Assembly (NCBI GenBank): GCA_019694655.1
Contig: JAIBBN010000002.1
Span: 186,001-250,000 of the forward strand
Source of the DNA: Leptospirales bacterium
Lineage (GTDB): Bacteria; Spirochaetota; Leptospiria; Leptospirales; Leptonemataceae
Reading direction: 5' to 3'
DNA length: 64,000 bases
The position numbers and the translations under genes were made by a program. Numbering within the stretch: the first letter of the stretch is position 1; the number at the start of each line of letters is the position of its first letter. The notes below the pieces were generated by a model. The model was not told where the DNA came from. It searched no databases and worked only from the letters and a program-made list of their open reading frames with translations. Of the stretch, positions 1-64,000 are shown piece by piece.

Positions 1-2
1 TT

Positions 3-1397
3 CTGTTTTGCGGAGTATTGTCGCTGCTGTTGCTCTTGTGGATGGGCGCTTTCATTGGTCCGGCCAGCGCTCGTTCCCGCGAAGATTTCCAGAACTGGCT
101 GAAGACCTACCACAGTCTGAGCATGGTGCAAACCGGTCGATTTGTCGGCGGCGCGGGCATCGAAACTGGCTCCTTTGACGGCCAGGATATCTATGCTGAA
201 CGTCGCGATGGCGATCGTTTGATCAACGTCCAGATCCGCCGCTGGCATAGCCAGATGGATCATGCCATTCAGGTTCAGGTGCTGGGCGCGAGCATTCCAA
301 TCGGAAAGGGCTATCTCACTCAGATCATTCAGGCGCACAGCGGCGAGCTGCTGTCGCGACGGCGTAATGATGGAACGCTGGAAAAGATCATACGCCTTGA
401 GCGCGGCTTCAGCATCGAGCAAGATGAAGAACAGCGGACTATTCAGATTACGCGCTTTGAAAATGGCAGTATGGATTACGTAATTCCGCCGCCGCCGGAA
501 CAACTCGGTCGAATCGATGTACGGCCGGACAATTTTACTTTGCCGGAGCTTTTGCAGCAAATCGAACAATTTGACAATGGCGGATACAAGATCAATCCGC
601 TGGCAATCCTTGGCGCTCTGGCCCCGCAGGTGAGGGAAGGCGAAGGCCTTGCCGGCCTTGGCGGCGCCGGAGGGCTGCCGCCTGGCGTGCCAGAATCGAT
701 TGAGCTGCCTTCCATCAATCGAATGGAAGAAATATCAGAGCAGATGCGCTGGCAAATGATGTTGCCTCCGGATAAGATGCGTCTGCCGCCCGAGCTGGAA
801 TCCGTGCCGCCGGAAATGCGTCAGAGCTTTGCTTTGATGCTTACAACTTTTATCGATGATGCCAAAAAGACGCAGGCGCGGTTTGCTTACGAAGTGCAAA
901 ATCGCCTGGCGATGCCGGTAGCCTGTCTGCTGTTCTTTTTTGTTTCCTTTCCGCTTGGGCTGACCGCAAAGCGAGCAGGCAAAGGAATGGGAGTGGTTCA
1001 GGCGCTGGTAATTTTTTTCAGTTACTTTGGACTGAGCGCCCAGGCGGCGACACAGGCCTACTCTGGAAAGCTTTCGGCAGTGGCCGCAGGCTGGCTGCCG
1101 GTACTGGCGCTCCTTACTTTCGCGCTCTATGTAACCGGTCGAAAGACAGATGGTTACAGTCCGCTCTACTTTCTGACGCGGCCCTTTCGCCGCGCTCTGG
1201 GGTGGCTCCTGTCGCCGCTGAGCAGACAGCTTGAGCCGGACCGCCCGCTGGGTCGGCGCTGGCTTGCGATTCGGCGCAGTCCAACGGCGCTTCGATGGCA
1301 GAATGAATTTGAGGTGCGTAAGGAACAGCTGCTGCTGTGGCTGGAAGAGCGGTATACAAAACTGCGCAATCGTCTGGGCGCCGGCGCTTCGGCCTGA
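3..1397 (+). CDS. LptF/LptG-family LPS export permease, 5' truncated
   Basis: The reading frame is open from the window edge, so the true start and the first membrane helices lie outside. What remains is a long periplasmic, mostly beta domain followed near residues 295-380 by three membrane helices. This C-terminal block contains the family pattern of an Arg and Pro before a helix, then FPLGLTAKR and a final helix after a GKLSA-like loop. LptF and LptG pair with the LptB ATPase and pull lipopolysaccharide out of the inner membrane. The periplasmic part carries a Gly/Pro-rich insertion around residues 215-230, which is longer than I expect for LptF or LptG. About 80 further residues, rich in Arg, follow the last helix and are probably cytoplasmic. 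Assignment to LptF or LptG cannot be decided from this fragment. Confidence 0.75.
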   Translation: MFCGVLSLLLLLWMGAFIGPASARSREDFQNWLKTYHSLSMVQTGRFVGGAGIETGSFDGQDIYAERRDGDRLINVQIRRWHSQMDHAIQVQVLGASIPIGKGYLTQIIQAHSGELLSRRRNDGTLEKIIRLERGFSIEQDEEQRTIQITRFENGSMDYVIPPPPEQLGRIDVRPDNFTLPELLQQIEQFDNGGYKINPLAILGALAPQVREGEGLAGLGGAGGLPPGVPESIELPSINRMEEISEQMRWQMMLPPDKMRLPPELESVPPEMRQSFALMLTTFIDDAKKTQARFAYEVQNRLAMPVACLLFFFVSFPLGLTAKRAGKGMGVVQALVIFFSYFGLSAQAATQAYSGKLSAVAAGWLPVLALLTFALYVTGRKTDGYSPLYFLTRPFRRALGWLLSPLSRQLEPDRPLGRRWLAIRRSPTALRWQNEFEVRKEQLLLWLEERYTKLRNRLGAGASA

Positions 1398-1487
1398 TCC
1401 GACGCTCCGGCATTTCGCTTGCAATTTGCAGGGTGCGGCCTTGAGAATGGCGCCCCCCGCTTGAAAGCTGGCGCGGATTGAAGAATC

Positions 1488-2327
1488 ATGCAAATTGCAC
1501 GCATCTACCACATCAGTAGCCAGCGCAGTCTTCCGGTTGAGGTTGGCATCCGCGGCGGCATGCAAATCGAATCGATGGCCATTGCGCCAGAGGATCTTGC
1601 CGGTCTTCGTCCAAAGCCGGACGAGCTCAGCTTGTTGCTGGTTGAAATGGAAGCCGGCGCCGAACTGTCGACCATGAAGTCGGTGTCCAGCCGAAGCGAT
1701 CTCAACGATCTTCCCAAGCTGCTGCTTTGTCCTGCCAGTTCGTACCGGAGCATTCTTAGCGCAGCGGCGCTGAGCCCCCGGACCTACCTGCTGGACGATA
1801 GCGTACGTCCCGAACACCTGCGCCTGACAATCGAACTCCTGCTGGGTCAGGAGCATTATCGTTTCAGTGTTCGCCAGCTGGCCAATGAAGCGCGCAACCA
1901 ACGCGGCGCCTTTGAAAATGTGCTGGAGATGGCCCGCCGGGAGCTGCAATCGGCGCGCGAAGAGCACGGAGCGCTGCGCGCATTGCTGGAATACGAAGCG
2001 CAGGCCGAGCGCTTTCATCATGGACTGCAGGAGGCCCTGGAGCAGGCCAACAGCCTGCGGGATCGTGAGCTGGTCTCGTTGAAGGGTCAGCTGGAGGCCT
2101 CTGAGCGACTCAGCCAGTTTCGGGATCAGGAATTGCGTGAGGCCAGGTCGGTGGCCAACGCCACGGAGGCGGCCCTGGACCTCAGTCGTGAAGAAAGCCT
2201 GGAGCGTGAGAAGCTTATCACGGCTCTCGACCGATTGCGCTCGCTGACCGATCGAGAGCTGATGGACCTGGTTCGCGAAAACGAGTTGCTTCGACAGAAG
2301 CTTGGGCTGCCGGCGCGTCAGGCCTGA
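1488..2327 (+). CDS. Hypothetical coiled-coil protein
   Basis: I do not recognise this 279-residue protein. The first 120 residues alternate strands and helices (DELSLLLVEME, PKLLLCPAS, SPRTYLLDDS) in a way that loosely resembles a response-regulator receiver fold, but there is no convincing phospho-acceptor Asp set. From about residue 125 to the end it is charged and helical, with heptad-like spacing and repeated D-R-E-L units, so a long coiled coil is expected. There is no signal peptide or membrane helix, so it should be cytoplasmic. It lies 90 bases after the LptF/G-like gene and ends just before the TPR-NHL-VWA gene. A scaffolding or signalling role is only a guess. Confidence 0.6.
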   Translation: MQIARIYHISSQRSLPVEVGIRGGMQIESMAIAPEDLAGLRPKPDELSLLLVEMEAGAELSTMKSVSSRSDLNDLPKLLLCPASSYRSILSAAALSPRTYLLDDSVRPEHLRLTIELLLGQEHYRFSVRQLANEARNQRGAFENVLEMARRELQSAREEHGALRALLEYEAQAERFHHGLQEALEQANSLRDRELVSLKGQLEASERLSQFRDQELREARSVANATEAALDLSREESLEREKLITALDRLRSLTDRELMDLVRENELLRQKLGLPARQA

Positions 2328-2382
2328 GCGGCTCTCGGCGCCCAAGAAGATTGCTTGCCAGCCTTGTGGATTATGTCACCTG

Positions 2383-4530
2383 ATGCGTGTGGGACAGCCC
2401 CAGGGCAGCGGGCGGCGCCAGCGGCGTGCCCGAAGATCTCGGCGATTAGCGGTTGGAGGCATTCTGGCTGCGGGGCTGGCTATTCTTGCGCTGCTGGCGC
2501 TCGGCCTCGGCGGCCTTGCCGCTCAGGAAGTGCCTCGTTTTCGGATTCGGGAGGAGCGGGCGCGCGAACTTTTTGTCAAGGCGCTGTCCTTCTACCATGG
2601 CCAGCAGTATGTTGCGGCGCGCGAGTTTCTCTACAAGTCTCTGGATGTCCAGCCACAGTTTCACCTGGCGCGTCGCTATCTGGGAGACGCTTACTACTAT
2701 TCCGGCGACTGGAATGCCGCCCTCGAGCAGTGGGAGTTCCTGGACGAACTTTCTCAGGGCGCCTATCCGCTGGTGCGTCAACGCAGCGAGCTATTGCGTT
2801 TCTCGCTGAATGAGTATCGCGATCCAGGTCCCTATTCTTTTGTACGCGATTTTCGTCCGCATTCATGGTCCGGACATAGCTTTGCACGGCCTGCAGATGT
2901 GGCAATCGATGAACGAAATCGATCTTATCTGCTCTCATTTGAATCGGCCAACATACTGGTTGTCTCTCCCGGCGGAGAAATTGAATCTGAAATACGCGGC
3001 CCTTTTTACGATCGCCTGAAAGGTCCGGTCGCAATGCAGTTGTTCGACGGACGACTCTACGTCGCCGACTTCAGCGCCGACCGCATTCGCGTTTTTGACC
3101 TTGCCGGCGGCAACGCAGGGGCCTTTGGCGAGCACGGGGTCGGACCGGACGCATTGCTTGGCCCGGCGGGAATTGCAGTCGCCGCCGATGCCATTTATGT
3201 TTCCGATTCAGGCAATCATCGCATCCAGAAGTTTGATCATGCCGGTAAACGCCTGCTGACTATCACAACGGACGGCGTCGGCGCTCCGCTGCGAATGCCG
3301 CTGGGTCTTGCGGCCAGTTCGGAAGGCGAACTCTACGTTGCCGATCGCGAGGATGGGCGCGTTCTGGTCTACGATCACGAAGGCAACTACCTGGAAACGT
3401 TGCAGCACGAAAAAATTCCAGCGCCTGTCGGACTCAGTCTGAGCGGCGACACTTTGATCGTATGCGATGAAAGGAACGGACCGATCTTCTACAATTTGAA
3501 AGACCGCGCCTGGACCTGGCCGGAGTCTTCCCGCGACCACGACGACCGACCCTTGCTCTATCGACGCGCCCACGCCGCCCGCGGCGACGCGCTTGGCGGA
3601 ATGCTGGTTGCGGACTATGATGCAAATCGCTTTGTAATGCTAACCCGCGAGGGATTGCGCATTTCCAATCTGGATATGCGCATCCAGCGCGTTGAGAGCC
3701 GCGATTTTCCGAAAATGGGCGTGTTCCTGACGGTGAACAATCGCCTGGGGTCCAATATCCGCGGCCTCGAGCGCAGTGAATTTCGGTTGTTTGAGAACGA
3801 TCGCCGGATACCAGGCATTCGCGCAGACAATACGGCGCCCTACAACCGTCGTCGCTTGACCGTTCTGGCCGTGGAAAACAGCCCGCAGTTCCAGCAAAAC
3901 TACTCCGCGCAATTGCCCAATACGCTTCGTCCGCTGCTGGACCCGCTGCGCGTGGCCGACCAAATGACGCTGGTGCGCGCCGGCGAACAGGTGCGCCAGG
4001 TCTACCAGGGCCTCGAGCGTCTTCGCATGCTGCGATTGTTACAAAGCGGCGAGACGGCGGAGTCGCCAAATCTTGGCAAGGCGCTGTACGAATCAACCGC
4101 CCTTTTGAGCCGCGAGATTGGACCGCGCAGCGTCATCCTGCTGGTTTCCGGCAAACGTATTGAAGGCGCCTTCAATCAGTATTCCCTGCAGCGGATTGGC
4201 CAATACGCGAGGGCCAATGGCGTGGCCATTGATGTGATCAGCTTTGAGGGCGAGGCGGATGAAGGCGCACGGCTGCAGACCATCGCCGATTACAGCGATC
4301 TGGCGCGCGCAACCGGCGGTCGTTATTACCGCGGTTTTGACGAGTCGGCTCTAAGCGCGATTGACGAGATCTTGCGCAAACGAATTGATCAACGCTATAT
4401 TCTTACTTATCGTTCGGCGATGGAGGCCAGCCTCTCCGGGCGCTACGTGGATATTCGCGTAGAGGCCTCCTTTCAAGATTCGGCGGGCCTGGCCGATTCT
4501 GGATACATCATCCCGGAGCGACCGCAATGA
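2383..4530 (+). CDS. Exported TPR-NHL-VWA domain protein
   Basis: The chosen ATG gives a basic N-terminus (RRQRRARRSRR) followed by one hydrophobic helix of about 25 residues, so the protein is exported or anchored in the inner membrane. Next come TPR-like helices (FYHGQQYVAAREFLYKSL), then a six-bladed NHL-type beta-propeller at about residues 160-420 with repeats such as IYVSDSGNHRIQKFD and LYVADREDGRVLVYD. The C-terminal 270 residues start with a strand pattern typical of VWFA-related proteins (VFLTVNNRLG, EFRLFENDRRIPGI) and continue as a VWA-like domain, though its metal site looks degenerate. The set suggests a periplasmic protein-binding scaffold. It overlaps the next gene in an ATGA junction, so the two are probably translated together. 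A longer reading from 2302 would overlap the upstream gene and seems unlikely. Confidence 0.7.
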   Translation: MRVGQPQGSGRRQRRARRSRRLAVGGILAAGLAILALLALGLGGLAAQEVPRFRIREERARELFVKALSFYHGQQYVAAREFLYKSLDVQPQFHLARRYLGDAYYYSGDWNAALEQWEFLDELSQGAYPLVRQRSELLRFSLNEYRDPGPYSFVRDFRPHSWSGHSFARPADVAIDERNRSYLLSFESANILVVSPGGEIESEIRGPFYDRLKGPVAMQLFDGRLYVADFSADRIRVFDLAGGNAGAFGEHGVGPDALLGPAGIAVAADAIYVSDSGNHRIQKFDHAGKRLLTITTDGVGAPLRMPLGLAASSEGELYVADREDGRVLVYDHEGNYLETLQHEKIPAPVGLSLSGDTLIVCDERNGPIFYNLKDRAWTWPESSRDHDDRPLLYRRAHAARGDALGGMLVADYDANRFVMLTREGLRISNLDMRIQRVESRDFPKMGVFLTVNNRLGSNIRGLERSEFRLFENDRRIPGIRADNTAPYNRRRLTVLAVENSPQFQQNYSAQLPNTLRPLLDPLRVADQMTLVRAGEQVRQVYQGLERLRMLRLLQSGETAESPNLGKALYESTALLSREIGPRSVILLVSGKRIEGAFNQYSLQRIGQYARANGVAIDVISFEGEADEGARLQTIADYSDLARATGGRYYRGFDESALSAIDEILRKRIDQRYILTYRSAMEASLSGRYVDIRVEASFQDSAGLADSGYIIPERPQ

Positions 4531-6524
4531 GTCCAATCCGTCTGGCGCCATTACTTTTGATTGCTCTGCTAAGCGTACCGCTGCAAGGTGAAACGGCCCA
4601 GAGTGCGCTGCGGTTGATGCAGGACGGCGAGCGCGCCCTGTCAGCGGGCGATTTTCGCTCCGCGCTTTACAGCTTCCGCCAGGCCATCGAACGCAATCCG
4701 GCCTCGGCCCGCGCTCAGGCCGGCGCCGGTCAGGCCTGTCTGGGTCTTGGACAGAACGAACGCGCTCGGGAGCATCTGGCGCAGGCTGTGCAGCTTGCGC
4801 CAGGCGATCTCAATTCCAGGATCCGACTGGCCGAGGCGCATATTCGCCTGGGCGAGCTGGCGCCGGCTGAGAAACAATTGATGGAGGTGCGCAAACGCGA
4901 CCCTTCCAATATCGAAAACAACTATTCTCTGGGATTGCTCTATCGAGCGCGCGGCGCAGCGACCCTGGCCGAGTCCTTCTTTCAACGCACGTTACGGCTT
5001 TCGCCGGCCCATGCCGGCGCGATGACCGGGTTGGCGATGGTCTACGCGGATCGCGGCCGCCTTGGCGAGGCGCAAAGGCTGCTGGACCGCGCCAGACAGA
5101 TCAATCCGGGATTGCCGGCCATACCGGCTGCCGAGGGACGCTTGCGCCTGGCAGAGGCCGAAGGGAGTAACGATGGCGCGGAGCGTCGTCGTCTGCTGCA
5201 AATGGCCCACGAGGCATTTCAAACCGCTGCGCGTCTTGCTCCCGAAGACCCGGCGCTGCAACGTCAGCTGGCGGACCTTGAGCTTCAGCTGGGCGACTCC
5301 GAGCAGGCATTGCAACGACTGGATAACAGCGTCGGCCAGTCCGCAGACGCATTGTACGCAGCAGCCGTGGTTGAGCTTGCCGCAGGACGCGCGACGGAGG
5401 CTGTGGAGAAGCTGCAGCGCGCCCTTGGCCGCGACCCGGGCCATCTGCTTGCCGGATTTACGCTGGAGGAGGCGGCGCTGGCCAATCCCGATTTCTTCCC
5501 GCCACAGCATCCATTACGTCGCGAGCTGGCCAGACGTCGCGTGGCCCGCGCCGAAAGGTCGCGCGCTTTGCGACGTCTGGATCTCGTTCAGGCACACGTA
5601 CGACGTGCGCTGGCGCTGGACCCCATGGATGAACGCGCCCTGCGCGAGCAGCTTGAGCAATTTCGTCGCCAGGGGAACTACGAGCGTTTTGTGCAATCAC
5701 TGGAGAGATTGCGTCGGCTTCGACCTGAGGATGCGGGCGTCCGCGGCCGATTGGAGGCGGCCCTGTCCGATCGCAGACGATACCTTTCCTACCGCAGCGG
5801 ACTCCTGGCCCGCGAGCTGGAACCAGAACGAGGCAACTATTCGCGCACTCCGCGTCGGATCTACGTTTTTGATTTCACTCCTAAGGAAAGCTTTCCTTCG
5901 CTTCCAGACGCCGGTCTGCGCATAGCCAGCGCCATTCTGTTCGAGCTTGGGCGAGATGCCCGAGCCATGGCCGCACCGGCTTCTTTTCGTTCAGCGGTGC
6001 GAGCGCTTGCCGAAATGCAGGGCTTGAGTTCGGGACCAGCCGGCGTACTCTATCGTCCGGAGCGAACATCGCTAATAGAAGAGATTGAGGAGCGAAGTTC
6101 GCAGCACGTGGATTATATTGTGCATGGCGCCTACCAGCGTTCGGGAGGCGATGCGATCCGCCTGCAGGTTGAACTGATCGAAAAGGCCTCAGGCGCCCGC
6201 GTGAGCGGTTTCGCGTTGCAGCAAAGCGGCCGCGACGCACTGACAGAATTGGCTTCGCTATGTTCACGACGCATTGTGGATGCCATAGTGCTGCGCGCTG
6301 TTATCGTGCGCAATGATCCTGGCTCGATCTACCTCAACGTGGGGAGCGTCGATGGGGCGGCAGCCAACCAGCAATTCAATGTAATGCGCAATGGGCGTCA
6401 GCTTGGCCGCATCAAGCTTGTCGAAGTATCTGCCTATTTGAGCCGCGCCGTTTCCGTACAGGGCGACGCCGAACAGTACGAAAATGGAGATCTTTCCGTT
6501 CCGGCGCCTCCTTCTCAAAATTGA
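4527..6524 (+). CDS. Exported TPR-repeat protein with C-terminal CsgG/FlgO-like region
   Basis: This 665-residue protein starts with a short signal peptide (LLLIALLSVPLQG) and then about eight TPR units, the clearest within residues 25-330 (ALYSFRQAIERNPASARAQAG, AREHLAQAVQLAPG). After residue 440 the sequence changes to an alpha/beta domain with IYVFDFTPKESFP and VDYIVHGAYQ, which resembles the CsgG, TolB-N or FlgO type of outer-membrane lipoprotein fold. The last 90 residues contain GSIYLNVGSVDGA, as in a C-terminal beta-sandwich. It is translationally coupled to the TPR-NHL-VWA gene, which suggests a shared envelope complex. The 3' end overlaps the end of the convergent M23 peptidase gene by 10 bases. 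The function is not known. Confidence 0.65.
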   Translation: MSPIRLAPLLLIALLSVPLQGETAQSALRLMQDGERALSAGDFRSALYSFRQAIERNPASARAQAGAGQACLGLGQNERAREHLAQAVQLAPGDLNSRIRLAEAHIRLGELAPAEKQLMEVRKRDPSNIENNYSLGLLYRARGAATLAESFFQRTLRLSPAHAGAMTGLAMVYADRGRLGEAQRLLDRARQINPGLPAIPAAEGRLRLAEAEGSNDGAERRRLLQMAHEAFQTAARLAPEDPALQRQLADLELQLGDSEQALQRLDNSVGQSADALYAAAVVELAAGRATEAVEKLQRALGRDPGHLLAGFTLEEAALANPDFFPPQHPLRRELARRRVARAERSRALRRLDLVQAHVRRALALDPMDERALREQLEQFRRQGNYERFVQSLERLRRLRPEDAGVRGRLEAALSDRRRYLSYRSGLLARELEPERGNYSRTPRRIYVFDFTPKESFPSLPDAGLRIASAILFELGRDARAMAAPASFRSAVRALAEMQGLSSGPAGVLYRPERTSLIEEIEERSSQHVDYIVHGAYQRSGGDAIRLQVELIEKASGARVSGFALQQSGRDALTELASLCSRRIVDAIVLRAVIVRNDPGSIYLNVGSVDGAAANQQFNVMRNGRQLGRIKLVEVSAYLSRAVSVQGDAEQYENGDLSVPAPPSQN

Positions 6525-7423
6525 CGGTCGACTTGAATATCAAATTCAACTTCGCTTTTATTGCCGGCCAGATCGCTGGCCTCGACGCGCAGTCGATTGG
6601 CGCCGGCCTTCCAGTCCAGATCGCCCAGATTGTAAAGGTTATGCTGGAAGACCTGGTCAAAGGATCGTTTCCCGCCAAGCAGCCAGCCGTCCGCGCTCAG
6701 CCGTAGTTCATCAAAGCGCATACTCCGACGGGTTTCTTCGTTCAGCTGCCAGCTAAGCGCAAACACACCGCGGCGCGTAAAGGGCTCCAGTCCTGGATCG
6801 ATGATTGTAATCAGGATCGGATAGCGACGCGTCAGTCGGATGTGCTCGGTTCGTCCATGCGACACCAGCGTCGTACCATTGGGTGTTACGATGGCAATTT
6901 GTCCGATGATCGGCGCATTCCTGTCGGCGGCGGACGGCAACAACTGCAGGGGATTGAGCATACGCTGGCCCCAGTCCGCGGCGATAAAGAAATGAAGGTG
7001 CGGACCGCCGCTGTGTCCGGTATTGCCGGTCCGCCCCAGCACTGTTTGCGGCTGAACCGTTCCGCTGCGTTGCGGCGGCTGTTCCGGGTCGCGCAGGTGG
7101 AAGTAGCCGCTCCAGTAGCCGCCGCCATGGTCCAGGATAACAGCATTGCCCGGACCCGGTTCGGAGCGAAAGGGGCTATCGCCGCGGTAGCGCGTAAACA
7201 GGATGCGGCCGGCGGCAACCGGATGCACTGGATCACCCTGGCCTGCTATGTCCAGGCCGCTGTGGAAGCGGTCATTGCGCGATTCGCCAAAGGTCGAAGT
7301 CAGACCGCGCAGTTCGGGATATTCGCCCTTGATCAGCGGCCAACGGAATCGAGGCGCTTGCTGCGCCCCGACGGAGAGCGAAAAGCCCAGAAGCGTTGCC
7401 AGTCCTGCCGCCGACCGCAGCAC
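6515..7423 (-). CDS. M23-family (LytM-like) metallopeptidase, exported
   Basis: The start is a GTG with a strong AGGAGG at 7430-7435, which is better supported than the longer in-frame ATG at 7465. It gives a signal peptide (SAAGLATLLGFSLSVGA) and then the M23 domain at about residues 40-165. The zinc ligands are visible: HSGLDIAGQGD supplies the first His and Asp, and GPHLHFF supplies the final His. A further conserved segment is GYFHL. M23 enzymes cut cross-bridges in peptidoglycan, or act as catalytically dead activators of other hydrolases; here the metal ligands look intact, so activity is likely. The C-terminal 130 residues form a beta-rich domain resembling Ig-like modules (LRVEASDLAGNKSEVEF). 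Confidence 0.8.
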   Translation of the reverse strand: MLRSAAGLATLLGFSLSVGAQQAPRFRWPLIKGEYPELRGLTSTFGESRNDRFHSGLDIAGQGDPVHPVAAGRILFTRYRGDSPFRSEPGPGNAVILDHGGGYWSGYFHLRDPEQPPQRSGTVQPQTVLGRTGNTGHSGGPHLHFFIAADWGQRMLNPLQLLPSAADRNAPIIGQIAIVTPNGTTLVSHGRTEHIRLTRRYPILITIIDPGLEPFTRRGVFALSWQLNEETRRSMRFDELRLSADGWLLGGKRSFDQVFQHNLYNLGDLDWKAGANRLRVEASDLAGNKSEVEFDIQVDRQF

Positions 7424-7538
7424 AACGGTCCTCCTAAAAAGTCCTGGACAGCGACCTGCGCGCATGAACGACTAGTTGCGGCCGCGCCGGAATCTATACA
7501 AGCGGATTTCGGCAGGCAACCCAGGCGAGCCGTCAGCA

Positions 7539-8471
7539 GTGTCCGAGGCCGAAGAAGAAGCTGCAGAAGCAGCGCGCGAAGTAGGCGAGTTGGTTGCGCA
7601 TTGCGGCCAGGGCGACCGTGCGGCGCTGCGGACCTTCTTTGACCGCTTTGCCGAAGACATCTACAATTTCCCGATCAAGGTTTTTCATCTCGACCAGGAC
7701 GCCGGTTCCGATTTTTTTCTGTATGCATTCGAACGCCTCAAGGATGGCGGTCGGTTCCGCTCCTTTCAGGGCCGATCGAGCTTTCGCACGTGGTTCTATA
7801 CTGTTCTGCGCAACCTGGTGATCGACTGGATGCGAACGATCCGTGAAGTGGACACAGTCAACGTCAGTCGCAGTGATGAACGCGGCAACGAAGTGCGTAG
7901 CATCGAGCTGGCGCCCGATCCGCGCAGCCTTGGCGATGACGAGGATCCTTTGCCGGCCGAACTCGGCGAACGGCTTGGCGGCCTGCCCATCGAATTGCGA
8001 ATCGTTTTTAAGTTGAGTTTTATTTACTATATGGAGCTGCAAGATGACGAGCTGCAGTATGCCCTCTCGCGCAGCGGCTTGAGCCAGACAGATCTGCTGC
8101 GTCAGCTTGCGGATTTGCGCCATGAACTGTCGGAGCGAGAGCTGAAGAACCTGGGCGCCGAAGACAAGATTACCTCGCTCTATCTTTCGATTCGTGATCT
8201 CAAGCAAAAGAGAGATCGCCTTCTTTCCCAGGCGGATACCGAGCGCGGAAACGACGCGGGCGAACTGGAACGGATTGAACGGTCGATCGGTAAGAAATAT
8301 GCGCAGCGGGACCGTCTTCTATTGCGAAAAGGCCGGGGACGTTTTATCGTACGAACGCCGTACAAGTTGATCGGACAGCTCCTGAAGCTGCCGGAAGGCT
8401 CTGTTTCGGTGCAGATGATGCGCACCCTGGAGCGGTTGCGCGGCGGGCGCGCCGCCATACAGGGCGCATAA
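7539..8471 (+). CDS. Sigma-70-like factor with region 4 apparently split by an insertion
   Basis: Residues 27-102 match sigma region 2: a helix with DFFLYAFERL, then RFRSFQGRSSFRTWFYTVLRN and LVIDWMR, which is the ECF-type core-binding and -10 binding pattern. The start of region 4 is recognisable as LPIELRIVFKLSF near residue 150. The helix-turn-helix that normally follows at once is instead found at the C-terminus, YKLIGQLLKLPEGSVSVQMM then TLERLR. Between them lie about 105 charged residues, part of which looks like a coiled-coil hairpin. I chose the GTG at 7539 because residues before it are not domain-like; a TTG at 7476 in the same frame is possible. It is divergent from the M23 peptidase and followed by an unknown gene that may regulate it. 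Confidence 0.7.
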   Translation: MSEAEEEAAEAAREVGELVAHCGQGDRAALRTFFDRFAEDIYNFPIKVFHLDQDAGSDFFLYAFERLKDGGRFRSFQGRSSFRTWFYTVLRNLVIDWMRTIREVDTVNVSRSDERGNEVRSIELAPDPRSLGDDEDPLPAELGERLGGLPIELRIVFKLSFIYYMELQDDELQYALSRSGLSQTDLLRQLADLRHELSERELKNLGAEDKITSLYLSIRDLKQKRDRLLSQADTERGNDAGELERIERSIGKKYAQRDRLLLRKGRGRFIVRTPYKLIGQLLKLPEGSVSVQMMRTLERLRGGRAAIQGA

Positions 8472-8538
8472 TTTTCCAGGGCGCCGCAAAAAAGTTACGT
8501 CTAAAATAGATAGAATCGATGAGTGTTCGGAGCGAATC

Positions 8539-9306
8539 ATGAGCGGCGAGTCCTGGGAGCAGTGGCTTCAACAATTGCTTGAGCAGCCTGATACGGCCTA
8601 TGATCGGGCGGCGGAGGATGGGCGCGCCCGGGCCCGGCTCTTCCGGCTGGAAGAGGGCCTTGCCGCTCTTTCCGCTCTGGCCTCCGAGCAGGCGTTGCCC
8701 GAGGATGATTCGCTGGCCGCAATGGCCGATGCACTTTCCAGAGGGGAGCAGCTGCCGCCGCTGACTTCGGCGCAAATGGTCACAATGCAGCGTATCCTGG
8801 AACTCAAGCGACGAATGGCCGGAGAATTGGCGCCACTGCCGGAAGCTCTTGCGGCCGCGGTGGACCGCGGCCTTGGAGTCGAAACTCCCCCTCGGAAAAC
8901 GCCAGATCTGATCATTGAATTGGCAGGCGCCGGCCTGCGCGCAATCCGACAGGTCCTCAGCGGCCTCTCCCTGGAAAACGCAGCGCCGGTCGCTGTCCGA
9001 AATCCAGCGCTTGCCGAAACCTTGCGCCGCGTAGAACTCATGGATCAAGCGCGTACGCGCAGCGGAGACAAGGCAGGACTGAGCTACAGCTTGCTGCGCG
9101 AATCTGAAAGCAGCGTTACACTTCAGCTTTCCGCGGCGGCGCCCAGCGCTACCCGCATCGAATTGCGTCGGGATGGTCGAATGATTGATTCCCGTCAGTC
9201 AAATGGCGCGATAGAAGTGGAATTTGCTAAACTGAGCGCCGGCCAGTACGAATTGCAGTTGAGCGGCGGCCTGGATCGGACGCTTGTTTTCTGGATCGAG
9301 GCCTGA
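8539..9306 (+). CDS. Hypothetical protein, possible partner of the adjacent sigma-like factor
   Basis: This 255-residue protein has no family I recognise. An ATG preceded by GGAG sets the start. The first 140 residues are helical and acidic, with a short segment (LTSAQMVTMQRILELKRRM) that could pack like an anti-sigma helix bundle. The last 90 residues look like beta strands (SSVTLQLSAAA, TRIELRRDGR, GQYELQLSG). There is no membrane helix, signal peptide or zinc-binding HxxxCxxC motif, so it is not a typical ZAS anti-sigma factor. It begins 67 bases after the sigma-like gene on the same strand. That position is the only basis for proposing a regulatory role. A short weak hairpin follows it. 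Confidence 0.55.
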   Translation: MSGESWEQWLQQLLEQPDTAYDRAAEDGRARARLFRLEEGLAALSALASEQALPEDDSLAAMADALSRGEQLPPLTSAQMVTMQRILELKRRMAGELAPLPEALAAAVDRGLGVETPPRKTPDLIIELAGAGLRAIRQVLSGLSLENAAPVAVRNPALAETLRRVELMDQARTRSGDKAGLSYSLLRESESSVTLQLSAAAPSATRIELRRDGRMIDSRQSNGAIEVEFAKLSAGQYELQLSGGLDRTLVFWIEA

Positions 9307-9313
9307 CCGCCGC

Positions 9314-9329
9314 TGGCATCGCGCTGCCA
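9314..9329. terminator. Weak hairpin between convergent genes
   Basis: TGGCA and TGCCA pair around a six-base loop, with AACGTTTTC after it on the plus strand. It lies in the 30-base gap between the unknown gene and the end of dnaE. The stem is only 5 bp, so termination here is uncertain. Confidence 0.3.
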
Positions 9330-9336
9330 AACGTTT

Positions 9337-12300
9337 TCAGCTATTTACAGTCAGGGAAGGCGCAGAGGCGCTGGCGTAAAGCTCCGTAATCTGACCGCCA
9401 GTGGAAAAGTAAATGGCGCGAATCTGTTCCATCGCCGCCAGACTATCGCGCAATTCCTGGCTGTAGCGCACCCGAAAACTATCGTGGGCTCGAATTACAG
9501 TAGGATTTTCTTCGCCGCGATCCATGAGATGGAAGTAGACGCCAATAGCGCCGCGGTGATTGCGCAGTATTGCCTGCAGTTGCCCAAGGCAGGCGGCATC
9601 AAGCGCCGCACTGCTGAGCTTCAGATGCAGCGCCTTCTCCTGCCGTTCCTGCAACAGTTCCTGATCCAGGGCGCGAACGCCTTCAACAATAACTGACGGC
9701 GTCCCTGTTTCCTCTCGTTTCTCTACGATGGCGCTGAAAAAGAGCGGATGGTCCTTCTGGAGGTCCTTGCGTACTCGCTCCAGGGCTTGCGGAAAAACCA
9801 CCGCTTCGATTGTACCGGTCAGGTCCTCGATTTTCAGTCGAGCCATCTCCTTTCCCTTCTGAGTCAGTCGCAACTGGATGTCATTGATCACTCCAGCAAT
9901 TTCAGCGCGCGCTCCAGATGCCAGTTCGCCCAGTCGTTCAATGGGAGCTGCTTTGATCCGCTTCAGCGTTTGTTCGAAGCGCTTGAGCGGATGCCCGCTG
10001 AAATAGAATCCAAGCACGTCTTTCTCAAGTCGCAGCAATTCATTTTGTTCCAATTCCAGGGCATCTTTTCCGCGCGGCACTGGCTCGTGGACTTCCTGAT
10101 TGGCGCCGGGCAGCGCTCCAAAAAGCGAATCCTGACCTGCCAGGCGATCTTGCTGGATGCGGTGGCCGTGGGTCATGGCCAGTTCTACGCTGGCCAGCAG
10201 CGCCTTGCGCGTATAGCCCAGGCTTTGAAAAGCGCCGGCCTGCACCAGCGACTCGATTGCCCGGCGGTTGCAAAGCCGTAGATCGGCAAGTTCTGCAAAT
10301 TGGAAAAAGGATTCAAAAGCGCCAGCCGGCGCTGTCTTGCGAGCCTCAACCAGGGTCTCCATGGCTGGGATTCCGGCGTTCTTGATGGCGCCAAGTCCGT
10401 AGCGTATGGCGCCATCACGGACCACGCTGAAGGAGACTTCACTGGCGTTGACATCCGGCGCCAGCAATTCAATGCCCATTGCTTTGCATGCCAGAACGTA
10501 GGGGATGACATCCTCCGCCTTGCCAATGGCCGAGTTGAGAGCGGCGCACATATAGTCGGTCGGATAGTTGGCCTTGAAATACGCGGTCTGGTAAACGACC
10601 ATCGCGTAAGCAGCCGAATGGCTCTTGTTGAAGCCGTACTCCGCAAATTTAGCCATTTGGTCGTAAAGATCGCTGGCGAATTTCTCCGCATAGCCTCGCT
10701 GGCGGGCGCCTTCCACGAATTTCAAACGCATTTCAGCCATTTTTTCGGCAATCTTCTTGCCCATGGCTTTGCGCAGGGCATCGGCCTGACCGGCGGTAAA
10801 GCCGCCGATGATGCGTGATATCTGCATCACCTGTTCCTGATATACGATGACCCCGTAGGTATCTTCCAGGCACTCGCGCAAATCGGCATGTGGATAGTCG
10901 ACCTTCTCGCGGCCTTTCTTGCGGTTGATAAAAGATTCGGCCATCCCGGCCTTCAGCGGCCCCGGCCGAAAAAGTGCAATCAGAGCTACAAGATCTTCAA
11001 ATCGAGAAGGTTTGATGCGCATTACAAATTCGCGCATTCCGCCGCTGGATTCCAGTTGGAAAACGCCGGTGGTCTCGCCGCGACCGAGCAACTCGTAGGC
11101 TTTGGCGTTATCGAGAGCGATGGTTTGCAGATCGATTTCTTCGCCCAGCCGTTGACGGATTCCACGTAAAGCGTGATCCAGGATTGTCAGGTTTCGCAAC
11201 CCGAGGAAGTCCATCTTGACCAGACCGACGTCGGTCAGGGCGCTCATGTCATACTGCGTAACCTGGACCCGCTCGGCGCCCTTTTCGCCGGCGCGCGCCG
11301 CCACCGTTGCCAGGGGTACAAGGTCCTCAAGAGGCTGCGGTGCAATGACAACGCCGGCCGCATGGACGCCGGTTTGACGGACATTGCCTTCCAGGGTCAG
11401 CGCTACTTCAAAGAGGCGACGCTGTGTCTCGCCGCGCTCCGAATAGGCTTTGAGTTCGCTGGAGCTGTCCAGCGCTTCCTGTAAGGAGATGTTCAATACA
11501 TCCGGGAACATCTTGGATAGATTGTTGGCCTCGTCGAAAGGTATGTTCAGGACGCGGGCGACATCCTTGAGGCAGGCCTTGGCAGCCATCGTTCCGTAGG
11601 TAATGATCTGACCTACACGATCGGCCCCGTATTTCTCGCGTACGTAGTTGATGACTTCTTCACGCCGATCAGCGCAGAAATCGACGTCAATATCCGGCAT
11701 CTCCTTGCGGTCCGGGTTCAGGAAGCGTTCAAAAAGCAGTCCATAGCGCAGCGGATCGATGTCGGTGATTCCCAGGGCAAAGGCGACCAGGCTACCCGCA
11801 GCAGAGCCGCGCCCTGGACCAACCGGGATGCCGTTGCGCTTGGCCCAGTTGATGAAATCCTGAACAATCAGGAAGTAGCCGGCGAAATCCATACTGCTGA
11901 TTACGCCGTACTCAAATTCAAATCGTTCGCGAACCGCCGGACTGATCTGGCCATTGTATCGCTTTTCCAGCCCCTGCCAGGCCAGTTCGCGCATGTAACT
12001 GTCAAGACTGTGACCGGGCGGCGTTTCGAAGCGTGGCAAGAGCGGATTGCCAAAGTCAAATTGCAGATCGCACATCTCTGCGATCAGCGCAGTATTGTGA
12101 AAGGCCTCCATTGCGCCGGGATAGAGCAGGGCCATTTCGGCCGGCGACTTGACATAGAACTCGGAGTTGAAGCCGAATTGCAGCGGATCCTCGATGGTCT
12201 TCTTCTGGTTGATGCGCAACAGGATATCCTGGGCCGCTTGATCCTGGCGACGCAGGAAGTGAGCGTCATTGGTCAGCGCCAGTTTCATGCCATTGCGACG

Positions 12301-12939
12301 CGCCAGCTCAAGGTTGCCCTTGAATACAAGCTCCTCCTCAGGCAGACCATGCTTCTGGATTTCCAGAAAGAAGCGATCACGGCCAAAAATATCCAGCAAC
12401 TTGCCGGCGACGCTCTGGGCCTGGTCTTGTTGTCCATGAAGCAGTTTGCTCTGAACCTCGCCGCCAAGGCAGGCAGTCAAACAGATCAAACCTTGCGAAT
12501 GCTCGGAAAGCAAAGCGTAGTCAATACGTGGCTTGCGGTAGAAGCCCTCCGTATAGGAGCGACTGGCCAGTCGGATCAAGTTTGCGTAGCCTTCCCGATT
12601 CGCTGCCAGCAGAATCAGATGGTAGTTGTTGCCGTCGGCCAGACGCTCGACGTGCTTTTTTTCTTTACGGCTGCCAGGCGCGACGTAGAACTCACAACCA
12701 ATGATCGGCTTTACTCCGTGTTTGACTGCCGCCCGATAAAACTCGACTGCGCCAAACATGTTGCCGTGATCCGTCATGGCGACGCTGTTCATGCCAAGTT
12801 CACGAACATGACGCATCAACGAGTCGATTCGAATGGCGCCATCCAGCAGGCTATACGATGTGTGCAGGTGCAGATGCGCAAACTTCAAACCGTCCGAATC
12901 TTGTGCTGCGGCGGGAGGGGTTGAGATGTCAGCGGGCAT
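9337..12939 (-). CDS. dnaE: DNA polymerase III subunit alpha
   Basis: This 1200-residue protein is the replicative polymerase catalytic subunit. The N-terminal PHP domain starts with HLHLHTSYSLLDG and TDHGNM. The palm region shows GPGRGSAAGSLVAFALG and the catalytic acidic motif MPDIDVDF. Further on are the fingers segment (TYGTMAAKACLKDV), helix-hairpin-helix elements, and an OB-fold near the C-terminus (AEIAGVINDIQLRLTQKGKEM). Its length fits the DnaE1 class. I placed the start at the ATG encoding MPADIS because the longer upstream reading has no domain character and would run into the divergent gene. It stands alone on its strand and is divergent from the MerR-TPR gene. Confidence 0.97.
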   Translation of the reverse strand: MPADISTPPAAAQDSDGLKFAHLHLHTSYSLLDGAIRIDSLMRHVRELGMNSVAMTDHGNMFGAVEFYRAAVKHGVKPIIGCEFYVAPGSRKEKKHVERLADGNNYHLILLAANREGYANLIRLASRSYTEGFYRKPRIDYALLSEHSQGLICLTACLGGEVQSKLLHGQQDQAQSVAGKLLDIFGRDRFFLEIQKHGLPEEELVFKGNLELARRNGMKLALTNDAHFLRRQDQAAQDILLRINQKKTIEDPLQFGFNSEFYVKSPAEMALLYPGAMEAFHNTALIAEMCDLQFDFGNPLLPRFETPPGHSLDSYMRELAWQGLEKRYNGQISPAVRERFEFEYGVISSMDFAGYFLIVQDFINWAKRNGIPVGPGRGSAAGSLVAFALGITDIDPLRYGLLFERFLNPDRKEMPDIDVDFCADRREEVINYVREKYGADRVGQIITYGTMAAKACLKDVARVLNIPFDEANNLSKMFPDVLNISLQEALDSSSELKAYSERGETQRRLFEVALTLEGNVRQTGVHAAGVVIAPQPLEDLVPLATVAARAGEKGAERVQVTQYDMSALTDVGLVKMDFLGLRNLTILDHALRGIRQRLGEEIDLQTIALDNAKAYELLGRGETTGVFQLESSGGMREFVMRIKPSRFEDLVALIALFRPGPLKAGMAESFINRKKGREKVDYPHADLRECLEDTYGVIVYQEQVMQISRIIGGFTAGQADALRKAMGKKIAEKMAEMRLKFVEGARQRGYAEKFASDLYDQMAKFAEYGFNKSHSAAYAMVVYQTAYFKANYPTDYMCAALNSAIGKAEDVIPYVLACKAMGIELLAPDVNASEVSFSVVRDGAIRYGLGAIKNAGIPAMETLVEARKTAPAGAFESFFQFAELADLRLCNRRAIESLVQAGAFQSLGYTRKALLASVELAMTHGHRIQQDRLAGQDSLFGALPGANQEVHEPVPRGKDALELEQNELLRLEKDVLGFYFSGHPLKRFEQTLKRIKAAPIERLGELASGARAEIAGVINDIQLRLTQKGKEMARLKIEDLTGTIEAVVFPQALERVRKDLQKDHPLFFSAIVEKREETGTPSVIVEGVRALDQELLQERQEKALHLKLSSAALDAACLGQLQAILRNHRGAIGVYFHLMDRGEENPTVIRAHDSFRVRYSQELRDSLAAMEQIRAIYFSTGGQITELYASASAPSLTVNS

Positions 12940-13029
12940 GAGCGCTTCCGGGTCCAGGGGACATAATGGCCAGGGGCATGGTCCGCTGCAAGCATCCAGC
13001 CCGGAAAAAAAATGGGAGGCCAGAAGGGC

Positions 13030-13929
13030 GTGAGCGCTCTGGCACTTCGCCTTGCGGCCCAGCGACTGGGAGCGCCAGTCCATCAGCTCCTATATTGGAG
13101 GAAAACCGGACTCTTGAGTCCGGGTCCCGGGGGCCTGGACTTTCAGGATCTGGTTCGGATTCGCTTTATCGCCGCCTGCCGGGAGCGCGGTCTTTCCCTG
13201 CAGCGTATTCGCCGGGCAATTCGCAGCCTGAAGATACAGGACCAGTCGCCGGCCAGCGCTGATTGGAGCAGCAATCTGGAACTGGTTGGATTGGACCTGT
13301 TGCACCGTGAGGCGGATCGATTGGTACAACTGGAAACCGGCCAGATGTTTCTGCCTTACCAGCGCAGTCAATTGCTGGTTTTTCCGGGATCGCAGCAGCT
13401 GGCAGAGAATGCTGAACTCAAAGAGCTGGAGGGCGAGTATCTGCGCGAAATGGAGAGCGGCGATTTTCAGCGCATCCGCCGCGCTCTGGAGCGCCTGCTG
13501 CGGATACGCCCCGACCACCTCGCGGCGCTGATCGAATTCGGCAATCTCTGCTTTGAGTTCCGGCGCTACGCTGATGCGCTTCGCTACTATGACGCCGCGC
13601 TGGAGCTCGAACCAAACTGCGTCGAGGCTATCTACAACTCTGCCAACATTCATTTTCGGGAGAAGCGCTTTGCCGCCGCCATTCGCTGCTTCCAGCGCTG
13701 TCTGACGCTGGACCCCGAGTTTCCCGAGGCTTATTACAATCTTGGCCTGCTATATTACAATCTGCGCTACCTGGAATATTCTACCGAATGCCTGCAAAGT
13801 TATTTACGATTGGATCCCGATTCTGATTGGTCGGATCTGGCTCGCGGCTACATTGCCGAAATGGAGTCGCTATCGAGTCTCGGCGGCGAAGCGGATCTTT
13901 TTTCCAGCTCGGGAGGCGGCGCCGATTGA
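13030..13929 (+). CDS. MerR-like HTH domain fused to TPR repeats
   Basis: The first 70 residues look like a MerR-family winged helix: a predicted recognition unit (LAAQRLGAPVHQLLYWRKTGLLSP) and then DLVRIRFIAACRERGLSLQRIRRAI. About 80 residues of uncertain structure follow. Residues 150-270 contain three TPR units (HLAALIEFGNLCFEFRRYAD, AIYNSANIHFREKRFAAAI, EAYYNLGLLYYNLRYLEYS). No effector domain with Cys ligands is present, so the TPR part is the likely sensing or partner-binding region. The GTG at 13030 follows GGGAGG at 13014-13019 at good spacing; an in-frame ATG at 13012 is also possible but would include that ribosome site. It is divergent from dnaE. Confidence 0.7.
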   Translation: MSALALRLAAQRLGAPVHQLLYWRKTGLLSPGPGGLDFQDLVRIRFIAACRERGLSLQRIRRAIRSLKIQDQSPASADWSSNLELVGLDLLHREADRLVQLETGQMFLPYQRSQLLVFPGSQQLAENAELKELEGEYLREMESGDFQRIRRALERLLRIRPDHLAALIEFGNLCFEFRRYADALRYYDAALELEPNCVEAIYNSANIHFREKRFAAAIRCFQRCLTLDPEFPEAYYNLGLLYYNLRYLEYSTECLQSYLRLDPDSDWSDLARGYIAEMESLSSLGGEADLFSSSGGGAD

Positions 13930-13993
13930 TGGCGCTGATACAACCCTGGATACATCGGAAGAACTGGAAAGGGCGGCGGCGGTCTTCCACACC

Positions 13994-14860
13994 ATGAGCT
14001 TGGTGCAATTGCGACGTTCGCATAGCGCTATCTGCCAGCTTGACCAATCGGTCATTGAACGCTTTGTTGAAAAATATTCGGACTTCATAATCTTTTTGCT
14101 GAGCGTTTCGGACCGCACCCGGGCCCGCGAACTGCTCGATCGCCTGACGGACCACTCGCTCATTTACATCGCTGAGGAAGAGCTGCGCGGCGCATTGATC
14201 GGGGAGATTGCCGCTGCGGCTCGCGATGGCAGGGACTTTCTGGATTTCTCGCTCTTTCTGGATCTCGTGGACCGACCGCCAGCAGCGGGACCGTTGCCGG
14301 ACTGCGTAGCTCATGTGCTGCAGATGGCCGCGACAGGGGGAGGCGCCGCGCGGCCGCTGGCCGCGCTGGAAAGCGTACCGCCTCTGCGACGGTCAGCGGC
14401 GCTCTCTGGCATATTGCAGCGCAACCGTGCTGTAGCCCTGGGGCTTGTCGCATATGCCAGCCGCAATCTGCGTTGTGCGGCCATGGACGCACTGCTGGAA
14501 AAATCCCCCGATCTGCTGGCATTGATTCCGGCGTCGCGCTTCTTTGAACGCTTTACCGAAGAGCATTCCGCCTACTTGCCCATCGCCCTGCGGCACCATT
14601 TGCCTGATGAAGTGCAGCGGACGCTGCAGCAATTTGAAGAGTTCTTCCGGCAGCAGGCAAGTTCACTGGAAGAAATCCGCCGTCTGGCCGCGGAGACCCC
14701 CTCCGCGGAGCGGCGATCGCGCCTTCTGGACCTCATTTATTCGCTGCAATTGAAATTGCAGGGGCCGGCGGCGGATCTGGTAATGCAGGAATTTCTCAAG
14801 CTAGGCGCGCTGGACGAAGCCGACCTGGATCTCCTGCGTCGACTTCGCCAATCGCGTTGA
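13994..14860 (+). CDS. Hypothetical helical-repeat protein
   Basis: I do not recognise this protein. It is almost wholly helical and rich in Leu, Ala, Arg and Glu, with repeated units (ARELLDRLTDHSLIYIAEEELRG, ALGLVAYASRNLRCAAMDAL, DLLALIPASRFFERF) that resemble HEAT or FliG-like helical repeats. No signal peptide or membrane segment is visible. The start is uncertain: 13994 is the first in-frame ATG, but protein-like sequence continues upstream of it to about 13925, where GGGAGG at 13910-13915 precedes an ATT codon at 13925. An ATT start, or a frameshift at the junction with the MerR-TPR gene, would explain this. The two genes probably share a transcript. Confidence 0.6.
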   Translation: MSLVQLRRSHSAICQLDQSVIERFVEKYSDFIIFLLSVSDRTRARELLDRLTDHSLIYIAEEELRGALIGEIAAAARDGRDFLDFSLFLDLVDRPPAAGPLPDCVAHVLQMAATGGGAARPLAALESVPPLRRSAALSGILQRNRAVALGLVAYASRNLRCAAMDALLEKSPDLLALIPASRFFERFTEEHSAYLPIALRHHLPDEVQRTLQQFEEFFRQQASSLEEIRRLAAETPSAERRSRLLDLIYSLQLKLQGPAADLVMQEFLKLGALDEADLDLLRRLRQSR

Positions 14861-14868
14861 TTGCCCAC

Positions 14869-15084
14869 TCAGGCGGCAAAGAATTCAGCGCGCCGAATTT
14901 CGGCAATGTGGATGCTGGCCCGTACTCCAATGCGATTGTTCTGTATGACGACATCGCCTTCCATGCAGCGATTCTTGTCCAGTTCCACCACGGCGCCGTC
15001 GCGCAGGTGCAGGATGATGTCGATTCCTCTGAAGTCGATGTACTGGCGTAGTTGTTTGCGAAACTCGTTATCGGTAACTCTCAT
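14869..15084 (-). CDS. Small conserved-looking hypothetical protein, 71 residues
   Basis: The protein has a compact alpha-beta pattern: a charged N-terminal helix (DNEFRKQLRQYID), then strands FRGIDIILHLRDGAVVELDKN and GDVVIQNNRIGVRASIHIAEI. It looks like a small beta-barrel of the RNA-binding or PilZ type, but there is no motif that would fix a family. No signal peptide is present. It ends within a few bases of the preceding convergent gene and starts at the edge of the long gap in front of rpsU. Confidence 0.55.
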   Translation of the reverse strand: MRVTDNEFRKQLRQYIDFRGIDIILHLRDGAVVELDKNRCMEGDVVIQNNRIGVRASIHIAEIRRAEFFAA

Positions 15085-15202
15085 TCGGCGGCTCCCAGCA
15101 GCGTATTATGTCTGATCAACTTAACGGTACGATTGGCGCGGAAGTGCAGCAAAAAAGTAAACGCCGCGGGAAAAGCAGCGACGTAGCATTACATATATTT
15201 AG

Positions 15203-15214
15203 TACTACGTAGTA
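15203..15214. promoter_or_regulatory. 12-bp perfect palindrome TACTACGTAGTA
   Basis: This is a perfect palindrome just after the TATATT box at 15195-15200. The half site ACGTAG also occurs at 15181-15186, giving a second inverted pairing with CTACGT at 15205-15210. The position fits an operator over the promoter of the rpsU cluster. The binding protein is unknown. Confidence 0.35.
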
Positions 15215-15227
15215 AGAACCCTGGCCG

Positions 15228-15254
15228 GGGCGCCGGGCCCCTCCGCCGGCGCCC
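15228..15254 (+). promoter_or_regulatory. Strong 9-bp GC hairpin in the rpsU leader
   Basis: GGGCGCCGG at 15228-15236 pairs perfectly with CCGGCGCCC at 15246-15254 around a 9-base loop. There is no T-run after it, so it is not a simple intrinsic terminator. It may be part of a regulatory leader or a binding site for a ribosomal protein. Confidence 0.4.
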
Positions 15255-15406
15255 GAATCCGACGCCGACAGCGGGGGGCTTCCGGCGGCAACGGGCGGCG
15301 CTGGCCGGCATCGGACGGGGATTATGCCGCTTGACCGCCAGGCGGGCGGCGACGATTGTGGCGGTTTGCAGAGGGAAAGCACGGGGCCCGCAGGCCGGAG
15401 TGGGGA

Positions 15407-15616
15407 ATGATTGGAATTACCGTAAAAGATGGCGAGTCAATCGACGCAGCACTGAAGCGTTTCAAGCGCGAGTGTGTCAATGCCGGCATTCAATCGGAGA
15501 TCAAGCGTCGCGAATACTATGAAAAGCCTTCCGATCGCCGGAAGCGCAAGCGCGAGGCCGCCGTCCGCAAGCGCGAGAAGAAGCGGATGATGATGCTGAA
15601 GAAGGACAAAGTCTAG
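15407..15616 (+). CDS. rpsU: 30S ribosomal protein S21 (bS21)
   Basis: The 69-residue product starts [22 protein letters not shown] and ends in a very basic tail ([19 protein letters not shown]), which is the S21 pattern. S21 binds the platform of the small subunit and helps initiation. A purine-rich stretch (GGAGTGGGGA) precedes the ATG. It is the first gene of the classical macromolecular synthesis cluster here, with yqeY 15 bases downstream and dnaG and rpoD following. Confidence 0.95.
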
Positions 15617-15631
15617 AAAACGAGGGCGGCT

Positions 15632-16087
15632 GTGGCCACTCTAAGTGAGACAATACAAAAAGACCTGCTGGCAGCAATGAAGGCGCGCAGCGAAGTGGAA
15701 CTATCCACGCTGCGCATGCTCAAATCGGACATCCAGTACGAGCTGACGCGCGACGGCGCAGAATCGCTGACGGACGAAAAGGTGCTGGAGCTGGTGCGAC
15801 GCGGCATCAAGCGTCGTCGGGAATCGATTGAACAATTCGAGAAGGGCGGTCGCGCCGAGCTGGCCGCTCAGGAAAAGGCCGAGATGGCGGTTCTGGAGCG
15901 CTACCTGCCGCCCTCCTTATCTGCAGATGCTATTGAACAGGTAATTGCTGAGGTCCTGGCCGCCAACGCCGGCGCATCGGCGGCGGATACGGGAAAGATT
16001 ATGGGGCAGGTCATGGGCCGCCTCAAAGGTCAGAATGCAGACGGCGCATTAGTGAAGTCCCTGGTTCAGAAGCGTTTGCAATCTTGA
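15632..16087 (+). CDS. yqeY: GatB/YqeY domain protein
   Basis: This 151-residue helical protein matches the YqeY family: an N-terminal helix (TIQKDLLAAMKARSEVELSTLRML), the SI-EQFEKGGR-like segment near residue 70, YLPPSLSADAIEQVI, and the C-terminal G-x-VMGRLKG signature followed by A-L-V. The domain resembles the tail of GatB and may bind tRNA, but its function is not settled. The GTG start follows GAGGG. Its place between rpsU and dnaG is common in bacteria. Confidence 0.92.
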   Translation: MATLSETIQKDLLAAMKARSEVELSTLRMLKSDIQYELTRDGAESLTDEKVLELVRRGIKRRRESIEQFEKGGRAELAAQEKAEMAVLERYLPPSLSADAIEQVIAEVLAANAGASAADTGKIMGQVMGRLKGQNADGALVKSLVQKRLQS

Positions 16088-16121
16088 ACGGCGGCCGGCG
16101 CCGTAAAGCCGGATAAGTCAA

Positions 16122-18032
16122 ATGGCAGCCGACTTCAAAGAGCAGGTCCTGCAGGCTGTCCCCATCGAGTCTTACATCGGCCGCTATACTGCGCTGCGCA
16201 AGGCCGGTAAGACCTACAAGGGCCTGTGCCCATTTCACAAAGAAAAGACGCCATCCTTTACTGTGAATCCGGAACGCGGTCTGTTTCATTGCTTTGGCTG
16301 CGGCAAGGGCGGCGACCTGATTGCATTTGCAATGGAAATGGATCGATCCACGTTTCCAGAAGCGCTGGATACGCTGGCCCGCTTTGCCGGCATCGAACGA
16401 CCAAAATCAACGCAAGGCAATGATCCAAGGGAGCGATTGTTTGCTACCAACCGAACAGCCAGTAAGTGTTTTACTGACTTCCTGCAAAGCGATCAGGGCG
16501 TTGAAGCTCGCCGCTACATGAGTGAACGGGGCATCGGCGCCGAAATGGCGGCCAGGTACGAACTGGGCGCGTCGCCAAGGCAGTGGGATTGGCTGTCGCA
16601 AATGCTGGTCGAGCGCCGCGACGAGGCCCTCGAGCTGGGACTGTTGCGCCGTAACGAGCGCGGCGATGTCTACGACTTCTTTCGCGGACGATTGATGTTC
16701 CCGATCCATGACGCCGCCGGACGCCTTGCTGCCTTTGGCGGACGCATTTTGCCTGGCGATGAAAGTCCGGCCAAGTACGTAAATTCGCCGGAATCGCCGG
16801 TCTTTCACAAGGGTCGAACGCTCTATGGATTGCATCAGGCTGCCGCCGCCATTCGCACCCGAGGCGAGTGCCTTTTTGTGGAGGGCTACCTGGATGTAAT
16901 CGGTCTGGCGCAAGCCGGTCTGGGGTACGTCGTCGCGCCGCTTGGAACTGCCGTCACTGCCGAACACCTTGCACTGGCAGCGCGCTATGCGCAACGACAG
17001 ATTGCAATTTTCGATGGCGATCGCGCCGGGCGAAGCGCCGCCCTGCGTTTCGCCCGCCTGGCGCTGGGCGCCGGATATACCGAGGCTTTTGCTATCCTCT
17101 TGCCTCCAGGTAAAGATCCCTTTGACTTATCGCAGCAATTGAGGCCCGCCGACTGGGATCAGCTGCTGGCCGCCCGCGTCCGCGTCGACGCGCTGCTCTT
17201 GCTGGAGTGGCTCTTTCCGGATCTGGCCGCAACGCTGGCGCCCGAGAATTTGACGCCGCCAGAGTACGCCGCTTTTGTAGCTGAGCTGTATGCCGGCCAA
17301 CGTCTGGATTTGCTGCCCGCCGGACTGGAACGGCGTAGCGCCCTGGATCGCTTGTTTCGTTCCGCGGCGGAATTGGAGCGTGAGAGCGATCGATTGCTGA
17401 TGCTCGACGCCGGCGCGCGACTGCTGACCCTTGATGGTAGCGAAGTGCGAAGGGAATTTGGAGCGCAGCACGCCGCGTCGCTGCGCAGTCGGCCCGGCGG
17501 CAACTCAGTGGCGCCGTCGGCAGGACCAGCTCCAGCCGCCGAGGAAGGCAGTCGGCCGGCGGCCGCTTCGGTAGATCCCGCAATGAGCCGCGTTGAGCGA
17601 GCGCTGGTTGCAGAACTGGTCTGGGCGCCAGCCGCTGCTGCCGAGCTGAGCGCTGAGCTCAAGGGTCTGGAGCTGGAGGATTCGCTGGCGGAACGGGTTT
17701 GGCGTCATCTGGAAATGCGCCTCTTGACTGGCCAACTCTGGCCGGCGGGCGATCTACGGCGACTGGAGCTGCCAGCGGATGCCCTGGCTTTGTTTTCCGG
17801 CGAAGGAATGCAACGGGATTCGAAGTCGGAACCGGATCGCGCCGTTGCGGCGCTGCGAGAACTGTTGCGACACCGCTCTATCCTGGCGCTCAAAAAAAAT
17901 GTGGGCGAGCTGGACCGCCGCTACATTGTGGCCGACTTGGTGGAAAGGGCCCAGATTATGGAAGAGCGGAATCGGTTGCTCAAGGAGCTGAAAGCCCTTG
18001 AGTTTGGCCGACGCAGCGTTGGTCCGCTCTGA
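16122..18032 (+). CDS. dnaG: DNA primase
   Basis: The 636-residue protein makes RNA primers at the replication fork. The N-terminal CHC2 zinc finger is seen as CPFHKEKTPSF and FHCFGCGKGGD (ligands C-x2-H and C-x2-C). The TOPRIM core has the catalytic glutamate in LFVEGYLDVIGL and the metal aspartates in IFDGDRAGRSAA. The C-terminal 200 residues, the helicase-binding part, are poorly conserved and contain an Ala/Pro-rich linker near residue 465. The gene lies 34 bases after yqeY and before rpoD, with a 183-base gap that may hold a separate promoter for rpoD. Confidence 0.97.
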   Translation: MAADFKEQVLQAVPIESYIGRYTALRKAGKTYKGLCPFHKEKTPSFTVNPERGLFHCFGCGKGGDLIAFAMEMDRSTFPEALDTLARFAGIERPKSTQGNDPRERLFATNRTASKCFTDFLQSDQGVEARRYMSERGIGAEMAARYELGASPRQWDWLSQMLVERRDEALELGLLRRNERGDVYDFFRGRLMFPIHDAAGRLAAFGGRILPGDESPAKYVNSPESPVFHKGRTLYGLHQAAAAIRTRGECLFVEGYLDVIGLAQAGLGYVVAPLGTAVTAEHLALAARYAQRQIAIFDGDRAGRSAALRFARLALGAGYTEAFAILLPPGKDPFDLSQQLRPADWDQLLAARVRVDALLLLEWLFPDLAATLAPENLTPPEYAAFVAELYAGQRLDLLPAGLERRSALDRLFRSAAELERESDRLLMLDAGARLLTLDGSEVRREFGAQHAASLRSRPGGNSVAPSAGPAPAAEEGSRPAAASVDPAMSRVERALVAELVWAPAAAAELSAELKGLELEDSLAERVWRHLEMRLLTGQLWPAGDLRRLELPADALALFSGEGMQRDSKSEPDRAVAALRELLRHRSILALKKNVGELDRRYIVADLVERAQIMEERNRLLKELKALEFGRRSVGPL

Positions 18033-18215
18033 TTCTTCCGCCGGCGGAATTCCGCGCATACTGGCAGTTTCTTTTTGGTCCTTCAGGATTCGATAATAGA
18101 GCGACGGGCAGGCAGCTGCCAGATCTGGCCGGCCAAGCGGCATCGTCGCCAGAGTGGCGAGCCGACGCGGCTTGAGTAAGATCAACAAATTGGCAGAGAA
18201 GCAGGGTTAGCAGCG

Positions 18216-19961
18216 ATGGCGATGGAGGATTTGCCTGAGATTCAAAAGATCATCTCGATAGGCAAAGCGAATGGCGAGATCACCTACGACGAAATCAACG
18301 AGTATCTTCCGGAGAAGATCGTCAACTCGGAGAGAATCGAAGATGTTTTCACGCTGCTGAACCAGCTGGGCATCGAAGTCGTCGAGGAGTATTCCAGCAA
18401 GGCTGCTGAGGAGCCGCCTCCGCCTCGCAAAGAGACGCGACCGGGCGCCAAGAAAAAGAAAGACCAGGGCAACGCTTCGATCAGCGACGATCCAATTCGA
18501 CTGTACCTCAAGGAGATTGGCAAGGTATCCCTGATCTCTGGCGACAAGGAAGTATTCCTGGCCAAGCGCATCGAAAACGGCGAGAACATCATTGAGGAGA
18601 CGATACTGGAATCGTCGCTTCTGCGCGCGAACTTCCTGAAGTTGATGTCCAAGATCCGATCGCGGAAGATCCGCATTTCGGACGTCGTTCGCATTAACAA
18701 AGCCTACTACATGAGCTCCTCGGAGCTCGAGAAGCTGGAAAAGAATTTCTTCGAAAAAATGGAGATCATCTCCGTCGAAGAAAAGAAGCTGCAGGAGGCG
18801 CAGTCCCGGCTGCGCAAGTACGTTGAGAATTCCCGCAAATGGCGAGAGTTCAAGCAGAAGGCCGATGAAGCGCGGGCTATCATTAACGAAGCGGTGCGCA
18901 GCGTTGGCGTTTCTCAGAAAGAGATCCAACGCATTTCACAAAAGATCAAGTCGATGGTTTTCCGCATCAAGGAAATCCAGCGTCATTTTCTAACAATCAA
19001 AGCTCGCTACGGCCGCGATGTGCGGGAGATCAAGGCTTACAATCGTTTCATTGAAAAGAACGAGAATCTCGACCTCATCGAAAAGGAAATGAACGTCGAT
19101 ATCGACGAGGTGCGCGAAGTCATCAAGGATATCCGCAACAACGAACGCAAGCTGCGTCGAATGGAGCAGGAGGCTGGTTCGCCGATCCAGGATATTCTGC
19201 GCTGGGGCGAATCTTTGAACAAGGGCGAGCGAGAAATCGCCCAGGCCAAGAAAGAACTGATCAAAGCGAACCTGCGTTTGGTTGTCTCCATTGCCAAGCG
19301 TTATGCCAATCGCGGGATGCACTTCTTTGATTTGATCCAGGAAGGAAACATCGGACTGATCAAGGCGGTCGACAAATTCGAATACAAGAAGGGCTATAAG
19401 TTTTCCACTTATGCCACCTGGTGGATCCGTCAGGCCATCACGCGCGCTATTTCGGACCAGGCGCGCACCATCCGCATCCCCGTGCATATGATCGAGCAAA
19501 TCAACAAGGTGGTCCGTGAAACGCGTCTTTTCCTGCAGGAGACCGGGCGCGAGCCGACCAATGAGGAAATCGCGGAGCGTCTGGGCTGGCCGGTACAGCG
19601 CGTCAAGCAGGTCAAGAACGTTGCACGAGAGCCGATTTCCCTCGAGGTCCCGGTTGGTTCGGAAGAGGATTCGGAGCTAGGCGATTTTATCCCGGACACC
19701 GAAGTGGAATCGCCGGTCAACGCAACGGCTCATCGATTGCTTTCGGAACAGATTCGCACTGTGCTGAACACTCTGCCTGCTCGCGAACAGAAGGTTTTGC
19801 GCATGCGCTTCGGCCTGGACGACGGTTATTCGCATACGCTGGAGGAAGTCGGTTATGTCTTCCAGGTGACTCGCGAACGGATTCGCCAGATCGAGGCCAA
19901 GGCTCTGCGCCGGCTGCGGCATCCGTCGCGCAGCCGTAAGCTGAAGGACTATATCGATTGA
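18216..19961 (+). CDS. rpoD: RNA polymerase primary sigma factor
   Basis: The 581-residue protein is the housekeeping sigma factor. Region 1.1 covers the first 70 residues, and region 1.2 begins [15 protein letters not shown] long helical non-conserved region follows. Region 2 shows [17 protein letters not shown] and [19 protein letters not shown]. Region 3 has [11 protein letters not shown], and region 4 has [22 protein letters not shown]. The N-terminal section reads like Leptospira RpoD. The start is the first of two close ATG codons (MAM); no strong ribosome site is visible. It closes the macromolecular synthesis cluster and overlaps the next gene by 4 bases. Confidence 0.97.
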
Positions 19962-20404
19962 GCGAAGCTCCGCCGCGCCGCTACGCCTTCAGCCATCGGC
20001 ATGCCGTGGCGTGGGGCGATATGGACGCACTGGGCCACGTCAACAATGTGGCTTACGCGCGCTACTTTGAGATTGTCAGGGCAGAGTTTTTTCGCTCCAC
20101 TCAGCTTGGCTTTCGGGCCGATCAAAATCAAGATGTAATGCTGGTCATGAGCGGACTGCAGCTACGTTATCGATCACAGGTGATATGGCCGGCGGTTCTA
20201 GAACTGACACTGCAGCCCTCGCAGATTGGGTCGCGCACCCTGCATCTGGTCTGCAGCATGTGGGACCAGGAAGATCGCTGTGTCTGCGAAGGACGTAGCG
20301 ATCATATCTGGGTGCATCGCGATAGCGGAAGGCCAGCGCGCTTGCCTTTGTCTTTTGCGCCGCTGGCCGAGCAATTTCGAAAAGAACTGCAAGACGCCGG
20401 TTGA
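19958..20404 (+). CDS. Hotdog-fold acyl-CoA thioesterase (4HBT/YbgC type)
   Basis: This 148-residue protein has the catalytic segment [20 protein letters not shown] near residue 20, where the Asp of the 4HBT family is present. A central helix and five strands follow. Such enzymes hydrolyse acyl-CoA thioesters; the substrate cannot be read from sequence. It starts with TTG overlapping the rpoD stop, so it is probably co-translated with the sigma factor. The terminal region is close to the convergent LysR gene. Confidence 0.85.
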
Positions 20405-20409
20405 TACTC

Positions 20410-21282
20410 TCAGGCCGCCGAGGCCTCCTGCAAAGCGGCCGCCAGGCGCAACAAGCCGGGTCGTGCGTTTTTCCGATAACACAGATAGATGCTTCGCTCC
20501 ACAAACAACTCCGCTAATGGCAAAACGCCCAGTCGCGAGGTGAGCGATAACTCTGAAAGAAATCCCAGGCCCAACCCTGCTTCAACGCTTTGAATGACCG
20601 ACTCGACGCTGCGCAGCTCCATTGTTGCCTGCATGACAAAACCGGGACGCAGGCTGCGCAGGCGCTTTTCTACACTGCGCCGGATGGCCGAGGCGGGGTG
20701 AAAGAGAACAAAACTCTCGTTGCGAAGATCTTCGAGCTTCAGTCGTTTGCGCCGCAACAGCGGATGGTTGCGCGCGGCCACCGGTACAATTCGATCGGAG
20801 CGCAAGGCGCTGCGAACCAAATCGCTTTCGCTACTGGCATCGCTGAGAATCCCGAGGTCAACAGCGCCGCTGAGCAGCGCCTCGCGGGTTTCCAGGGCGT
20901 CGCCCTCTTGAACACGGAGCCGAAGCCCGGGATGCTTGCGATGAATGGTTTTCAACAAGGCCGGCAGCAAATAGGCGGCGGCTGTGCCTCCGCTGGATAT
21001 GGAATATTCTCCAGCCAGCTGACCGGGCTCTTCGCGCAGCGCCTGGGCCAGTTCGCGCCATTCCTCTTCGATTCTCCGCGCATATTCCGCGGCTATCTGA
21101 CCGGCGCCCGTCAGCCGCGTCTGCCGCGGTCCGCGTTCCAGAAGTCGCTGGCCCAGTTCGCGCTCCAGCAGTGCGATTTGCCTGGAGAGAGCGGGCTGGG
21201 TTAGACCAAGCGATGTTGCCGCTCGCTGAAAGGCGCCGCGCCTGGCGATTTCCAGAAAATAGCGCAGTTGTCGGAACTCCAT
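20410..21282 (-). CDS. LysR-family transcriptional regulator
   Basis: The 290-residue protein has an N-terminal winged helix-turn-helix (MEFRQLRYFLEIARRGAFQ, then LGLTQPALSRQIALLERELG) and a two-lobed effector domain from about residue 90 (GEYSISSGGTAAAYLLPALL). It is divergent from leuC, and an inverted repeat sits directly before its start codon. LysR regulators often control the divergent gene and repress themselves, so control of leuCD is likely. The ligand could be a leucine-pathway intermediate, but that is inference. Confidence 0.9.
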   Translation of the reverse strand: MEFRQLRYFLEIARRGAFQRAATSLGLTQPALSRQIALLERELGQRLLERGPRQTRLTGAGQIAAEYARRIEEEWRELAQALREEPGQLAGEYSISSGGTAAAYLLPALLKTIHRKHPGLRLRVQEGDALETREALLSGAVDLGILSDASSESDLVRSALRSDRIVPVAARNHPLLRRKRLKLEDLRNESFVLFHPASAIRRSVEKRLRSLRPGFVMQATMELRSVESVIQSVEAGLGLGFLSELSLTSRLGVLPLAELFVERSIYLCYRKNARPGLLRLAAALQEASAA

Positions 21283-21285
21283 GAC

Positions 21286-21304
21286 CTATAGCGAAACGTT
21301 ATAG
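21286..21304. promoter_or_regulatory. Inverted repeat CTATA-N9-TATAG, candidate LysR operator
   Basis: CTATA at 21286-21290 pairs with TATAG at 21300-21304, matching the LysR T-N11-A pattern. It starts 3 bases upstream of the LysR gene start. A TATACT box at 21331-21336 could be the -10 element for leuC, but no clear -35 element is visible. Confidence 0.5.
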
Positions 21305-21401
21305 TTAGAATAACAACAACTTATTTGATTTATACTTTGACCTGTGCTAGTTTCTCTTCCAGTCGGCATCGTCATCGTTGGCGAACCGAGGGAGTGGCAT
21401 T

Positions 21402-22817
21402 GTGGCCGGAAGAACGCTGTACGACAAGATCTGGCAGGAACATCTGGTAGCCGAGCCAGCAGGGCAGGCGCCGCTGGTATATATTGATCGACATCTGGTT
21501 CATGAAGTAACCAGTCCTCAAGCCTTTGACGGCCTGCGTATGAACGGTCGAAAAGTGCGACGTCCGGATCTAACCTTTGCCACCATGGATCACAACGTCT
21601 CCACGCGTTCTCGCGATTGGGGGGCGGCGGGCGATATTTCAAAGAAGCAGATGGAGACGCTTTCAAAAAACTGCGCAGAATTTGGCATTCAACTCTATGA
21701 TCTGAATCATCGCGACCAGGGGATAGTCCATGTCATTGGACCAGAACTGGGCCTGACCTTGCCAGGCGCCACCATTGTCTGCGGAGATTCGCACACCAGC
21801 ACTCATGGCGCCTTTGGCGCGCTGGCCTTTGGCATTGGCACCAGCGAGGTCGAGCATGTCCTTGCTACACAAACGCTGCAGCAACCGCGCGCCAAAAATA
21901 TGCTGGTTCGAGTAGAGGGTAAGTTGCGCGCGGGCGTATCCGCCAAAGACATCATTCTGGCAATCATTGGAACGATCGGCACGCGAGGCGGCCAGGGCTA
22001 TGTCATGGAATATGCCGGCGAAGCAATCCGCAATCTGAGCATGGAAGCACGAATGACGGTTTGTAACATGAGTATTGAAGCAGGCGCTCGCGCCGGTTTG
22101 ATCGCCCCGGATGAGAGTACCTTTGCCTACCTCAAAGATCGTGATCTGGCGCCACGCCAGGATCAATGGAACGCCGCAGTTGATTACTGGCGCACCCTGT
22201 ACAGCGATCATGATGCCGTCTACGATCGAGTTGTCGAATTGCGCGCCGAGGAAATCGAGGCACAGGTTACCTGGGGAACGAATCCGGCGCAAGTGGCGCC
22301 GCTTTCCGGCGCCGTACCCGATCCTGCCCGAATGACGGATGCGGCGCAGCGCGAAGCAGCAGCGCGGGCCCTGAATTACATGGGCCTGCAAGCGGGCCAG
22401 CCGATTCGGGACATTGAAATCGATCGAGTGTTCATTGGCTCCTGCACAAACTCACGGATCGAAGATTTGCGCCGGGTTGCGGCGCTGGTAAGCGGTCATC
22501 ACGTGGCCAGCAAGGTTCACGCAATGATTGTTCCCGGATCCGGACGCGTGCAACGGCAGGCGGAAGCAGAAGGGCTGCATAAGGTCTTTCAACAGGCGGG
22601 CTTCGAATGGCGACTGCCGGGCTGCTCCATGTGTCTGGCAATGAACGACGATATTTTGGAACCAGGCGAGCGCTGCGCCTCAACCTCCAATCGGAATTTT
22701 GAAGGACGCCAGGGCCGAGGCGGCCGCACCCATCTGGTCAGCCCGGAACTGGCGGCGACAGCGGCGATCCTCGGTCGTTTTGGCGCCCCTGAAGAATTGA
22801 GCAAGGCAGCAAAGTAG
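21402..22817 (+). CDS. leuC: 3-isopropylmalate dehydratase large subunit
   Basis: LeuC and LeuD isomerise 2-isopropylmalate to 3-isopropylmalate in leucine synthesis. The 471-residue protein shows the aconitase-family features: [28 protein letters not shown], and the 4Fe-4S cysteines in [12 protein letters not shown] and [10 protein letters not shown]. The GTG at 21402 is chosen because GAGGGAG lies at 21388-21394; a TTG at 21378 in frame has no such site. leuD follows 18 bases downstream. Confidence 0.96.
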
Positions 22818-22835
22818 CATCGAAAGGAGAACAGT

Positions 22836-23480
22836 ATGAAGGCGCTTCAAAAACACCAGGGACTGGCTCTGCCGCTGAATCGCTCCGATGTCGATACGGA
22901 TCAGATCATTCCCAAGCAATTTCTCAAGAAGATTGAACGGACGGGATTTGGCGTCCACTTGTTTCATGACTGGCGTTTCCTCGACGACGAAGGTCTCAAG
23001 CCGAATCCCGAGTTTGTGTTGAACCAGCAGCGCTACCAGGGCGCATCGGTGCTGGTAGCTGGCGACAATTTTGGCTGTGGTTCAAGCCGGGAACATGCGC
23101 CCTGGGCGCTTGAGGACTACGGATTTCGAATTGTTGTGGCTCCCTCGTTTGCCGACATCTTTTACGGGAACTGCATCAAGAACGGCATGTTGCCGGTGCG
23201 ACTGCCAGCCGCCGACGTTCAAAGCATCATGAACTGGGTGGAAGCCAACCCGGGGGCCGAGATTGCCGTTGATCTGGAAAAGCTTGAACTGCGCGCCGGC
23301 GCAGACGTCTATAACTTCGAAATCGATCTGTTCCATCAAAAGTGCCTGCTGAACGGTTGGGACGACATTGGCTTGACCCTCACTCGCAGCGCCGAGATTG
23401 ATCGATTTGAGAGCGACTACCGTGCAAAGCGTCCTTACTACGCAGAAATGGCGCAAAGCGCCAGCATCGGCCCGGGTTAA
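22836..23480 (+). CDS. leuD: 3-isopropylmalate dehydratase small subunit
   Basis: The 214-residue protein has the LeuD swivel-domain pattern: [14 protein letters not shown] near the start, then [31 protein letters not shown] and the C-terminal [17 protein letters not shown]. It supplies the substrate-specificity loop for LeuC. AAGGAG precedes its ATG. Its last 59 bases overlap the next gene in another frame. Confidence 0.96.
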
Positions 23481-23859
23481 AGCTGCCCTGTTGTCTGTTG
23501 CGCTTGCGGGCGCCTGCCTGGGCAGTGTGGAAGAGCAAATTCCTCCACTTGGGCTGAGCGTTCAGCGCGGCGACAACGGCGACCTCATTTTGCGAGCGAC
23601 GGCGCGAGCTTCCAGCGAAGCCATCGATTCTGGAAGTCTGGCCCGCAAACAGGTTAGCGCCTGTGAGGCCGCCAGAGTTCTGCTGGAGCGCGAGCTGCGC
23701 AGCGAGCAATACCACTCTGTAAGGCAGAATTTTGCCGTCGGCGGCGTCTTCCTGCTGCAGGCTAATGAATACTGCAGTATTGTCGGCCTTTACAACCCTT
23801 CGGGCGTGGTTCAGACGCGTCAGACGGCCGGACCGCCTGTGCAACTCGATCTGCAATAG
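23422..23859 (+). CDS. Small predicted lipoprotein overlapping leuD
   Basis: The 145-residue product has a basic N-terminus, a hydrophobic stretch [11 protein letters not shown] and a Cys that fits a relaxed spirochaetal lipobox. The mature part has no family I recognise; it contains a helix with several charged residues ([18 protein letters not shown]) and two strands near the end. The GTG at 23422 is the only start that leaves a normal signal peptide, but the overlap with leuD is large for a real start. A TTG at 23491 would remove most of the signal. The gene appears to be transcribed with leuCD. Confidence 0.55.
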
Positions 23860-23896
23860 TATAGACCCCGAGCGCGCCTCCGCTTTACTGGCGGCC

Positions 23897-24748
23897 ATGC
23901 AAGCAGTGTTGCTCGATGGCAAAACGCTCAGTGAAACGATCCGCGCCGAATTGAAACAGCGCTTGCATCAGCTCGGCGCGAGGACGCCCACACTGGCGAC
24001 CATTCTGGTCGGCGCCGATCCTGCTTCTGCTACCTACGTGCGCATGAAGGCCAAGGCCTGCGAATCCATTGGCATGAATTCGCAGCGCGTCGAATTACCG
24101 GAGGATTGCAGCACGGAGCGGTTGCTGGAAACGATTGACCAGCTCAATGACGATCGTCGAGTCGCCGGCATACTGTTGCAGCACCCGGCGCCGCCGCAAA
24201 TTGATGAACGCGCCGCCTTTGACCGCATTGCCATTGAAAAAGATGTGGATGGAGTGACGACGCTTGGCTTCGGGCGTATGAGCTTCGGCCTTCCTTCCTT
24301 TGCCAGTTGCACGCCCGCCGGAATCATGCGCTTGCTGGAAGCTTACCGTATTCCGCTTCGCGGTCGTCACGCCGTAGTGGTGGGCCGCTCGGCCATCCTG
24401 GGCCGTCCCATGGCTGCCTTGCTTCTGCAACAAGACGCCACGGTAACCATTTGCCATTCAAGAACCGAAGGGCTTCCTGAACACGTGGCGCGCGCCGACA
24501 TTGTGGTGGCGGCATGTGGCAAGCCGCGGCTGGTGCGAGGCGAATGGTTGAAACCAGGGGCGGTGGTCGTCGATGCCGGTTACAATCCTGGGAACGTAGG
24601 CGATGCAGATTTTGAAAGCTGCAGCCAGCGCGCTTCGCACATTACGCCAGTGCCCGGCGGCGTTGGACCGATGACCATTACGATGCTATTAGAACACACC
24701 GTCCGTTCGGCCGAACAATCTTGCGCCAACGAAAAGACCACTGCCTGA
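23897..24748 (+). CDS. folD: Bifunctional methylenetetrahydrofolate dehydrogenase/cyclohydrolase
   Basis: FolD interconverts methylene-, methenyl- and formyl-tetrahydrofolate with NADP. The 283-residue protein shows TYVRMKAKACESIGM with the catalytic Lys, GILLQHPAP, KDVDGVTTLG, and the Rossmann segment VVVGRSAILGRPMAALLLQ with HSRTEGLPE after it. The C-terminus has TPVPGGVGPMTITMLLEHT. The second domain motif DVDGVTTL differs slightly from the common DVDGFHP form. The ATG at 23897 is chosen; an upstream reading begins inside the lipoprotein gene. A strong terminator follows. Confidence 0.95.
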   Translation: MQAVLLDGKTLSETIRAELKQRLHQLGARTPTLATILVGADPASATYVRMKAKACESIGMNSQRVELPEDCSTERLLETIDQLNDDRRVAGILLQHPAPPQIDERAAFDRIAIEKDVDGVTTLGFGRMSFGLPSFASCTPAGIMRLLEAYRIPLRGRHAVVVGRSAILGRPMAALLLQQDATVTICHSRTEGLPEHVARADIVVAACGKPRLVRGEWLKPGAVVVDAGYNPGNVGDADFESCSQRASHITPVPGGVGPMTITMLLEHTVRSAEQSCANEKTTA

Positions 24749-24750
24749 AA

Positions 24751-24779
24751 AAAGCCGGCGCCCTCATAGCGCCGGCTTT
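24751..24779. terminator. Bidirectional intrinsic terminator
   Basis: AAAGCCGGCGC and GCGCCGGCTTT form an 11-bp stem around the loop CCTCATA. On the minus strand the stem ends in a run of six T, so it should stop transcription of the HiPIP gene well. On the plus strand only three T follow. It lies between the convergent folD and HiPIP genes. Confidence 0.85.
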
Positions 24780-24805
24780 GGCCCTTATACGCCAGAGCGG
24801 AGCGA

Positions 24806-25174
24806 TTAGCCGGCTTTTGGCGCCCAGGACATACAATGTCCGGTGCTGGCAACCGGTCCGGGGAACAGCTGGCATCCGCCGCAGCCGGAACCAGCCGGGG
24901 CCTTATAGAGCTGGCAGTTGCCGCAGCTCTGTCCTGCGACCTCGGATTGCTCGGTATATTTCAGACTTGGGACCATCGTAGAGCGTTGCGCTTTTTCCGC
25001 ATCGCTCAGCGCCGAAAGGTCATTACAGGATTCCGCGGCAGCTCCGCCGCCAGCAGCCTCTTCAGGACGCTTTCCGCAAGCGGCCAGGAAGCCAGCCAAA
25101 CCGATGGTGGCGACTCCGGCTGTTGCGCCGCGGACCAGAAAATCCCGGCGGGAAAGTTGCTTTTCATTGCTCAT
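24806..25174 (-). CDS. High-potential iron-sulfur protein, Tat-exported
   Basis: The 122-residue protein starts MSNEKQLSRRDFLVRGA, a Tat signal, followed by a hydrophobic helix; the ATG has AGGCAGG upstream. The mature part has four Cys in the HiPIP arrangement (CGNCQLY, CGGCQLF, HCMSW), so one 4Fe-4S cluster is expected. A Cys at the end of the signal (LAAC) also fits a lipobox. HiPIPs carry electrons in the periplasm; partners could include the cytochrome complexes encoded later in this window, but nothing links them directly. Confidence 0.9.
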   Translation of the reverse strand: MSNEKQLSRRDFLVRGATAGVATIGLAGFLAACGKRPEEAAGGGAAAESCNDLSALSDAEKAQRSTMVPSLKYTEQSEVAGQSCGNCQLYKAPAGSGCGGCQLFPGPVASTGHCMSWAPKAG

Positions 25175-25326
25175 GTAATACCTGCCTGTACCAGCTTGAT
25201 GCTGGATGGATGGTCCAGCAAGACGGCGCGACCGATGTTGAAAACCTGTTTTGGGAGTCCCGTGAATCCGCGGACAATTTTGAGATTCAATCTTAAAGAA
25301 CGGCAAGAACTCCGATGCCGCGGATC

Positions 25327-26103
25327 TCAATTGCGATGAATCAAGCGATCGATCAAGATTGCTGCAGCAACCGAGGCATTCAATGACGCTGTGGCGCCGC
25401 TCAGGCGGATGCTCAAGATGTAGTCCGCTCGCTCAAGAGCCAGAGGTTTGACGCCATCGCCCTCGCTGCCGATGACCAGGGCCAGCTCGCCTGCCGGCGG
25501 CAGAGCAGAAAATTCATCATGCCAGAAGAAGGGCTGCCGGAGCTCTCTTTCTGACTGCTCCAGATCGGCTGCGCTGGCCGAGGCGCAAATCCAGCGACCA
25601 CAGTCGCCGAGCGACCGCTGCACCGAATTGAGATTGCTTTCTTGAAAAATGGGAAGGTGCGCCGTGGCGCCGGCGGCAACGCGATGCACGGCGGGAGTCA
25701 TTGCGGCGCCCTTGCCGGTTAGAATCAACCCGCCGACGCCCAGGGCCTCGGCGCTGCGTATGATTGCTCCCACATTGTGAACATCCTGAAGGCGATCCAG
25801 AACGATCAGCAGATCTTGTTTGGCGCTGGCCAGGTCTCGCCAGTCGGCCCCCTGTCCAGCGGGAAGGGGCCGTCGCAAGCGCAAGGCAATTCCTTGATGT
25901 CGCTGGCCGGGAAAACGTCGCTCCATGTCGCGTTGCTTGCAGTGATGCAAGTGCTGAGCGCCCAGTCGGGATTCAGCCATTCGACGCAGCTCGGGAGGCG
26001 CACGATCGCTGAGTACAGCCTCCAACACCTCCGCCGCAGATTCGGGGGCAAGAAAGGACTGCGCCGCCCGGCGCCCGAAGACCCAGTGTTCGCTTACTTC
26101 CAT
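25327..26103 (-). CDS. rlmB: SpoU/TrmH-family rRNA 2'-O-methyltransferase (RlmB-like)
   Basis: The 258-residue protein has an N-terminal substrate-binding domain (EHWVFGRRAAQSFL) and a C-terminal SPOUT domain with the three motifs: NVGAIIRSAEALGV, LVIGSEGDGV, and IRLSGATASLNASVAAAI. RlmB methylates a guanosine in the peptidyl-transferase loop of 23S rRNA. A TrmH-type tRNA enzyme is possible, but the N-domain supports RlmB. It overlaps the cysS end by 10 bases, so the two are coupled. Confidence 0.88.
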   Translation of the reverse strand: MEVSEHWVFGRRAAQSFLAPESAAEVLEAVLSDRAPPELRRMAESRLGAQHLHHCKQRDMERRFPGQRHQGIALRLRRPLPAGQGADWRDLASAKQDLLIVLDRLQDVHNVGAIIRSAEALGVGGLILTGKGAAMTPAVHRVAAGATAHLPIFQESNLNSVQRSLGDCGRWICASASAADLEQSERELRQPFFWHDEFSALPPAGELALVIGSEGDGVKPLALERADYILSIRLSGATASLNASVAAAILIDRLIHRN

Positions 26104-27608
26104 TGCCAGACAACGCCTGCCGGAGTGTCTTTAATGGCCACGCCCATTTGATCCAGTTGCAAACGAATGGCGTCGGCCTGCGTAAAATTTCTGGCGGCGC
26201 GCGCCAGCTGTCGATCTGCGATCAGCGCCTCAATACGCTCCCGCTGCTTCTGGTCAGCGCTGGCGCTTGATCCGGGAATCGGCGGATCCGCGCGCAACAG
26301 ATCCAGCGTTCGGTCCGCCTCGACAAGAAAGTTCAATGCCGCTGCGGCCTGTCCGGCATCCGGTCTTTGCGATTCCAAAAGGATATTGAGCTCGCGAACA
26401 AAGTCGAATACCGCCGCCAGCGCTCGCGAGATATTGAGATCATCGTCGAGGGCATCTCCAAAAAGTCGGAGGCTTTCGGCCGATAGGGCGCTCCAGGGAC
26501 TGGTGGTTTGCTCCGGGACTGCAGCCGATTCGCCACATATTTCACTGAGGCGCTCTGCCGCGCGCCGCAGCCGCAAAATGGCCTGTTCGGCTGCAAGCAG
26601 GCCATCGAATGTAAAATTCAGCTTTTGTCGATAGTGGGTGGCCAGTAGCAGGTAGCGAATGGCAACGCCCAGATTGCCACGCTCATAGATGCGCAGTAAT
26701 TCCTCCGGGGCGCCTCGGCCGAGCAAATCCTTGATCCTTTTTGCATCACGAAAATCTACCATCGCATAGAAATTTCCTGCTGACTTAGACATTTTCCTGC
26801 CATCGACCAGCAGGTGTTCATTGTGCAGCCAGTAGCGAACAAAGGCGCCTTCTGGATGACTGCACCGGCTTTGGGCAATTTCGTTTTCATGATGCGGGAA
26901 CAGCAGGTCGATGCCGCCGGTGTGTATATCAACGCCCTGCGGCCCAAAAAGGTCTTGAATCATGGCCGAGCACTCAATGTGCCAACCTGGTCGGCCGCGG
27001 CCCCACGGGCTGGCCCAGGCCGCCGCGTCGTCGGCGGACGCAGCCTTCCAGAGTGCAAAATCGCGCAAGTCCTCCTTTGTGTACTCGTCTGCATCAAAGC
27101 GACCATCGGCCGCAGCGCGCAACTGCTCTGGATCAATGCGCGACAGTCGCCCATATTCTGAAAACGTGGCCAATCGAAAGTATACGCTGCCATCTGCGAC
27201 GTAGGCATGCTGACGACGCTGCAGCTCCGCTATCATCTCCAGCATCGCTGGAATGTGCTCGGTAGCTCGCGGCCGGTGCTCGGGCGCAAGAACCCGAAGA
27301 AAATCCAGATCTTCGAGAAAAGCCTCAATGAAGGGCGCTGTGTATTGGTCGATCGGCATCCCGCGCTCCGCCGCGCGCTGGATGATTTTGTCTTCAACGT
27401 CTGTGAGGTTAATGGCCTGCTTGAGGCTGTAGCCGCGGAATAGAAGGTGACGCCGCAAGAGATCAACAAAGAGAAAGGCGCGAAAGTTGCCAATATGCGC
27501 GTAGTCGTAGACTGTGGGACCGCAACTGTAGATTGCAACAAAATCCGGTCGCGAGGGGCTGAATTCCTCTTTGCGCCCCGTCAATGAATTATAGAAACGC
27601 AGCGCCAT
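26094..27608 (-). CDS. cysS: Cysteinyl-tRNA synthetase
   Basis: The 504-residue protein charges tRNA-Cys. It shows CGPTVYDYAHIGNFRAFLF (zinc Cys plus the HIGH-type motif HIGN), GRPGWHIECSAM, and KMSKSAGNF. The C-terminal anticodon-binding part is helical. Its last 10 bases overlap rlmB. The gene for a lytic transglycosylase lies upstream on the same strand with a 45-base gap. Confidence 0.97.
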   Translation of the reverse strand: MALRFYNSLTGRKEEFSPSRPDFVAIYSCGPTVYDYAHIGNFRAFLFVDLLRRHLLFRGYSLKQAINLTDVEDKIIQRAAERGMPIDQYTAPFIEAFLEDLDFLRVLAPEHRPRATEHIPAMLEMIAELQRRQHAYVADGSVYFRLATFSEYGRLSRIDPEQLRAAADGRFDADEYTKEDLRDFALWKAASADDAAAWASPWGRGRPGWHIECSAMIQDLFGPQGVDIHTGGIDLLFPHHENEIAQSRCSHPEGAFVRYWLHNEHLLVDGRKMSKSAGNFYAMVDFRDAKRIKDLLGRGAPEELLRIYERGNLGVAIRYLLLATHYRQKLNFTFDGLLAAEQAILRLRRAAERLSEICGESAAVPEQTTSPWSALSAESLRLFGDALDDDLNISRALAAVFDFVRELNILLESQRPDAGQAAAALNFLVEADRTLDLLRADPPIPGSSASADQKQRERIEALIADRQLARAARNFTQADAIRLQLDQMGVAIKDTPAGVVWQWK

Positions 27609-27653
27609 GATGCCGGTCAGGTGTTGGGCGACGATTGCGCTGTCAAGCTGGCG

Positions 27654-29936
27654 TCATTCCTCCGGATATACGCTATAAATTGCGCCATAATGCAGGAAGT
27701 TCTGGTAGGTAACGCGACAGTAGTTGCGCGCCTCCTCAGAAGGCAAGGCCTCCAGAAAATGGTAGAAGTCTCCCTTGTACAGATCGCGTTTCCATTTACG
27801 CAAATTTCCGGGGCCGCCGTTGTAGGCGATTGCCGCCCAGCGAAAATCGCCGCTGTTGCTGCGCATCAAATCGGCAAAAAAGGCCGCGCCCATTTTGATG
27901 TTCAAAGCAGGCGCCGAGAAATCTGCGCCTGGCGCGCCGAAGCGGCGCGCCAGCCAGCGACCGGTAGCAGGCATGATTTGCATCAGGCCGCGCGCACCGG
28001 AACGACTGACAGCGCGCTCCACAAACATGCTTTCCTGACGCATCAGGGCGTAGACGGCATACTCGGAGATATTGTATTGTGCGGCGTTCTGTTGCACCTC
28101 GCGTCGATAGGGACGGGGGTAGAGGCTTTTCAGCAGGGGGGCTGGTTGAGTAAAGGGATCCTCGGCCATTCCGGACTCGCGCATGTACAGCCGCGCGTAG
28201 TACACTGAGATGTTGAGATGACCGCTGCGCAATCCGAGAGCGGCCATTACTGCCGAGCGATCCAGTCGCGTCAGTCGATTGCGGTAGCGTTCTTCGAAAA
28301 ACTCGGCGCCAAGACCGGTTTCGCCCAGTCGGTAGAGGGCGACAATCTCCTCCGGGGGATCAAACTCGCCGGAGGAAATTGCCTTCCACAGTCGCAGGCC
28401 ATCGTAGCTTTGATAGCGCGCGGGATCCTGTCTGGCCAGGAAGCGCCACGCCTCTTCGCGCCCGCCATAGCGCGATAGCCATTGGTAGTAGCTTTCTTTC
28501 CCGCTTACCTGATGCCAATCGCGGGCGTAGTCCCCGCCGCGATTGAGATCCCAGAAGGCGCCGGAGTAGAAGCTGCCCGGCATCCAGCGATAGAACTCCG
28601 CCGCCAGTTCTTGCGCTCGCTGAGCCTGGTTGTTTTCCTGTAAGTAGCGATGGTACCAGTATACGAAACGTCCGCGGGCAGTACCAGGCGGCAGCGAGGC
28701 CTGCGTTTTTCGCCAGCTTTGTTCCGGGGCCCAGCGAATGTGTTCCGCATCCGGACCAATGAGCAGACGAACCAATGAATCCTGAACCGCAAAATTGGAA
28801 GGGTTGGCCTTGAGGTAGGCAATCAATTCATCCAGCAGAGCGTCGTTGGAGGCGTCCTCCTCCAGCAGCTCGATGTAGCGCTGCCACATCGCCGGACGGG
28901 CGGGCATCAGGTGACGATGTTGACGCAGCAGATTGAGGGCCGCCTGTTTCTGACCGTTGCGAATCAGGAGCGCCGACCAGGCGTCCACGATGTGCGGCTG
29001 CTGTGAAAGGAAGGTGTAACTGCGTTCAGCAAGCTGTGGCAGTCGAGGCGCCTGTCCGGTGAGGGCCAGAAATTCGCCGTCTCCGCGAAGCCTGGCCACG
29101 TTGGTTGTAGCTACAATCTGATCGGCGCTGACCAGATTTCGCAGCGACTCTCGTTCGGCCCTTTCCAGTTTAGTTCCAAGAGCAATGAGATCGCGGGCCG
29201 GGCTGCCAAAACCGGGCGCCTCGCTTCCGCTAAATATGCCAGGAAAATTGCGACGAATTTCCTGGAGTGCGCTGCGGGCTTGCCAGTCTGCGTCGCTATC
29301 TCTTGCCGCGGCCAATAGATAAGGGAAGGCGCGATCTTTCTGAGCATTGCGCAGATAGACCTGCCCGCGCAGCAGATCCAGCGCAGCGGAGCGATATCGA
29401 CGCGATTCGGCCAGTGCGGCCGCGGCGGCTATATCTCCCTTTCGCATTCGTAGGCCAATGAGCTGGGCATAGACCTTGCGATTGAGCGGATCCTCTTGTT
29501 CCAGCGAAATGGGCCCCAGCAGCGCCAGTGAGAGTTCCGTCAGATCCCGGCTATCGGCGATGCTGGCCGCCTTCCACAGCGCCAGGCGCGCCGAAAAACT
29601 GGCAATTTCGGAGCGAGGCCCGCGTTCCAGGCAGGCCTGGAGTTGCGCCAATTCCGCCGACGGACAGCGTATCCCTGCCAGTTGCAGCAGCTGTGTAATG
29701 CCGGCCAGGGCGGCTGCGGGGCTCGACTCGGCATGCGCCGTAGCCAGCGCCAGCGCGTAGCGCTCATCGAAGCGTTGTGGCGCACGCTGCGCATAGCGAG
29801 CCTTGATTTCCTGCCAGCGCTCGCCACGCAGCTGTGCAAAAATGTCGCTTTCCGGCCCCTCGGCGGCCAGTTCTGGCGCGCAGGCAAGGAGCGCAGCAAG
29901 CACGCACAACCAGGAAGCGCGATCCAAGAAGGCCAT
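27654..29936 (-). CDS. Soluble lytic transglycosylase (SLT family) lipoprotein
   Basis: The start ATG gives a signal peptide with LLAC as a lipobox. About 560 residues of helical TPR/superhelical repeats follow, as in Slt70. The C-terminal SLT domain begins AVYALMRQESMFVERAVSRS, where the Glu of RQES is catalytic, then GARGLMQIMPATGRWLA and AYNGGPGN. It cuts peptidoglycan between MurNAc and GlcNAc, leaving 1,6-anhydro ends. A much longer frame extends upstream to 30590, but it has no domain and overlaps the plus-strand gene, so I reject that start. Confidence 0.92.
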   Translation of the reverse strand: MAFLDRASWLCVLAALLACAPELAAEGPESDIFAQLRGERWQEIKARYAQRAPQRFDERYALALATAHAESSPAAALAGITQLLQLAGIRCPSAELAQLQACLERGPRSEIASFSARLALWKAASIADSRDLTELSLALLGPISLEQEDPLNRKVYAQLIGLRMRKGDIAAAAALAESRRYRSAALDLLRGQVYLRNAQKDRAFPYLLAAARDSDADWQARSALQEIRRNFPGIFSGSEAPGFGSPARDLIALGTKLERAERESLRNLVSADQIVATTNVARLRGDGEFLALTGQAPRLPQLAERSYTFLSQQPHIVDAWSALLIRNGQKQAALNLLRQHRHLMPARPAMWQRYIELLEEDASNDALLDELIAYLKANPSNFAVQDSLVRLLIGPDAEHIRWAPEQSWRKTQASLPPGTARGRFVYWYHRYLQENNQAQRAQELAAEFYRWMPGSFYSGAFWDLNRGGDYARDWHQVSGKESYYQWLSRYGGREEAWRFLARQDPARYQSYDGLRLWKAISSGEFDPPEEIVALYRLGETGLGAEFFEERYRNRLTRLDRSAVMAALGLRSGHLNISVYYARLYMRESGMAEDPFTQPAPLLKSLYPRPYRREVQQNAAQYNISEYAVYALMRQESMFVERAVSRSGARGLMQIMPATGRWLARRFGAPGADFSAPALNIKMGAAFFADLMRSNSGDFRWAAIAYNGGPGNLRKWKRDLYKGDFYHFLEALPSEEARNYCRVTYQNFLHYGAIYSVYPEE

Positions 29937-30019
29937 CCCCGCCAATTGTCGGCCTGCAATTCGACCGTCAGCGCGTTTTTTGTGGCCGCACGAGGCCCTT
30001 TCATCGATACGTACTTCAG

Positions 30020-31525
30020 ATGCCTGCTGCCCGCCAACAAGGCGCCAGTCTACGCTCGCTGCGATTACGACCGGCGGCGCCTCCCACCGAAAGCTGGAGT
30101 TTGCACTTCGAACAGAAGCTGCTGCCTGGGCTGCGCAGCGAAATCCATATGGCCCATGCTGTTCGACCCGGCCTCGACGGCTTCCCGGCGCCGTGCCTGC
30201 ATCCCTTGACCTACCTCCGGGCCAGTCGACTGCACGATCTGGAATTCCGGGCCTCGCTGGAAAAGGGCCTTGATCCTGCATATCGAGCGTTGACACGCAG
30301 CGGCGCGCCCTTGCGCGCCGGACTGCGACAACCCCTGGCGCGCGCCCTCGCATTGTATTCATTTGCGCGAATGCGCGCCGATTGGCTGTATTCCCTGGCC
30401 GTTCGCGAAACGGAACGCGAGAATCCGGATGCAGGGATACTGCAGCTGGCATCGTTCTATGCGTTGTGGCAAGGGCAGTCCAGCGCAAGCGCCTGGTTTC
30501 GGCGGCAGGTCCTTCAACCCGAAGCGTACTTCGAACTGGCAATGCAACTGCTGGCCCCGCAAAAGAAGAAGAGCCAATCCGCTTCTTCAACGGAGGGCGC
30601 CGGCGCCGGGGTGCGCCGTCTGTTATGGCTCGACGCCGCTGCCAGCAGCGAACGCGTTTCGGAGGCTTATATCATTCGTCGTAGCTCGCGTAATCCGCCG
30701 GTCGACGCCGAGGACCTGTTTGATCTTTTCGTTCAGCTCTGGCAGCGCGGGATGCTTTTTCGAGCGGCGCGCTTGCTATGGCGTAGGATTCGGCTGATGG
30801 GCGCTTCGCCTGCGATTTGCCACGAGCTGGCTATGCTGGCGCTCAGCAATGGTCGCCTGAGTGCGGCGCTGCGCGCCCTGGCTGCGGCGCCTCCTTCCGA
30901 CCAGGCCGCATTGCTTTTGCTGTGTCGAGCGACCGTGGCGCTCGCTTGCGCAGCGCCAAGGAGCGGCAATTTCACGCCTGTCCCTGCATCGCTTGGTGGT
31001 GCGCTGCAGGGATCAGGAGCGTCCAACGCGCTGCTCTGGCTGGCAGCGCAGGGCGCGGATGACGCCCGATCCGCGGAGTTGAGCGGCCAGCTGGTCAGCC
31101 TGCAGCGCGGTCGCGGATGGGACGCACAACTGGCGGCGCTGGCCATGGCGGCAACGGAAAATCCGCCGCTGGAAGCATTGACCATGCGCTGCTGCGCTTT
31201 GATCAGTTCTTTTTCCATTCCGGCTCGTCTGCAATTGGCGGCATGGATAGCGTCGCGCGATCCGGAACTGTCTCGACGCCTGGCAACAACTGGCGGCGAA
31301 GTCTGGCGGCAGCATCAGCTTGCTGCGGCGCTGGCGCAAGCGGGCGACGCCCCTGGGGCCTGGAAACTGGTTCGCCGTCTGCTGCAACGCGCGCCAAATA
31401 GCAGCATCCTGCTGGAAGATGCAGCCTTGTTGCTGCGCGCCCAGGGCGCCGAGCAGCGGGCTGCGGCTTTTGACGCTAGGGCGAAGGCGGCTGGTGAACA
31501 GGAGGAAATGGCCGGGGAAAAGTGA
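30020..31525 (+). CDS. Hypothetical TPR-like helical repeat protein
   Basis: This protein of about 500 residues is mostly helical, rich in Ala, Leu and Arg, with TPR-like units in its second half (LFRAARLLWRRIRLMGASPAICHELAML, HQLAAALAQAGDAPGAWKLVRRLLQRAP). No signal peptide or catalytic motif is visible. The start is uncertain: 30020 is an ATG with little domain-like sequence for the first 40 codons, and an ATG at 30149 is an alternative. It is divergent from the lytic transglycosylase and ends directly before the next gene. Confidence 0.55.
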   Translation: MPAARQQGASLRSLRLRPAAPPTESWSLHFEQKLLPGLRSEIHMAHAVRPGLDGFPAPCLHPLTYLRASRLHDLEFRASLEKGLDPAYRALTRSGAPLRAGLRQPLARALALYSFARMRADWLYSLAVRETERENPDAGILQLASFYALWQGQSSASAWFRRQVLQPEAYFELAMQLLAPQKKKSQSASSTEGAGAGVRRLLWLDAAASSERVSEAYIIRRSSRNPPVDAEDLFDLFVQLWQRGMLFRAARLLWRRIRLMGASPAICHELAMLALSNGRLSAALRALAAAPPSDQAALLLLCRATVALACAAPRSGNFTPVPASLGGALQGSGASNALLWLAAQGADDARSAELSGQLVSLQRGRGWDAQLAALAMAATENPPLEALTMRCCALISSFSIPARLQLAAWIASRDPELSRRLATTGGEVWRQHQLAAALAQAGDAPGAWKLVRRLLQRAPNSSILLEDAALLLRAQGAEQRAAAFDARAKAAGEQEEMAGEK

Positions 31526-31561
31526 TTGTCAGGCTTGCTTCCCGTCCGTCATTTCACGGCT

Positions 31562-32398
31562 GTGCCGGTATCGCTCAGTCCAGAACAAAAAGAAGAAGCG
31601 GAAAAACTGCTTCGCTACCTGAAGCAGATGGAAGGAATCATCCGCACCACGCCAAATGCGGAGCAGAAAGCGCGCGTCTCGCGCGAGATGCAACGTTACC
31701 GCGAGAAATTGGGCGGCTTCCTGGCGGGGAGGGATGTCAGTCGCTTCACCGCCGATCAGCTGCGCGGAGAGCTGGGTCTGGGAGATTCTGAATCTGCAGC
31801 GCCGATTGCAACCTCGCCGGCTGGACGGTCAGTGACCGACTACAGCATATTGCAAAAGTTCCCTGTCCAGAAGGCCTCGCCCAACAGCACGGATCCCGAC
31901 ATCAATCTGCTGGCGACGCTCTGGCATACAATCAATGACGAGTATTGGCCGGCGCTTTCAGAATTGCACTGCAAACTGGATTTTTCCCACAGTGCAGAGC
32001 GTGAAGCGCTGCGCGCCGGACTGGAAAATATCTCGCGAAATTTGAAGGTACTGGTGGAGACGCTGGAAGAATACGCCGGCGCGGAAAAGCCAGATTTCCG
32101 GGAACAATTGCTGAAGATGAAGAATCGCCAGAGCCGCGCCTTCATCTTCGATAGCAATGAAGCGCTCAAAAAATTGCGCGATTTTCTGTCCAAGCTGAAC
32201 GACGACATTGCTGAGCGCGGCGGGATTGTCATAAACAAGACAGATCGGTTGAAGTTCAATTCCCGCTTTGAAAAAGCCACGGTGCTGGAGAACCGTACCC
32301 TGGCTGAAGGCCTGCAAGAATTTCTGCAATTTACAGTAGAGGCCATTGAAAAGCTGAATTTGCCCACTTTGAAGGCAAAAGGCCAGGGCGCCAGCTGA
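31562..32398 (+). CDS. Hypothetical cytoplasmic protein, helical
   Basis: I do not recognise the family. The N-terminus is a long charged helix (SPEQKEEAEKLLRYLKQMEGI), and the middle and end are also helical with a few strands (SRAFIFDSNEALKKLRDFLSK, NKTDRLKFNSRFEKATVL). No signal peptide or membrane helix is present. I place the start at the GTG at 31562, which gives MPVSLSPEQ; a TTG at 31526 is possible but the extra 12 residues look random. Bactofilin follows 81 bases later, so the two may share a transcript. Confidence 0.55.
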   Translation: MPVSLSPEQKEEAEKLLRYLKQMEGIIRTTPNAEQKARVSREMQRYREKLGGFLAGRDVSRFTADQLRGELGLGDSESAAPIATSPAGRSVTDYSILQKFPVQKASPNSTDPDINLLATLWHTINDEYWPALSELHCKLDFSHSAEREALRAGLENISRNLKVLVETLEEYAGAEKPDFREQLLKMKNRQSRAFIFDSNEALKKLRDFLSKLNDDIAERGGIVINKTDRLKFNSRFEKATVLENRTLAEGLQEFLQFTVEAIEKLNLPTLKAKGQGAS

Positions 32399-32479
32399 GC
32401 GCCCGTTGCCTTCCGAAGCGTCCAGAAAAGGCTTTTCGAGTCAAGGCAAGCGGGCGGCACTGGCCATTCGGAGCGTACG

Positions 32480-32917
32480 ATGGCACTGGTTCGGGCAGCC
32501 TCAGAGGTTACCAACTCCACAATTGGCGAAAATTCCTATTTCAATGGGCGATTTTTTATCAATGGCTCCTTGAAAATCGATGGAAAATTCGAAGGTAAAT
32601 CGCTTCAGGCCGATCAACTTTATATCGGAGTTACAGGGCGGGTCAAGACCAACGTCACCGCATCCTCGGTCATAGTCGAAGGGATCATCATTGGCAATAT
32701 CACGGCCCGCAATCGGGTTATGCTCTTGCCGACCGCTCGTATCCTTGGCGATATCAGCACTCCGGAGTTGATCATCCAGAATGGGGTAATTCTGGAAGGG
32801 CGCTGCATGATCAGCCACGATCTGAAACACTCGGCGCGCGCCTACATTGATAGCGAGTATGCCCGCGACAACCTCTCGCTTGAAAAGCTCTTTGGATCCC
32901 GCCAGAAGGCCTCCTGA
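32480..32917 (+). CDS. Bactofilin (polymer-forming cytoskeletal protein)
   Basis: The 145-residue protein has the DUF583 right-handed beta-helix pattern: repeated short units with Gly and hydrophobics (YFNGRFFINGSLKIDGKFEG, IVEGIIIGNITARNRVMLLP, ARILGDISTPELIIQNGVILEG). Bactofilins polymerise without nucleotide and help set cell shape or place cell-wall enzymes. Membrane targeting would come from its short N-terminal tail. The 3' end overlaps the pdxA start region in another frame. A lytic transglycosylase and an M23 peptidase, frequent partners, are elsewhere in the window. Confidence 0.92.
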   Translation: MALVRAASEVTNSTIGENSYFNGRFFINGSLKIDGKFEGKSLQADQLYIGVTGRVKTNVTASSVIVEGIIIGNITARNRVMLLPTARILGDISTPELIIQNGVILEGRCMISHDLKHSARAYIDSEYARDNLSLEKLFGSRQKAS

Positions 32918-33920
32918 TTCGCCGCTGATCATTACCGGCGGCGATCCGGCAGGGATTGGCGCCGAGCTACTGGTCTCACTTCTTCCAGAAATCGTACCCG
33001 GCCAGGCGCGGCCAACGTTGCTGCTTGCTACGGGAGGCCGCCGGCAACTGGAGAGTCTGCGCACGGCGCTCGGCAAGAAGCATTTCCGCACGCTTTCCTT
33101 TCAAGAAATGTGCGACATCTATCCGCGCTTGCCGGACGGACTCTGCGCGGTTGATCTTTGTAGCGAAATGAAATTGGAGGCGTCGCCGCCTGGCGTGGCC
33201 GCCATCAGCGGCGGCGCATTAGCGTTTCGCGCGCTGCAGTGGGCTTGCGACCTCACTGAGAGGTCGCCGCCGGCAGCACTGGTTACGGCGCCAATCTCCA
33301 AGGAGTCCGTTGTGGCCAGCGGGCAGAGCGGATTCGTCGGTCACACCGAGTATCTGGCCGGCCGAGCGAATTGCGAAGTCCTGATGTTGATGCACGGACG
33401 CAAACTATCTGTGGTCCCTCTGACCATTCATGTTGCCCTGCGGGAGGCCCCGCAGCGCCTCCGCGAAACATTGCAATCTGCCGGACTGATTCGCCTGCTT
33501 GGCAAACTGTTGTCCATGCCGCCATTCCGCGGCCGACGCGCCGCCCTGCTGGGGCTGAATCCCCATGCCGGCGAAGGCGGACTTCTGGGCGACGAGGAAC
33601 AGCGATGGCTTGGCCCCTGGTGTGAAGCGCTGCGGCAAGCCGGCGTGCCAGTGGAGGGGCCATTGAGCGCCGATGGCTTCTTCTTTGAGGAGGTGCGCCG
33701 TGAATTTCGTCTGGCGCTGGCCTGTTACCACGATCAGGGCCTGGCGCCCTTCAAGGCCCTCGAAGGTCGCGATGGATTGAATGTTACCATTGGACTGCCC
33801 TATCTCCGCATCAGTCCCGATCACGGCGTTGCGTTTGCGATTGCCGGCCGCGGCCGTTGCGATGCAAGCAGTATGCGACGCGCCCTGCAGGCCGGTTACG
33901 CCGGGAGTATTGCTGAATGA
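32859..33920 (+). CDS. pdxA: 4-hydroxythreonine-4-phosphate dehydrogenase
   Basis: PdxA oxidises 4-phosphohydroxy-threonine in the DXP-dependent pathway to pyridoxal phosphate. The protein shows ITGGDPAGIGAE, the metal-binding histidines in GFVGHTEYLA, LTIHVALREAP and YHDQGLAPFKAL, and the C-terminal SPDHGVAFAIAGRGRCDAS. The start is uncertain: the ATG at 32859 lies within bactofilin with a 59-base overlap, and TTG codons at 32880 and 32892 would shorten the overlap. Conserved sequence begins only near residue 25, so any of these works. Confidence 0.92.
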   Translation: MPATTSRLKSSLDPARRPPDSPLIITGGDPAGIGAELLVSLLPEIVPGQARPTLLLATGGRRQLESLRTALGKKHFRTLSFQEMCDIYPRLPDGLCAVDLCSEMKLEASPPGVAAISGGALAFRALQWACDLTERSPPAALVTAPISKESVVASGQSGFVGHTEYLAGRANCEVLMLMHGRKLSVVPLTIHVALREAPQRLRETLQSAGLIRLLGKLLSMPPFRGRRAALLGLNPHAGEGGLLGDEEQRWLGPWCEALRQAGVPVEGPLSADGFFFEEVRREFRLALACYHDQGLAPFKALEGRDGLNVTIGLPYLRISPDHGVAFAIAGRGRCDASSMRRALQAGYAGSIAE

Positions 33921-34375
33921 GCCTTACACAACTTGTCGCTCCGCTGCTGCTGCTATGGGCGCTTGGCGTCCTGTTTCTGCTGATCCGGTCGGAGGTTCCC
34001 TGGCTCTGGCGGATTTCCGGTCTCCTGATTTTCAGTTTCTATGCCCTGTTTTTTCGCACCGAGCTGGCACATGCCTTTGGCGCTCTGCAGAGCAACTGGT
34101 CCGAGCAACTCTGGAGCTATCTGGCCACGGCGTGGGCCTTTCTGCCGCTCTTCTTACTGCTGTTCTGGCCTATTGCAGTCTGGATAGCCGCGGCTGCAAG
34201 AAGCCCAGGCCTTGCCCATAGCTTGCTGCGCAATCTGGCAGTATTGACGCTTTTCTACTGGCTTTTCTGGATGCTTGCCGCCGCCACCGGCTTCGATTTC
34301 TCCGCCGATCTGCGACGCATCTTGCCCGAAAACCTTCCGCTACCTGCGCTGCCGCAACCGCCGCCCGCGCGCTAG
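33917..34375 (+). CDS. Hypothetical inner-membrane protein
   Basis: The 152-residue protein has about four hydrophobic segments (VAPLLLLWALGVLFLLI, ISGLLIFSFYALFF, TAWAFLPLFLLLFWPIAVWIAA, LTLFYWLFWMLAAATG) and a Pro-rich C-terminus. No family is recognised. It overlaps the pdxA stop in an ATGA junction and overlaps the convergent WecA-like gene by 4 bases at the other end. Confidence 0.6.
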   Translation: MSLTQLVAPLLLLWALGVLFLLIRSEVPWLWRISGLLIFSFYALFFRTELAHAFGALQSNWSEQLWSYLATAWAFLPLFLLLFWPIAVWIAAAARSPGLAHSLLRNLAVLTLFYWLFWMLAAATGFDFSADLRRILPENLPLPALPQPPPAR

Positions 34376-35529
34376 TTCGAATGATGATCTCGCACCGATG
34401 GCCCGGAGTTCGCAAGCCGGGCCCCAAAGCGTTTGGCCAACAGCGCGTGAATAAGCAGGCAAAGGCACAAAACAATGAAGCCGACGAGCAGCGCTAGTCC
34501 GGGCGCGACGCTGGCAGCGCGCAACGCAACTGGTGCGATTCCCGGAAGAAAGAACAACAGGGAGAAAAGGGCCAGAATTCTCAGCGGCCGCTTTCCGGCC
34601 TGCGACATGCGCTGGTAGAGGTGCTCGCGATGGGCATGCAGCAGGCTTGCGCCGGAACGCAATCTGCGCAGCAAAGTCAAAGTCGGATCAATAACAAAGG
34701 GCAGGCAGAGAAAAAAGCCGGTCCATTGATCAAATAGCGCCGGCTGCTCCTCAGGCTTCAAGATTCGCGCAGTGAGAATAGCAATGTCATGCGCCGGACG
34801 CAATGGAAAGGCGATAACCGGGAAGGCCAGTGCGAATCCCAGAAAGTAGGAGCCTGCATCTCCCATGAAAATGCGAGCTGGCGGAATGTTCCAGAGTAGA
34901 AATCCAATCAGTCCCGCGCCGAGGGCTGCGTAGGCAAATTGGAATAGCCGGTAAACGCCAGTCGACTGTAACTCCGGCGCTCCAACGCCGGAATCCAATT
35001 GGAAAAGAACAGCGAAGGCAACACAGGTTAGCAGGGCGAGACCGCCCGCAAACCCATCCATGCCATCCATGAAATTTACGAAGTTCACCATAGCTACCAG
35101 CCACAGCACCTGTACCAGCAGCGCCGGCCATCCTTCCAGGGCAATGTAGCCGCCAAGACGCAACTGATCATCGGCGCCTAAGTAGGCGGCCACGGAACAG
35201 ATCAGAGCCTGTGCCAGCAGTCGATTGAGGGCCGGGAGCTGGTAGCGATCGTCGAGCAATCCCAGAAGGGTCAGACAGAGGGATCCGCCGGCCGCCGCCA
35301 CAACGGTCGGACTCAGGTATGAGGGCTGATAGATCAGGGCCACAACAATTGCAGTCAAATAGGCAAGCGCAAAGGAAAGCCCTCCGCCACGCGCCACGAC
35401 ACGATTGTGCATGGATCGCTGATTGGGAATATCCGGGAGCACCTCGCTGAGTCCGGTAAGCGCGCCGGTCAGACCCAGTGCAGCGATAAAGGCAGTGGCG
35501 AGCAGGAGCGCCTGAGTGAATGGAGACAT
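34372..35529 (-). CDS. Glycosyltransferase family 4, WecA/MraY-like
   Basis: This polytopic membrane protein (about 10-11 helices) transfers a sugar-1-phosphate to undecaprenyl phosphate. Visible motifs are LGLLDDRYQLPA (the DD pair near the active site), NFVNFMDGMDGFAGG, RIFMGDAGSYFLGF and HREHLYQRM. These fit WecA and related starters of O-antigen or other surface glycans better than MraY. The start ATG (MSPFTQ) follows a stretch with no domain. It is divergent from dapA. Confidence 0.88.
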   Translation of the reverse strand: MSPFTQALLLATAFIAALGLTGALTGLSEVLPDIPNQRSMHNRVVARGGGLSFALAYLTAIVVALIYQPSYLSPTVVAAAGGSLCLTLLGLLDDRYQLPALNRLLAQALICSVAAYLGADDQLRLGGYIALEGWPALLVQVLWLVAMVNFVNFMDGMDGFAGGLALLTCVAFAVLFQLDSGVGAPELQSTGVYRLFQFAYAALGAGLIGFLLWNIPPARIFMGDAGSYFLGFALAFPVIAFPLRPAHDIAILTARILKPEEQPALFDQWTGFFLCLPFVIDPTLTLLRRLRSGASLLHAHREHLYQRMSQAGKRPLRILALFSLLFFLPGIAPVALRAASVAPGLALLVGFIVLCLCLLIHALLAKRFGARLANSGPSVRDHHSN

Positions 35530-35645
35530 CTGGTTGCAACCGCTGATGATGGCTAAGAATGGACAAATTCTCCACGCGCCGGATTCTCGGTCGAGAGTCA
35601 AATGGGAATAGGGCTTGCGGCGCCTGATTCCCGGGACGGCGGCAA

Positions 35646-36530
35646 ATGGAATTCAAGGGAGTCTTTACAGCGCTGATCACGCCCCTGCAAAATCAGGGAC
35701 GGACGATTGACTTTGGCGCTCTTCGGGAGCTGGTTGAGAGGCAAGCCGCTGCGGGAGTGAAGGGCGTCGTTCCCTGCGGAACCACCGGCGAATCGCCAAC
35801 GCTCAGCCATCAGGAACATGCCGAGGTCATTCGCAAAACGGTGGAATACGCCCGCGGGCGCTTGCTGGTCGTAGCCGGCGCTGGATCCAATGCAACTGCC
35901 GAAGCCATCCAGCTGACCGCAGACGCCTGCGCGGCCGGCGTTGATGGCGTAATGCTGGTCAGTCCATACTACAACAAACCATCCCAGGACGGGCTGATCC
36001 GGCACTTCCAGGCTGTGGCCGATGCCAGCACGGTTCCAGTGATGCTGTACAATATTCGCGGACGGACCGCTGTAAATATCGAAGTCGAAACGCTGCAGCG
36101 TTTGATTGAACACCCGCGCATTCAAGCGATCAAGGAAGCCAGCGGGGATCCGGCGCAGATGACCCGCATCATTCGATACTGCGGTTCGCGCGTGGCAATG
36201 TTGAGCGGAGACGACAATCTGATTCCGGCAGTGATGGGAATCGGCGGTCAGGGCGTGGTGTCCGTGGCCTCCAACCTGTATCCGCGGCGCATGGTGCGCA
36301 TGATGGACCTCTATTTGAAGGGCGACTTTGTTGCGGCCAATCAACAATTTTATGAACTCTTCGATTTCATGAATGCCCTGTTCTGGGATGTGAATCCGAC
36401 GCCGATCAAAGCGGCGGCGCACCTGCGCGGACTCTGCAATCCTGAACTTCGCTTGCCCTTGCTCAGCCTCGATTCGGTACGTCAGGCGCAACTGTCCGAT
36501 CTTCTGCAACGAATCGGAGAAGACTCTTGA
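35646..36530 (+). CDS. dapA: 4-hydroxy-tetrahydrodipicolinate synthase
   Basis: DapA condenses pyruvate with aspartate semialdehyde in the lysine/diaminopimelate pathway. The 294-residue TIM-barrel shows PCGTTGESPTLSHQEH, YNIRGRTAVNIE (the catalytic Tyr region) and IQAIKEASGDP with the Schiff-base Lys. Its stop overlaps the dapB start by 4 bases. Diaminopimelate also goes into peptidoglycan. Confidence 0.96.
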   Translation: MEFKGVFTALITPLQNQGRTIDFGALRELVERQAAAGVKGVVPCGTTGESPTLSHQEHAEVIRKTVEYARGRLLVVAGAGSNATAEAIQLTADACAAGVDGVMLVSPYYNKPSQDGLIRHFQAVADASTVPVMLYNIRGRTAVNIEVETLQRLIEHPRIQAIKEASGDPAQMTRIIRYCGSRVAMLSGDDNLIPAVMGIGGQGVVSVASNLYPRRMVRMMDLYLKGDFVAANQQFYELFDFMNALFWDVNPTPIKAAAHLRGLCNPELRLPLLSLDSVRQAQLSDLLQRIGEDS

Positions 36531-37339
36531 TCCGTTTCGCCATGTCCGGCGCCGGCGGGCGCATGGGCCGAACGATCATTGCCCTTTCGCGAAGGACGCA
36601 CAGCCCGGAGGGCAAGTCCTTTGAGCTGGTGGGCGCGCTGGAACGTCCAGATTCCAGCCTGCTGGGACTGGACGCTGGCGTGACTGCCGGCGTTGGACCG
36701 CTGCAGATTGCGATCAGCGATCAGCCAGGCCTGGCCTTGCAGCAGGCCCAGGTTGTGATTGATTTCTCCAGCGCGGCAGGCGCACTCGCTGTTGCTGCAG
36801 CATGCGCCGATCGTGGCGTGGCGCTGGCCGTTGGGGCTACCGGACTGAGCGCCGCTGAGCGCGCCAGGCTCGAAGGCTTTGCCGCTCGCATTCCGTTGCT
36901 GATCTCGCCCAATATGTCGCTGGGCGTGAACATCCTGTTTCGGCTGACAGAGATCGCCTGCAAAGCTCTGGGCCCTGGCTTTGATGCTGAAATACACGAA
37001 GTGCACCATCGCTTCAAACGCGACGCGCCCTCCGGCACAGCCATGCGCTTGAAGGAAATTTTGTTGCGTGAACTGTCTCGCGAAGAAGGCGATGTGGTCT
37101 ACGGACGCAGCGGCGAACCAGGACCGCGCGGTGCAGCGGAGATCGGCATTCACGCCTTGCGCGGCGGAGATGTCGTGGGAGACCACACTGTTTATTTTTT
37201 CGGCGATGGCGAGCGCGTCGAGCTAACACATCGCGCCTCATCGCGCGAGACATTTGCGGCGGGCGCCCTGCGAGCTGCCGCGTTCCTTGCGGACCAGCCG
37301 CCGGGACTCTATGCCATGAAGGATGTACTGGGCATTTGA
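36527..37339 (+). CDS. dapB: 4-hydroxy-tetrahydrodipicolinate reductase
   Basis: DapB reduces the DapA product with NAD(P)H. The 270-residue protein begins with a TTG overlapping dapA, then MSGAGGRMGRTIIALS as dinucleotide motif. The substrate-binding signature EVHHRFKRDAPSGTAM is intact. It also has VGATGLSAAE and a C-terminal GLYAMKDVLGI. cdaA follows 15 bases later. Confidence 0.96.
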   Translation: MIRFAMSGAGGRMGRTIIALSRRTHSPEGKSFELVGALERPDSSLLGLDAGVTAGVGPLQIAISDQPGLALQQAQVVIDFSSAAGALAVAAACADRGVALAVGATGLSAAERARLEGFAARIPLLISPNMSLGVNILFRLTEIACKALGPGFDAEIHEVHHRFKRDAPSGTAMRLKEILLRELSREEGDVVYGRSGEPGPRGAAEIGIHALRGGDVVGDHTVYFFGDGERVELTHRASSRETFAAGALRAAAFLADQPPGLYAMKDVLGI

Positions 37340-37354
37340 GCCCGGAGCGACGAC

Positions 37355-38230
37355 GTGCTGGAAAGCATTTCACAGGCCACGGCATGGAGCGTCTTGCGGA
37401 CGCTGGCCGACATTCTGATCGTCGCTTTTATCGCTTACCGCGTCTTCCTGCTGCTGACGCGCACTCGCGCGCTGCAATTGCTGGTAGGCGTTGCCATCAT
37501 CTTGCTGGTGGACCTCTTTGCCAGGCTGATTGACCTTTCCACTGTTAGCTGGATCATTACCAATGTCTCGCAATACCTGGTCTTCGGACTGATTGTTCTG
37601 CTTCAACCAGAGCTTCGGCGATTGATCAGCGAGATTGGCCGCATGCCCATCTTTCAGTGGATCAATCCCAGGGCGACAGTCGAGGTTGCGCCGATTGTCG
37701 AAGCGGTTCGGAATATGGCCCAGCAGCGGGTTGGATCAATCATTGTGCTGCTGCGCGAAATCAGGCCGCAAACGATCATTGATTCTGCCGTGCGCGTCGA
37801 CGGCGCTATCACCGCCGAACTATTGCAGACCATATTCCATAAGGATACGCCGCTACATGATGGCGCGGTCTTCATTGAAGGCAATCGGATCGTGGCAGCT
37901 TCCTGCTACCTGCCGATGTCCGGCGCCAAACTCAAGAAAACGCACGGCGCACGCCACCGCGCTGGAATGGGAATGTCTGAAGAAAGCGATGGCATTGTAA
38001 TCGTAACCTCCGAGGAATCGGGACGGATTTCTGTCATGCTAAACGGAGAAATTCGGAGCGGCGTACGACCCGGGGAACTGGGGCCGCTCCTGCAGCGTTT
38101 GCTCTCCTCGTCCTCAGAACCGCTGGCGCCGGAAGAGGAGGCGCTGGACGAGGCTCGTAAGCAAGAAGCGCAGTCGGCCTCCGCTGCGGGACGAGACGGC
38201 GGCGCTGCAGCCGAGGGGCGCAAGAAGTGA
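37355..38230 (+). CDS. cdaA: Diadenylate cyclase CdaA, membrane type
   Basis: CdaA makes cyclic di-AMP from two ATP. The GTG-started protein has three N-terminal membrane helices (residues 15-85), then a DAC domain with the catalytic DGA in LHDGAVFIE and the RHR in GARHRAGMG. The C-terminal 50 residues are Ala/Glu-rich and low in complexity, unlike the usual short tail. It overlaps the CdaR-like gene by 4 bases, the typical pairing of cyclase and regulator. Confidence 0.95.
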   Translation: MLESISQATAWSVLRTLADILIVAFIAYRVFLLLTRTRALQLLVGVAIILLVDLFARLIDLSTVSWIITNVSQYLVFGLIVLLQPELRRLISEIGRMPIFQWINPRATVEVAPIVEAVRNMAQQRVGSIIVLLREIRPQTIIDSAVRVDGAITAELLQTIFHKDTPLHDGAVFIEGNRIVAASCYLPMSGAKLKKTHGARHRAGMGMSEESDGIVIVTSEESGRISVMLNGEIRSGVRPGELGPLLQRLLSSSSEPLAPEEEALDEARKQEAQSASAAGRDGGAAAEGRKK

Positions 38231-39219
38231 GGCGCTGGCTGATCAACTGGCAACTGAAGCTGGGTTCGCTGGCTGCGGCTTTCGCCCTTTTTGGCTACGT
38301 TCAGTACGCGCGCAATATCACTCGCACTGTCAACGTTCGCGTCGAGCGACCGGCGCTGCCAAACGGCCTGGTGTTTTCATCTCGGACTCCTTCCTTTATG
38401 AGCGTAGTATTGCGCGGCGAACGCGAGATGCTGGAATTTGATCCTTCCGACTTCCGCATTCAGCTGACCAATCCCTTGCCTGCGCCAGGACCGGTGGTCT
38501 ATCGAGCGCGCTTGAGTCCTGAACTGCCGGAAGGAGTGCGCGCCCAATTTGACCAGGAAGTTGAATTGATCGTATCGCGATTGTTGGAGCGCGAATTGCC
38601 CATCTCCGCTCGCTTGATCAGCGAGTTGGACCCGGGCCTGGAACGCGGTTACGTCGAAGTGCGCCCGCCAACGGTCCGCGTCCGCGGGCCATACGAGACA
38701 GTTCGCGGAATGACGCACGTGCTCACAGAAGGCTTTACCTTGCGCGGGCGAGCCTCAGTCTATACGGCCCGTTTGCCAATGGCCAGCCTTCCGGAATTTG
38801 TGGAGGTGGCGCCCAATCAGCCAATCGATGTCGAGTTGCTGGTTAATGTTGCGCCGGCCACCGCCAGCGATTTTGGTCGGCTGGAATCAGTTGCAGTGCA
38901 TTGCTGGAATGATATTCGCGGAATCAACATTGCAACTCCTGCAACGGTGCGCCTGGAATTCAATACGCCTGGACCCTTTCGCCCCGAAGAGTTTTCCGCA
39001 GAAACGTTTTGCCCGGTTTTTCTGGACGGTCAGGAAATCCGTCCTTCGTTTCTGGTGAGCGGCTTGCCGGTTCGCGTAGTTGATCGTTTGCGCCGGCCCG
39101 ACCTCCAGATCATGCGCGTTTCTCCGCCCAGCGTCGAATTGCAATTTGAGCGCGCGCCGCTGCGAGCGTCGCCGGAGGCGCGCGAAGGCTTCCAGGAACA
39201 CGTGATACCGCAATCATGA
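38227..39219 (+). CDS. YbbR-domain protein, CdaR-like
   Basis: The protein has one N-terminal membrane helix (KLGSLAAAFALFGYV) and then three to four YbbR-like beta domains outside the membrane (VNVRVERPALPNGLVF, YVEVRPPTVRVRGPY, PADLQI-like). CdaR binds and tunes CdaA in Firmicutes; the same gene order here suggests the same role. The GTG start overlaps cdaA. acpS follows with another 4-base overlap. Confidence 0.85.
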   Translation: MRRWLINWQLKLGSLAAAFALFGYVQYARNITRTVNVRVERPALPNGLVFSSRTPSFMSVVLRGEREMLEFDPSDFRIQLTNPLPAPGPVVYRARLSPELPEGVRAQFDQEVELIVSRLLERELPISARLISELDPGLERGYVEVRPPTVRVRGPYETVRGMTHVLTEGFTLRGRASVYTARLPMASLPEFVEVAPNQPIDVELLVNVAPATASDFGRLESVAVHCWNDIRGINIATPATVRLEFNTPGPFRPEEFSAETFCPVFLDGQEIRPSFLVSGLPVRVVDRLRRPDLQIMRVSPPSVELQFERAPLRASPEAREGFQEHVIPQS

Positions 39220-39611
39220 TTGTCGGATTGGGCGCAGATATTGTCGAAAACTCGCGCATTGCGCACATGCTGGAGCGTCATGGTCAACGCTTCCTGGAGC
39301 GCATATATACGCCGGAGGAAATCGAGTACAGCGTTTCCCACGAGGATCCGGTGCCGTACCTTTCCGCGCGCTTTGCAGTCAAAGAGGCGGCAATTAAGGC
39401 GCTCAATTTACCAGGCGGCGCGGGGCTCAGCTGGCGTGACGTGGAGACGGCCGGTCGTATTTTTGGCAAAAAGCGACTGGCGCTTCACGGTCGGGCGGCC
39501 GCAGCGGCGCAGACCCTCGGCGCAAATCGCACACACCTGACACTGACGCACAGTCGAGAATGGAGCATGGCCGTTGTAATCCTGGAACAAATCCAGGATG
39601 GCGCCAAGTAG
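39216..39611 (+). CDS. acpS: Holo-[acyl-carrier-protein] synthase
   Basis: AcpS transfers phosphopantetheine from CoA to acyl carrier protein. The 131-residue protein has the two family motifs GLGADIVENSRI (Mg-binding Asp) and FAVKEAAIKAL, plus HLTLTHSREWSMAVV. Its ATG overlaps the CdaR-like gene. It is the last gene of the dapA to acpS run and nearly touches the convergent Ppx gene. Confidence 0.95.
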   Translation: MIVGLGADIVENSRIAHMLERHGQRFLERIYTPEEIEYSVSHEDPVPYLSARFAVKEAAIKALNLPGGAGLSWRDVETAGRIFGKKRLALHGRAAAAAQTLGANRTHLTLTHSREWSMAVVILEQIQDGAK

Positions 39612-39612
39612 T

Positions 39613-41187
39613 TCAAGCGATACGAATTGTACGACTCAGCGATTCTGCCAGGAGCTCGATTTTTTCTTCCGCCGCCCACCGTTCCAGTTGGATGTCCGCC
39701 TTCTGACCCGACTCCTGTGCGGCGTGCAGCCCAAATACCAGCGTCTCCCCTTCCAGCTCCAGATCGACGCTCTCCACTCGCGAGCTCATTCCACGATCCA
39801 GGGCTACCGCCAGCCGCAGAATACCGGAAAACAGTCGAACCCGCTGTTGATCGCGAGCGCCAAGCAGGGCGAATTCCGCATGTTTGCGCGACGGCGCCGC
39901 CTTGCGGTGGTAGCGCGCAATCTGGGCAATGATTTCAATTTCCGCGCCAGAAAAACCCAGCAGAAGTTCAGAGTTCTTGATAATGTAGTAACTGTGTTTG
40001 TGATGAGCAGAGTGCGAGATCAGCATGCCAACGTTGTGTAACAGAGCGGCGCTGCTCAAGAGCAATGTATCCTGTTCCTGGTCCCCGGTTTGCACAAGCC
40101 TGCAACGACGAAGTTCAAGATAGATCTGTTCGGCCAGGCGAGCAATGTGCTTGGAGGATCGCAACGCCGCCGGATCGTGGCGCAACATCTGCTCTGTCAG
40201 ATGTACAGCGGAAGCGCGCCGGATATCCGGAATGTTCAAAGCAACGCGATTGCTTCGCAGCAGCGTATCAAAAATGACGCCTTCGCGCAGCGCAAAGGGG
40301 GAAATCAACAGGCTTTGAATCTTGAGAGCGTGACATGTCTCCTGCAACAGGATTGCGCCGCCGACGATGATATCGGCCCGTCGTTCGTCGAGACCCGGGA
40401 GTCGGGCGCGTTTTTGATGCGTTGGCTGCTCCAGCAAAGCCGCTACCACTAGATCAAGTTCGTTGCGCGACAGTATCAGGCCGCGTCTGTCAATTTCCTG
40501 ACCTCGATTGCGGCTCAGCGCTGCCATGATTGCCAGAGTTTCTGCCGTTCCAGAAGAAGCGACAGCCGCTTCAAAACCGATGCCGACTATATGCTGCAGC
40601 GTGGAGCCAATTTCTACGCGCACATATCGACGGCATGCCTCAACCGCCGTCGGGCGCAGAGGCTCTGAATCAAAAAATCGATCCTTCAGCCGAATGGCGC
40701 CGATCTTGTGGCTGGTCAGGAATTGCGGCGCTCCGTGCTGACCGACAATAAACTCCGTCGAACCTCCGCCAATATCAATCAGGAATATCTTGCGCTCAAA
40801 AAGCGGTAGTGCTTGAATCACGCCGAGGTAGATTAAACGCGCTTCCTCCTTCCCTGGAACTACTTCGATGGAGAGCTGGCAGCGATTGCGGGCGGCCAGC
40901 AGGAATTCTTCGCGGTTCCGCGCCTCTCGCAGTGCAGATGTCGCCACTGCACGAAGATCGGCGCCATGACTGCGAGCAATCTGAACAAAGCGATCCAGCA
41001 CGCTCAAGCCCCGTTCCATGGCCTCGGGCGTAATCTCTTCAATATCTCCGGCCCCGCTGCCTAGTCGAACAGACGCTTTTTCGTCGCCTATAACTTCAAA
41101 TTTCCCATTTTCACGAAAGCGCACGACAACGAGATGAAAGGAATTGGTGCCAAGGTCTATGGCCGCCAGGGTTTGCGACAGCGTCAT
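39613..41187 (-). CDS. Ppx/GppA phosphatase with C-terminal HD domain
   Basis: The protein has the ASKHA phosphatase fold: AAIDLGTNSFHLVVVRF, then LIDIGGGSTEFIVGQ and GTAETLAIM. The C-terminal third is an HD-type helical domain (SSAALLHNVGMLISHSAHHKHS). Enzymes of this type degrade polyphosphate or pppGpp; Ppx and GppA cannot be separated by eye. Its start overlaps the end of the MutS-like gene (ATGA), so the two are translated together. Confidence 0.9.
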   Translation of the reverse strand: MTLSQTLAAIDLGTNSFHLVVVRFRENGKFEVIGDEKASVRLGSGAGDIEEITPEAMERGLSVLDRFVQIARSHGADLRAVATSALREARNREEFLLAARNRCQLSIEVVPGKEEARLIYLGVIQALPLFERKIFLIDIGGGSTEFIVGQHGAPQFLTSHKIGAIRLKDRFFDSEPLRPTAVEACRRYVRVEIGSTLQHIVGIGFEAAVASSGTAETLAIMAALSRNRGQEIDRRGLILSRNELDLVVAALLEQPTHQKRARLPGLDERRADIIVGGAILLQETCHALKIQSLLISPFALREGVIFDTLLRSNRVALNIPDIRRASAVHLTEQMLRHDPAALRSSKHIARLAEQIYLELRRCRLVQTGDQEQDTLLLSSAALLHNVGMLISHSAHHKHSYYIIKNSELLLGFSGAEIEIIAQIARYHRKAAPSRKHAEFALLGARDQQRVRLFSGILRLAVALDRGMSSRVESVDLELEGETLVFGLHAAQESGQKADIQLERWAAEEKIELLAESLSRTIRIA

Positions 41188-43004
41188 GGCAGCACGCCCT
41201 CCAGCTCCAGAATCCGCAGCGCATTTCCACTGGCAACAGGCCCAGGTCGCAATAAGTAATCGAAGCTCATACGCCCATCCTTGATCGTCTCTTCGAAATG
41301 GCAGGAATAGAATTGCGTGCGACTGGCGGCTTCCGCCGCCAGATCCAGATCATGCGTTGCCAGAATGCAGGAGGCCCCGCTGCGTAGCAGTCGCTCCAGA
41401 ATAATCCGGGAGGCGGCAGTCCGCTCGCGGGCGTTCGTTCCACGCAACATTTCGTCAATCAGTAGCAGCGCGCAAGCCGCCGCACGATCTGCAGCCTCAA
41501 GCAGCAAACGCAACCGCTGCACCTCGGCGTAGAATAGAGAAACGGAGCTGGCCAGGTTGTCCTGTTGTTGCATGGAACTCCAGACGAAAAGCGGTCGAAA
41601 CCGAAAACTGCTGGCCGCAACCGGCGCTCCGCACATTGCCAGCGTAAGATTGGCGCCAATCGAACGCAACAGCGTGGATTTTCCGGACATATTCGAGCCC
41701 GTCAGCAGCCAGAGCGGCCGCTCTGTGCCAAGCTCGATATCATTGCCCACCCGCCGTTCCGAAACAATCAAGGGATGCGATAACTGCCGCGCCTGCAGGC
41801 GCAGTGAAGATTCGTCCTCGCTGAACCATTCCGGAAAACAGAGGCTGCGATCGGTATCCAGTACTCCGGCAAGGCTTTGCAGGGCATCGAAAAGGGCAAG
41901 GTCCTGGAACCAGAGTCGCGCTACGGCGCTATGATGTTGACGCCATCGCCGCCAGCGCGCCGCGGCATGCAATTCATGCAAATACAACAGGCCGCTGAGG
42001 AAATGGAGCAGCGGGTTGCGACGAAATGCAAACTGGCCGCTGATGGCCGCCAACTCGCGAATGGCAGCGGCCGGACGCTGGCGGAATATGGTTAAGGCGC
42101 GCAAGTATTCGCAGGAAGGCCTGTATGACTCCAGCAATTTGAAAAGCCGATCTGCCCGCGTTAACTCCAGCGACAGCGCCGCGAGCCGCGCAGCCAGCGA
42201 ACGAAATCGCAGCGTAACGGCGATATAGGCGCCTGAAAGTAACGGAATCAGCAAGAGAAAGTACGCTTCAATCTGCAACATTTGATACAAGATAAACAAT
42301 GACCAAAACAGAATGCAGAGCGCCAGAGCGCCGCCCCGCCACCAATTTGCGACGCCGTCGCCAGCGAACAAGACGGCCTCGATGTCCGTCTGTAGCGCCG
42401 CGGCATTGGAATCCGTTTCGCCAGCGGCGTAGCGTCGAAACCGCTGGCGAAACGTGCGCGCTCGACTGAGTTGTCGAATGGCCTCTTTTCGCTCCTGCCA
42501 GCGATTCTTAGACTGGGCATCCTGATCCGGCTGAGAGATCAAGAGCTCCGCCAGTCGACTTCGCCCCGAGGCAGTAGCACAACGGTCTGTGTACTGATGA
42601 AGCGAGAAGCTGCCGAGCAGGTTCAAGTCGCCGGCGGATGGATGCGCTTGATCGACTTGCATTGTGAAGGGCGCGCCGATATCCGCCAGACGTCCCGCGG
42701 TGCGTAGCTCATCGGCGCGCAGGGTTTGCAGATGCTCCTGGCTTTGTCGCCAGCGCAGATGCCAGCGCTGGTTGATCCACAGCAGCGCCACGAATGCCGC
42801 CAGAGCCAGGATACAGCTTGCCCAGAACAGGCCCGAAAGAGATAGCCAGCCGCTCGCTGCAGCCCATCCGGCCAGTAGAGCCAGCGCCGCCGCCGCCAGA
42901 CGCGCCAATGATATGCGACGCATGCCGCTCTGGACCTTTGCTGCGCGCTGCTCAATTCGGCGACGCAGAGTCGAAAGAGCAGGGCCGGTCGATGTAGAAT
43001 TCAT
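41184..43004 (-). CDS. Membrane-embedded MutS-like ATPase
   Basis: The 606-residue protein has the MutS ATPase domain at its C-terminus: GSNMSGKSTLLRSIGANL (Walker A), VSLFYAEVQRL, LLIDEMLRGTN (Walker B) and ATHDLDLA. The central part is the helical lever/clamp region. The N-terminal mismatch-recognition domain is missing; instead there are two pairs of hydrophobic helices, near residues 35-75 (LAAAALALLAGWAAA, FWASCILALAAFVALLWI) and near 225-265. It is therefore anchored in the membrane and is not a normal MutS. The true role is unknown. It is coupled to Ppx/GppA-HD. Confidence 0.85.
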   Translation of the reverse strand: MNSTSTGPALSTLRRRIEQRAAKVQSGMRRISLARLAAAALALLAGWAAASGWLSLSGLFWASCILALAAFVALLWINQRWHLRWRQSQEHLQTLRADELRTAGRLADIGAPFTMQVDQAHPSAGDLNLLGSFSLHQYTDRCATASGRSRLAELLISQPDQDAQSKNRWQERKEAIRQLSRARTFRQRFRRYAAGETDSNAAALQTDIEAVLFAGDGVANWWRGGALALCILFWSLFILYQMLQIEAYFLLLIPLLSGAYIAVTLRFRSLAARLAALSLELTRADRLFKLLESYRPSCEYLRALTIFRQRPAAAIRELAAISGQFAFRRNPLLHFLSGLLYLHELHAAARWRRWRQHHSAVARLWFQDLALFDALQSLAGVLDTDRSLCFPEWFSEDESSLRLQARQLSHPLIVSERRVGNDIELGTERPLWLLTGSNMSGKSTLLRSIGANLTLAMCGAPVAASSFRFRPLFVWSSMQQQDNLASSVSLFYAEVQRLRLLLEAADRAAACALLLIDEMLRGTNARERTAASRIILERLLRSGASCILATHDLDLAAEAASRTQFYSCHFEETIKDGRMSFDYLLRPGPVASGNALRILELEGVLP

Positions 43005-43117
43005 CGGGTGTACATTCTTGTCCGGCGATATCAGGCGGCAACTACAACCGCTTGTCGTTCCGCTGGCAGATATTTTGTGCTTGAGAGAGGCCAGGCGGCC
43101 CTGGCAAATCGGCAGGG

Positions 43118-43741
43118 ATGGCCTTGAAGCACAAAGACCTCCCGGTCAGTGTATGTCCCCTTGAAGACAATGAGGAGGGCAAACGAATCCAGACTCTGCT
43201 ACGCGGCCTCGACAGCCAGTACATCCGATTGTATGCACCGGGCGCCGCCGAACTTCGAAAGGGACTCGAGCTTTCTGTCGAATTCAGGGTAGATCGACAT
43301 GAATTTTCTCTGACCACCACCGTTGCCAACGCCACTCCAGAGGGCGAGGTCACCCTGTACAAACCGGCGGTCATCCACCGCCGACGTTTGCGCGATGCCC
43401 GTCGAAGGCCGCTGCAGATGCGCATCTACTTTACGCTGTGGACAGAGACCGGCCGTCATGACGGGGAAATGCAGGACATCAGCGCCGATGGCTTCCGAAT
43501 GATCAGCCGCAAGAGTTTTCGACGCGGGGCTTTGATTTCTCTGGATTTCTATATCCGCTCGGCTCGCATTCGGGTGATCGGTCAGGGACTGGTCGCCTGG
43601 TGCAGAACGATGGAAGACAACGAATATTTGCACGAATGCGGCATACAATTTACAACCATATCCAATGAGACGCGCAAGAAACTGGAGCGTTTTGTTGGCG
43701 ATGGCCCCGAGAACGCCGAAATTCCGGAAACGGAGGCGTGA
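43118..43741 (+). CDS. PilZ-domain protein (c-di-GMP binding)
   Basis: The first 90 residues form a YcgR-N-like beta domain. The PilZ domain follows with the RxxxR motif in IHRRRLRDARR and the D-x-S-x-x-G motif in DISADGFRM, so c-di-GMP binding is expected. No membrane segment is present. Its stop overlaps the GTG of queG, which makes a co-transcribed pair with an unrelated enzyme. Confidence 0.9.
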   Translation: MALKHKDLPVSVCPLEDNEEGKRIQTLLRGLDSQYIRLYAPGAAELRKGLELSVEFRVDRHEFSLTTTVANATPEGEVTLYKPAVIHRRRLRDARRRPLQMRIYFTLWTETGRHDGEMQDISADGFRMISRKSFRRGALISLDFYIRSARIRVIGQGLVAWCRTMEDNEYLHECGIQFTTISNETRKKLERFVGDGPENAEIPETEA

Positions 43742-44694
43742 GCCCTGGCGCCGAACAGATTCGTTCGCTGGCCCAGCAGTGCGGTTTTGTTGAGGCGCGA
43801 ATCTCCGATCTGGGAATTCCGGAGTCTGATGCCGAACGACTGCGGCAGTTTGCACAGTCCAAAGAGCTGGGCGACATGCAGTGGTTTGCCAGGAGCCTGC
43901 CGCTACGAATCAATCCGCACTTGATAATGCCAGAGGCGCGTAGCGCCGTCGTGCTTGCTGCGCTCTATCGATCGCAGCAGCATGAGCAAGCCCTTGCCAG
44001 CGCGCGCTACAAAATTGCGCGCTATGCAGGCGGTCGCGACTACCACCGATCGCTGCGACGCAAGGCTGAACGATTTGTCGCGATGGTCGGTCAGTATCTG
44101 CCGCCAACCGCTGAGAGGCTGGTCTGGAGAATTTGCGTAGACTCGGCCCCGCTGGCGGAGAAGGTGCTGGCCCGCCAGGCCGGTCTGGGCTGGCAGGGCA
44201 AGCATACCAATTTGATCCATCCCGAATTTGGCTCCTACTTCCTGATTGTTGTAGTGCTCTGGAATCTGGAGCTGCCTCCCCAGCAACCACTGCCCGATCT
44301 CTGCCGCGACTGTCGGCTGTGCGTCGATGCCTGCCCGACGGGGGCCCTTGAGGAATATCGCATCGAACCGACTCGTTGCATCTCCTACTGGACCATTGAG
44401 CGACGCAGCCAGTATGATGCGGATATTGCCAGCGCGACAGACTCCTGGGTATTCGGCTGCGACATTTGCCAGGAAGTCTGCCCCTACAATCGCAATCGGC
44501 GAGCGCGCCAGCTCTACAGCGAAGATCCAGACTTCCAGTTGCGCGCCGAAGCGCTACACTGGATGCAGTTTGGCGGGCCAGCAGATGAAAAAGAATGGGA
44601 AGAAAAAACGCGCGGCAGCCCCCTCCGTCGACCGGGCTTCGTCCGGCTCAAAGAGAATTTCGAAGCAGTTGATCGGCAACGCAAAGCCGATTGA
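43738..44694 (+). CDS. queG: Epoxyqueuosine reductase
   Basis: QueG reduces epoxyqueuosine to queuosine in tRNA with cobalamin and two 4Fe-4S clusters. The 318-residue protein has the catalytic and cobalamin region (RICVDSAPLAEKVLARQAGL, GWQGKHTNLIHPEFGS) and both cluster motifs, CRDCRLCVDACPTGAL and CDICQEVCPYN. The C-terminal HEAT repeat found in some homologues is absent. mutY starts inside its 3' end in another frame. Confidence 0.95.
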   Translation: MSPGAEQIRSLAQQCGFVEARISDLGIPESDAERLRQFAQSKELGDMQWFARSLPLRINPHLIMPEARSAVVLAALYRSQQHEQALASARYKIARYAGGRDYHRSLRRKAERFVAMVGQYLPPTAERLVWRICVDSAPLAEKVLARQAGLGWQGKHTNLIHPEFGSYFLIVVVLWNLELPPQQPLPDLCRDCRLCVDACPTGALEEYRIEPTRCISYWTIERRSQYDADIASATDSWVFGCDICQEVCPYNRNRRARQLYSEDPDFQLRAEALHWMQFGGPADEKEWEEKTRGSPLRRPGFVRLKENFEAVDRQRKAD

Positions 44695-45814
44695 CTGCGC
44701 AGCGCTCTACCGCTGGTACAAGAGTAAAGCGCGCCAGCTGCCTTTTCGCCGCCGCAGCGACGCTTATGCCATCTGGATTTCAGAAACGATGCTGCAGCAA
44801 ACTCGCGTCGCAGCGATGGAAATGCGCTACGTGGAGTTTCTGCGCATCTTTCCCGATCTGGCCAGCCTGGCCGCAGCCTCCGAAGAGCAGGTTCTGGCCG
44901 CCTGGAGCGGGCTTGGCTACTATCGCCGCGCCCGCAATCTGCACGCTGCAGCGCGACAGATCGTCCTGCACCACGGCGGCAATTTTCCAATGCAAGAGGC
45001 GCAGGCTCTGGCCTTGCCCGGCATTGGCCCCTACACAGCGGCGGCGATCTTGAGCATTGCTGGAAACCAAGCGCTGCCCGTACTGGACGGAAACGTTTCG
45101 CGTTTGCTGATCCGCTTGCACGGCTGCAGGCGATCTTCACAGGCCACTACCCCTCGGCTGCGAGCGCTGGCCGCCCTGGCCATGGAGAATCGCGGCCCTA
45201 TCGCCGCCGGCCTGCACAACCAGGCCATGATGGAATTGGGCGCATTGATCTGTCGGCCGGGACAACCGCTCTGCGCAGATTGTCCCTTGGGCGACCAGTG
45301 TTTGCTGTACCAGCGCGGCGGGGCCAAACTAGCTGCGCGCTATCCGCCCCCCCGCAGAATGCAGGCGCTCGATGTGGAGCTGCAGCTGTGGCTGCTTCGG
45401 CAGGGAAAGGAGGTCTGGCTTTTACGCGACGCGGCGGCTCGCTTCCTGGCCGACGCCTGGCATCTTCCCGGTCGCTGGCGCGAGGTCGGGACCGCGTGGA
45501 CTCAGACTTCAGGCCTGGGGGAAATACTTAAGAAAAGCGAAGCTATTGAACGGGCCCCCGTGCTTCGATTTCGGCATGCGATTACCCGCCATCGGCTGGC
45601 GGTGGAGGTGCGAATGGTCGAATGGAATGGCCATCGGTCAGCGCCGGGTGAAGTTGGTCGCTGGCGCCGTCTTGGCTGGGAAGCGGCGCGCAAGATCGCC
45701 GTGAGTTCGATGACCACACGGGCATTGGACTATTTTCAGCGCGAAACCGAGGCAGAATCGGCTGGATCCGGCAATGCGAGGCGGCGCATCTCCAATTTCA
45801 ATCCGCACAGATAG
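44585..45814 (+). CDS. mutY: A/G-specific adenine glycosylase
   Basis: MutY removes adenine mispaired with 8-oxoguanine. The catalytic Glu is in ISETMLQQTRV, the helix-hairpin-helix in LPGIGPYTAAAILSIA, and the catalytic Asp in VLDGNVSRLL. The 4Fe-4S loop has spacing C-x6-C-x2-C-x5-C (residues about 224-240). A NUDIX-like C-terminal domain follows. The ATG at 44585 gives a basic tail before the domain and overlaps queG by 110 bases; a TTG at 44669 would reduce that. Its 3' end overlaps the convergent mtnB by 79 bases. Confidence 0.93.
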   Translation: MKKNGKKKRAAAPSVDRASSGSKRISKQLIGNAKPIDCAALYRWYKSKARQLPFRRRSDAYAIWISETMLQQTRVAAMEMRYVEFLRIFPDLASLAAASEEQVLAAWSGLGYYRRARNLHAAARQIVLHHGGNFPMQEAQALALPGIGPYTAAAILSIAGNQALPVLDGNVSRLLIRLHGCRRSSQATTPRLRALAALAMENRGPIAAGLHNQAMMELGALICRPGQPLCADCPLGDQCLLYQRGGAKLAARYPPPRRMQALDVELQLWLLRQGKEVWLLRDAAARFLADAWHLPGRWREVGTAWTQTSGLGEILKKSEAIERAPVLRFRHAITRHRLAVEVRMVEWNGHRSAPGEVGRWRRLGWEAARKIAVSSMTTRALDYFQRETEAESAGSGNARRRISNFNPHR

Positions 45815-46425
45815 TCGATGCATTCGGCCTGCGTTTTGGCGCGGACTTCGTCTGGGCCCCAGACGTAGATGCCGTGATCGCGCACAGCTACGGCCGGACT
45901 GCGCGGATACCGTTGGATGGCGGCGCGCAGCGTCTCCGTCAATTCACACTCCCGCGGCGTATTGTCGATGACCGGCAATTCGAAAATATCAAGGTAGCCG
46001 TGACCGGCGATGCCCTTGAGCATCTCCTGTCGTGCAAAACGTAGAACGGAAAGGAAAGAATCGACGCGCTCCGCAAGCAAAGTGGCCAAGACTACGTTCG
46101 GAGAATGAGAATGCAAGACCGCCCCGGCCTCACAGAGCTCGTATGCTGAAAGAAAGAGCGGCGCACACTCGCTCAGTTTCAGTGCGGGATCGGCGGCCTG
46201 CTCAATGATCTGGCCGCTGCTATCCAGGACAAAAACGTCTTCGGGTCGAATCTTCTCTTTTTGCACCCCGCTGGGCGCCATATAAATGCGATCCTTGCGT
46301 CGCAGTGAAATTCCGCCGCCAGTGCCGCTGACCCACCCCAGGCGATAAAAGCCGCGACACATCTCGGCAATCAACAGACGAGGATCGGCTCCGGTCGCAG
46401 TGGCAGCATCCATCTTGATACCCAT
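45736..46425 (-). CDS. mtnB: Methylthioribulose-1-phosphate dehydratase
   Basis: MtnB acts in the methionine salvage pathway. The 229-residue class II aldolase-fold protein shows LGWVSGTGGGISLR, YMAPSGVQKEKI, the zinc histidines in LHSHSPNVVLAT and a third His in RDHGIYVWG. A general fuculose/ribulose aldolase is less likely because the GTGGGIS and SGVQKE pair is typical of MtnB. No other salvage gene is nearby. The upstream TPR gene stops 8 bases before its start. Confidence 0.88.
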   Translation of the reverse strand: MGIKMDAATATGADPRLLIAEMCRGFYRLGWVSGTGGGISLRRKDRIYMAPSGVQKEKIRPEDVFVLDSSGQIIEQAADPALKLSECAPLFLSAYELCEAGAVLHSHSPNVVLATLLAERVDSFLSVLRFARQEMLKGIAGHGYLDIFELPVIDNTPRECELTETLRAAIQRYPRSPAVAVRDHGIYVWGPDEVRAKTQAECIDYLCGLKLEMRRLALPDPADSASVSR

Positions 46426-46433
46426 AAGAGATC

Positions 46434-47330
46434 TTACTGAAGATCGACGGCAAATACAACGCCGCTTGCTTCTGCAGCATAGTCAAGATTGAAGAAGGCG
46501 TCGCGCACCTGATCATGAAATTGCCGCGTCTGGAAGTTATTGAAACGCCGCGCCGCATTTGCTGATCCCAGCACGGAGGCCAGATAAAAGATCAAGCCGA
46601 GGATACCAAACACCAGCGATCCGGAATGGGGCCGGCTGGCTGCTCGCTCCAGGTCATAAAGCAGGAGGGCAGGGCCAACCGTGGCCGCCGTAAAGAGAAA
46701 AGAACTCGCGCCGTCCGCCCATTGGTCCGAATAGACGTAGCCGGCGCCGGGCAAGAAGGCAGAGAGAACACTGGCGAGTAGCGGGCTTTTGCGCGGCGCT
46801 TGCTGATGTCGTTCCAATGCATCCAGCGCCTCGCCGCTGCGGCGCTGTACCTCCTGGTTCTGAGCATGGCTCTGCAATTCGAGCAGTCGTTGCCTGGCCT
46901 CTTCATCGGCGTTTAGCTCAAGGAAGATTGCGCTTTCCAGAAGTGCGGTCTGCTCGCGAGACGCGGCCGGCAAATCCGGCAGCGCGCCGATGCGATCTCG
47001 CTCGGTCAGCGCCTGCCGCGTCCAACCCAGGCGCATGCTGGCATACATCCGCAAATAGAGCTGGGAAAAGTCGTCGTAGCGATCGAGCAGCGTGAGCGCC
47101 TCGCGGAATCTTTCGCGCTGCATGGCGGCAAGAGCCTGTTTTAAACGCAAAGACTCCAGCTCGGAAGCGCTGGCGCCATTCTCTTCCAGCATGTAAGCTG
47201 CTTGCGCCAGAGCGAAGTCCCTGCGCGAGTAATAGCCATCGCCACTCTCGCCCCGGGCCTGCGCGCTGCGCAAGGCCAGAAAGCAGGTGGCAATGGCAAC
47301 CAGGGCGGCCGTCAGACGCATCAGGATCAT
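46434..47330 (-). CDS. Exported TPR protein with C-terminal membrane helices
   Basis: The start region gives a signal peptide (LTAALVAIATCFLALRSAQA). Two or three TPR-like helical pairs follow (AQAAYMLEENGASASELESLRLK, REALTLLDRYDDFSQLYLR). From residue 190 a segment reads LSAFLPGAGYVYSDQWADG, as in DUF5683 or TM2-like membrane proteins, with three hydrophobic helices after it. A close ATG at 47321 is an alternative start. It is separated from the divergent YidD-domain lipoprotein by only about 36 bases. Confidence 0.65.
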   Translation of the reverse strand: MILMRLTAALVAIATCFLALRSAQARGESGDGYYSRRDFALAQAAYMLEENGASASELESLRLKQALAAMQRERFREALTLLDRYDDFSQLYLRMYASMRLGWTRQALTERDRIGALPDLPAASREQTALLESAIFLELNADEEARQRLLELQSHAQNQEVQRRSGEALDALERHQQAPRKSPLLASVLSAFLPGAGYVYSDQWADGASSFLFTAATVGPALLLYDLERAASRPHSGSLVFGILGLIFYLASVLGSANAARRFNNFQTRQFHDQVRDAFFNLDYAAEASGVVFAVDLQ

Positions 47331-47366
47331 GCTTGCCGATTGGCGCTGGCGGACAAGCATCTACCG

Positions 47367-47789
47367 GTGCGCTACCTTGCCGCCCTATCCTGCGCGCTAG
47401 TTCTGGGCTGCTTCAGCGCCCGGCCCGCCGATCGATCTGAGCCCGAGTCAGTTTCCGAAGCGAGCGCTGCAGTGTGGTCAAAGCCAATCCTTGCGTTGAT
47501 TCGGCAACACAGGGAGCGGGGCACGCTCTACGATGGACCACGATGTCCGCTTTATCCCAGTTGCGCTGCCTACGGAGAGCAGGCCATCGAACGTTACGGT
47601 CTGGTTGGTTTTCTGCTTACCATCGAAAGACTTTTCTTTCGCGAATTTGGCAATCTGGAGGGGCGCTATCGTCCAGCATCCAGGCTGCAAAGTTCTGATC
47701 TACGCTACCAGGACCCTCTCTCCGACGCACTGCCCTGGACTTCGCCTCCGGGACCATCGCTTTTGACCGAGTCACGCGCTCCGAACTGA
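47367..47789 (+). CDS. YidD-domain protein with a lipoprotein signal
   Basis: The N-terminus VRYLAALSCALVLGC is a short lipoprotein signal with LVLGC as lipobox. The conserved centre matches YidD (membrane protein insertion efficiency factor): GPRCPLYPSCAAYGEQAIERYG, where the two Cys have the usual spacing. The third family Cys is missing, replaced near FFREF. Normal YidD is a small cytoplasmic peripheral protein next to YidC; this form would be in the envelope. The GTG at 47367 is chosen, though TTG at 47340 is in frame. The C-terminal 50 residues are Pro/Ser-rich. Confidence 0.7.
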   Translation: MRYLAALSCALVLGCFSARPADRSEPESVSEASAAVWSKPILALIRQHRERGTLYDGPRCPLYPSCAAYGEQAIERYGLVGFLLTIERLFFREFGNLEGRYRPASRLQSSDLRYQDPLSDALPWTSPPGPSLLTESRAPN

Positions 47790-47903
47790 ATCGATTGGAG
47801 GGTCGTAAAGGGCAGTCAAAGCTCTTGTCACAGGGAGGGATAAGATTGACTTATGTCCCCGATGACTCTTGTCCGGTCGCCGCTTCCGCTGGAAGGAGGC
47901 AGA

Positions 47904-49898
47904 ATGCGTCGCTCCCAGGAGCTGGTGGAGGCCCTGCTGGCGCTGCCGGCCTACCGCATGCTTAGAGAGGATGCACTGGCCTTTGGCGGCGAACAGCTTT
48001 TCATTCACTCGCCACTCTATCTTCCTGATATTGAAAAGGCGGCCGCCTGGCTGCGCGAGGCCCAGGAGGGCGGCTGGCCAACCCTGATCGTCGGCGACCG
48101 AGATGTCGACGGCGTTTGTTCAACGGCGATGATCGCCGCTTTCTTGCGGGAGCACAGCCCCGAGCCGGAACGCGTGGCGCTTATGGTTTCGGACGATGGC
48201 GACGACTACGGACTCAGCGGCGCCTTCTTCGATCAGGTCATGGCTTCGCCGGCTCGTCTTGTCGTCTTGCTGGACATGGGCACCTCCAACGGGCCAGAAA
48301 TTGCAGCCCTTGCCAGCGCTGGAAAGCGCATCATCGTACTCGATCACCATCAGCTCCACGATCGCATTGCCGATCCGTTGCACTGCGCCTTCGTCAATCC
48401 AATGCGCCTCACTCAGCCCGTCTTCGAGCACAACAACAAGATCGCGACAGTGGCATTGGCTTTCAAGTTGCTGCTGGCCTGCGCCCTGTCGCACACCCGC
48501 GACTGGCGGCGCTTTTGCTATCTGGAGACGCCCGAAGGCTGCATGGTCTATCGTCTGGGCGCCTATCTGGGTCTTGCCCCGTCGCTGGAAGCGGCCAGGG
48601 AGCGTCTCGACAAGGCGGCGGAGGGGGAGTGGACCTCGCTCTACGGCGATGACCTTTGCGATCCAGCCACGATGGAGATCTTCCAGCAGCGACCGCTGGA
48701 GGCCGGTCGCAGGCTGCTGGCAGCCTTGATTCAGACCCGTCCCAGACTGCGTGCTTTTGCACAGCGACACAGCGATCTTGCGGCGCTTGGACTCCTGACT
48801 GACATTGCGCCGCTGGTTGGAGAGAATCGTACGCTGGTTCGCGTCGGGTCCCGCGTTGCACAGCGCGGCCAGGCAAACAATTCTGGCAGCGGCGCTGGCG
48901 TTTTCCGTCCGGGATTACGGGCTCTGCTCGATCGCCTCGATCTGCCGGAACGCGACGTCCTTTTCAGTCGCGATATCGCCTGGTCGGTCGGACCGACGCT
49001 GAACGCCGCGGGTCGGATGGGAAACACGCGTCTGGCCCTGGATCTCTTGATGGAAGAAGATGTAGCGCAAGCAGCGCGACTGGCGCAACAGTTGATTGCA
49101 CTAAACGAAGAGCGCAAGCGTAGAACCGGGAGAAACCAGGAGATTGCCGACCAGTGGTTGAGTTCGCATCCGGAATGCATTGGCCCCGGATTGCTTTTCT
49201 GCTACCACCCGGATCTTAAGCCAGGCGTTTCAGGAATCGTCGCCGCGCGCCTGTCCGAACGCTATGACCGGACAGCCGTCTACGTTAACCTCGATGGGGA
49301 GCGAGCTAAGGGCTCCGTGCGCAGTACGCCTGGCGTAGATGCAGTGAAGCTGCTGGAGTATGCCGCCGATTTGCTGATCCAGTACGGCGGCCATCCGGAG
49401 GCGGCGGGATTCTCTCTTGCGCCGGATCGGATTGCTGAGCTTCAGAAGCGCCTGCTTTCACTTCCTCAGGAACGCTACGCCGCTCCCGAATTCGCAGCGA
49501 CGCCGGGGGACGCCCTCGTTGCAATCAGTGTGCGACCCGGCGAAATCAGCGAAGAACTTTATCGATTGCTGAGCGAGCTGGAACCCTTTGGTCCTGGGAA
49601 TCCGGCGCCAATGCTCCACCTGAGAAACGTCACACCCGCCCAGATCAAGCCGATGAAGAACGGACTCCACCTTCGCTTTCAAGTTCAGGGGATGAATCCC
49701 AGGATCGACGCCGTCGCCTGGCGCCTGGGTCCAAAAATCCAGCAATTGCTGGATGCATCCAGTTCAATCGACTTAGTAGGGGCGCTTGAACTCAGCGCCT
49801 TTGCCGGTCGTCGCCGCCTGCAATTCCGCGTCGAAGAAGTGCAATCCGCCGCAGCCCTCTCAGGGAGCGGCGTCCTTGACGATGGATCCGTTCTTTGA
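47904..49898 (+). CDS. recJ: Single-stranded-DNA-specific exonuclease RecJ
   Basis: The ATG at 47904 has a perfect AAGGAGG at 47893-47899; upstream ATGs at 47853 and 47862 lack one. The DHH-family motifs are visible: VGDRDVDGVCSTAMI, LLDMGTS, VLDHHQLHD. The DHHA1 domain has YGGHPEAAGFSL, and an OB-fold follows in the last 120 residues. RecJ degrades 5' ends of single-stranded DNA in repair and recombination. Length and domain set are normal. The 3' end overlaps the convergent cytochrome gene by 39 bases. Confidence 0.93.
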   Translation: MRRSQELVEALLALPAYRMLREDALAFGGEQLFIHSPLYLPDIEKAAAWLREAQEGGWPTLIVGDRDVDGVCSTAMIAAFLREHSPEPERVALMVSDDGDDYGLSGAFFDQVMASPARLVVLLDMGTSNGPEIAALASAGKRIIVLDHHQLHDRIADPLHCAFVNPMRLTQPVFEHNNKIATVALAFKLLLACALSHTRDWRRFCYLETPEGCMVYRLGAYLGLAPSLEAARERLDKAAEGEWTSLYGDDLCDPATMEIFQQRPLEAGRRLLAALIQTRPRLRAFAQRHSDLAALGLLTDIAPLVGENRTLVRVGSRVAQRGQANNSGSGAGVFRPGLRALLDRLDLPERDVLFSRDIAWSVGPTLNAAGRMGNTRLALDLLMEEDVAQAARLAQQLIALNEERKRRTGRNQEIADQWLSSHPECIGPGLLFCYHPDLKPGVSGIVAARLSERYDRTAVYVNLDGERAKGSVRSTPGVDAVKLLEYAADLLIQYGGHPEAAGFSLAPDRIAELQKRLLSLPQERYAAPEFAATPGDALVAISVRPGEISEELYRLLSELEPFGPGNPAPMLHLRNVTPAQIKPMKNGLHLRFQVQGMNPRIDAVAWRLGPKIQQLLDASSSIDLVGALELSAFAGRRRLQFRVEEVQSAAALSGSGVLDDGSVL

Positions 49899-50351
49899 GC
49901 TCAAATAGTACACGACTTCCCAAACTTGAACATCGCTGATCGACTGTCCGCCGCGGGCTGGCATCGGCGTGCCGCTTGGTTGTTTTGTCTGTCCGCCAGG
50001 AACGCCACGCATGATCAAGCGGCCGAGATTAACTTCGTTGTCATAGTGCAGCCAGGTTGCATCGCTGAGCGAAGGGCCGGCACCGCCTTCGCGGTTGGCG
50101 CCGTGGCAAGCCACGCACACCTGCTGGTAGGTTTTCTCTCCGCTGGCAATTGCGGCAGGACTGCGCGGCGGCGGCGGCGCCACGGAACGCGGCTGCACGA
50201 AATCAAGACCCTGCGAGGCGCGCAAACTTTGCGCGTTGCTCTGTCCCAGAAATCCCTGCATGAAAATTGCGTAGCCGACTCCGGCCAGCAGCGCGCCGAA
50301 AAACAGAAAAAGGATCCAATTTGGAACGCCCTTCGTATCGTTGTGGCTCAT
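49860..50351 (-). CDS. CcoP-like monoheme cytochrome c
   Basis: The 163-residue protein has one N-terminal membrane helix (NWILFLFFGALLAGVGYAIF), as in CcoP/FixP, and a Pro-rich linker. One heme motif, CVACH at residues 79-83, and MPARGG with the probable axial Met make a single class I cytochrome domain. True CcoP has two such domains and is near twice this length. A GAGGAT site precedes the ATG. It is the last gene of the respiratory operon and follows the CcoO-like gene closely. Confidence 0.8.
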   Translation of the reverse strand: MSHNDTKGVPNWILFLFFGALLAGVGYAIFMQGFLGQSNAQSLRASQGLDFVQPRSVAPPPPRSPAAIASGEKTYQQVCVACHGANREGGAGPSLSDATWLHYDNEVNLGRLIMRGVPGGQTKQPSGTPMPARGGQSISDVQVWEVVYYLSSKNGSIVKDAAP

Positions 50352-50384
50352 CAGTACTCTATCCTCTCGCTCTTCGGATCTGGA

Positions 50385-51077
50385 TCAATTCGTGGCGTAG
50401 AATTTGCCGGCGGATTCTCGCTGTCGTTTGCCAAGACTGAGCAGGTAGGCGACCAGCGCGTCGCCGCGCGTTTGATCGGCAAGCTGCGTGAACGCGCTGC
50501 GCTGTTGCGGATCAGAAATTGGCGAACCAGCATTCATCTGCATACGCGTCCGCCAGCTCAAGCCAAGCGGATCGAGGCCATCGTCAGTTTGAAACAGGTG
50601 GCCAAAACGGTGGAACACAGCACGGGGCGTATCGGATTTCTTGCTTTGAAGCAAGCCGCGCAGCTGTGATTCATCCATCCGACCGGATAAGCGCGCCAGA
50701 TCCGGTCCAATCCGAACGCTTCCACGCATCGCGGGACTTTCGTAGTAGTATTCCATCATATCCGGCGCCAGAAAGTAGCCATAGGATTCGGCATTGGCCA
50801 TACGCAAGGCTTCCCACGCAATGGGGCGCAAGGCTTGCGTGTGACAGTACTGGCAGCCCTCTTCAAAGTACACCTGCTGGCCGGCAATTTCCAGCTGCGA
50901 CGGAGGATGAAGGTTTGCCATCGAACCGTGGCTGGGGAGCGCGTTACGTCGGAACGGGAGCCACACGACAGCGGTGATGGCGAACAGCGATGCCGCCAGC
51001 AGAGCAATAGCCAGGCGCTGTGGATTCTGGAAGCAGGCGGCCACGCGGGCCAGAATGTTTTCGTAAAGTGCGCTCAT
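50385..51077 (-). CDS. CcoO-like monoheme cytochrome c
   Basis: The 230-residue protein has a membrane helix at about residues 22-42 and then the CcoO pattern: QQVYFEEGCQYCHTQALRP (heme at residues 75-79), YFLAPDMMEYYYESP and RIGPDLARL. In normal CcoO a short S-x-MP-x-Y segment supplies the axial Met; here the corresponding region reads PRAVFHRFGHLF, so a His or another Met may serve. Its ATG overlaps the stop of the CcoN-like gene (TGATG). In cbb3 oxidases CcoO passes electrons to CcoN, which here lacks its cofactors. Confidence 0.85.
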   Translation of the reverse strand: MSALYENILARVAACFQNPQRLAIALLAASLFAITAVVWLPFRRNALPSHGSMANLHPPSQLEIAGQQVYFEEGCQYCHTQALRPIAWEALRMANAESYGYFLAPDMMEYYYESPAMRGSVRIGPDLARLSGRMDESQLRGLLQSKKSDTPRAVFHRFGHLFQTDDGLDPLGLSWRTRMQMNAGSPISDPQQRSAFTQLADQTRGDALVAYLLSLGKRQRESAGKFYATN

Positions 51078-52627
51078 CAGTGGGCTCCGTGACCTGCAGC
51101 ATTCTGGCCAGCGCTGCGGGCTACGCCAGTATTGAAGGAATACGTTGTATAGGGACGGCTGCCAAGTCGCGCCAGAAGCGCCGCAAATGCGCCGGCCAGC
51201 GCACACAACGCGACCAGCAGGCTACCGGCCAGCTCAAATCCCGGAAAACTGATCGCAATGCGCAGCGCCTCAGAGGGGGGTTCTGGAGCCGGCGAACCAG
51301 CCGTCATCAACGGCGTTGTTGCCGGCTTCTCCAGCAGCGAACCGCGTGCATTCGCTTCAACCCACTCCTTGTGCGCCAGGGCCTCGCCCTCCATTGCCGA
51401 CAGATGCAATGCTTGTGTAATACCCTGCAGGCTAAAGGTAAGCAGGAGGACAAGAACCGCCAGACCGCCGCTGATCATTAGAACTCGACGCGCTGCCAGC
51501 GGGCTACTGCGGCCAAGATTCAATTCGTAGATCAATACGCCAATGGCGCTCATTCCCAGGATGCCATAGATGCTGGCATCGATCATGATATTGCGAAGAT
51601 CGAGCGCCGTATAGCCAAGTTGTGCCTGAACGGACGGAAAGGCGCTCAGGATGCGCACTACGGCAAAGACGCTGATCAACGCAGCGCTCCAGCGCAGGGC
51701 CATGCCAAGATGATTGGATCGAACTCTGGTGGCGCCCCTGGTAAAACTGTAGTGAGCGCCAAAGGAGAGCGAAAGGATCGCCGCGCCCAGAGCAATCGCG
51801 CCGGCCACGCCCAGGTTTTGCAGCAGCCCCGGCGCGGCGCTGAATACAAGGGCGCCTGCGGCCGCCAGCGGCAGAACCACTGCTGTTGCTCCAAGCCCAA
51901 AATGGGTCATCGCGGCCGAGTAGTCGCGGAGCCCGTAAAACTTAGGAATAGCGAAGTAAAGTCCGGTTAGAATCGGGATTACGATAAAGTAAACCAGAAC
52001 TCCAAGCCGGTAGACCTCTTGCACAGCTTGATCCTGCATTCCGGTGAATGGACTTACTGCGCTGAACAGGCCGTAAGGCAGAGCCAGGTTGCCAATCAGC
52101 CAGGTGCTCAGCATGCCTGAGAGTCCGCCTACGGCCAGAACGCCGCGCAGATCAAATTTGCCGGACTGCTTGAAGCCATCAATCATTGCCGCGAGGGCAG
52201 CCAGTATGCTCAACAGATAGAGTTCATCGGCCGGCCAGCTCAGCTCGCCAAACTCGCGACCGCTGTTGGCGCCTGCCAGTATTCCAATGATGCCAACCAG
52301 CAGGCCCAGGATATAGAGCAGAAGGGCGAGGCAGGCGGCGGGGGCCAGTCTTGGCGTGACGCCGGACGAATCTTTCAAAATGGAAAAGCAAAGCGCCAGG
52401 AATACGCCGAAAAATCCGCCGAAGATCAGCAGGTTATTAGCGACCGGCGCCAGATAGCCGTAGTCAAATAGGAGCGGCAGATTGCCTGGCTGAACTGCAA
52501 GGACAAATCGTCCAAGGCTGTAGAGCACGGCGCCAATCGCGCCAAAGGCCAGGCCAATTCCGGCGCCAATTCGAATAGCGCCATCCAGGTTGCGGCTTGA
52601 ATCAAACATTCTCTTTAGAAGCTTCAT
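51077..52627 (-). CDS. CcoN-like membrane protein lacking all heme and copper ligands
   Basis: About 12 membrane helices follow the CcoN plan. Several CcoN landmarks align: NSGREFGELSWPAD, FTGMQDQAVQEVY, YFAIPKFYGLRDYSAAMTHFGL and AAPGLLQNLG. At the ligand sites the histidines are gone: helix II PLHTN is PVANN (A63), helix VI YGHN is YRLG (L208), helix VII GPHHLLYTALP is AAGALVFSAAP (G258, A259), and helix X HVHSGALG is ASIYGILG (A351, I353). The cross-linked Tyr position is Leu. It cannot be an oxygen reductase. The comparison uses family motifs from memory; the frame is intact and the gene is embedded in the operon. Confidence 0.8.
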   Translation of the reverse strand: MKLLKRMFDSSRNLDGAIRIGAGIGLAFGAIGAVLYSLGRFVLAVQPGNLPLLFDYGYLAPVANNLLIFGGFFGVFLALCFSILKDSSGVTPRLAPAACLALLLYILGLLVGIIGILAGANSGREFGELSWPADELYLLSILAALAAMIDGFKQSGKFDLRGVLAVGGLSGMLSTWLIGNLALPYGLFSAVSPFTGMQDQAVQEVYRLGVLVYFIVIPILTGLYFAIPKFYGLRDYSAAMTHFGLGATAVVLPLAAAGALVFSAAPGLLQNLGVAGAIALGAAILSLSFGAHYSFTRGATRVRSNHLGMALRWSAALISVFAVVRILSAFPSVQAQLGYTALDLRNIMIDASIYGILGMSAIGVLIYELNLGRSSPLAARRVLMISGGLAVLVLLLTFSLQGITQALHLSAMEGEALAHKEWVEANARGSLLEKPATTPLMTAGSPAPEPPSEALRIAISFPGFELAGSLLVALCALAGAFAALLARLGSRPYTTYSFNTGVARSAGQNAAGHGAH

Positions 52628-52657
52628 GAGTTCCAGCTCAATTAGAATTGATCCGGC

Positions 52658-53578
52658 CTACTCGCGGCCGGTCAGCCCTCGCACATAGGAATAGAGATCA
52701 TTCCACTCATCCTCTGTCCAGCTATCCATTCCGCTGACATGCAATGCATTGGAATCTGCATGCGCGCCGCGAAAACTGGCAAGACTGGCCGCGCCGGGCG
52801 CGCTACGCAGGTCGGCTGTGGAAAGATAGGCTCCACACAATCGGCCGTCTGCTTTGCAAGAATAGAGTCCAAAGCGCTGGGCGGCGCCGCGTCCTTCGCC
52901 AAAAGCGCCATGACAACCGGAGCAATTGCGCGCGTACACTTCGGCTGCAGGATGATCAGCCAATTGCGCGGCGCTGTCACGCCTCGCTTGATCCACGGCG
53001 CCTGCCGAGCCCTGATCGACTGGATTTGCAGCGCCAAGCATACTTTGCAAATCCGGCGATGCCGGTCGCTCCCCGATCGGCTTGTAGCCCATTTCCCAGC
53101 GTCGCGAAGCAGCATATGCCGTCCGGGTCTCGCTCGCAGCGGCCGCCAGGGCGGCATTTCTTTCCGCTGCAGCGGCGCCGACTGGCTGCTTGGTCATTGC
53201 GTAGAGAAAGTAGGCCATGGCCCAGCGGCCGCGGTCCGTATAGGATTGAAAAGCGTGCGAGGGCAGGCGCTCGCTACCCACAGTGATCGTCTTAAAAAAG
53301 TCATTGGGCGTCCGCGCCGGAGGAATTTCGGCATCACGGAAGCCTGGCGTAACAATGCCTCGGGCTGAGAGTTCGGCCGTATCGCTGCCGTGACCATCAA
53401 AGAGGACGCCGTGGCAGGATGCGCATCCGGCGGAATTATACATCACCGAACCGAAGAATCGCACTTCGGCATCATTTGCATAGACCGGCTTGTCAGCAGG
53501 GCGACAATGCGTCGCTCCCAGCAGCAATGAGCCGACAGCAGCTACAAAAAAAGTAGTTCTCAAGATCATATCAGTCAT
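52658..53578 (-). CDS. Diheme cytochrome c lipoprotein
   Basis: The signal peptide ends LLLGATHC, a relaxed lipobox. Two heme motifs are present, CASCH at residues 52-56 and CSGCH at 219-223, each in its own cytochrome c domain joined by an Ala-rich helical linker (about residues 130-160). The last domain carries two extra Cys (LYSCKADGRLC) that may form a disulfide. It lies between actF and the CcoN-like gene, so it may pass electrons between ACIII and that module. It is not one of the standard ACIII subunits I know. Confidence 0.8.
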   Translation of the reverse strand: MTDMILRTTFFVAAVGSLLLGATHCRPADKPVYANDAEVRFFGSVMYNSAGCASCHGVLFDGHGSDTAELSARGIVTPGFRDAEIPPARTPNDFFKTITVGSERLPSHAFQSYTDRGRWAMAYFLYAMTKQPVGAAAAERNAALAAAASETRTAYAASRRWEMGYKPIGERPASPDLQSMLGAANPVDQGSAGAVDQARRDSAAQLADHPAAEVYARNCSGCHGAFGEGRGAAQRFGLYSCKADGRLCGAYLSTADLRSAPGAASLASFRGAHADSNALHVSGMDSWTEDEWNDLYSYVRGLTGRE

Positions 53579-53591
53579 CCCAACGCAAAGC

Positions 53592-54896
53592 CTACTGATG
53601 GAAGTGGAGGCATTCCTCCAGCCGCGGGTCCTTTTGCGGTATCAAAGCGTGTCTTTCCAGCATCTTGCCAATGATGAGCACAAAAGAACCGCCCACAATC
53701 AGCAGCGGTCCCAATTCAGCCAGCAGAACCGGTACTCCGCCATCGTGGTGCAGTACCGGATAGAGAATCCAGAACATGTCCAGCACCTGGCCAAACAAGA
53801 CCAGAATGGCCACACGCTTCATGTAATTGTAGTCGCGCTTCGGTTCGCGACGCACCAGCAAAAAGAAAGGCGCCACAAAGCGAGTAAGTACCAGCAACAA
53901 AGTTACGTAGTACCAACCGCCTGTCAGTCGATACTGATACCACACCGTCTCTTCGGGTATATGGCCGTAATAGATCAGCATGTATTGGCTTACAGCAATG
54001 TAAGTCCAGAAAATCGTGTGCCCGAACATGAACTTGCCCAGGTCATGGAAGTGATTCTCATTCAGCGCATCGCCGTAGTAGCCATTTTTTTTCAGATACC
54101 AGACCCATAGCACCAGCGAGGCATACAGCGTCAGCGCCATGCCGGCAAAAATGTAAACGGCCCAGATTGTGGAGAACCAGTGCGGATAGGTGCTCATCGA
54201 GAGGTCCCAGCCGCTGATGGAGTAGCTGAGTCCAAAAAAGACCAGAAAGCCGCCGCCTAGTTTGGCCATCAGCCGGGTCCGTGAAATACGGCCGTCCGCG
54301 TCCTGACTGGTTGATTGCTTCCAGAATAAGAATCCAAAAAGGATCCAGAGCAAGACAATGATTACGTTGCGGAGCTCAAAAGTCGGTCGGTTCAGCCACC
54401 AGCTCTTCTTCTGAATCAGCTCGTCTGTGGCCGGTGCGTGCACCCAGTGGCTGAATACAGAATCCATTCCACCGCCAAAGAGCACTATGGCTATCAGTAG
54501 TAGAGGGACAGGCAGGAACCACCAGTAGTTCTCAGCTACCCTGCGGACCGTCACATTCCACGCTGCGCCGGCAAGGTGATTCACTGCTACAAAGAAGATT
54601 CCGCCCAGGCCCAGCGGAATTGCAACCAGCGCGGCCAGATGAATAGCAAAGAAAAACCGCGGATTCCATGCCCCGGCTTCATGTTCGCCCCCGCTATGCT
54701 CTGCCGCTGTTGCACCATGCTCAGCCGCATGCTCGCTGGCCGCGTGTTCCCCGCCAAGCGTCCAATGTGGCGCCAGACCAAGCGCCAGCACAACCGTCAG
54801 GGCAAGGCCCACGCCGATCAGCGCCAGGCAGATTGTTTGCAGCCGACCAGGCATGCGAAACTTCAATTTTTCTTCTGATACTACGCTGGTTGACAC
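53592..54896 (-). CDS. actF: Alternative complex III subunit ActF
   Basis: ActF is a polytopic membrane subunit that helps bind quinol. The 434-residue protein has about ten helices and the family-like segments AENYWWFLPVPLLLIAIVLF, SFMLSTY-type YSISGWDLSMSTYPHWFSTI and FHDLGKFMFGHTIFWTY. The loop after the first helix is rich in His and Glu (about residues 49-75), an unusual feature. A GTG start with GAGGGAG before it is clear. The diheme cytochrome gene follows 13 bases after its stop. Confidence 0.9.
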   Translation of the reverse strand: MSTSVVSEEKLKFRMPGRLQTICLALIGVGLALTVVLALGLAPHWTLGGEHAASEHAAEHGATAAEHSGGEHEAGAWNPRFFFAIHLAALVAIPLGLGGIFFVAVNHLAGAAWNVTVRRVAENYWWFLPVPLLLIAIVLFGGGMDSVFSHWVHAPATDELIQKKSWWLNRPTFELRNVIIVLLWILFGFLFWKQSTSQDADGRISRTRLMAKLGGGFLVFFGLSYSISGWDLSMSTYPHWFSTIWAVYIFAGMALTLYASLVLWVWYLKKNGYYGDALNENHFHDLGKFMFGHTIFWTYIAVSQYMLIYYGHIPEETVWYQYRLTGGWYYVTLLLVLTRFVAPFFLLVRREPKRDYNYMKRVAILVLFGQVLDMFWILYPVLHHDGGVPVLLAELGPLLIVGGSFVLIIGKMLERHALIPQKDPRLEECLHFHQ

Positions 54897-54910
54897 GCCC
54901 GTACTCCCTC

Positions 54911-55549
54911 TCAGTTGTTCCCGCCGCCGCTGGTTGCGCCGGCTGGCGCTCTGCTTTGCAGCAGTCGCACATAGCGGATTACCGCCCAGCGGTCATCCAC
55001 CGGCAGTTGATACGCGTAGGGCCGCATGCGGGCGCGCCCCATGGTGACGATATGAAAGATCTCACCGTCGCTCCAGTCCTTGATCTTGCCGGTCAACAGT
55101 GATGGCATATCTGGAAAGCGCGGCGTCACCGGCCCATCGCCAGCGCCGGTATAGCCATGACATGTGGCGCAGTAAGTATTGTAGCGGTTCTGGCCGCGCG
55201 CCAGGACCTCTGCGCTGCTCGGCAGCGGATTGTGCAAGCTGCGGGGGCCGACAAAATCCGCTGCCGCAAAAGGATATGGCTCGAAGTTTCTGGGTACGGT
55301 TCCTTCCGGCGGTACGCGAACGCCTGAGCCGGGACCGCCAAAGGCCTCATGCTCGTCTGCGCCCCGTTCCCAGGCGCTGCCCTTCACGTTGGACAGTGTG
55401 GTGAAATCTTCCTCTTGTGCTTCTACCGCCGGGCTGTCCTGCATATCCAGAAACCAATGGATGCCGGACTTATTGCCGCGATAGTTGCAGTTTGTCAGCG
55501 GCGCCAGCGCTGCCAGCAGAACAAGAATGCTCACGATTCGAGAAAACAT
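54911..55549 (-). CDS. actE: Alternative complex III monoheme cytochrome ActE
   Basis: The lipoprotein start (MFSRIVSILVLLAALAPLTNC) has AAGGA at proper spacing, so I prefer it to longer frames at 55567 and 55633. The mature protein has one heme motif, CATCHGYTGAGDGPV, and later MRPYAYQLPVDDRWAVIRYV, where the Met is the likely axial ligand. ActE carries electrons from ACIII toward its acceptor. The order actD-actE-actF is that of known ACIII operons. Confidence 0.9.
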   Translation of the reverse strand: MFSRIVSILVLLAALAPLTNCNYRGNKSGIHWFLDMQDSPAVEAQEEDFTTLSNVKGSAWERGADEHEAFGGPGSGVRVPPEGTVPRNFEPYPFAAADFVGPRSLHNPLPSSAEVLARGQNRYNTYCATCHGYTGAGDGPVTPRFPDMPSLLTGKIKDWSDGEIFHIVTMGRARMRPYAYQLPVDDRWAVIRYVRLLQSRAPAGATSGGGNN

Positions 55550-55592
55550 CTGCGTTGATCCTTTCATTCCTGGGTCTCGTTGGCCTCTGGTC

Positions 55593-56315
55593 TCAGGCCG
55601 CTCCGTGCAGTGTTGTTTGCTGGTCGCCGTCAACGCGAGCTACGTAGCTCGGTCCAAGACCCTTCATGAAATCGGCTACGCCGTCTTCAGTGTAGTTGGC
55701 TGAATCGCTGGGGATCCACAGGCAAAAGCTGTCATCCGTAATCGAAGGATGCAGCGGCTTGCGCGACGGTCGAAACATCTTGGCCAGCAAAATCAATCCG
55801 GCCACCGTAGTGTGTCCGCCAAAAAGCACCGTGAGCTCAAACCAGATCGGCACCATTGGCGGCCAGGAGAATGTTGGCTTTCCGCCAAAATTCAAGGGAT
55901 AGGATCGCAGGTTCGGAACAGCATCAAAGAATTCGAAGATTCTGGGCATGACTTGCTCATGCACGCCCGTCTGCAGCGCCAGAGCAGTGAAAAATCCGGT
56001 CAGTCCCGCGAAGAAGGTAATCCAGGGAACTTTGCTTCGCTTCAGGCCCATGTCAAATTCCAGGCCATGCACCGGGAAGGGCGTCAGGCAATCGAAGTGA
56101 GTAAAGCCGCGCGCATGCGCTGCCTTCGCCGCTTCTGAAATCTTTTCCGGACTCTTGAATAGGGCGTAAACGCCCTTGTTTGTCTCACGGTATGTATACT
56201 GAAAGAATCGGTCCAGAAAGCGAAATAGCGCATCCACCGGCGCTTGCAGGAAACGGTCCAGCCTGGGCGCCAGAGCCGCCAGCATCGAATCAGCCTTTCT
56301 TAAAGTGGTGTTCAT
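55593..56315 (-). CDS. actD: Alternative complex III subunit ActD (DUF3341)
   Basis: The protein has the DUF3341 pattern: GVYALFKSPEKISEAAKAAHARGFTHFDCLTPFPVHGLE, then two membrane helices (ITFFAGLTGFFTALALQTG and FELTVLFGGHTTVAGLILL). The ATG at 56315 has AGGAGG ten bases upstream. The role of ActD in the complex is structural. Its N-terminal 45 residues before the domain are longer than usual. Confidence 0.9.
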   Translation of the reverse strand: MNTTLRKADSMLAALAPRLDRFLQAPVDALFRFLDRFFQYTYRETNKGVYALFKSPEKISEAAKAAHARGFTHFDCLTPFPVHGLEFDMGLKRSKVPWITFFAGLTGFFTALALQTGVHEQVMPRIFEFFDAVPNLRSYPLNFGGKPTFSWPPMVPIWFELTVLFGGHTTVAGLILLAKMFRPSRKPLHPSITDDSFCLWIPSDSANYTEDGVADFMKGLGPSYVARVDGDQQTTLHGAA

Positions 56316-56341
56316 TGCCTGGGGTCCTCCTGCGACGCCGC

Positions 56342-57739
56342 TCAATGGCGCCCGTAGCCTCGAGCTGCGTCGGGCGATTTGATGACCGTCTTGATCTCGG
56401 CAATTGCAATCGTCGGCAAGAAGCGACAGAACAGCAGGAAGAGAGTGAAGAACAGGCCAAAGGAACCAAGCATGATTAAATAGTCATGGATGGTCATAAT
56501 ATACATATCCCAGCTGGAGGGCAGATAGTCGCGGTGAAGCGAAGTGACCACGATCACATAGCGTTCGAACCACATGCCGATGTTTACAAAAATGGAAACA
56601 ATCCAGAGAACATATACGTTAGTGCGCAGCTTCTTGAACCAAAAGATCTGCGGCGAAATTACGTTGCAGCTGACCATGATCCAGTAGGACCACCAGTAGG
56701 GGCCAAACATCCGGTTGATGAAGGCGAAGCCTTCGTTGGGGCTTCCACTGTAAGCAGCGATGAAGAACTCCGTGGTGTAGGCCAGACCTACGATCATACC
56801 GGTCAGGGTCACAACTTTGGCCATGTTCTCCAGATGCTTGATAGTGATGTACTCTTTCAGCTGGAACACTTCGCGCATGATGATCAGCAGCGTAAGCACC
56901 ATGCCAAATCCGGAAAAAATGGCGCCGGCCACAAAGTAGGGCGGAAAGATGGTAGTATGCCAACCAGGGATAACCGAAGTCGCAAAGTCGAAGGAAACGA
57001 TACTGTGTACGGAAAGTACCAGCGGCGCCGAAAGTCCGGCCAGAATCATGGCCGTCGATTCGTAGTGCGCCCAGCTTCGCGCGCTGCCGACCCAGCCCAG
57101 GCTCAAGGCTGAGTAAACTGCCTTGCGTGTTTTCTGCCACCAGTCGCTTTCTTTGATGCGATCTCGAACAGACGCAATGTCCGGCACCAAACCAAGGTAC
57201 CAGAAAACCAGTGAAATGGTCAGGTAGGTCGAAATAGCAAAGAGGTCCCAGAGCAGCGGCGAGCGGAAGTTTGGCCAGAGCGATCCGCGTTCATTGGGGA
57301 TCGGCGGAAACCATAGCAATACATACCATACGCGTCCGACGTGAATGACAGGGAAAATGCCTGCTGCCGCTACCGCAAAGATGGTCATGGCCTCCGCTGA
57401 ACGGTTGATGGCAGTGCGCCACTGCTGACGGAAAATATAGAGGATCGCCGAAATCAGCGTACCGGCGTGGCCAATGCCAATCCAGAATACAAAGGTGATA
57501 ATGAACGATCCCCAGCTGACCGGAACGTTCACGCCCAGGATGCCCATGCCATTGGCAAACAGGTTGCCAATCTCGAAAAAGAGCATTCCAAAGAGGGCTA
57601 CGGCAATGCCGAATGCCCACCACCATAGTTTCGTTGGAAAACTTTCCAGCGGTCGAGCGACGTCGTTGGTTACATCGCGGTAAGATTTTGCGCCCTCTAC
57701 CAGAGGAAGCGAAAGCGGTTCTTGTTCAACAGTTGCCAT
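56342..57739 (-). CDS. actC: Alternative complex III quinol-binding membrane subunit ActC (NrfD-like)
   Basis: The 465-residue protein has about ten helices of the NrfD/PsrC family. Landmarks are [38 protein letters not shown] and [24 protein letters not shown]-like segments, which line the quinol site. It oxidises menaquinol or ubiquinol and sends electrons to ActB or the cytochromes. Gene order between actB and actD is canonical. Confidence 0.94.
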
Positions 57740-57764
57740 GGTTTAAGTGTTCCGGCGAACGCCA

Positions 57765-60700
57765 TCAGGCGCTTTCATTTCTGTTTCGTATTTTGGCCAG
57801 ATAGGTGACCGAGGGCTTCACCAGCAGATAATCCAGCACCTGGTAGCCGCGTTTTCCTTTCTCGCGTTCGACCAGCTTTTTGACTCGGCTCTCTTCATCG
57901 AGAATGTTGCCGAAAGTTATCGCGCCGGAGGGGCAGACTTCCTGACAGGCGGTTATCACTGTTCCATCAGTGATGTTCTTTTCTCCGCGTGCATGGGCTT
58001 CCTGGCGCGCTGCTGCGATGCGCTGGATGCAGAAGGTGCACTTTTCAATGACCCCCCGCGTACGCACTGTGACGTCCGGATTCAGACCGAGATGCTGCGG
58101 GTCGCGGATTTCGCCGCGATTGCCGCCCCAGAATTGACTGAAGCTGGCCCCGGAGGTGGCGCCGCCCACTGCGCCATCGGCAGCGCTGCGGCGGAAGCCT
58201 TCCCAGTAGTTCCAGTTCTCATGCCAGTTGAACCGGCGGACTTTGTAGGGACAGTTGTTGGCGCAATAGCGTGTTCCAACGCAACGATTGTAAGCCATGA
58301 CATTGAGGCCTTCATTGTTGTGTTGCGTTGCCGCCACCGGACAGACATTCTCGCAGGGCGCATTTTCGCAATGCTGACAGAGCATCGGCTGATGCGCCAC
58401 ATCCGGATTCGCTTCCTCTCCAGAGAAGTAACGATCGATACGCATCCAGTGCATCTCGCGTCCGCGGCGCACCTGATCGTGACCGACCATTGGAATGTTA
58501 TTTTCGATATTGCAACTGGTTACGCAGGCCCCGCAGCCGGTGCACTGATTGAGGTCCACTGCCATATGCCAGCGGACGTCCTTGTAGTTCCACTCCGGCA
58601 TCAGCGAAGCAGTCGGATAGTAGAGCGCCTCTGGACGTAACTTGAACTGACCCGATGCGTACTCTTTGCGCGTGGTCTCGCGAAGAATGGGACGATCCAG
58701 CTGCCCGGAGCCGCTGTAGGGAACGTTGAGCACTCCCTGCGGCGTCAGCGGGTTCTTTTCCTGATCATTGAATCCGTTACGGTAGATGGTTTGCGTAGAC
58801 GCTAGATGGTACTGATCCCCGGTAGCAGACAGCTGCGCGACCATGCCGCTGAAAGCAAATGAATCAGGACCGCGTACCGATAGGCCCAGGGCATTCTGCC
58901 CAACGTTGTCGGCAATTTTTCCGGCTGCGCTGCGACCGTAGCCAAGAGCGACCAGCGCCGACTGCGGATGAAGGCCAGGCTGCAAATGCAGAGGAAGTTG
59001 GAGTGCGCCTCCGTCGGTTTTCACCGTCAAGAGATCGTCCTGCTTCCAGCCGAGGCGGCGGGCAGTGGCCGGAAGCACTGCGACAAAGTTGTCCCAGACG
59101 ATCTTTGTTACTGGATCGGGCAATTCCTGGCGATAGGCATTATTGGCCAGCGAGCCATCGCCTACCTGCACTCCATAATAGAGCCCAAGAATCAACCGGG
59201 TTCCCTCAAGCGTTTGCGCCAAAGAGGATGGAGAAGCGGGCAACTTCTCGGCGGCCTCGCCGCGGAAATTGCGCGCTGCGCGCGTAGCCCGCAGCGCCGC
59301 GCGACCTGGAGCATAGTAGCCATTTTGCAGAACAGAATTCCAGAAACGAGTAAAGCCGCCGCGGGCAAAGCCTTGCCAGCGGGCCTTAATATAGTCGTGG
59401 AAGGACTTTGCCCCGCCAAGTTCGCCGCCCGCCAGCTGGATCAACCAATCTTCCAGGCAGCGAGTTTGGTACAGCGGGCGAATGGCCGGCTGCTGAACGG
59501 ATAGAATTCCTTTGACTGGCTCTGCGTCGGACCAGGCTTCCAGGAAATGACTGAGCGGAAGGGCTGCGTTGCCCAGCAAGGCGCTCTCCTGGAGTCGGTC
59601 CACGATGCTGAGCTTGTAGGCGACGCCGCCAAGCGCTTTCTTCATGTCGATTCCAGCGGGGGCGTGGTAAAACGGGTTGCTCCCGGCCAGCACCACGCTG
59701 CGAATCTTCCCGGCGGCCATATCTGCCGCCAGCGATTGCAGCTCCGAATCAGATATTCCGGGGCTTTGCAGAATTGGCGTTCCGTAGTCGACGGTCTTGC
59801 CGTCGTTCTCCAGCAAGGAGTTTAGCAGATTGATAGCAATTTGACCGGCGGCGTTGGCGCCGTTGGCGGCAAGCGGCGAACCGCCCACCACCAGACTGCG
59901 GCCGCGCGCGTCCCACAACTCGCCTGCGATTCGCTCAATATTTTTCTCAAACGAGCCCTTCTCGTAAAGGCCCTCGCCGTGATTGAGGGCTGCAGCTACT
60001 TTTGCAGGCGTGTAGTTTTCCAGGATGCTGCGCGCCTTGCCGGCGACGGCGCCGCGGCCGCTGACCACGGCAATTTGTGCGGCAAGGCAAAGCGCGAGCA
60101 GCGCCTGATCGCCCGGGCGGATCGCAAAGCGCTCATCCGCATTGGAACCGGTAACGGTATACATCGACTCAAATGCGACCAGTCGATTGAAGCGTCCGCC
60201 GCGGCGACGAACATCGCGTCCCGAAGTGTAGTCGCGCGTGAAGACAGCAGGCAGCAGCATTGTGCCCAGAAAATCGCCATCGATGGAAACAATCAAATCG
60301 GCTCGATCAAAACGGTAGTACGGAATCAGATCGTCTCCGTAGCATTCGCGCTGACCGGCGGCAATCTGGCGCAACGTGGGATCCGCTCGCAGCTCCACAA
60401 GCCGTCCGCCCGGAAAAGCGCGCATGAACTCGCCCACCAGAGCGCGACTCGATGGGCCATTGAGCGGCCCGCTGATCAGAACATAACCGCCCTCGCGCAA
60501 CTTGCCGCGCGCCTCGCTCAGAACCTCGGCTTCCGTAGCCGACTGCTTGCGCCCGCCATTCAACTTCACAGCGCGACGCAGCCGATCCGGATCATAGAGA
60601 TCCATGATTGCCGCCCCATCGGAGGCGCTGATACCGCCGCCGCTGAGCGGGTGATCAGCATTCCCTGAAAGGTGGACCGGCCGCCCTTCGCGTGTGCGGA

Positions 60701-61013
60701 TGATCAGGCCAATGCCCTCGGGTGTAACACTTGAATAGAAAGAAGGCAATCCCGGAGTATTCTCTACCGGCTGGATCACAGCCGGTACGATTTGCTCAGT
60801 CGGACGCCGACACGCCGCGCCGGCCATCACAGCGCCAGCGCCCATCAGCTTTAAGAAGTTGCGACGGGAAAAATGCCCGCGGTCTGCCTGGCGGATTTCT
60901 TCAATATTCTCCGGAAACTCGGGCCGCGACCAATCGGAGGACTTCTGTCCTTGTTTTTCTTCGAGTGATTGCCAGTAGCGTTTCTGTTTCGTTTCCCGAT
61001 CAGTTCTGTTCAT
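57765..61013 (-). CDS. actB: Alternative complex III subunit ActB (molybdopterin-like, Fe-S)
   Basis: The protein has about 1080 residues. A Tat-like signal (SRRNFLKLMGAGA with a following Cys) is near residue 50. A molybdopterin-oxidoreductase-like domain without cofactor covers residues 100-750. The C-terminal part holds four cluster-binding sets: CTGCGACVTSC, CQHCENAPCENVCP, CVGTRYCANNCP, and CTFCIQRI with CQEVCPSG. This fits three 4Fe-4S and one 3Fe-4S cluster as in known ActB. The ATG at 61013 is the first that excludes overlap with actA. Confidence 0.94.
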   Translation of the reverse strand: MNRTDRETKQKRYWQSLEEKQGQKSSDWSRPEFPENIEEIRQADRGHFSRRNFLKLMGAGAVMAGAACRRPTEQIVPAVIQPVENTPGLPSFYSSVTPEGIGLIIRTREGRPVHLSGNADHPLSGGGISASDGAAIMDLYDPDRLRRAVKLNGGRKQSATEAEVLSEARGKLREGGYVLISGPLNGPSSRALVGEFMRAFPGGRLVELRADPTLRQIAAGQRECYGDDLIPYYRFDRADLIVSIDGDFLGTMLLPAVFTRDYTSGRDVRRRGGRFNRLVAFESMYTVTGSNADERFAIRPGDQALLALCLAAQIAVVSGRGAVAGKARSILENYTPAKVAAALNHGEGLYEKGSFEKNIERIAGELWDARGRSLVVGGSPLAANGANAAGQIAINLLNSLLENDGKTVDYGTPILQSPGISDSELQSLAADMAAGKIRSVVLAGSNPFYHAPAGIDMKKALGGVAYKLSIVDRLQESALLGNAALPLSHFLEAWSDAEPVKGILSVQQPAIRPLYQTRCLEDWLIQLAGGELGGAKSFHDYIKARWQGFARGGFTRFWNSVLQNGYYAPGRAALRATRAARNFRGEAAEKLPASPSSLAQTLEGTRLILGLYYGVQVGDGSLANNAYRQELPDPVTKIVWDNFVAVLPATARRLGWKQDDLLTVKTDGGALQLPLHLQPGLHPQSALVALGYGRSAAGKIADNVGQNALGLSVRGPDSFAFSGMVAQLSATGDQYHLASTQTIYRNGFNDQEKNPLTPQGVLNVPYSGSGQLDRPILRETTRKEYASGQFKLRPEALYYPTASLMPEWNYKDVRWHMAVDLNQCTGCGACVTSCNIENNIPMVGHDQVRRGREMHWMRIDRYFSGEEANPDVAHQPMLCQHCENAPCENVCPVAATQHNNEGLNVMAYNRCVGTRYCANNCPYKVRRFNWHENWNYWEGFRRSAADGAVGGATSGASFSQFWGGNRGEIRDPQHLGLNPDVTVRTRGVIEKCTFCIQRIAAARQEAHARGEKNITDGTVITACQEVCPSGAITFGNILDEESRVKKLVEREKGKRGYQVLDYLLVKPSVTYLAKIRNRNESA

Positions 61014-61047
61014 ACGTTCCCGGTAGCTCTGAAATTCCCGCAGCGCA

Positions 61048-61620
61048 TCAGTAATGGCAGGTGCCGCATTCCGCCAAATGAACTGTAACATTGTGACCGG
61101 GCTGCTCGCCTGGCTGCACAACATGCATATTCCCACGGTGGCAGTTCACGCACCAGCCCATGTTAAAAGCCGTGGTGATCTCGATCTTTTCCATCTGCGC
61201 TACATCGCCGTGGCATTGCTGGCACTGAAATCCAGCAGCGATGTGCGGCTTATGGCTGAAGCGCACATGATCCGGCAAATCGTGCACCTTGAGCCAGCGC
61301 ATCGGCTCGCCGCTGGCGTAGGTGCTTCGCAGGTATTGTATGTAGCGACTGTCGCCAGCCACATATTCATGGCAGCGCATGCAGGTCGCGGTATCCGGCA
61401 CCGACGCTGCAGGACCGCGTTCCACCGAGACGTGGCAAAACTGGCAGTCCATCTTTAGCTCGCCGGCGTGAATCTTATGGCTGAATGGAATCGGCTGATC
61501 CGCAGCGTAGCCCTGATACTTGGGATCTACTACATAGATCCAGTAGATCAACCCCAGAGATGAGAAGATCAGGATCAGTTTGATTAGGTGTTTGCGGATT
61601 ACAGTGACAAGTGCGTTCAT
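61048..61620 (-). CDS. actA: Alternative complex III pentaheme cytochrome ActA
   Basis: The 190-residue protein has one N-terminal helix (LIKLILIFSSLGLIYWIYV) and five CxxCH motifs at residues 59, 80, 133, 157 and 185, which makes it a pentaheme cytochrome. The extra histidines in FSHKIH and FSHKPH are the usual distal ligands of this class. It is the first gene of the operon; the ATG has no clear ribosome site, and a palindrome ending in a T-run on the coding strand lies just before it. Confidence 0.93.
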   Translation of the reverse strand: MNALVTVIRKHLIKLILIFSSLGLIYWIYVVDPKYQGYAADQPIPFSHKIHAGELKMDCQFCHVSVERGPAASVPDTATCMRCHEYVAGDSRYIQYLRSTYASGEPMRWLKVHDLPDHVRFSHKPHIAAGFQCQQCHGDVAQMEKIEITTAFNMGWCVNCHRGNMHVVQPGEQPGHNVTVHLAECGTCHY

Positions 61621-62072
61621 CTACAAAAAACTCAGCTGAGTTACCGCCCCGAATTCGCCGCCCCCGCCGCGACGCCGCGCTAAACCGAACGCAAGCGGCG
61701 GACCGCTTCGTGTCGGCGTGCAATTGAACCGCCGCTGCAACGCAAAGCGTGCGGCTCCAGAAATCTTTCCGACCAGGCTATGTCAATTGGATTCAGGCGA
61801 AATGACCGAAGACAGCGGAAATATTTGCAGCTCCACTGCCGAAATGGCGTGCGTATGAATTGGCGAGCGGCTTGAACGCCAATTGGAGGCAGAGGTTCGC
61901 TGGCGCCGCTTCTGCATCTGGAACAAGCAGGCGGAACGGGACACTCTGCAGCAGCATCTGACGAGCTGCGTCCAGCGGGTCCACAATTTGAGAGCTTGTC
62001 TCAAAACCACGGCCCTGGCGAGGGCAAAGACCGGTCTGCAGCTCAAAAATAAAGACAGAACAGGGGGAATTC
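61621..62072. other. Divergent intergenic region between actA and clpB
   Basis: These 452 bases should contain both promoters. I see no CIRCE element, and no convincing -35/-10 pair. A plus-strand frame at 61883-62200 has helix-like composition (ERLERQLEAEVRWRR) but it lacks a start signal and runs into clpB in another frame, so I do not call it a gene. A small unrecognised gene or leader cannot be excluded. Confidence 0.5.
61629..61642 (-). promoter_or_regulatory. Palindrome plus T-run directly before actA
   Basis: AACTCAGCTGAGTT is a 14-base palindrome. On the minus strand it is followed by TTTTTT and GTAG, then the actA ATG. It could be an operator, a small attenuator, or a block to ribosome access, because it takes the place where a ribosome site would be expected. 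The stem is short (5 bp with a 4-base loop). Confidence 0.35.
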
Positions 62073-64000
62073 ATGCGCCTGGATCGACTGACTCAGAAAG
62101 GCAACGAAGCCATACAGGATGCCCAGAATGCTGCGGAGGCCGCACAAAATCCAGAGGTGACTCCCGAGCACGTCCTGTTAGCTCTTTTTCGCCAGCATGA
62201 TGGCATCGGACCAATGATCCTCAACCGGCTCGAACTGAATGTGGAGCCGTTGGAGAAATTGTTGGACGACGTGATCCAGCGCCAACCGCGCGCCCAGGGC
62301 GGCGAAACTCGACCCTCCCAGGCTTTTGTGCGCATGCTGCAAGCTGCAGAGAAAATTGCCCGCAAGCGCGGGGATGCCTATCTCTCGACAGAGCATTTGC
62401 TTCTGGCCTACCTGAATGACCGCCAGCAACGCCTCGCTGCTGATTTTGCGCGGCTTGGCCTGAGCCCCGATGCCGTCGAGCGCGCTGTCGGCGATTTGCG
62501 CGGCGGTCAAACAGTCAGCAGTGAAAATCCCGAAGCGACCATGCAGGCCCTGGAGAAATACGCCCGCAATCTGAATGCCGCTGCGCGCAAAGGCGGTCTG
62601 GATCCCGTTATCGGCCGCGACGAGGAGATTCGTCGCATCATGCAGGTGCTGTCCCGGCGCACCAAGAACAATCCGATCCTGATCGGGGAACCGGGCGTGG
62701 GCAAGACAGCAATTGTGGAAGGTCTGGCGGGCAAGATCGTTGCCGGCGAGACGCCTGAAGGCTTGCGCGACAAAGAGATCTATACCCTGGACCTGGGCGC
62801 GATGATCGCCGGCGCCAAATACCGCGGCGAATTTGAGGACCGTTTCAAGGCTGTACTGACCGAGGTGCAGAAGTCAGATGGTCGCGTCGTATTGTTTGTC
62901 GATGAGTTGCATACCCTTGTGGGCGCGGGGGCCGCGGAAGGTTCGCTGGATGCTTCCAATATGATCAAGCCGGCCCTCGCACGCGGCGAGCTGCGTTGCA
63001 TTGGCGCGACCACGCTGAAAGAATATCAGAAATACATTGAAAAAGACCAGGCGCTGGAGAGGCGCTTTCAACCCGTCTTTGTCAAAGAACCGACGGTAGA
63101 TGAAACCATCATGATTCTGCGCGGCTTAAAGGATCGCTACGAGTTGCACCACGGAATTCATATTACCGATGGCGCCATCATTGGCGCCTCTAAACTTTCG
63201 GACCGCTACATTACGGACCGCTTCCTGCCGGACAAGGCCGTCGACCTGATCGATGAAGCTTGCTCGAAATTGCGCATTGAACTGGATTCGCTTCCCGAGG
63301 AACTGGATACGGTTCAAAAGCAAATCCAGCATCTGAAAATTCAGCGCGAGGCGCTGAAAATGGAGAAGGACAAGGCTTCTCAAGAGCGCCTGCAATTGGT
63401 GGAGAAGACGCTTGCAGATCTGGAAGAGGATTTCACCCGAAAGAAAGGGATATGGGAGGCGGAACACCGCGAGGTGGAACGCTTGAAACAACTGCGCGAA
63501 GAGATCGATCGACTGCGCATTGAAGAGAAGGATTTCGAGCGTCGCGGAGACTTCAACCGGGTCGCGGAAATTCGCTACGGCAAGCTCGCGGCCCTTGAAA
63601 ACGAGATGAAGTCGCTGGAGCAAACCATTCAGCAGAAGCAAAAGCAGTATCTGAAAGAAGAAGTCGCTTATGAAGACATCGCCAGCATCGTTGCCCGCTG
63701 GACTGGCATTCCCGTATCGCGCATGATGCAAGGAGAAAAGGATCGATTGCTGAACATGTTCGATGAATTGCGTCAGAAGGTAGTGGGACAGGACGATGCG
63801 TTGCATTCCATTACCGACGCGATCCAGCGCTCGCGGTCCGGGCTTTCTGATCCCAATCGTCCCGTCGGCGTATTCCTGTTCCTGGGGCCTACCGGCGTTG
63901 GCAAGACCGAAACCGCGCGCGCCCTTTCGCGATTTCTTTTCGACGACGAGAACGCGATGCTGCGCATCGATATGTCCGAATACATGGAGAAACACTCAGT
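62073..64000 (+). CDS. clpB: ATP-dependent disaggregase ClpB, 3' truncated by the window
   Basis: The frame is open to the window edge, 642 codons so far. The start ATG has GGGGGA at 62062-62067. The N-terminal domain shows [17 protein letters not shown] and [12 protein letters not shown]. The first AAA+ module has [15 protein letters not shown] (Walker A) and [14 protein letters not shown] (Walker B). The long middle domain, a coiled coil of about 120 residues typical of ClpB, covers about residues 410-530, and the second AAA+ module begins [19 protein letters not shown]. ClpB rescues aggregated proteins with DnaK. The window ends in the second AAA+ domain. Confidence 0.96.

Follow-up and report, generated by a model that had tools for sequence, protein, structure and literature searches.

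Gene content of the ACIII locus

The window analyzed in this study is the whole 64,000-nucleotide stretch of contig JAIBBN010000002.1 (positions 186,001 to 250,000; assembly GCA_019694655.1) of a Leptospirales bacterium. One operon on its minus strand runs from 61620 down to 49860 in the order ActA, ActB, ActC, ActD, ActE, ActF, diheme cytochrome c, CcoN-like protein, CcoO-like protein, and monoheme cytochrome c (Table 1). ActA to ActF are all present and in order, i.e., they constitute an alternative complex III (ACIII) gene cluster, and the closest named relatives of ActC belong to Leptospiraceae and Leptospirales MAGs. The intergenic gaps are short or the genes overlap; the TGA of the CcoN-like gene and the ATG of the CcoO-like gene have one base in common (TGATG; position 51077). 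No oxidase gene follows the module in the window; at other sites, the same genome encodes an A-type CoxA and a canonical CcoN with a score of 621 bits.

Table 1. Genes of the ACIII operon in the window, in order of transcription
Feature	Position	Strand	Remarks
ActA pentaheme cytochrome c	61048..61620	-	five CxxCH in translation
ActB, Fe-S and molybdopterin-like domains	57765..61136	-	
ActC, NrfD-like quinol-binding subunit	56342..57739	-	Pfam NrfD E 1.7e-23; 72-83% identity within family
ActD	55593..56345	-	Pfam ActD E 1e-47
ActE-like monoheme cytochrome c, probable lipoprotein	54911..55633	-	
ActF-like ACIII membrane subunit	53592..54896	-	position in Act operon constant across all relatives
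Diheme cytochrome c, probable lipoprotein	52658..53578	-	conserved Cys25; first heme: His108 conserved where class I cytochromes have Met
CcoN-like membrane subunit, no heme/copper ligand	51077..52627	-	516 aa, 12 predicted transmembrane helices
CcoO-like monoheme cytochrome c	50385..51077	-	Pfam FixO E 2.3e-20; CxxCH kept; axial Met position = His156
Membrane-anchored monoheme cytochrome c, CcoP-like, one heme	49860..50351	-	His/Met type, M130 in 17/17

In known ACIII complexes, an oxidase receives the electrons of ActA/ActE, in some cases within a supercomplex (PMC5928083, PMC8361435, PMC8552683). The arrangement in the window resembles the ACIII-oxidase clusters of Rhodothermus (caa3) and Flavobacterium (aa3), in which oxidase-type genes lie directly downstream of ActA-F, and the loci of verrucomicrobial methanotrophs and Opitutaceae, in which genes regarded as "cbb3" are located directly 3' of ActA-F. 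It differs from the ACIII-oxidase clusters in that the oxidase-like core of the module cannot hold heme or copper by the known ligands, and from the cbb3 system in that a two-heme CcoP is absent and the axial Met of the CcoO-like subunit is replaced by His.

The CcoN-derived protein and its cytochrome partners

The reading frame of the CcoN-like gene is intact from its ATG start. NCBIfam TIGR00780 matches residues 53-279 of the product (E = 2.2e-12), and the score of 46.6 bits does not reach the equivalog cut-off of 583. In a phmmer search of the PDB, cbb3 CcoN chains rank first (5e-8), and the hhalign comparison of the CcoN-like family with the canonical CcoN of the same genomes extends over 458 columns (E = 5.6e-37). 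The structure was predicted with a pTM of 0.87, and CcoN fills the first seven places among the Foldseek matches of the predicted fold (E about 1e-12 to 2e-11, TMt = 0.78-0.83). Pfam COX1 misses the protein of the window and recognizes only 8 of 18 aligned members of the family. The window thus encodes a distant, full-length, CcoN-derived homologue, which shares with the CcoN of cbb3 (C-family) oxidases (TIGR00780; PDB accession numbers 3mk7, 8smr, and 6xkw) the fold, the helix plan, a profile alignment over the full length, and a CcoO-like gene downstream. An origin from NorB was excluded by the fold and profile rankings, in which CcoN is ahead (Foldseek E = 1e-12 for CcoN versus 8e-7 for NorB).

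Unlike cbb3 CcoN, the protein lacks the six histidine residues that bind the metal and the hemes, as well as the cross-linked tyrosine. The sites of the low-spin heme b ligands are occupied by A63 and M348, that of the high-spin heme b3 ligand by N346, those of the CuB ligands by L208, G258, and A259, and that of the cross-linked tyrosine by L252; two independent alignments (MAFFT and hhalign) agree on these residues. Seven histidine residues are present (positions 242, 292, 306, 408, 419, 513, and 516), none of them at a ligand site. Every ligand position is replaced in all members of the family, by residues that vary from member to member. In the family alignment of 20 members, His does not occur in more than 9 of 20 at any column, and a search for a residual metal site found no column in which His, Met, Cys, or Lys is kept in more than 11 of 20. 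Binding of heme or copper by the known ligands is impossible in this core, and a role as a terminal oxidase is therefore not expected.

The family sample comprised 22 genomes, including that of the window. The His-less protein is encoded without an internal stop in 20 of them; the gene is missing in the other two (G009 and G019), which are fragmented assemblies with a short ActC contig. The gene order ActA-F, cytochrome c, CcoN-like, CcoO-like, cytochrome c is the same on every family contig that reaches far enough. With further families from the order and class included, ACIII itself is found in 40 of 41 genomes, and none of the loci examined in these sister families has the module beside ACIII. 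In several sister families (f3-f5; loci L168-L178), a small monoheme cytochrome c gene is located directly 5' of ActA.

Close pairs of the CcoN-like gene have dN/dS ratios of 0.028-0.045, which are approximate, as dS is 0.9-3 and thus near saturation. The values are similar to those of ActF (0.024-0.048) and the CcoO-like gene (0.034-0.047), whereas the canonical CcoN of the same genomes has a lower ratio (0.010-0.017). The protein evolves fast, with 20-35% identity to the copy in the window between genera; the gene is under purifying selection and not decaying. In one family member, a separate COX1-family gene with several stops (G020:C7:117067-118390) is a probable oxidase pseudogene and provides a contrasting case.

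The sequence-only reading of this locus had described a CcoN helix plan that had lost every heme and copper ligand, with Leu at the tyrosine position, in a tight operon with a stop codon overlapping the CcoO-like start and without signs of decay. These points, together with the tie to ACIII, are borne out by the alignments, the conserved gene order, and the selection analysis. That reading had missed the family-wide nature of the trait, the Met-to-His change in the partner cytochrome, the canonical CcoN of the same genome, and the series in Verrucomicrobiota described below.

In the family alignment, 17 positions do not vary, among them the charged residues R124, E128, and D199. Many invariants are also found in canonical CcoN (G57, F69, G70, E128, N180, P184, G196, D199, Y206, and P218), and the residues in common include ones on the periplasmic side, e.g., E128, N180, P184, D199, and Y206. 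With sides assigned from the helices of the model and an assumed N-in topology, the periplasmic loops and helix halves are more conserved than the cytoplasmic ones (mean entropy of 1.76 versus 2.12 bits, p = 8.6e-8). In the known structures of cbb3 oxidases, CcoO and CcoP dock on the periplasmic side.

The partner cytochromes retain their CxxCH motifs. In the CcoO-like subunit, each of the 19 family members has CxxCH and carries His in place of the axial Met, a residue that is kept in the canonical CcoO from the same genome (SIMPAY); coordination of this heme is probably bis-His, with a lower potential, as judged from the substitution. The first heme of the diheme cytochrome c has a conserved His close to the usual Met position, and the last cytochrome c of the operon keeps its Met. 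Since all heme-binding motifs are kept, the Met-to-His change is invariant, the diheme His is conserved, and the last Met is retained, the cytochrome relay has been altered in a specific, selected way.

ACIII-linked CcoN in Verrucomicrobiota

Among the ActC-anchored loci of Bdellovibrionota, Myxococcota, Bacteroidota, and Planctomycetota, no CcoN-like gene was found. In Verrucomicrobiota, on the other hand, ACIII loci have the order ActA-F, CcoN', CcoO', cytochrome c. The verrucomicrobial set consisted of a draw of 145 genomes and the first seven loci, and the gene context was read at 24 drawn loci and at those seven. Of the ACIII-linked CcoN' proteins (loci L126-L142 and L180-L206), those of 13 loci have all ligands, and those of 21 have lost the active site through partial or complete loss of ligands. 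In L188 (1435-2922), only the two His of the low-spin heme b are left, without the ligands of CuB and heme b3 and without the Tyr; in L199 and L203, only the first heme b His is left. The same gene order thus accommodates an intact CcoN, a protein with the bis-His heme b site only, and a protein without any ligand. A separate verrucomicrobial CcoN clade (L207, L208, L232, and L233) has all ligands and is located outside ACIII loci, beside a seven-CxxCH protein and a CcoO-like gene.

These proteins resemble the family of the window in gene order and in ligand loss; they differ in forming a separate clade that includes intact members with all ligands. In the tree, the verrucomicrobial copies without an active site group in a single clade next to the intact ones (100/99), separate from the clade of the Leptospirales family (100/100). 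A single shared ancestral loss was rejected with a p-AU of 0.0175 (ligand columns left out), in a test that is limited by very long branches; attraction between such branches would, however, favour joining the emptied clades. The ligands appear to have been lost separately in Leptospirales and Verrucomicrobiota. For the verrucomicrobial lineage at least, the module is likely to have begun as an ACIII-cbb3 gene cluster, because intact, half-emptied, and emptied CcoN occur there in the same gene order. No intact intermediate of the ACIII-linked module was found in Leptospirales; by analogy, its module may formerly have been an active cbb3 oxidase beside ACIII.

Two genomes that resemble Methylacidiphilum (G087 and G099; loci L229 and L230) each contain three pmoA-like genes in 2.3-2.5 Mb and carry an emptied CcoN-like copy. 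At both loci, the His-less CcoN-like gene, CcoO', and a cytochrome c gene are followed directly by an A-type CoxA; at L218, the emptied module is followed by CoxB. The two methanotroph genomes have two A-type oxidase genes, one or two further COX1-family oxidase genes, and, in addition, a NorB-sized one. This gene set agrees with the description of Methylacidiphilum (PMC8498564). No true CcoN was found in either genome, in which the His-less copy of the ACIII operon is the sole CcoN-like protein. The ACIII-adjacent genes of verrucomicrobial methanotrophs have been described as a cbb3-type oxidase in a genome paper (PMC6688271) and a review (PMC8498564), and the genome paper ties this oxidase to oxygen affinity (PMC6688271). 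From the residues at the ligand sites, the cbb3 oxidase assigned to the Methylacidiphilum-like ACIII locus likely needs correction, and an annotation of ccoN beside ACIII can overstate high-affinity O2 respiration.

Possible role of the emptied subunit

We consider it probable that the CcoN-like protein is an ACIII-bound, cofactor-free scaffold, the periplasmic face of which carries a re-tuned relay of cytochromes leading to a separate acceptor. A protein with the CcoN fold would have lost its active site and low-spin heme site, would no longer reduce O2, and would have been kept as a structural subunit of ACIII; its physical association with the complex is suggested by gene order and by the precedent of intact supercomplexes of ACIII and an oxidase (PMC5928083, PMC8361435). 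It would fix the CcoO-like cytochrome, together with the adjacent cytochromes c, next to ActA/ActE on the periplasmic side and so form a longer exit wire from ACIII with one re-tuned step, probably bis-His and of lower potential. Electrons from menaquinol would then pass through ACIII and the wire to the separate acceptor; the simplest candidates are the terminal oxidases whose genes lie elsewhere in the genome. In general, the route would lead from an ACIII-cbb3 gene cluster whose oxidase core was emptied while the docking surface and the cytochromes were kept. This role fits the conserved periplasmic face and the heme sites retained in the CcoO-like and c-type cytochromes. It is also supported by the oxidase genes found elsewhere in the genome, by the verrucomicrobial series, and by the oxidase genes that follow the emptied modules of L229/L230 (CoxA) and L218 (CoxB), and the fast evolution of the protein fits a light structural role. 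The sequence-only reading had likewise proposed a scaffold that holds cytochromes c near ACIII, and all of the evidence is compatible with such a function, which we infer from the locus and its relatives. The protein may also have a regulatory role.

We think it unlikely that the protein acts in assembly or docking, as a tether between ACIII and a terminal oxidase that does not itself organise an electron wire. Supercomplexes of ACIII and an oxidase exist (PMC5928083), and A-type oxidase genes follow the degenerate modules in L229/L230 and L218; however, the window has no such gene after its module, and the CcoN-like gene always stands beside c-type cytochromes with intact heme sites, the ligands of which are either conserved or specifically re-tuned. 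It is rather improbable that the protein conducts protons or ions without a cofactor, or serves as an energy-coupling module of ACIII, in the manner of the NrfD-type subunits, which move ions without redox groups. The 12-helix membrane protein is encoded within an ACIII operon, its R124, E128, and D199 are invariant, and the NrfD-type ActC and ActF of ACIII, which are also cofactor-free multi-helix membrane subunits in a redox complex, have been discussed as ion-translocating (PMC5928083, PMC8076601). Unlike the quinol-interacting ActC and ActF, the CcoN-like protein has an unrelated fold derived from heme-copper oxidases; moreover, its invariant charges lie on the predicted periplasmic side, and its cytoplasmic helix halves are significantly more variable, which is not the pattern of a conserved trans-membrane path.

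A new redox site, in which the protein would bind heme b or a metal via other residues, is very improbable: L188, which keeps exactly the bis-His pair of heme b, demonstrates that intermediate states exist, but no column of the family alignment keeps His, Met, Cys, or Lys in more than the 11 of 20 members given above. A leftover of a cbb3 oxidase linked to ACIII that has lost its function, is decaying, and is carried along by the operon structure would account for the loss of all catalytic residues and the high divergence between genera but is hardly tenable, and a pseudogene was excluded, given the open frames in 20 genomes, strong purifying selection (dN/dS 0.03-0.05, with dS near saturation), the 17 invariant positions, the gene order conserved across the sampled genera, and the invariant Met-to-His change in the partner.

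The ACIII-bound scaffold with a re-tuned relay may extend beyond the window. We hold it to be slightly on the probable side that a heme-copper oxidase core became such a scaffold at least twice, in two phyla, and that the ACIII-linked "cbb3" of methanotrophs is no oxidase; the latter claim is testable in cultured strains. Within the arrangement, the ACIII-plus-oxidase gene cluster is the known part and the cofactor-free central subunit is the new part. In the literature searched, which took in few subscription papers, we found no heme-copper oxidase subunit I that lacks all ligands and yet is selectively kept, nor anything comparable; according to the sequence-only reading, no complex of this kind is known to have been described.

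Subunit I of heme-copper oxidases is a textbook catalytic protein. If the interpretation is true, a selected, fully emptied subunit of this kind in a quinol-oxidising complex would be a new reuse of the fold. It would also represent a new architecture for the exit of electrons from ACIII, the partner pathways of which are debated. The verrucomicrobial series of intact, half-emptied, and emptied proteins is a natural record of the loss.
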